From a virus: DNA of 20,307 bases. The notes below the pieces were generated by a model. That model saw only the letters and a list, made by a program, of their open reading frames with translations, was not told where the DNA came from and ran no database searches. Positions 1 through 20,307 of this stretch are shown piece after piece; the stretch's first letter is position 1, and every line of letters begins with the position of its first letter. The stretch spans positions 1 to 20,307 of IMG/VR virus record IMGVR_UViG_3300006027_000087, one strand, 5' to 3'. The position numbers and the translations under genes are program-made.

Positions 1-1407
1 TGTCATTCTTAAAACGTTTTTACGAACCCAAGACATTGAGAAATACTTACCTACTAGAGGATCTATCTCACCAAGCAGTCTCAATCTTTCAGTCATAATC
101 TCTGCTTGTTTGAGCTCTTCGAAGTGATTATCATTAGCAAAGTTATAGGTAAGAGAGTTTTGAATTTCTTTCCATTCAGCTCTAGTCATTACACCTTTTA
201 ATGCAAGATGTATTTCAAGTAACTGATCGAAAAGAACTGCAAATTTATTTCTGATTCTGTTAATAAATTTCTGGAATTTAATTTCGTCTCTTGATATTTC
301 TGTTGATCTACCAATATTGAAATTAACTTCAGCCTCCATTCTACTAACAGGAACGTTCAATGACTTAAGAAGCTTCTTCTGGAAGTAAAGTACATCTTCC
401 ATCTCACCAAGATTCTGTCCACCTGGCAGTGTAGTAATCTCTGTACCTCTACCACCTTCTCTTCTTGGCAACCAAAAGTCTTCAAGCATAGTCATATGAC
501 GTCTATCGTCTCTTACTTCACCTGTTGATGCATCGTATACTAATTTGTTCTTATGTTTTACCATCATATCACGTAAGTACTGCTCTGCTTTCATCTTTGG
601 CAGATTACCTACGTCGATATAGAAAATTCTTCTCTCTGGGGCCCTTGACAACCTATAGATAACTACAGCGTCTTCTAGCATTCTTAGTTGATTGAGAGGC
701 TTGATAGCTTTATGAAGATATCCAAGAACCATTTTGTTTCTGGAATCTACAAGACCTGAAGGAACATAACAAATACTATCAGGGGCTATTTTTATGCCTT
801 GTTGATTATTTGTTGAGCCTTTTGGATTGTATACGTAGAATTCTTTAACGTTAGGATAAAGATCATTACCTGTACGAGCATCTGTTTTCTTTTTCTGCTC
901 GCGCATTTTACGAATTTTACGCGGATCAATATAGCGAAGCTGTTTTATACCTTCACGAGGATTACTTTTATCAATTACTAGTTGATAGTAAATTCGACCA
1001 TCTACATACCAGCGTCTAAAGATTTCGTAACCTTTGTTACCGAAATCCATCATTTGCATAAGATTGTCAAATTCTTCTTTAATTAATTTTTTGACGCGTG
1101 AGGAAAGATTAGTCTCGTCTAAGACTATTTCAACAGGATAGGCGTTGTTTTCCATAATAATAGCATCATTAATAATATCTTCCACAGCTTGATCACACTC
1201 AGGCTGTAGAACCATTTCACGGTATCTAGTCACAAGATCAGCTTCTGTCTTTGCAGATGCTTCTAAGTCTAAGTATGTGCCGTAGATACCACCAGGAGCA
1301 ATTTCTGTTACTGCTTCTTCCTGGTTTTGAGGTACAATAGCTTGAAGATTTTCTAACTCTTTTTCTTCAGCTGATGTCCTTGTTATCTCAAATCCAAACA
1401 GTTGCAT
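1..1407 (-). CDS. 20: Portal vertex protein gp20 (3' end off the window)
   Basis: Portal protein: a dodecameric ring at the unique head vertex that nucleates head assembly, passes DNA and docks the terminase and neck. The frame is open from ATG at 1407 to the window edge, giving 469 codons with no stop, so the C-terminus is missing (T4 gp20 is 524 residues). The start reads MQLFGFEITR, with a GAGGTAAG ribosome site just upstream. Recognisable gp20 features are the stretch RAPERRIFYIDVGNLPK, the following KNKLVYDASTGEV, and EDFWLPRREGGRGTEITTLP, then LNVPVSRMEAE. I identified it from these family motifs and from its position after gp18-gp19, as in T4. An intrinsic terminator separates it from the upstream 135-residue gene, so it probably has its own promoter or depends on read-through. 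Confidence 0.96.
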   Translation of the reverse strand, partial: MQLFGFEITRTSAEEKELENLQAIVPQNQEEAVTEIAPGGIYGTYLDLEASAKTEADLVTRYREMVLQPECDQAVEDIINDAIIMENNAYPVEIVLDETNLSSRVKKLIKEEFDNLMQMMDFGNKGYEIFRRWYVDGRIYYQLVIDKSNPREGIKQLRYIDPRKIRKMREQKKKTDARTGNDLYPNVKEFYVYNPKGSTNNQQGIKIAPDSICYVPSGLVDSRNKMVLGYLHKAIKPLNQLRMLEDAVVIYRLSRAPERRIFYIDVGNLPKMKAEQYLRDMMVKHKNKLVYDASTGEVRDDRRHMTMLEDFWLPRREGGRGTEITTLPGGQNLGEMEDVLYFQKKLLKSLNVPVSRMEAEVNFNIGRSTEISRDEIKFQKFINRIRNKFAVLFDQLLEIHLALKGVMTRAEWKEIQNSLTYNFANDNHFEELKQAEIMTERLRLLGEIDPLVGKYFSMSWVRKNVLRMT

Positions 1408-1422
1408 TTCTTACCTCGGAAT

Positions 1423-1458
1423 AAAAAAAAGGGGCACTACCATATATTTAGTACCCCT
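1423..1458 (-). terminator. Rho-independent terminator before gp20
   Basis: Read on the minus strand, AGGGGTACTA (1458-1449) pairs with TAGTGCCCCT (1439-1430), giving a 10-bp stem with one G-U wobble and a 9-nt loop. Eight T residues follow at 1430-1423. It lies 21 nt after the stop of the 135-residue gene and just upstream of gp20, so it should end or attenuate the gp18/gp19 transcripts. The loop side carries ACTAAATA, one base off the late-promoter consensus NATAAATA, so a weak late start for gp20 inside the hairpin is possible but not established. Confidence 0.85.
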
Positions 1459-1479
1459 CTTAACCATAGAATTTTCTAA

Positions 1480-1887
1480 TTAAAGCGCAAAAATCTTGCT
1501 TGCACCACTAGAGAATCTTACAGTAATATCACCACCGTTAGGTAAGATAGGCAAACCGGTTGCAGTATCGATATATGCAATTAGTCTTGATGCAGCGTTG
1601 CCAGCCTCTGGGTCTTGGTGAAACAATATTAACGCTTCACAGTTAGCACCTACAACTGTGGTAAATGTGACATCTGCAGCATCGAAAACTCCACTGGTAA
1701 TAGTTTTACTTGCAAGATTAGCTTCTGCAACAACCGAAGTGTTAGGAATATCAGCTCTATCTTCGTGTGCGGAACTATATGTGTATATGTCGGTATCGAT
1801 CAGCGCAAGCGTGATCGTGTTACTAGACATATTCAAATTACCAGCAAGAAAATCTTCTTTGGCTTTTGGGTATAGTACGTTTGCCAT
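1480..1887 (-). CDS. Conserved phage protein of unknown function, next to tail tube
   Basis: 135 residues starting MANVLYPKAKEDFLAGNLNM, with a GGAGAAA ribosome site upstream of the ATG at 1887. The protein is rich in small and beta-branched residues (T, A, S, V, I), lacks membrane segments and ends in RFSSGASKIFAL, so it looks like a compact beta-rich virion protein. From memory, proteins opening with 'YPKAKEKFL' and carrying a YTYSSAHE-like stretch occur in many tailed phages as uncharacterised proteins; here YTYSSAHEDRADI is seen. It sits 23 nt after gp19 and ends before a strong terminator, so it is the last gene of the gp19 transcript. A structural role (tail or head decoration) is inferred from position only. 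Confidence 0.85.
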   Translation of the reverse strand: MANVLYPKAKEDFLAGNLNMSSNTITLALIDTDIYTYSSAHEDRADIPNTSVVAEANLASKTITSGVFDAADVTFTTVVGANCEALILFHQDPEAGNAASRLIAYIDTATGLPILPNGGDITVRFSSGASKIFAL

Positions 1888-1910
1888 TTAGTTTCTCCGT
1901 TTAAATAATA

Positions 1911-2456
1911 TTACGCTGTACCTGCGGTTCCGGTGTTGCCACCTACTACACGCCAGTAGTCGTATTGGAATGTTACGGCATATTCTTGAATGCCCTCTGC
2001 ATCCCAGCTCAAATCAATTGGTGCAATATCTGAACACCAAATACCATCGAACTCATAAGTTCTTAGTACTGTACCGTCTTTAGCAAACTGCTTTACAATC
2101 GCCGTAGACTTATATGATGCTGGTGTGTTACCTGTAGTTCTTAGATTACCTTCAAATGTATTAATTTCGTTATTCCACTGCTCGATTGCATTTCTGATCA
2201 GGAAATCTTCGTCGTTAATAATTGTTGGGGTCCAAGCATCGAACGTTCTGTTTCCTGCAAGCTTAACTTGGCGACCAAAGTATGATACAGGAATCGTACC
2301 TACTGTTGCACCAGGTATCTGAGCTGCTCTACACATAAACGGTACTTTCAGATCTCCAGCTGCATTGACTGGATTAAAGATCTGAACTTCGAACAAGGAG
2401 GGGCGGGCCCCTCCAAATTCTAATTGACCTCTAAAATCACTTACGTTAAAAGCCAT
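1911..2456 (-). CDS. 19: Tail tube protein gp19
   Basis: Major protein of the inner, non-contractile tail tube, which polymerises as stacked rings inside the gp18 sheath and conducts DNA. It has 181 residues (T4 gp19: 163), starting MAFNVSDFRGQLEFGGARPS. This opening, with SLFEVQIFNP after it and MCRAAQIPG near residue 42, is typical of T4-like tail tube proteins. The body is beta-rich, as in the tube/Hcp fold, with FQYDYWRV near the C-terminus. AAGGAGAAC lies upstream of the ATG at 2456, and an exact TATAAATA late-promoter box sits 26 nt before the ATG. The order gp18-gp19-(one gene)-gp20 supports the call. Confidence 0.96.
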   Translation of the reverse strand: MAFNVSDFRGQLEFGGARPSLFEVQIFNPVNAAGDLKVPFMCRAAQIPGATVGTIPVSYFGRQVKLAGNRTFDAWTPTIINDEDFLIRNAIEQWNNEINTFEGNLRTTGNTPASYKSTAIVKQFAKDGTVLRTYEFDGIWCSDIAPIDLSWDAEGIQEYAVTFQYDYWRVVGGNTGTAGTA

Positions 2457-2481
2457 TGTTCTGTTCTCCTTATTGTATCTC

Positions 2482-2489
2482 TATTTATA
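2482..2489 (-). promoter_or_regulatory. T4-type late promoter for gp19
   Basis: Exact TATAAATA on the minus strand (context GGTATAAATAGAGATAC) in the 37-nt gap between gp18 and gp19. T4 late transcription uses this 8-mer as its -10 element with the phage sigma factor gp55. The position allows a short leader before the AAGGAGAAC ribosome site. Confidence 0.75.
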
Positions 2490-2493
2490 CCTG

Positions 2494-4428
2494 TTATTGG
2501 TTAACTATTGAACCTTGTCCAACTATTTCGGAGAACTCGACGCCTGTTCTTACAGCAACAAAGTTAAGCTGAATATAATTGATTGAACGATTAGGTTTAA
2601 TGTAAATATCACCTATAAATTCGTTTCTATCTATTACATCACTTGTGTTGTTAGTTTCATCTACAACAACCTTAAAGTCTGTAATACCGCGACGCCCTTT
2701 AACATCACGTAGGAATGGTTCAACAAGATTTCTAAACTGCGCTCTTGTAAACTCATCGTTGAATTCAAACAACGTAAAGTTGGCTGCAGTAGAAATTGCT
2801 TTCTCAAGCACAATGAACAATCTTCTTACATTAATTCTGTCAAATGCACCAGGTTGCGATGTAAGAGTCTTATCTCCATACAATACCGTACCTTGACCTG
2901 GAAACGTTACGACAGGGTTAATACTATTTTTGTAAAGCGTGTCTCTATCTGCTTTTCTTGGATTCCAAGCTAGTTTAACAACATTTTTAACATTGCCACG
3001 ATTAAAACCAGCTGGTGAGAACCATGGATCTCTTACTGAGTCAGTTCTTACCATAAGACCAGCGGTATCTCCATTTAATGGAATCCAGCGATAAACATCA
3101 TTATACTTGTCGTATTGATATTTCCAACCACTATCTATTACTGCGTATGTTGAAGATGGAATGCTGTCTCTGTATGTTACAACATCAGCAGCTTCTTTGC
3201 CCAAATACGAGCCGTTATCAACGACAGTGTTTTTAGGTGGCGATAAACATACAATACAATCTTTACGGACTTCCGCAATATTGTTAATAAGATGCGTTGC
3301 TACAGTTTGTCCACCACCAGCTGCAATTAAAAAGGAGATATCAATATCTTCACTACTTACAAATTTATCCATTGCAGTGTTGATTTCACTTGCGGTAGCC
3401 ACTGATCCATCAGAACCGTTTACTAGGGAAACTGTTTGATTTTTTGCTGGAGTTCCATATGTTGTATTGTTAGAAACAGTTCCTGCATTAGTTATATCAC
3501 TATCGTGTGCTACCCACCAAATATATTTGGATCTATTATTTACTACATCTTTATAGTAGTTAGATGCACCAGTAGTATCTTTAGCATCGGAAGCTTTAGA
3601 AACGTTTTCAAAAATTTCCAAAACTGTTCCTTTTACACCTGACCATAGACCGTCTTCATCTACAACAGCAATATGCATTGCATCGTAAAGACTACCTGTA
3701 TCTGTAGCATGTTGTGTTGTGATAGGTGCTCTATTAGTATTAGAAGCATATTCCCATCTCTTAATTAAACCAGTATTAGCAGTTACCGTTGTACCGGTGT
3801 AGCTTGAAGCTAGAGTGACACTAGTACCGTTAGCAGCTACAGAAGAAATTTTAATTTTTTGTTTTTCACCTGTAGTGGGCCCAACTTCTAGAATATCACC
3901 TGCAACCATAATAGCTGCTTGATTAGAAGATAATGTTAGTGTAGCTGTATTAGAAGTAATTGAATAAGTACCACCAACGGTAGCCTTGTATGCACCTTCG
4001 CTAGCACAGACAGAAACTTTTAATGAATTACCAAGAGCACCAGGATATTTTGCTGCCCACTCACCGATACCTGAAATACCTGAGTTGTAATTATTTACAT
4101 AGTCGTCTGAGCTTTTAATAAGAGTTGTTTGACCGTTAGCGGATGCACTATGTGCATTCTTAAGACCTGTTGAGTTAGTTCTTACAACATACAAAGCATT
4201 ACCGTAGCTAAGAAAATTAGCTGCAGTAAAGAAATTTTCATAGGTGTTACTGTCAGGCTTTGCGAATTGCGCAGCGAGTTGATCTTCTGAGGTTACGAGA
4301 ACTCTTTGTTCTACGGGACCCCAGCGAAAATGACCTGCAATACCGCCCTCTGTAGTAGAGACGGAAGGCACTACAGTTGTCAAATCAACTTCACTGACGT
4401 TAACGCCGGGCGATACTTGAAATGGCAT
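2494..4428 (-). CDS. 18: Tail sheath protein gp18
   Basis: Contractile sheath subunit that surrounds the gp19 tube and shortens during infection to drive the tube through the host envelope. It has 644 residues (T4 gp18: 659). The N-terminus MPFQVSPGVNVSEVDLTT and the following GGIAGHFRWGPVEQRVLVTS are classic sheath features. The C-terminal conserved domain is present: NVVKLAWNPRKADRDTLYK, GQGTVLYGDKTL, FDRINVRRLFIVLEKAIS, EPFLRDVKGRRG and finally GDIYIKPNRSINYIQLNF. The middle (about residues 110-340) is T/S/A-rich and probably forms the protruding outer domain, which varies among relatives. AAGGAGAGA precedes the ATG, and a TATAAATA box lies 37 nt before the start. Confidence 0.97.
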   Translation of the reverse strand: MPFQVSPGVNVSEVDLTTVVPSVSTTEGGIAGHFRWGPVEQRVLVTSEDQLAAQFAKPDSNTYENFFTAANFLSYGNALYVVRTNSTGLKNAHSASANGQTTLIKSSDDYVNNYNSGISGIGEWAAKYPGALGNSLKVSVCASEGAYKATVGGTYSITSNTATLTLSSNQAAIMVAGDILEVGPTTGEKQKIKISSVAANGTSVTLASSYTGTTVTANTGLIKRWEYASNTNRAPITTQHATDTGSLYDAMHIAVVDEDGLWSGVKGTVLEIFENVSKASDAKDTTGASNYYKDVVNNRSKYIWWVAHDSDITNAGTVSNNTTYGTPAKNQTVSLVNGSDGSVATASEINTAMDKFVSSEDIDISFLIAAGGGQTVATHLINNIAEVRKDCIVCLSPPKNTVVDNGSYLGKEAADVVTYRDSIPSSTYAVIDSGWKYQYDKYNDVYRWIPLNGDTAGLMVRTDSVRDPWFSPAGFNRGNVKNVVKLAWNPRKADRDTLYKNSINPVVTFPGQGTVLYGDKTLTSQPGAFDRINVRRLFIVLEKAISTAANFTLFEFNDEFTRAQFRNLVEPFLRDVKGRRGITDFKVVVDETNNTSDVIDRNEFIGDIYIKPNRSINYIQLNFVAVRTGVEFSEIVGQGSIVNQ

Positions 4429-4465
4429 TGTATTCTCTCCTTATGTAGGGTTTTTATTCTTCTTT

Positions 4466-4473
4466 TATTTATA
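4466..4473 (-). promoter_or_regulatory. T4-type late promoter for gp18
   Basis: Exact TATAAATA on the minus strand (context AATTATAAATAAAAG) in the gap between gp17 and gp18, with the AAGGAGAGA ribosome site 17 nt after the box. It probably raises expression of the abundant sheath protein relative to the terminase genes upstream. Confidence 0.75.
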
Positions 4474-4493
4474 ATTAATCTAGTTTCTACTAG

Positions 4494-6131
4494 TTACCAC
4501 TTCTCGGTGATAGTGTCAACTGGAGGCAATGACCATCCAAGTCTGTCAGTATCAATATTTATGATATTGTCATCCTCTTGGCCATCATCCAAAAACCCAA
4601 ACGGGAGCATTTCTTCTTCGATCATTCTTTGATTATCTTCATACATTTTCCTACGTAAATCACTGTCTGTTAACTCTTTAAAATAGTCCTGGCGTACTAG
4701 CCAAGAAAACAGGACAGTACACATAACAACATCATCATGAAAGCCTTCTTCTGCTTGATAGCTTTCCTTTATCTGTACAAAGTTGCAGAGCTCGGAGATA
4801 TAATCATAATCTTCGAAGATAAGTTTATCTTGTTCGACCATATCTTTTAATGTGGAGCAACCGAGACGTTTTACTGATTTTGTTGTTCTCACACCAAGTT
4901 GAGATCTTCCTCCACCAAAACCTGATGTTATGTATTGTGCACCATTTCTTTGAGATATTCTAAAGACATTTTCATATTCAAAGTCATGAAACAATATATT
5001 AGATACTTGTTCTCCAATATCGTTTATTTCTACTAAAACAAATGCATTGTTATATTTTTTTGCTGTATTAAAGATAACATCTGGATAAAGCATAGGTGAT
5101 ATATCTTTACTGCGATATAGTCCTACTCCTTTATAAGGATATTCTGTAATATCAAATACAACGAAAGCAGAATAGTCTTGTCCTAATCCTCTTGATGTGT
5201 CAACGACAATAACGTATGTTTTATCTCTTTCTGCTTCTTCATAGCATTTAAAATTATTTTTTGTGTATAAAGGTGATCTAAAAGTTAATGCTCTTAACTT
5301 GGTTGCATGAATGAGAGTATTTGTACTACCTAAGAACTCGCATTCAAATTCTTGTCTGAATTGTTCCTCTGATGTATTACGTACTATTTCTTTACGCCAT
5401 ACTTCATCACGACCTGGGACGTCAGACCAATGTATTTCTATTCTTTCGTAATCGTTTCTTCCCTCTTCACTATCTACCCATAATTTATAAAATAGGTTCA
5501 TTCCATTAGGGGTTGAGGTAATAATTACCTTAGATGTTTTACCAGAAGATATGGTAGGGAATACAGAAGTAAAGAACTCTTCCTGTATATTATTAGGTAC
5601 AAATGCAAACTCGTCTAAGTAGATTAAGTTTTGAGATGTACCACGAATAGCGCTTGATGATGTAGATGATGCAAGTATCTCTGTTCCGTTTTCTAATTTA
5701 ATACTTGCTTTATTCCATTCAACAACGCCTTGTTGTAGCCATTTAGGTAGATGTTCATACATAAGCTGTATTCTACCAAGTATCTCGATAGCTTGTGAGC
5801 GTTTATTAGCAAGAATAGCAATGTTGTAATCTTCGGTAAAGAGTGCTTTCCAAAGTATATAAGCACCTACGGTTGTAGTTTTACCTACCTGACGAGGAAG
5901 TTTGCAGATAGAAAAGCGATTTTGCTCAAAAGTCTTAACCATGTTATCTTGGAAGTCCCAAGTGTCAAACGGTACGAGACCTTCGTCAATGCTTACAATT
6001 TTGACGTATTTTTTAATAAAGTATAAATGATTTGTTGCACACTTAATATACTCTTGAACTTCTTCTTGAGTATACTCAACTGTAACACCAGCTGCTTTTA
6101 AGTTTTGATTACCAAGATATATCTCTGGCAT
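4494..6131 (-). CDS. 17: Terminase large subunit gp17 (packaging ATPase/nuclease)
   Basis: Motor of DNA packaging: an N-terminal ATPase translocates concatemeric phage DNA through the gp20 portal and a C-terminal RNase H-like nuclease makes the headful cuts. It has 545 residues (T4 gp17: 610). Walker A is RQVGKTT at residues 80-86, with the T4-like R-Q-x-G-K-T-T form. Walker B with the catalytic acid is LIYLDE at 169-174. The coupling motif TSTPNG is at 205-210. The nuclease domain begins VIVVDTSRG with D311 as the first metal ligand. Likely further ligands are E368 (VLVEIND) and D466/D467 (FHDDVV), matching T4's D401/E458/D542 pattern by context. A GAGAG-type ribosome site precedes the ATG at 6131. 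All catalytic elements look intact. Confidence 0.97.
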   Translation of the reverse strand: MPEIYLGNQNLKAAGVTVEYTQEEVQEYIKCATNHLYFIKKYVKIVSIDEGLVPFDTWDFQDNMVKTFEQNRFSICKLPRQVGKTTTVGAYILWKALFTEDYNIAILANKRSQAIEILGRIQLMYEHLPKWLQQGVVEWNKASIKLENGTEILASSTSSSAIRGTSQNLIYLDEFAFVPNNIQEEFFTSVFPTISSGKTSKVIITSTPNGMNLFYKLWVDSEEGRNDYERIEIHWSDVPGRDEVWRKEIVRNTSEEQFRQEFECEFLGSTNTLIHATKLRALTFRSPLYTKNNFKCYEEAERDKTYVIVVDTSRGLGQDYSAFVVFDITEYPYKGVGLYRSKDISPMLYPDVIFNTAKKYNNAFVLVEINDIGEQVSNILFHDFEYENVFRISQRNGAQYITSGFGGGRSQLGVRTTKSVKRLGCSTLKDMVEQDKLIFEDYDYISELCNFVQIKESYQAEEGFHDDVVMCTVLFSWLVRQDYFKELTDSDLRRKMYEDNQRMIEEEMLPFGFLDDGQEDDNIINIDTDRLGWSLPPVDTITEKW

Positions 6132-6196
6132 ACAGTTGCACTCTCGTTACTCTTTCATTATAATAGCGGTGTAGCCGATGAAGGGTAGAAACAATA

Positions 6197-6664
6197 TTAT
6201 AAAAGATGTCTTAAACCGTCCGGTATAATTACTTTGCCGTTATCTATAAGACGTCTACGATTCTGTTTATGTTGTTCTTGTAGAACCTCTTTATTGCCAC
6301 CTTCATAAGGAACTGCGTGTCCTTCTTTGATTAATATATCCGTTACATTAGTATAGCGGTTTTCGTTATGATAATAGACCTGAAAGTCTCCAAGTACTCG
6401 GCCAAACTTACCTCTCATGTCTTCACCGTCTCGAGCTACTCTTGTTTTTAATGTAGCGTAGGGCCCGAGAAGTTCCTTAAGTCTGGCTTTTGCTGCTTTT
6501 CCAAATATCTTTTCAACTTTGTCACGCGTTCTAGACTCCGGTGTATCAATGCCCATAATACGAACCCGTTCATCATTAAGCCAAATACCAAATCCTAAGT
6601 CAATGTCAACATCTACTGTATCTCCATCAACAATTTTTACTATTCTACATTTATACTCATACAT
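6197..6664 (-). CDS. Staphylococcal nuclease-like (SNase/thermonuclease) endonuclease
   Basis: Ca2+-dependent SNase-fold nuclease of 155 residues, without a signal peptide, so probably cytoplasmic. The catalytic set is complete: D15 in VDGDTVDVDID, R35, D40, T41 and E43 in VRIMGIDTPE (the last four numbered as in staphylococcal nuclease), and R89 in KFGRVLGDF, the counterpart of R87. Family members cut DNA or RNA to 3'-phosphates. The ATG at 6664 lies inside the end of gp16 (8-nt overlap), and gp17 follows 65 nt after its stop, so it is translated with the two terminase subunits. It may degrade host DNA for nucleotide supply, or act in packaging or exclusion; the sequence does not decide. Confidence 0.92.
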   Translation of the reverse strand: MYEYKCRIVKIVDGDTVDVDIDLGFGIWLNDERVRIMGIDTPESRTRDKVEKIFGKAAKARLKELLGPYATLKTRVARDGEDMRGKFGRVLGDFQVYYHNENRYTNVTDILIKEGHAVPYEGGNKEVLQEQHKQNRRRLIDNGKVIIPDGLRHLL

Positions 6665-7082
6665 CTTTTTTTCTATCCTTTATAAGCTTTTGTAGTTCAG
6701 TAGTGTTGCCTATAAAGAGAGCATTAGTAACGTTTTGCGGACCTTTATCTGTCTCTTCTTTTAGCTTTTTAACTTTATTTTGTACTTCTAGTAAATCTTT
6801 ATTAGCGTCCGCTAATGTTTTTACTAACTGTCCGACTATCTCAAACGCCCTCGGAGACTCACTCTGATTAGCTATTTCGACTAGCGTATTTAATGCATCT
6901 GAGCCCCTCTCTATTACGTTGTATAAGTTTTCTCGAGCGTATTGATAGTCTGTATCAACATCGTCTGTTTCTTTGGGAGACAGTTTCTCTGAAGGGGTAT
7001 TCACTATTAGCTCACCTTCGACATCGTTTGGTGGAAGATTAAAAATTTCTTCGAAATTTTCTTCCATTTTAGTCTTTTTCAT
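6657..7082 (-). CDS. 16: Terminase small subunit gp16
   Basis: Small terminase, an oligomeric ring that recognises or feeds concatemeric DNA and stimulates the gp17 ATPase. I choose ATG at 7082 (141 residues, MKKTKMEENFEEIF; T4 gp16: 164). The longer frame starts at a TTG (7094) that would overlap gp15; the ATG sits 1 nt after the gp15 stop, with GAG about 8 nt upstream. The central region (ARENLYNVIERGSDALNTL to NKVKKLKEE) is strongly helical, as expected for the coiled-coil oligomerisation core, with SESPRAFEIVGQLVKTLADA as the family-like stretch. The identification rests on this stretch plus position between gp15 and gp17. Confidence 0.9.
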   Translation of the reverse strand: MKKTKMEENFEEIFNLPPNDVEGELIVNTPSEKLSPKETDDVDTDYQYARENLYNVIERGSDALNTLVEIANQSESPRAFEIVGQLVKTLADANKDLLEVQNKVKKLKEETDKGPQNVTNALFIGNTTELQKLIKDRKKDV

Positions 7083-7083
7083 A

Positions 7084-7884
7084 TTAATACTCAATCAATG
7101 ATTTAGCAAATCCATAATCGTCATCAGCTTCGATAGTATTAGCATCAACTGATAATGCAGTATTAGATGTCGGATTACCATCAGAAGTTAAACCAGGTGT
7201 TATAGTAGCCTGAACTCCAAGATCACCAGTTGGTGTATTTGGTCTATAATTAATAACGGACCTTCTAATAATACCGGTACTTGAAGTAGGTCCAAATACA
7301 TATCCTTTCATTGTAAAGTTTAAATTCCATATCAAGGCTCTTCTTGTTGAAAAGTCACCTTCATATGTATCCTCTACTGAAACATCATTCAATATACAAG
7401 GAACATCATAAACTAAGTCCATATCTGGTATTAAATTTATATTGTTCGTCCATTCAGGTTGGAAATAAGGTAATATTTGCTCTAATATTTGTGTACCATC
7501 ATCTGCATTCTTAACAAATATGCTCATCTGAAACTGTATGTCATATGGTACAGGTCTGAATTGTGTAGTTAAATTAGTCTTATCTGATCTACTAATCTTT
7601 ACATTTTTTTGTGTAGATGGTAATTTTCTGTTAGAAGCATAGTTTATACCGGTCATTTCAAAACCTATACGTGGCAATGAAATAGCAACATCTTGATCTA
7701 AGTTAGGATCTTGAGATAATCTTACTAAAAACTTTTCTTTTGGACCATATGCGATAGGTACTTTAAGAGTCTGTATTCTTTCGTCGTTTTGATTAAAACG
7801 TTGAACATAGATACCGTTAAACATGTTGCCGAATACTACAACATATTTCCTTAATGTTCCATGATAGAATGTTTTACCGAACAT
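7084..7884 (-). CDS. 15: Tail completion / sheath stabiliser protein gp15
   Basis: Forms the terminator ring on top of the finished tail, capping the gp18 sheath and gp19 tube and joining the tail to the gp13/gp14 neck. It has 266 residues (T4 gp15: 272). It starts MFGKTFYHGTLRKYVVVFGNMFNGI, a typical T4-like gp15 opening in which FYHGTLRKYVVVFG is the strongest piece. FRPVPYDIQFQMSIFVKN and QILPYFQPEWT follow, also characteristic. The ATG at 7884 lies 2 nt after the gp14 stop, and gp16 begins 1 nt after its own stop. The tail of about 50 residues after RSVINYRPNTPTGDLG is low-complexity. Confidence 0.95.
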   Translation of the reverse strand: MFGKTFYHGTLRKYVVVFGNMFNGIYVQRFNQNDERIQTLKVPIAYGPKEKFLVRLSQDPNLDQDVAISLPRIGFEMTGINYASNRKLPSTQKNVKISRSDKTNLTTQFRPVPYDIQFQMSIFVKNADDGTQILEQILPYFQPEWTNNINLIPDMDLVYDVPCILNDVSVEDTYEGDFSTRRALIWNLNFTMKGYVFGPTSSTGIIRRSVINYRPNTPTGDLGVQATITPGLTSDGNPTSNTALSVDANTIEADDDYGFAKSLIEY

Positions 7885-7886
7885 TA

Positions 7887-8738
7887 TTAGTACCTATCTA
7901 TTTCACCGAATGGATTAACTTCACTAAAGTCTAAAATATTATCAGCCTGAGTTTGGAAGAACTGGTTGTTAGCTGAACGATCTGTAGTTTCAATAGTATA
8001 TTCTTGTAGTAATGTACCACCATCTTCAAGCTGTGCAACTCCGGTACCATCTTCTAAAGTGAACTGATAACCTAATGTATCAAGACTGTATGTAGTCTCA
8101 ATAGCATCAATAGCAGTATTACCGGTATCCAATCTCTCTGAGCTGTATTCGAAGAGCTCGCAACGAACATCATACGTTTGCAAACGTCCTGTTTGATAGA
8201 ATATTTGCTCGTGCTCTACAAACTTAATCTCAAATATTTTTCCTACCATTGGAAAATAAATGAGATCGCCCTCTTGAGGTCTGTTGATTGTATTAAGATA
8301 GTCATCTCCTTCCAACATAAAGGAGTCTGTATCTTTAGAACCAGAAAGATATTGTCGTGAAGGAGTTTTGGTACTACCGTCTTCGAAGATAAGATTGTAG
8401 CCAACCTCAGTTAACATCTTAGGCGATGTTATAGCTTGATCAAAGCGTTTTCTTGCAACGGTAAAAGTAATCTGATCTCGTATCTCTAAACCGAAACGAG
8501 AAAGAAGATCACCTTCCCCTTCGAAGCCCTCGACGTTTTTGATATACATTTCAACGTCGATAGCTTCATCGAATTTAGATAAGTCATCCTCACCAAACAA
8601 GTGATCCACATTCACCTTAGTGCGAGGCATATACTTTACATTATGACCGTAGATTTTTATTGCTTCGATCGTTAGATCTTCGACTAAATCTTGTTCTCGG
8701 CCATAGTTAAAGTTGTTAAAATAGACATTAGTAGCCAT
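7887..8738 (-). CDS. 14: Neck protein gp14
   Basis: Head-completion (neck) protein that, with gp13, seals the packaged head below the portal and receives the tail. It has 283 residues (T4 gp14: 256). It opens MATNVYFNNFNYGREQDLVE and continues IEAIKIYGHNVKYMPRT, diagnostic for T4-like gp14 (the YG.EQ.L.EDL..E.I...G..V.Y.PR pattern). DQITFTVARKRFDQ and EGDLIYFPMVGKIFEIKFVE follow; such proteins belong to the head-closure type. Start and stop are packed tightly: 1 nt after gp13 and 2 nt before gp15, implying coupled translation. Confidence 0.96.
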   Translation of the reverse strand: MATNVYFNNFNYGREQDLVEDLTIEAIKIYGHNVKYMPRTKVNVDHLFGEDDLSKFDEAIDVEMYIKNVEGFEGEGDLLSRFGLEIRDQITFTVARKRFDQAITSPKMLTEVGYNLIFEDGSTKTPSRQYLSGSKDTDSFMLEGDDYLNTINRPQEGDLIYFPMVGKIFEIKFVEHEQIFYQTGRLQTYDVRCELFEYSSERLDTGNTAIDAIETTYSLDTLGYQFTLEDGTGVAQLEDGGTLLQEYTIETTDRSANNQFFQTQADNILDFSEVNPFGEIDRY

Positions 8739-8739
8739 G

Positions 8740-9483
8740 TTAACCTATCATGTCATGAACTGGTAGACTGTAGCTTGAAATCATTTCATCTTCAAGCTTC
8801 ATAATAGCTTCTTGAGCTTCTTCCCATATCTTCTGACCGTTAAAGGTTAAACCACCCGGCATCTGAAGACCTTCAAACTTTTTAAGATTTTCACCCCATT
8901 GACGCTTAAACAGTTGTGTAGTATATCTCAATAGCCACCTATCACTATACATGTCAGTATTTACATCTGGGTCGATAACTTGGTAGCTATCAAGAATAAT
9001 ATAATCTCCGACAGGTATTTTATCTGTCCAGCTGGTATCGATATAAACTCGATCATTATGACGATTATATCTAATAGGCTGCTTACCTACAAAAGTTTCT
9101 TCCAGCATATTGACATGTGTCATTGCCATTGTATAAGGAACAATAGATGACTGGAGAAGATCGTAAAGATCATTAAGATGAATCTGGTAACGAACGTTAA
9201 ATAAGTTGTTAACTGAGTATGTACCACCTAGAACAAAGCAACCAGTTACACCAATAATTGATTCTGGTACAGTAATATAACCGTTTGTTTGATCACTCGC
9301 AGTACATATGTGCTTGTAAAAAACACGCTCTGTACCGTCAAAATGGTAGTCGCGATAATAAGCAATTGCTTCGTCGATACGATCTTCTAGCTGCTCATCA
9401 TCGACGTTAATATCGACAACTGGCTTACCAAGATTACGTAAGCACCATTCTTTGAGTTCATCTCTGGTAGCTGGTTTAGACAT
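8740..9483 (-). CDS. 13: Neck protein gp13
   Basis: Head-completion (neck) protein, connector partner of gp14. It has 247 residues (T4 gp13: 309), opening MSKPATRDELKEWCLRNLGK, then VDDEQLEDRIDEAIAYYRDYHFDGTE, the helical connector-like N-terminus typical of T4-like gp13. WLLRYTTQLFKRQWGENLKK, followed by GGLTFNGQKIWEEA near the C-terminus, is another strong family signature. It starts the tight gp13-gp14-gp15-gp16-nuclease-gp17 gene run. Its ribosome site AAAGGTG (spacing 6) lies inside the 3' arm of a predicted hairpin, and a late-promoter box lies in that hairpin's loop; see the regulatory entries at 9488-9528. Confidence 0.96.
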   Translation of the reverse strand: MSKPATRDELKEWCLRNLGKPVVDINVDDEQLEDRIDEAIAYYRDYHFDGTERVFYKHICTASDQTNGYITVPESIIGVTGCFVLGGTYSVNNLFNVRYQIHLNDLYDLLQSSIVPYTMAMTHVNMLEETFVGKQPIRYNRHNDRVYIDTSWTDKIPVGDYIILDSYQVIDPDVNTDMYSDRWLLRYTTQLFKRQWGENLKKFEGLQMPGGLTFNGQKIWEEAQEAIMKLEDEMISSYSLPVHDMIG

Positions 9484-9487
9484 GATG

Positions 9488-9528
9488 CACCTTTATAGTT
9501 TGATTTACTATTTATCACTATAAAGATG
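9488..9528 (-). promoter_or_regulatory. Hairpin sequestering the gp13 ribosome binding site
   Basis: On the minus strand, CATCTTTATAGT (9528-9517) is complementary to ACTATAAAGGTG (9499-9488), giving 11 Watson-Crick pairs and one G-U. The loop is 17 nt. The 3' arm contains the whole Shine-Dalgarno AAAGGTG of gp13, and the loop contains the late-promoter box GATAAATA. Transcripts arriving from upstream could fold and hide the ribosome site. Transcripts started at the box lack the 5' arm and leave it open. T4 genes e, soc and 49 are known to be controlled this way; its operation here is inferred. Confidence 0.65.
9509..9516 (-). promoter_or_regulatory. Late-promoter box GATAAATA for gp13
   Basis: GATAAATA on the minus strand fits the NATAAATA form of T4-like late promoters (one base off TATAAATA). 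It lies 25 nt before the gp13 ATG, in the loop of the ribosome-site hairpin. The same 9-mer GATAAATAG precedes the fibre gene. Confidence 0.6.
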
Positions 9529-9534
9529 TAGGGA

Positions 9535-9756
9535 TTATGAGATAACGATTGTATCCGTATCAGAAAAAAATTGCATAGTACCTTTACATACTATATTCCA
9601 GTCTAGTCCAGACTGCTCACTCCATGTAGGTACATTAATGCGGACATATTTGGCCAAGTATTCTTCTTCGTCTTTAAATACTCGCCATACATGAAGAGGG
9701 CTTCCGCGACCCGGTTGCCCTCTTGATTTATTGAAGCGTATCGAGAATTTATTCAT
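9535..9756 (-). CDS. Small conserved protein of unknown function before gp13
   Basis: 73 residues from ATG at 9756 (MNKFSIRFNKSRGQPGRG). The longer frame begins at a TTG (9768), which I reject in favour of the ATG. It is basic at the N-terminus with a compact mixed alpha/beta look (HVWRVFKDEEEYLAKYVRINVP). From memory, very similar small proteins starting MNKFSIRFNKSRGQPGRG are widespread and uncharacterised in T4-like cyanophages, so it is real and conserved although its job is unknown. The ribosome site is weak. It starts 18 nt after the chaperone gene's stop and ends 51 nt before gp13. Being co-transcribed with the adhesin genes, it may be a virion or assembly factor. Confidence 0.82.
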   Translation of the reverse strand: MNKFSIRFNKSRGQPGRGSPLHVWRVFKDEEEYLAKYVRINVPTWSEQSGLDWNIVCKGTMQFFSDTDTIVIS

Positions 9757-9774
9757 AATATATTTCAAATAGTA

Positions 9775-10155
9775 TTATTCGGAACCAGGTAATGCCGGCC
9801 AGCTGATATTAGAAGGAAAATCAGCGTCTAGTGTAATATCTCGTAAACTTTGTCTGTAGGCAATCCATGCGTCTCTTTCACCTGCTGTCATAGGTGTATC
9901 AGACATAACTGCCCAGTCAGAATCGGCAAGTAGTTTGTTACGTGTAGTACGCGCTTCATCTTCAGCTGAAGGCTCATCGGGTTCAGGATCTGGAGATACC
10001 TCAAACCAACCAAGATCATCTTTGCCAACCCAAGAGAGATCTGATAATTGATCTTTAACACCATGCAGACCGAATATAGGTCCCCAGTTCTCAGGCAGTG
10101 GCTCTGGTCCTTGTACTACCTCATTTGTTGATAATTTTCTTAGCTCCCAAGGCAT
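9775..10155 (-). CDS. Phage tail assembly chaperone-like protein (Phage_tail_APC type)
   Basis: 126 residues. The C-terminal half carries the Phage_tail_APC pattern: RNKLLADSDWAVMSDTPMT (about residues 72-90), then AWIAYRQSLRDIT and a terminal FPSNISWPALPGSE. The N-terminal half (WELRKLSTNEVVQGPEPLP) is a less conserved adaptor. In many tailed phages such proteins are encoded next to tail-fibre genes and are thought to help fibres or tails assemble; some may be virion parts. Here it follows the glycine-rich adhesin by one gene, which fits a role in maturing or attaching that adhesin. AGGAG precedes the ATG, and the gap after the 180-residue gene is 13 nt. Confidence 0.82.
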   Translation of the reverse strand: MPWELRKLSTNEVVQGPEPLPENWGPIFGLHGVKDQLSDLSWVGKDDLGWFEVSPDPEPDEPSAEDEARTTRNKLLADSDWAVMSDTPMTAGERDAWIAYRQSLRDITLDADFPSNISWPALPGSE

Positions 10156-10168
10156 TGCTGTCTCCTAA

Positions 10169-10711
10169 TTAGTCTTGATTGATTGCTTTGCGGTGCGACT
10201 CTGGTAATATTTCGTCAAGATTATCTACATACTCGTTATTTATTGTTCTTTGCAATTTTTGTTGAGCTTCCTCTACTTCTTGCTTTGCTAGTAAAAGATT
10301 TTGATCTGGATTATAACCAAGTAAATCTTGCTTAAAAACAGCTCCTAGCATAGGTGTATCATCATTCCATTGCCTGTGTGATGCAAAATCTTCTCGAGGT
10401 TTAATTGCTATATGACATCCAGCTTGAGCTGCAATCTGATGAGCAAGCTCAACCGCATGATGGTGACTCATTGGCATATATGCAACAAAACCGTTCTGCA
10501 TTCTTATATTTATTTCTATACCGTCACCACCGGTAGAACCTACAGTAACTGATCTACCTCTAAATTGGTCATTTTGACGCGAGGCTATTTGCATTTGTAT
10601 ATCAGCTTCTAATCCTGCTTTGTTATACTTGTCTACAAGTTTTTGATCAGGATTTGGGACAACAGGAGCTTTGCTTCTACTTCCTCTTATTTTTTTACTA
10701 TTTTTTCTCAT
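10169..10711 (-). CDS. Protein of unknown function following the glycine-rich adhesin
   Basis: 180 residues, not recognised. The N-terminus is very basic (MRKNSKKIRGSRSKAP). A central part reads GIEINIRMQNGFVAYMPMSH, then HHAVELAHQIAAQAGCHIAI, with three consecutive histidines at the start of a predicted helix. The C-terminal third (LLAKQEVEEAQQKLQRTINNEY) should form a helix or short coiled coil. No signal peptide or membrane segment is visible. It lies 15 nt after the glycine-rich gene and 13 nt before the tail assembly chaperone, in the same transcript, so a role as adhesin partner, chaperone or minor virion protein is possible by position only. GAGG precedes the ATG. Confidence 0.75.
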   Translation of the reverse strand: MRKNSKKIRGSRSKAPVVPNPDQKLVDKYNKAGLEADIQMQIASRQNDQFRGRSVTVGSTGGDGIEINIRMQNGFVAYMPMSHHHAVELAHQIAAQAGCHIAIKPREDFASHRQWNDDTPMLGAVFKQDLLGYNPDQNLLLAKQEVEEAQQKLQRTINNEYVDNLDEILPESHRKAINQD

Positions 10712-10726
10712 AATAATTATCCTCTG

Positions 10727-11869
10727 TTACTGCTCATTCCATGATATTATAATCTTGCCACCTGGAGGTACTGAAACACTGTATGGCTGTAATGGAGTAA
10801 CGGCTTTGTTTGTACTGCTAGGATTAGCTGCCTGGCCAGAGTTTCCAGGGTTTCCAGGATTAGAGTTAGAAGCTCGACCGCCAGAACCACCGCCACCGGC
10901 GGCGCCGCCTCGGCCGCCAGCTGGCATCGCACCTCCACCACCGCCTCCGCCACCCGGTCCAGCCATTTGCTGACAACCAGTTGCGTTAATATGCGATGAA
11001 TAAGCAACACCGGTGACCCCCCAGTTTCCAGAGCTATTGACGTCACCGCCGTGGCCACCTCCACCACCTCCGGTACCACCCTGTCCGGTTTGGGCGCCCG
11101 GTGTACCATTGTTAGTACCACCGCCGCCGCCACCGCCGCGGGCGGTATCAGTAGGACTTCCGGGAGATCCACTGCCGCCACCTCGGCCGCCTCCACAGGA
11201 TTGCGAAGCCGCGCCTGAACCGCCACCGCCGCCACCCCATCCATAGCATGATGGACCATTATCACTGTTCAAATTACCACCGCCGCCACCACCGCCACCA
11301 CCGCCACCGCCAAAGCCAGCTGTTCCGCCATTACCACCGCTGCCGCCAGCGCCGCCAGCAAAATTGACAGATAGACCAGGTATTGTAGCAGATTGACCAA
11401 CATTTCCAGGGTTTCCAGGGTTTCCAGGGTTACCTTGAGATATTGAAAAACCGGACTGACCCCCTTGGGACCCACCAGGTCCACCGGCCGGAGTACCATA
11501 ACTATAACCACCTATACCGCGACCAGGATAATTAGGACCTACCGGGTTTCCGGGATTACTGTTCAACCAACCGCCAGAGCCGCCGGACCCACCGGTATTG
11601 TACCATGTCCAGCCTGGTATAGGTCCGCTAAGATTTCTTCCGGTTCCACCACCTCCACCACCTCCACCGTGACCGGGATCATGCTGGCTGGGCCCGGTAG
11701 AACCTGCCGTTCCGGAGTTACCAGAATTACCAGGAGCTCCGTATCCTTGAACGGTTACAGTAAAAATATCTGGTGTACAAAAAGTACCTGGTGTATTAAA
11801 AGTTTCGGAGCCCGCTGGAACCGGTTCCCGCCCACCCATTACACCAATCTTACCACTACCTATAGGCAT
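10727..11869 (-). CDS. Glycine-rich collagen/polyglycine-type protein, putative tail-fibre adhesin
   Basis: 380 residues dominated by glycine, with Gly runs at 68-75, 187-198 (twelve), 212-217, 245-251, 267-272 and 306-313. It begins with a short beta module (about 22-42, SETFNTPGTFCTPDIFTVTV, ending in QGYG), a common start of phage glycine-rich domains. Collagen-like Gly-X-Y triplets follow at 44-61 (six), 146-160 (GNP three times, GNV, GQS) and 339-347. It closes with a beta strand YSVSVPPGGKIIISW. Long Gly tracts broken by variable loops resemble the polyglycine-II sandwich of T2/S16-type gp38 receptor-binding adhesins; homology is not shown. Its GC-rich DNA contrasts with its neighbours. 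GAGG precedes the ATG at 11869. Late-promoter boxes lie inside the preceding oxygenase gene, and the assembly chaperone lies two genes downstream. Confidence 0.85.
   Translation of the reverse strand: MPIGSGKIGVMGGREPVPAGSETFNTPGTFCTPDIFTVTVQGYGAPGNSGNSGTAGSTGPSQHDPGHGGGGGGGGTGRNLSGPIPGWTWYNTGGSGGSGGWLNSNPGNPVGPNYPGRGIGGYSYGTPAGGPGGSQGGQSGFSISQGNPGNPGNPGNVGQSATIPGLSVNFAGGAGGSGGNGGTAGFGGGGGGGGGGGGNLNSDNGPSCYGWGGGGGGSGAASQSCGGGRGGGSGSPGSPTDTARGGGGGGGTNNGTPGAQTGQGGTGGGGGGHGGDVNSSGNWGVTGVAYSSHINATGCQQMAGPGGGGGGGGAMPAGGRGGAAGGGGSGGRASNSNPGNPGNSGQAANPSSTNKAVTPLQPYSVSVPPGGKIIISWNEQ
11408..11434 (-). repeat. Tandem 9-bp repeat encoding Gly-Asn-Pro
   Basis: Three adjacent near-identical 9-bp units (GGAAACCCT type on the minus strand) encode residues 146-154 of the glycine-rich protein. 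A related pair lies near 10840-10860 in the same gene. Such repeats can gain or lose units by slippage without shifting the frame. Confidence 0.8.
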
Positions 11870-11872
11870 TTG

Positions 11873-12499
11873 TTATACCTCATTTTTATTATGACGTTCA
11901 CCGTATCCGATACGGTCTCGATAATCGTATTTATAATCCTTATTTATGCTGTTTTTATCTACATAGTGTAACATAGTCTGTACAACCATTTTAGTATTTG
12001 TTGTATTCAATGGCTTTCTTGCGTGTGGTATCTCACAACCAAGATATACAACACCATCACCTGGTTCAAGAATATATTCATTACCGTTCATAATAATAGC
12101 GTTATAATCACCGATAGTCGCTATATTAATTGTTACACTATACTCACATGATGGTCTGTCTGTATGCTCAGTAAGTTCATTACTATCTACATATATACGA
12201 CTGTAGGAATATGTAGGAGATAGCTGCTTTTTTACTATATCCTCAATTTTAGACTGAAGTTTACCTAATAATACTTCTATTAAAGGATCACCGTAACATT
12301 GCCATTCACTTATTGTATGTTTATTGCTTTTTTCCCAACCATATAAACTATTTTTTTCAGTTGAAGTTTCTTGTGCTTGATTTACTTGATATTCAAAATA
12401 TCTGGATATTGTATCGACAGTATCACTATCAAGTAAATTTTTTACTAAAACATAGCCATCTTCATTAAATTTTTTATAGTGTTCATTAGACAAGAACAT
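11873..12499 (-). CDS. 2OG-Fe(II) oxygenase, phytanoyl-CoA-hydroxylase-like
   Basis: Putative 2-oxoglutarate/Fe(II)-dependent oxygenase, fourth of four in a row. I start at ATG 12499 (208 residues, MFLSNEHYKKFNEDGYVLVK). The frame extends to a GTG at 12508, but that GTG is part of the AAAGGTGA ribosome site. The N-terminal FNEDGYVLVKNLL is typical of PhyH-type oxygenases. The iron triad would be H112-x-D114 (LTEHTDRP) and H159 (GCEIPHARKP); 2OG binding could use R161 or K170, not resolvable by eye. The C-terminus, after the catalytic core, is charged and polar. The substrate is unknown. The end of the gene doubles as regulatory DNA for the glycine-rich gene: late-promoter boxes at 11928-11948 and an inverted repeat at 11900-11916. 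Confidence 0.82.
   Translation of the reverse strand: MFLSNEHYKKFNEDGYVLVKNLLDSDTVDTISRYFEYQVNQAQETSTEKNSLYGWEKSNKHTISEWQCYGDPLIEVLLGKLQSKIEDIVKKQLSPTYSYSRIYVDSNELTEHTDRPSCEYSVTINIATIGDYNAIIMNGNEYILEPGDGVVYLGCEIPHARKPLNTTNTKMVVQTMLHYVDKNSINKDYKYDYRDRIGYGERHNKNEV
11900..11916 (-). promoter_or_regulatory. Perfect inverted repeat in the putative leader of the glycine-rich gene
   Basis: ACCGTAT-CGG-ATACGGT is a perfect 7-bp stem with a 3-nt loop, inside the last codons of the preceding oxygenase. It lies about 12 nt after the late-promoter box, so it would be near the 5' end of the late mRNA for the glycine-rich protein. No T-run follows, so it is not an intrinsic terminator. An mRNA-stabilising 5' stem-loop is one possibility; chance within coding sequence is another. 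Confidence 0.45.
11928..11948 (-). promoter_or_regulatory. Tandem late-promoter boxes for the glycine-rich gene
   Basis: Exact TATAAATA at 11935-11928 (extended context TATAAATACGATT, close to the T4 extended consensus TATAAATACTATT). A second box, CATAAATA, lies 5 nt upstream at 11948-11941. Both are inside the 3' end of the fourth oxygenase gene, with the exact box 58 nt before the glycine-rich ATG. This implies the adhesin can be made at a higher or later level than the oxygenases. Confidence 0.65.
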
Positions 12500-12510
12500 A
12501 AACTTCACCT

Positions 12511-13188
12511 TTATTCATCTTGATCCACATGAAACCAACCAGTAACTACATATTTCGCTTGATCACCAAACACAGCATTGCCTCTGTGTAAATGAGTATA
12601 ACCTGCTGGCCATATAACTAACCTGTTTTCTACTGGATTTACTCTTCTTTGCTGGTGTAAAAATTCTGTCTCACCGTTTGCTTCAGGTGGTAAAGTATTG
12701 AGATAAAGCATATAAACAGCATCACGAGTTGCAAACATTCCTGGACCGTGTTCATGATGCCATATATGATAGCCACCACCTGATGTTGTTTTTTGTACTT
12801 TCATATGATATAAATGATGATTTATTAATTTTAAACCATTCCATTTTTCAGCGTAAATATCAAAACATTCACGTACACCTTTAATAAATAACATATTCAA
12901 AAACTGGCCGTTAAACTTAAAATAGTCAGCATATCTCATATCAATCGTATGAATAATGTCATTATGTAATATATTATTCAGTTCTACTGCATCATCGTTT
13001 TTATGAAGTTTCAAGCAATTTTCTGATTTTTGTCTATTATTAGTAAATTCAAGTTTTTGCAAGAGATCAAAATTATCGATAATTTTTTTGCAAAATTTAT
13101 CTGGAAATACATTATCAAAGATACCAATAGCATCATCATCTAAAGAATATTTAAAATCATCTCTTAATGTAAATTCTATATCATTCAT
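12511..13188 (-). CDS. 2OG-Fe(II) oxygenase (prolyl-hydroxylase-like fold)
   Basis: 225-residue putative 2-oxoglutarate/Fe(II) oxygenase, third in the tandem set. The core shows YHIWHHEHGPG around residues 140-150, where H144-x-E146 is the best HxE metal pair. GETEFLHQQRRVNPVENRLV then leads into WPAGYTHLHRGNAVFGDQ, whose H199 or H201 is the distal ligand. KYVVTGWFH closes the barrel, and K212 may replace the usual arginine that binds 2OG. The 'WPA.YTH.HRG' and 'TGWF' pieces are familiar from phage and bacterial prolyl-4-hydroxylase-like proteins. The N-terminal 90 residues are helical and charged. The ATG directly follows the previous gene's stop (TAAATG), with GAGG upstream, so translation is probably coupled. 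Confidence 0.82.
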   Translation of the reverse strand: MNDIEFTLRDDFKYSLDDDAIGIFDNVFPDKFCKKIIDNFDLLQKLEFTNNRQKSENCLKLHKNDDAVELNNILHNDIIHTIDMRYADYFKFNGQFLNMLFIKGVRECFDIYAEKWNGLKLINHHLYHMKVQKTTSGGGYHIWHHEHGPGMFATRDAVYMLYLNTLPPEANGETEFLHQQRRVNPVENRLVIWPAGYTHLHRGNAVFGDQAKYVVTGWFHVDQDE

Positions 13189-13773
13189 TTATGCAAACCT
13201 CGGGCCGGTTAACCATGCTACCAATGATTGACGTGTACCTTGTGTAACAGGGGTTACCTGATGCAGTGTCCATGATGGAAAAGCAACTAGCATACCACGT
13301 CTTTTTTCTATTGTTATAATCTCGCTATTACCAGTATTTAGTTGTAAGCTACCACCTTCATAATCTGCAGGGTCCGATAACTGTAATACAATAGAAAGCT
13401 TTCTACTACATATTCCGCCAAAATCTACATGCCAATTATACATACCGTGATCTGTACTATTATAATTAGTAAACTGTAAAGCTTCGCCAAAACCTGTAAG
13501 TTTGAATTGAAAGAATCTTGAATTAAGGTTTGACACATGATGTGAAAGTTTATGATAGATCCATAATGTTTCTCTACTATTGTGTACCCACTTAAGATTA
13601 GAGCGTCTTACATTATCACTTACTGTACCTAAACTACCAGGTCCTACTAAACCTGGGTCTTGAGCGCTTCTAGCTATTTCCTGTAAGGTATTTAATTCCT
13701 GTGGTTCAAAGCAGTCATATTGATAAGCAAAGGTATGATGTTCACCCGTATAATCAGTTAATACATGTTCCAT
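13189..13773 (-). CDS. 2OG-Fe(II) oxygenase, PKHD/PiuC-like
   Basis: 194-residue 2-oxoglutarate/Fe(II) oxygenase and the clearest of the four. The iron triad is H115-x-D117 (YNWHVDFGG) and H171 (FPSWTLHQVTPV), and R181 (GTRQSLVAWLTGP) is the expected 2OG carboxylate ligand. The core strands RKLSIVLQLSDPADYEGGSL and the FPSWTLH turn are standard for PKHD-type (prolyl/lysyl hydroxylase-like) proteins. RRSNLKWV near residue 57 is also typical. The catalytic set looks complete, so I expect an active enzyme. The substrate is unknown: protein prolyl or asparaginyl hydroxylation, or small-molecule oxidation, are family possibilities. It starts 3 nt after the first oxygenase and abuts the third. Confidence 0.9.
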   Translation of the reverse strand: MEHVLTDYTGEHHTFAYQYDCFEPQELNTLQEIARSAQDPGLVGPGSLGTVSDNVRRSNLKWVHNSRETLWIYHKLSHHVSNLNSRFFQFKLTGFGEALQFTNYNSTDHGMYNWHVDFGGICSRKLSIVLQLSDPADYEGGSLQLNTGNSEIITIEKRRGMLVAFPSWTLHQVTPVTQGTRQSLVAWLTGPRFA

Positions 13774-13776
13774 AAT

Positions 13777-14391
13777 TTAAGCTCGTTTAGGTGTTGATGT
13801 AACACAAAAATGTAAAAATTTTAGACTATTGTTTGAATAGTGAGGTGTAAATTTATGAGGTAGGAAGGAATTGAACACCATTAACGTGCCCTTTACTAGA
13901 TTATTAAATATAATAGACGATTCACCAGCAAGTATTTCTTCATGTTCAACCATAAACATGTCAGACATCAATTTACCTGGTCTCGGATCTTCGAATATTA
14001 AAGATGAGCTGTTTTCATCAGGCTGAGTAATAATATAAACACCACTTAGAACAGTATTCGAATGAACGTGTACTGGTTGCTGTGCACCGTAGGATAGTTC
14101 TTGTCCCCATAACGCATCAACACCTATATTATACAAAGATGTATCGTATCCTTGAGAATTTAATATCTCAACGGAAAGAGTATTTAAATGGTTAACAAAA
14201 GGCTGGATTGCGCTAGCGGCTTGACTACACTCCCATACAGCAGTTGTATTGAGAGGCATAGGTATATTGAAATTGTGTTTTTGTCTAGCTGTATTATATA
14301 AATTTTCCGTACTATTGTGTATCGTATCAGCCCACTGAGGTAGTTCATCGCGATACACAATAGATGGAAAATAGCTCCAACTTTGCATCAT
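13777..14391 (-). CDS. Putative 2OG-Fe(II) oxygenase, TIGR02466-like
   Basis: 204 residues, first of the four tandem oxygenases. The pattern QQPVHVHSNTVLSGVYI, followed by SSLIFEDPRPGK and then KGTLMVFNSFLPHKFTPHY and LKFLHFCV, matches the family of phage/bacterial 2OG-Fe(II)-like proteins known as TIGR02466. H108/H110 would be the first metal histidine region and H179 the distal ligand. I see no plain HxD/E acid, and the usual C-terminal arginine appears as K191, so activity is less certain than for its neighbour. Two in-frame ATGs lie at the start (14391 and 14388). No Shine-Dalgarno is visible in the A/T-only stretch before them. The N-terminus WSYFPSIVYRDELPQW is also family-like. Confidence 0.8.
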   Translation of the reverse strand: MMQSWSYFPSIVYRDELPQWADTIHNSTENLYNTARQKHNFNIPMPLNTTAVWECSQAASAIQPFVNHLNTLSVEILNSQGYDTSLYNIGVDALWGQELSYGAQQPVHVHSNTVLSGVYIITQPDENSSSLIFEDPRPGKLMSDMFMVEHEEILAGESSIIFNNLVKGTLMVFNSFLPHKFTPHYSNNSLKFLHFCVTSTPKRA

Positions 14392-14418
14392 AATATAAAT
14401 TTTTAAATTTGAATAATA

Positions 14419-14676
14419 TTAAGCGCCGGTTTTAATATAAGTAGCTAAAGTATCTGCGTAAGCTTTAATAGCATCTGCAGTTACATCACGTTCAGATACT
14501 GGCTTAGAACGTGCATTCTCCATTAGAACCGTATGCGCTACTTTAACCATATCAGCTCGATTAGTTATTTCAGCCTGTGCCATTGCTGTTTGATTAGTAG
14601 CAGCTATCTCAGCTTCACGAAGAGCTCGATCTTTATCGCGTTCTGCAATTTGCTGTTCTGCGGTCAATTCTGCCAT
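14419..14676 (-). CDS. Small helical protein of unknown function heading the oxygenase operon
   Basis: 85 residues (MAELTAEQQIAERDKDRALR...), almost entirely predicted helix, charged and alanine-rich over residues 1-55. It could be a coiled coil or helical bundle, with a C-terminal AIKAYADTLATYIKTGA helix. No membrane segment and no family I recognise. A clear ribosome site (CTAGGAG) and an exact TATAAATA late box precede it. It is followed after 27 nt by the first oxygenase, so it leads the oxygenase transcript. Small helical proteins next to fibre genes can be virion or assembly factors, but that is only inferred here. Confidence 0.78.
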   Translation of the reverse strand: MAELTAEQQIAERDKDRALREAEIAATNQTAMAQAEITNRADMVKVAHTVLMENARSKPVSERDVTADAIKAYADTLATYIKTGA

Positions 14677-14709
14677 TTTAAACTCCTAGGTGTGTTGTTA
14701 CAAGTTATT

Positions 14710-14717
14710 TATTTATA
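14710..14717 (-). promoter_or_regulatory. T4-type late promoter for the 85-residue/oxygenase genes
   Basis: Exact TATAAATA on the minus strand (context ATTTATAAATAAATAAC), just after the fibre gene's stop codon and 33 nt before the next ATG, with CTAGGAG as ribosome site. An overlapping second box AATAAATA lies at 14713-14706. Confidence 0.72.
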
Positions 14718-14719
14718 AA

Positions 14720-15748
14720 TTAAGATAAGTTAGCCATCGGAATCGACACATACCATGTAGTGCCACCATCAGGCGAGAAAAAGAACCATATATCTGTTGC
14801 GTTCGCAGCTGTAGTTCTTGATACTGATCCTCCTGGATATTCAAATGTTCCGCCAGAAAAGGCTACCGTTCTACCTGCTGTACCATCATTAGTCAATATT
14901 AACGAAAATGATGTAGCAGTGCTTGATGTTACTGTACTAGGTGCAGCTAGTGTAAAGGTACAGTTACCATTAAGAGTACAGGTGAATACATTACCTTGTG
15001 TACATGTAATTGTCGTTGCTGTTCCGGAGTTACCTAATGCTACTACATCATCGGAAAATACTGCGTTCCAATAACCTAATTTGTCTATTCTAGCTTTTTC
15101 AGCTGCAGATGTTGAGAATGTTATAGTATTTGCAGCTGGAAACGCAATATTTACATCACCTTTAGTACCAACTGTTCCAGCTACTGTAGCTCCTGCTACC
15201 GTGTTAGCAGCAACTGTAGGTCCGGTAAATGGGCCAGTTGTTGCAATAGAAGTTAATGTACCAACGCTTGTGATATTAGGTTGAGCTGCAGTTGAAATAG
15301 TGCCCGCTAATGTGTTGGCAGTTACCAAGTCTACAGTTAAGTCACCGTCAAAGTCAATAGCGTCAGCTTGTAATGTCGTAAAGTTTGCTGCTGTAGCATT
15401 AACTGTATTAGCAGTAACGATCGGTGCTGTAACAGGTCCTGCAAATGCCCCTGTATTAGCAGTAATACCGTCTACAGTAAGATCACCATCAAAGTCGATA
15501 GAATCAGCCTGTAGTGTTGTAAAGTTTGCTGTTGTACCGTTAACAGTATTAGCAGTAACTATAGGAGCTGTTACTGGACCTTTGAACGATGCTGTGTTGT
15601 CAAAGGTATTAAGTGTACCTGTGAACGTGTTGTTAGATGCAAGACCAGCAGCTTGCGTATTAACCTGATTGAAACGCACACGCCAGGTGTTAAACGTATC
15701 AGATAACGCTACGTTCGCTAATGGTGTTCCTGAGTCAAATAGTGCCAT
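14720..15748 (-). CDS. Repeat-containing tail-fibre-like virion protein
   Basis: 342 residues. N-terminal MALFDSGTPLANVALSDTFNTWRVRFNQ (about 1-28) looks like an attachment module. Residues 57-140 hold two copies of a 47-residue-period repeat (GPVTAPIVTANTVN ... FDGDLTVD). Next comes TAAQPNITSVGTLTSI (154-169), a motif common in fibre and peptidase-trimming-type phage proteins. The C-terminal domain (about 225-342; YWNAVFSDDVVALGNSG, then FSLILTNDGTAGRTVAFSG and a final DIWFFFSPDGGTTWYVSIPM) is beta-rich and probably trimeric. The repeats suggest a fibrous shaft with a distal beta domain, so a fibre or fibre-like baseplate appendage is likely; the receptor is unknown. AGGAAA precedes the ATG, and GATAAATA lies 28 nt upstream. 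Confidence 0.83.
   Translation of the reverse strand: MALFDSGTPLANVALSDTFNTWRVRFNQVNTQAAGLASNNTFTGTLNTFDNTASFKGPVTAPIVTANTVNGTTANFTTLQADSIDFDGDLTVDGITANTGAFAGPVTAPIVTANTVNATAANFTTLQADAIDFDGDLTVDLVTANTLAGTISTAAQPNITSVGTLTSIATTGPFTGPTVAANTVAGATVAGTVGTKGDVNIAFPAANTITFSTSAAEKARIDKLGYWNAVFSDDVVALGNSGTATTITCTQGNVFTCTLNGNCTFTLAAPSTVTSSTATSFSLILTNDGTAGRTVAFSGGTFEYPGGSVSRTTAANATDIWFFFSPDGGTTWYVSIPMANLS
15329..15580 (-). repeat. Two direct copies of a 47-codon repeat in the fibre gene
   Basis: Copies at 15580-15470 and 15439-15329 (residues 57-93 and 104-140) differ at only a few residues: NGTTANF/NATAANF and ADSIDF/ADAIDF. The DNA is also similar but carries many synonymous changes, so the duplication is not recent or has been held by selection on the protein. 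Confidence 0.85.
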
Positions 15749-15774
15749 CTTTGTTTCCTATTTTCTTAATTATA

Positions 15775-15993
15775 CTATTTATCCAGAATTTTTGCAAGCA
15801 TTATTTTAATATCTTGCATCTCTTGTTTTATATTATTTATGTCTTCTGACAATGCGCTAACTGTACTAGTCTGCTTTTGTTCAAACTCTCTTTTACGCCT
15901 GTATGCTTGTAAAGCGTTATGGTCAACGTTAATAATACCATGCGTTGACATATCACGTAAGTATCCTGGATTATTTTCTACTTTCTTGTACAT
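15775..15993 (-). CDS. Small coiled-coil protein after the giant virion protein
   Basis: 72 residues. The N-terminal half MYKKVENNPGYLRDMSTHGI, then INVDHNALQAYRRKREFEQK, resembles small uncharacterised proteins that I recall from T4-like marine phages. The C-terminal half (ALSEDINNIKQEMQDIKIML) has a heptad pattern of I/M/L typical of a coiled coil. It starts 1 nt after the stop of the giant virion protein and ends inside the fibre gene's promoter box, so it is co-translated with the giant protein. It may be a small virion or oligomerisation component; this is inferred. The gene's weak AGG ribosome site fits translational coupling. Confidence 0.82.
   Translation of the reverse strand: MYKKVENNPGYLRDMSTHGIINVDHNALQAYRRKREFEQKQTSTVSALSEDINNIKQEMQDIKIMLAKILDK
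15776..15783 (-). promoter_or_regulatory. Late-promoter box GATAAATA for the fibre gene
   Basis: GATAAATA on the minus strand overlaps the end of the 72-residue gene: its last codons GAT AAA TAG are the box itself. The fibre ATG is 27 nt further on. The 9-mer GATAAATAG is shared with the gp13 promoter region. Confidence 0.55.
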
Positions 15994-15994
15994 A

Positions 15995-18900
15995 TTAGGC
16001 CTGCAGCGCTACCGTTATCATTTCATCAACTTTAGGCACCACACCAGAAGATTGAGCGGTTAATACAATCTTAATTGCCAAATACTTGTAACCAGTATAT
16101 GTTACGCCTTGACTGTTAACGTATTGAATTTCATTACTACCACCGGACAAGTTAGCCGTCGGTACTTCAAAATCGTACAGTTTAAAGTCGTTTTCATCTT
16201 CATTAGACGAGTATACTGTCGATACCGTAGTTTGATTCATTAGTACCCAGTCGCGATCTTTAAATGCATCGCTATCGTCTTTGTTTAGAATCTTATAATA
16301 AACATTTATACCGGTAGTTGAAGGCTTGTAAGCTCTTAGTCTTACTCTAATGTCTTCTGCATCTTGACCATCTGCAAGAGTAAGTGTTCTTGTAATATAA
16401 CGTGCAAGAGCATCACCGCTATCAGCATTTGTCTCGTTAGCAACCGTATTGTTAACTGTATTGTTAACCAGTGTCAAATTGATTCTCTCAAGGTCTAACA
16501 CTGGTCCAATAATAGGATTAGATGTTGACATTGATACTCTAACTTCAGCTGATTTCGCACCACCTATGTTAGTCGACTCTAGCGTTTTACCAAGTACATA
16601 CTTTGGAGTTCTGAAGTTTGTGTTTCTATTTTGATTAAGAGCTCTAAATGCAGTATCTCTTGTTGTAGCTGTAGTGTTCAACTTGGTTGTTGCAGAAACT
16701 GTGCTTTCCTCAAACTGCAATGAACTAAGATTCAATCTCATAGTATCTACTTCAATCTTATCTAGACTCTTAATAGTTGTTGTGTAACCATTAATCTGAC
16801 CTTTTAGCTGCATACCAGTAGTAAATGTACCAGATGCATTATCTAAATGTAATACTGTATTGCCATTGTGATTTACACCGTCATAGTAGATAACGTTACC
16901 GCTTGGTGTCGAAACACTATGAATAGTTGTATGTGTTGGTTGTTTTATACCATTGATTACAACGTTTACTCTCTCGCCTGCAGTAAATTTATTTACTAAT
17001 GATACATCTTTCAAAACTATAGTATTAGAGGATTGTGATATTACTGTAGCGTTTGCACCAGACGTATTACCAACCAAAACAAAGTTAGTATTTACAGATA
17101 ATGCCGATGTACCTACTATTGTTGTATGACCAACAACTTGCTCACCAACAGTACTAAATGTATTCGAACCTGTTACCTGGAAGAACTCTCTATCTTCGTT
17201 TTTAAATACTGCTGTCGCAGTGGAATTTTTTGCAAAGTTAGCAATATACAAGTTAAACTTGAGATCTTCTTCTTGTATTGCAGACCACTGTCTTGCATTC
17301 GAGGAAGCAAATAAAGTACCAACATATGGCTGCTTATTAATTCTCTCACCGGTAATTAAATCTGTACCACCAAGTCTTGAAACATATAGACTGGTGTTTG
17401 GATTGTTAGCTGCAGGTCTTACAATAATTGCATACTCTTTATTTCTAGCTAAGAAGACTGGTGTTGAGAAGTATACAGGTGTAGGAGCTCCACCATTAGA
17501 GCTAGTATTAATATCAGCTGCTTCAACAGTTACTCTACTGAACGGTAAAATCTTATCTGTTATAAATCCGCCACCAGCTGCTACTTCTCTGATCTCAACA
17601 AATACTGGTCTTGTTGCATCTTTCGTTGCAAAGAACAGATCAATTTTTGTTAAGTATCCGCCCGAGCTTAGTACAAAGTCATTGAAGTTATCCATGATAA
17701 ATGTTTGGGCGATCGGGTCATCTTGGCCGTTTGGACAGTCATAACCTGGATAGTTGAGGCTTTTCTGCTCTCTAAACAACTGAACATCGCTTAGCAGCAG
17801 ATTGAACTGGTCTTCCGGATTACTACCTATAGAAGGCTCAAACACTTCTGCAAATTCAGTATTTGCATCAAACGTTTCTGTAAGATCAGTTACACCAATA
17901 CGTCCAGAACCATCTGGATTTTGACCTAGATAATCTAACTCTAAAATATGTTCAGCTGATTTAACAAATTCAGAACTTTCAGAAGTTATAGTACGTGTAT
18001 CCGTTACTGTTGTCTGCACTACTTCATAGGTACGTGTAGATATAATAGTATCTCTTACAGTTTCAGTTTTACCTTCAGATGAATATGTCGCTTCACCTGA
18101 TGTGGTAACAAGACCAGCTCCTTTTTCGTTTGTGATACTGTCAGAGAGTCTAAATCTTCTAGAACCTGCTCTAAAGCTCAAGCTATTATCGTTGGGTACT
18201 CTGAATCTGCAATAAATGTCACCGTTACTATCTGTAACAAGCGCAGCTCCTTCATTAGCTGTATTTGCGTATGCAGATGTTGTAGGTGCTACGTAAGCAT
18301 TCACGTCAATACCGTCAAAGAATGCATACAATCTTGCATTTGGTTTAAAGCCTCGTCCTTCTACATTAACAACACGTGAACGCATAAAAGGTATAACGTC
18401 GGTATTAATAACTGAAGAGCCAATATTCTTTGTAGTAGTTTTTGGTACGACAGTTGATTGTATACCTGTTCTTACTTGCTGCTCAGTAATAGAAGTGAGT
18501 TGCTCTTGATATTCAACAACTTTAAGAACGTTTACACCGCTATCAGCAACGTTATTATTTCTTCCTTCGACAGAGACTACTGTATCACCTACATCTTGTG
18601 TTGTACTGCCGCTCCAAGTTGTTTCCCAATTACCCCAGTCAGTAGTCCAAGATGACTGGCCCGCAGCAATATTATCATTAGTATTATCTTGGTTAATTAC
18701 AAGATCAGGTGCCCTCACTGTCTCACACCAGAAATCACTGTTCGGTGATAGTGTGATTTGACCTAAGAACTTCCAGAATAAACCGGCGGCATTTCTTGTT
18801 GTAGAAGCATACGGCTGTCTAATTACTTTTCTATGTGCGTAGGTTATAGACGCAAGCTTTCCTACAGGAGGAACATACACTTCTGAAATAGTACCTGATG

Positions 18901-20307
18901 AGCTACTTGTGCCGCCTGTCGCGGTTGCACTTACTGCAAACGTACCTGATACACTTTGAAGATATACTCTTCTACCAACCTGATAAGCTACTTTACCTGA
19001 TGCTGCACCAGCAGTTACTGTCTCATTGATAGTAAATTTATCTGTACCACCAACAGTAATTCTTGCATCTCTTGGTCCAATGATTACATTAGAACTATTA
19101 GATGATTGATAGCTAAGATCTATATTATTCAGAGTAAACGGTGGTCTAAGTTCTCCGCGAGCTCTGTCAATAGAAATTTTATAGTTAGGATCATGCGGAT
19201 TACCAATATTGTGACCATTAAAGTTGTCTACAATAATACCGTTTTTAAATCTATCTACACCACTTGCAGTAGCAAATTTAAGATTAGTTGCTTCATTTTC
19301 GAGCAGTGAAAGTCTAGTATAATATTCTACTCTATCCAGTCTATCTTTAATTCTACCGATATCACGCATAGTGAATCTTTCGATTCTTGTTGGTATAACC
19401 TTACAAGCGAGGTCAGTACGCTTATATGTTTGACCTACGTATGTAGAGAGCGACGGATATGGAGTTATATTTAATTGCGCTAGTGGTAAATGGCCATCCG
19501 GCTCATTAGGATAGACAGGTGTAATATCAGGTGTACCGCTAGTAATTTTAATAGCTCCAGAAGAATCCATTGAAATAAGATCACGTCGGCCGATATAGTA
19601 ATCAAGATCGAAGTTAGCAGTCTCATTTGGAGCCATAAACTTCAAACCACCTGCAGGAGACACAATAGTGCTTCCAGCTGGAGGATTAGTAGTAATATTA
19701 GTTAACGATGTTACGTTATTTGCAGTATCTTGTATTCTAGGTCTAATATCAATACTATTTCTTAGATCATACGCAGCACCGTTTACAGGAGAAACATATA
19801 AAGGTATCTCTTGTGTGGTAATTGCAGTTGTATTAGCTACATTAGCATCGTCAATTGGATACGAGTCAACAGAGAAGAAACCTATACCTTGTGATGTATC
19901 ATGTGTAAAGAAATTCATCTTAACAAGATAAACATCACCAGCGGAGGCTGTCTTACCAGGAGCAAGTTTCAGTTTACTGTGTTTATACAGATTATCCGTC
20001 TGTCCGCTATCTAAAATAAAGTCTGTAGTAACAACCGTTCCTTCTGTAGTTGTGGTAAATAGAGTGTTACCGGTTTTCTTTCTTACTTCAACTATCTTAT
20101 GTCCGTCTGACAGTCCAAGATTCCATGGACCTGATGTATTATTAGTACCGTCAGATTGGTTAACAGTTAACTGTACATATCTGTTTGATCTGTAATCTTT
20201 AGCAATTTCTTGACCATCAACACGCTGTAGTTCTGTAATAACCGTTGCTGAAACAGTAGAACTTAAAGTCTCTTGAATATCAAAATCAGCACCAGTAGTA
20301 GATGTTA
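15995..20307 (-). CDS. Giant virion structural protein, DUF4815-like (5' end off the window)
   Basis: The frame is open from the window edge at 20307 to the stop at 15995: 1436 visible residues, no start seen. An internal ATG at 19918 (MNFFTHDTSQG) is not the true start, because the frame continues upstream through KTASAGDVYLVK. Near 19.4-19.9 kb it shows FFSVDSYPIDDA, then YDLRNSIDIRPR, then DYYIGRRDLI, which I associate with the cyanophage DUF4815 family (from memory). Around 18.3-18.4 kb is VIPFMRSRVVNVEGRGFKPN with YAFFDGIDVNAY. Around 17.6-17.75 kb is DDPIAQTFI followed by LTKIDLFFATKDATRPVFVE, a module shared by several marine T4-like virion proteins. It is beta-rich and T/S/N-rich, with no catalytic motif. 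A baseplate or fibre-attached role is likely but unproven. Confidence 0.88.
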   Translation of the reverse strand, partial: TSTTGADFDIQETLSSTVSATVITELQRVDGQEIAKDYRSNRYVQLTVNQSDGTNNTSGPWNLGLSDGHKIVEVRKKTGNTLFTTTTEGTVVTTDFILDSGQTDNLYKHSKLKLAPGKTASAGDVYLVKMNFFTHDTSQGIGFFSVDSYPIDDANVANTTAITTQEIPLYVSPVNGAAYDLRNSIDIRPRIQDTANNVTSLTNITTNPPAGSTIVSPAGGLKFMAPNETANFDLDYYIGRRDLISMDSSGAIKITSGTPDITPVYPNEPDGHLPLAQLNITPYPSLSTYVGQTYKRTDLACKVIPTRIERFTMRDIGRIKDRLDRVEYYTRLSLLENEATNLKFATASGVDRFKNGIIVDNFNGHNIGNPHDPNYKISIDRARGELRPPFTLNNIDLSYQSSNSSNVIIGPRDARITVGGTDKFTINETVTAGAASGKVAYQVGRRVYLQSVSGTFAVSATATGGTSSSSGTISEVYVPPVGKLASITYAHRKVIRQPYASTTRNAAGLFWKFLGQITLSPNSDFWCETVRAPDLVINQDNTNDNIAAGQSSWTTDWGNWETTWSGSTTQDVGDTVVSVEGRNNNVADSGVNVLKVVEYQEQLTSITEQQVRTGIQSTVVPKTTTKNIGSSVINTDVIPFMRSRVVNVEGRGFKPNARLYAFFDGIDVNAYVAPTTSAYANTANEGAALVTDSNGDIYCRFRVPNDNSLSFRAGSRRFRLSDSITNEKGAGLVTTSGEATYSSEGKTETVRDTIISTRTYEVVQTTVTDTRTITSESSEFVKSAEHILELDYLGQNPDGSGRIGVTDLTETFDANTEFAEVFEPSIGSNPEDQFNLLLSDVQLFREQKSLNYPGYDCPNGQDDPIAQTFIMDNFNDFVLSSGGYLTKIDLFFATKDATRPVFVEIREVAAGGGFITDKILPFSRVTVEAADINTSSNGGAPTPVYFSTPVFLARNKEYAIIVRPAANNPNTSLYVSRLGGTDLITGERINKQPYVGTLFASSNARQWSAIQEEDLKFNLYIANFAKNSTATAVFKNEDREFFQVTGSNTFSTVGEQVVGHTTIVGTSALSVNTNFVLVGNTSGANATVISQSSNTIVLKDVSLVNKFTAGERVNVVINGIKQPTHTTIHSVSTPSGNVIYYDGVNHNGNTVLHLDNASGTFTTGMQLKGQINGYTTTIKSLDKIEVDTMRLNLSSLQFEESTVSATTKLNTTATTRDTAFRALNQNRNTNFRTPKYVLGKTLESTNIGGAKSAEVRVSMSTSNPIIGPVLDLERINLTLVNNTVNNTVANETNADSGDALARYITRTLTLADGQDAEDIRVRLRAYKPSTTGINVYYKILNKDDSDAFKDRDWVLMNQTTVSTVYSSNEDENDFKLYDFEVPTANLSGGSNEIQYVNSQGVTYTGYKYLAIKIVLTAQSSGVVPKVDEMITVALQA

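Follow-up and report, generated by a model that had tools for sequence, protein, structure and literature searches.

The window analysed here, i.e., the whole stretch of 20,307 nucleotides of viral DNA, carries on its minus strand the gene for the neck protein gp13 (head-tail adaptor Ad2; 8740..9483; phrog_211, E 2e-40), followed in this order by gp14, gp15, an ORF in the gp16 position, an endonuclease-like ORF, gp17, gp18 and gp19. On the same strand, gp14 (head closure Hc2; 7887..8738; phrog_460/679) starts 1 nt past the gp13 stop, gp15 (tail sheath stabilizer; 7084..7884; phrog_227) starts 2 nt past the gp14 stop, and the ORF after gp15 begins about 1–2 nt past the preceding stop, a spacing that makes coupling among these genes possible; the gp17 ORF, by contrast, is preceded by a gap of 65 nt. 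Upstream of gp13 lies a co-directional ORF of 77 aa (9535..9768, minus strand), a source of read-through RNA, for which PHROG and Pfam searches gave no family match, and next to it, in the upstream module, a gene for tail fibre assembly or a tail assembly chaperone (9775..10155, minus strand; phrog_4912, PF16778). Ahead of gp13, the window and those relatives that share the arrangement described below have tail-fibre, oxygenase or aminotransferase genes, or genes of unknown function. One ORF of this upstream region, for a 2OG-Fe(II) oxygenase, contains just within its 5' portion a separate 13-bp perfect inverted repeat, CTATTGTGTATCG/CGATACACAATAG (14312-14363), with a fold z of –5.2 and no late box inside.

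The gp13 leader (minus strand, 9528-9488) reads CATCTTTATAGT-GATAAATA-GTAAATCAA-ACTATAAAGGTG, then CATC-ATG, with the gp13 start at 9483. The first element, CATCTTTATAGT (9517..9528), lies 6 nt beyond the stop of the 77-aa ORF and forms the 5' arm of a hairpin predicted by folding, in which it makes 12 contiguous pairs, including one U-G, with the 3' arm ACTATAAAGGTG (9488..9499). The loop of 17 nt opens with a T4-type late promoter box, GATAAATA (9509..9516), and the Shine-Dalgarno (SD) sequence of gp13, AAAGGTG (9488..9494), lies entirely within the 3' arm. The first-pass annotation had described just this, a 12-bp pair with one G-U around a late box and the full SD in the 3' arm, and both its bases and its coordinates are exact. 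The T4 late consensus TATAAATA, whose first base is variable, occupies positions –13 to –6 (PMC1524935), which places the predicted late transcription start in the region 9501..9504, with +1 at about 9503, past the box and ahead of the 3' arm; the 5' arm is carried only by RNA begun further upstream. The inverted repeat is likewise visible when the plus strand is folded, but gp13 is on the other strand.

Comparable elements are known from phage T4, where the SD and/or the start codon of e, soc, 49 and I-TevI lie in a helix that is absent from late transcripts (PMC3014915, PMC2988022); the mechanism is described as tested for e and I-TevI (PMC3014915, PMC2988022), and the long RNA of e is reported to be about 100-fold less productive (PMC3014915). 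As in the window, the SD of e (lysozyme) sits in the 3' arm and the late start drops the 5' arm; the late promoters of e lie inside the 5' strand of the hairpin. The two differ in setting: e serves lysis and follows early genes, while the hairpin of the window belongs to a neck gene that follows a fibre/accessory module. T4 soc and 49 resemble the window in being late genes with a sequestered SD or start codon. The first-pass annotation had credited e, soc and 49 with exactly this layout, which holds for e, recovered as a positive control by a scan for contiguous stems (10-bp stem), and goes too far for soc and 49, which the scan did not recover; their geometry thus differs from the simple stem of the window, and locks are underestimated by such a scan. 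In I-TevI/II/III, segB and Aeh1 mobE, a late or middle promoter lies beside a stem that sequesters the ribosome-binding site (RBS) (PMC2988022), but these are mobile endonuclease genes, while the window's hairpin precedes a virion gene. Structural genes listed with RBS sequestration are the T4 baseplate genes 25 and 26 (PMC2988022). Gene 26 gave a 7-bp stem in the scan, which pairs with the SD of the divergent gene 51, whereas the window has no divergent arrangement. At the T4 26/51 locus (L393:26428 and 26479), the SDs of the two divergent late genes are mutually complementary across the late-promoter region common to both, an arrangement that can pass for a lock in scans. In T4 itself, no late box lies within 70 nt of gp13, which hence has no such lock, and the open-licence literature searched contained no earlier report of this control for a neck gene, in agreement with what the first-pass annotation had supposed.

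Judged from these sequence features, the hairpin is most probably a cis-acting translational lock on gp13, of the kind found at T4 e, soc and 49. On RNA arriving from the upstream genes, the 5' arm would pair with the 3' arm and bury the gp13 SD, while late RNA polymerase with a gp55-type sigma factor would start RNA in the loop, about 6 nt past GATAAATA; the SD of this late RNA would be open, because the 5' arm is missing from it. Most gp13 protein would then come from the gene's own late promoter, with little from RNA that enters from the fibre/accessory module, and gp14 and gp15 would perhaps follow through translational coupling. What we infer in this account is where transcription starts, that translation is repressed in the cell, that the genes are coupled and what the lock is for; the stem, the box in its loop and the SD in its arm are read from the DNA. 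In silico, the SD is paired in the read-through RNA, the late promoter lies between the arms, and the SD is open in the late RNA: the computed cost of opening it, obtained on the identical leader L001, is 8.1 kcal/mol in the read-through RNA versus 0.8 kcal/mol in the late RNA, whose leader is predicted to be weakly structured. Speaking against the lock, the stem could be melted in part by ribosomes that terminate on the 77-aa ORF, whose stop lies 6 nt short of the 5' arm. As for the sigma factor, the window is a 20-kb fragment, and a gp55 homologue is found in all four long related contigs, including L045, which bears a lock of this kind, and is annotated in the isolate DLP6. The proposal of the first-pass annotation that gp13-gp17 are held off is overstated: only the SD of gp13 is covered, and the gp17 ORF is less likely to be affected, owing to the 65-nt gap before it.

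A stem of this length might also be a functionless inverted repeat that arose by chance in this phage. About 0.5 stems of at least 12 bp with loops of 8–30 nt are expected per strand over the whole window, so that the presence of one somewhere is unremarkable and what counts is its registration on the late box and the SD. Folded alone, the element has an energy of –11.3 kcal/mol (z –5.2; 0/200 shuffles as good); in a context of 96 nt the 12-bp stem is still the predicted fold, yet z is only –1.5 and 14/200 shuffles are as good. When the SD side was kept and the 5' region was shuffled with its dinucleotides preserved, an equally good stem appeared in 4/20,000 cases, and the best stems at the other seven late-box/start pairs identified in the window (eight with gp13) measure 4–6 bp.

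The same question can be put to related viruses. Viral contigs were scanned with three gp13 queries, one terminase query and one portal query, yielding 383 sequences including the window; the surveyed contigs belong to uncultured phages. Every ATAAATA with a start codon and SD 12–50 nt downstream was taken as a site (455 unique sites), sites were grouped by gene family and leader similarity, and the best contiguous stem was compared with those of dinucleotide-shuffled 5' regions. Of 141 unique gp13 leaders, 104 have ATAAATA at a distance of 12–60 nt before the gene, and gp13 leaders are mostly unalignable across lineages. A significant stem was found in 16 of the 59 gp13 clusters at p<0.05 (binomial 2e-8), 11 of them at p<0.01, while the control families gave significant stems in 2/49 (gp18), 0/11 (gp19), 0/10 (gp22) and 1/29 (a fibre-like family) clusters. 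In 26 of the 28 significant gp13 sites the stem covers half or more of the SD, against 47% with shuffled 5' regions. When 5' regions were exchanged between gp13 clusters, the mean score fell to 12.28, compared with 15.06 for the native combinations (z 8.5; 0/2000 permutations), and the corresponding exchange for gp18 gave a z of 1.1; pairing of the 5' region with the coding sequence instead was significant in 2/59 gp13 clusters, which is the chance level. The layout is repeated with arms of unrelated sequence, namely AACCCCTTAGTT/AACTAAGGGGTT (L022), ACCTTTGATA/TATCGAAGGT (L021), ATATTGCCT/AGGCAATAT (L003), AACTCCAACCATT/AATGGTTGGAGTT (L262), GTCACCTCTGATT/AGTCAGAGGTGAT (L250), AAGAAATCCTCTGTG/CACAGAGGATTTTTT (L178) and CTCTGATACAT/ATGTATCGGAG (L283). 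This recurring arrangement, like the stem itself, is evidence of the sequence kind, and since unrelated versions recur before gp13 in many related viruses, the lock looks selected rather than accidental. A chance repeat would fit the number of long stems expected anywhere in the window and the lack of the stem in most relatives, but not its position on the late box and the SD, the 4/20,000 shuffles, the repetition of the layout in 16 of the 59 clusters or the negative control genes, and we regard it as very improbable.

Compensatory base changes, the check that had been proposed for related phages, were sought in one alignable cluster of eight leaders, an 11-leader MAFFT alignment having misplaced two rows by one base. 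In this cluster the named stem has 87.5% paired cells, as compared with 30–51% when it is slid by 1–3 columns, and both sides of a pair change together from U-A to C-G in three sequences and from G-C to A-U in one; the covariation score is reached by 7/500 shuffles. The covariation is thus supportive but small and modest, and the expectation of the first-pass annotation is borne out in two forms, as both-side changes within this one alignable group and as re-evolution of the layout with different sequences elsewhere. Accessibility calculations point the same way across the survey: the SD opening cost in read-through RNA exceeds that in late RNA by >4 kcal/mol in 18/57 gp13 clusters versus 0/49 gp18 clusters (Mann-Whitney 1.5e-6).

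The pairing is kept in relatives, though most of them are without it: in 43 of the 59 gp13 leader clusters the stem is not significant or is missing, and T4, DLP6, phiM12, Cr30 and the cyano- and pelagiphage isolates inspected showed no lock in front of gp13. DLP6, phiM12 and Cr30, the isolates with gp13 closest to that of the window, have no late box within 70 nt. Among closely related contigs, the gp13 leaders of L005, L006 and L009 have near-identical SD sides, and L005 and L006 carry the 5' arm, while L009 is missing about 14 nt that hold it, thus forming with them a natural locked/unlocked pair. The lock would accordingly be optional, as most clusters are stemless, the inspected isolates lack it and the 5' arm is lost or gained among close relatives. 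In two further gp13 leaders (L013:2205 and L015:1010), inspection by eye shows a possible second stem, AGGAAAC/GTTTCCT, downstream of the late box; the SD would sit in its loop, so that late RNA might actively present the SD.

Alternatively, the stem could act as an intrinsic terminator, or it could serve the upstream transcript as a processing site or a stabilizing hairpin, with the SD overlap being incidental. In the gp20 leaders of these same phages, stems around a late box followed by T runs do look like terminators (see below). The stem of the window, however, is A+T-rich and is followed by CATC, with no T run; a T run follows only 2 of the 28 significant gp13 stems, so these are generally not terminators, and the SD lies in the arm at 26/28 sites as against about half in controls. 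A terminator scan gave no match at the site of the gp13 hairpin, nor did Rfam over 9300-9700 at gathering thresholds. Altogether, we consider such a role improbable. A divergent-gene artefact, in which two facing SDs pair as in T4 26/51, was rejected for the window, where the upstream ORF is co-directional, and the nearest upstream ORF is co-directional in 14 of the 16 significant clusters as well. A DNA-level protein site is judged unlikely because the arm sequences are unrelated between lineages. Finally, the idea that an upstream terminator replaces the lock where the stem is absent was set aside: terminators were found upstream in 5/43 unlocked versus 0/16 locked clusters, numbers that are too few and come from a crude scan.

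If the hairpin is indeed a translational lock, its purpose may be sought in timing or in dosage. According to the first possibility, which the first-pass annotation had put forward, early or middle RNA runs into gp13 and stays silent until late transcription, as for T4 gene e. This is established for e, soc, 49 and I-TevI of T4, which lie on long transcripts with early or middle genes, and 7 of the 14 locked loci with enough flank have no late-box gene in the available upstream 4–6 kb, so that the upstream RNA there could be early or middle. On the other hand, what stands upstream is a set of tail-fibre, oxygenase and further accessory genes rather than clear early genes, late boxes precede the window genes starting at 15748 and 14676, and no early promoter stands out, sigma-70-like hits being at chance (41 vs 35.6); timing is therefore a possible purpose, but a somewhat doubtful one. 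With fibre and accessory genes upstream, some of which have late boxes, RNA that reads into gp13 could belong to the late class too, and what the lock controls may be dosage, at the border of a module, instead of timing. The second possibility is then that read-through from the upstream module, including late RNA, is kept off gp13, and that this low-copy neck protein is dosed by its own promoter only. Several features are consistent with it: gp13 opens a conserved neck/packaging run behind a variable module, unrelated locks recur at this border, genes with late boxes precede it in the window, as they do at 7/14 locked loci, and terminators take the equivalent position at the gp19/gp20 border. 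This support is circumstantial, and the apparent excess of upstream late-box genes at locked loci is unconvincing, since 7/14 locked versus 7/32 unlocked loci show no clear difference; insulation of dosage is plausible, while still short of probable.

The border before gp20 (portal) offers a parallel. In the gp20 leaders of three unrelated lineages (L338:7945-8000, L305:1415-1472 and L045:18500-18556), the late box sits in the loop of a terminator-like stem that has a T run behind it, and the SD, further downstream, is free; in two other gp20 lineages (e.g., L371 and L366) an ordinary terminator stands just before the late box. Speculatively, hairpins with the late promoter in the loop could be, in this group of T4-like phages, a general and repeatedly re-invented means of insulation at module borders, silencing incoming RNA by burial of the SD at gp13 and by termination at gp20, from which RNA started in the loop would escape because one arm is missing; their purpose would be the dosage of low-copy vertex and neck proteins, and not early/late timing. 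This reading is rather unlikely to hold.

Examples of the T4 translational lock have so far come from a few T4 genes and from homing endonucleases. Its apparent re-evolution before gp13, with unrelated sequences, in many uncultured aquatic T4-like phages would turn an anecdote into a testable rule on where such locks are located, and a regulatory RNA whose arms turn over while its layout persists offers a natural experiment in compensatory evolution. For the biology of these phages, the gp13 lock suggests that they guard the dosage or the timing of a neck protein at the border of a variable module.
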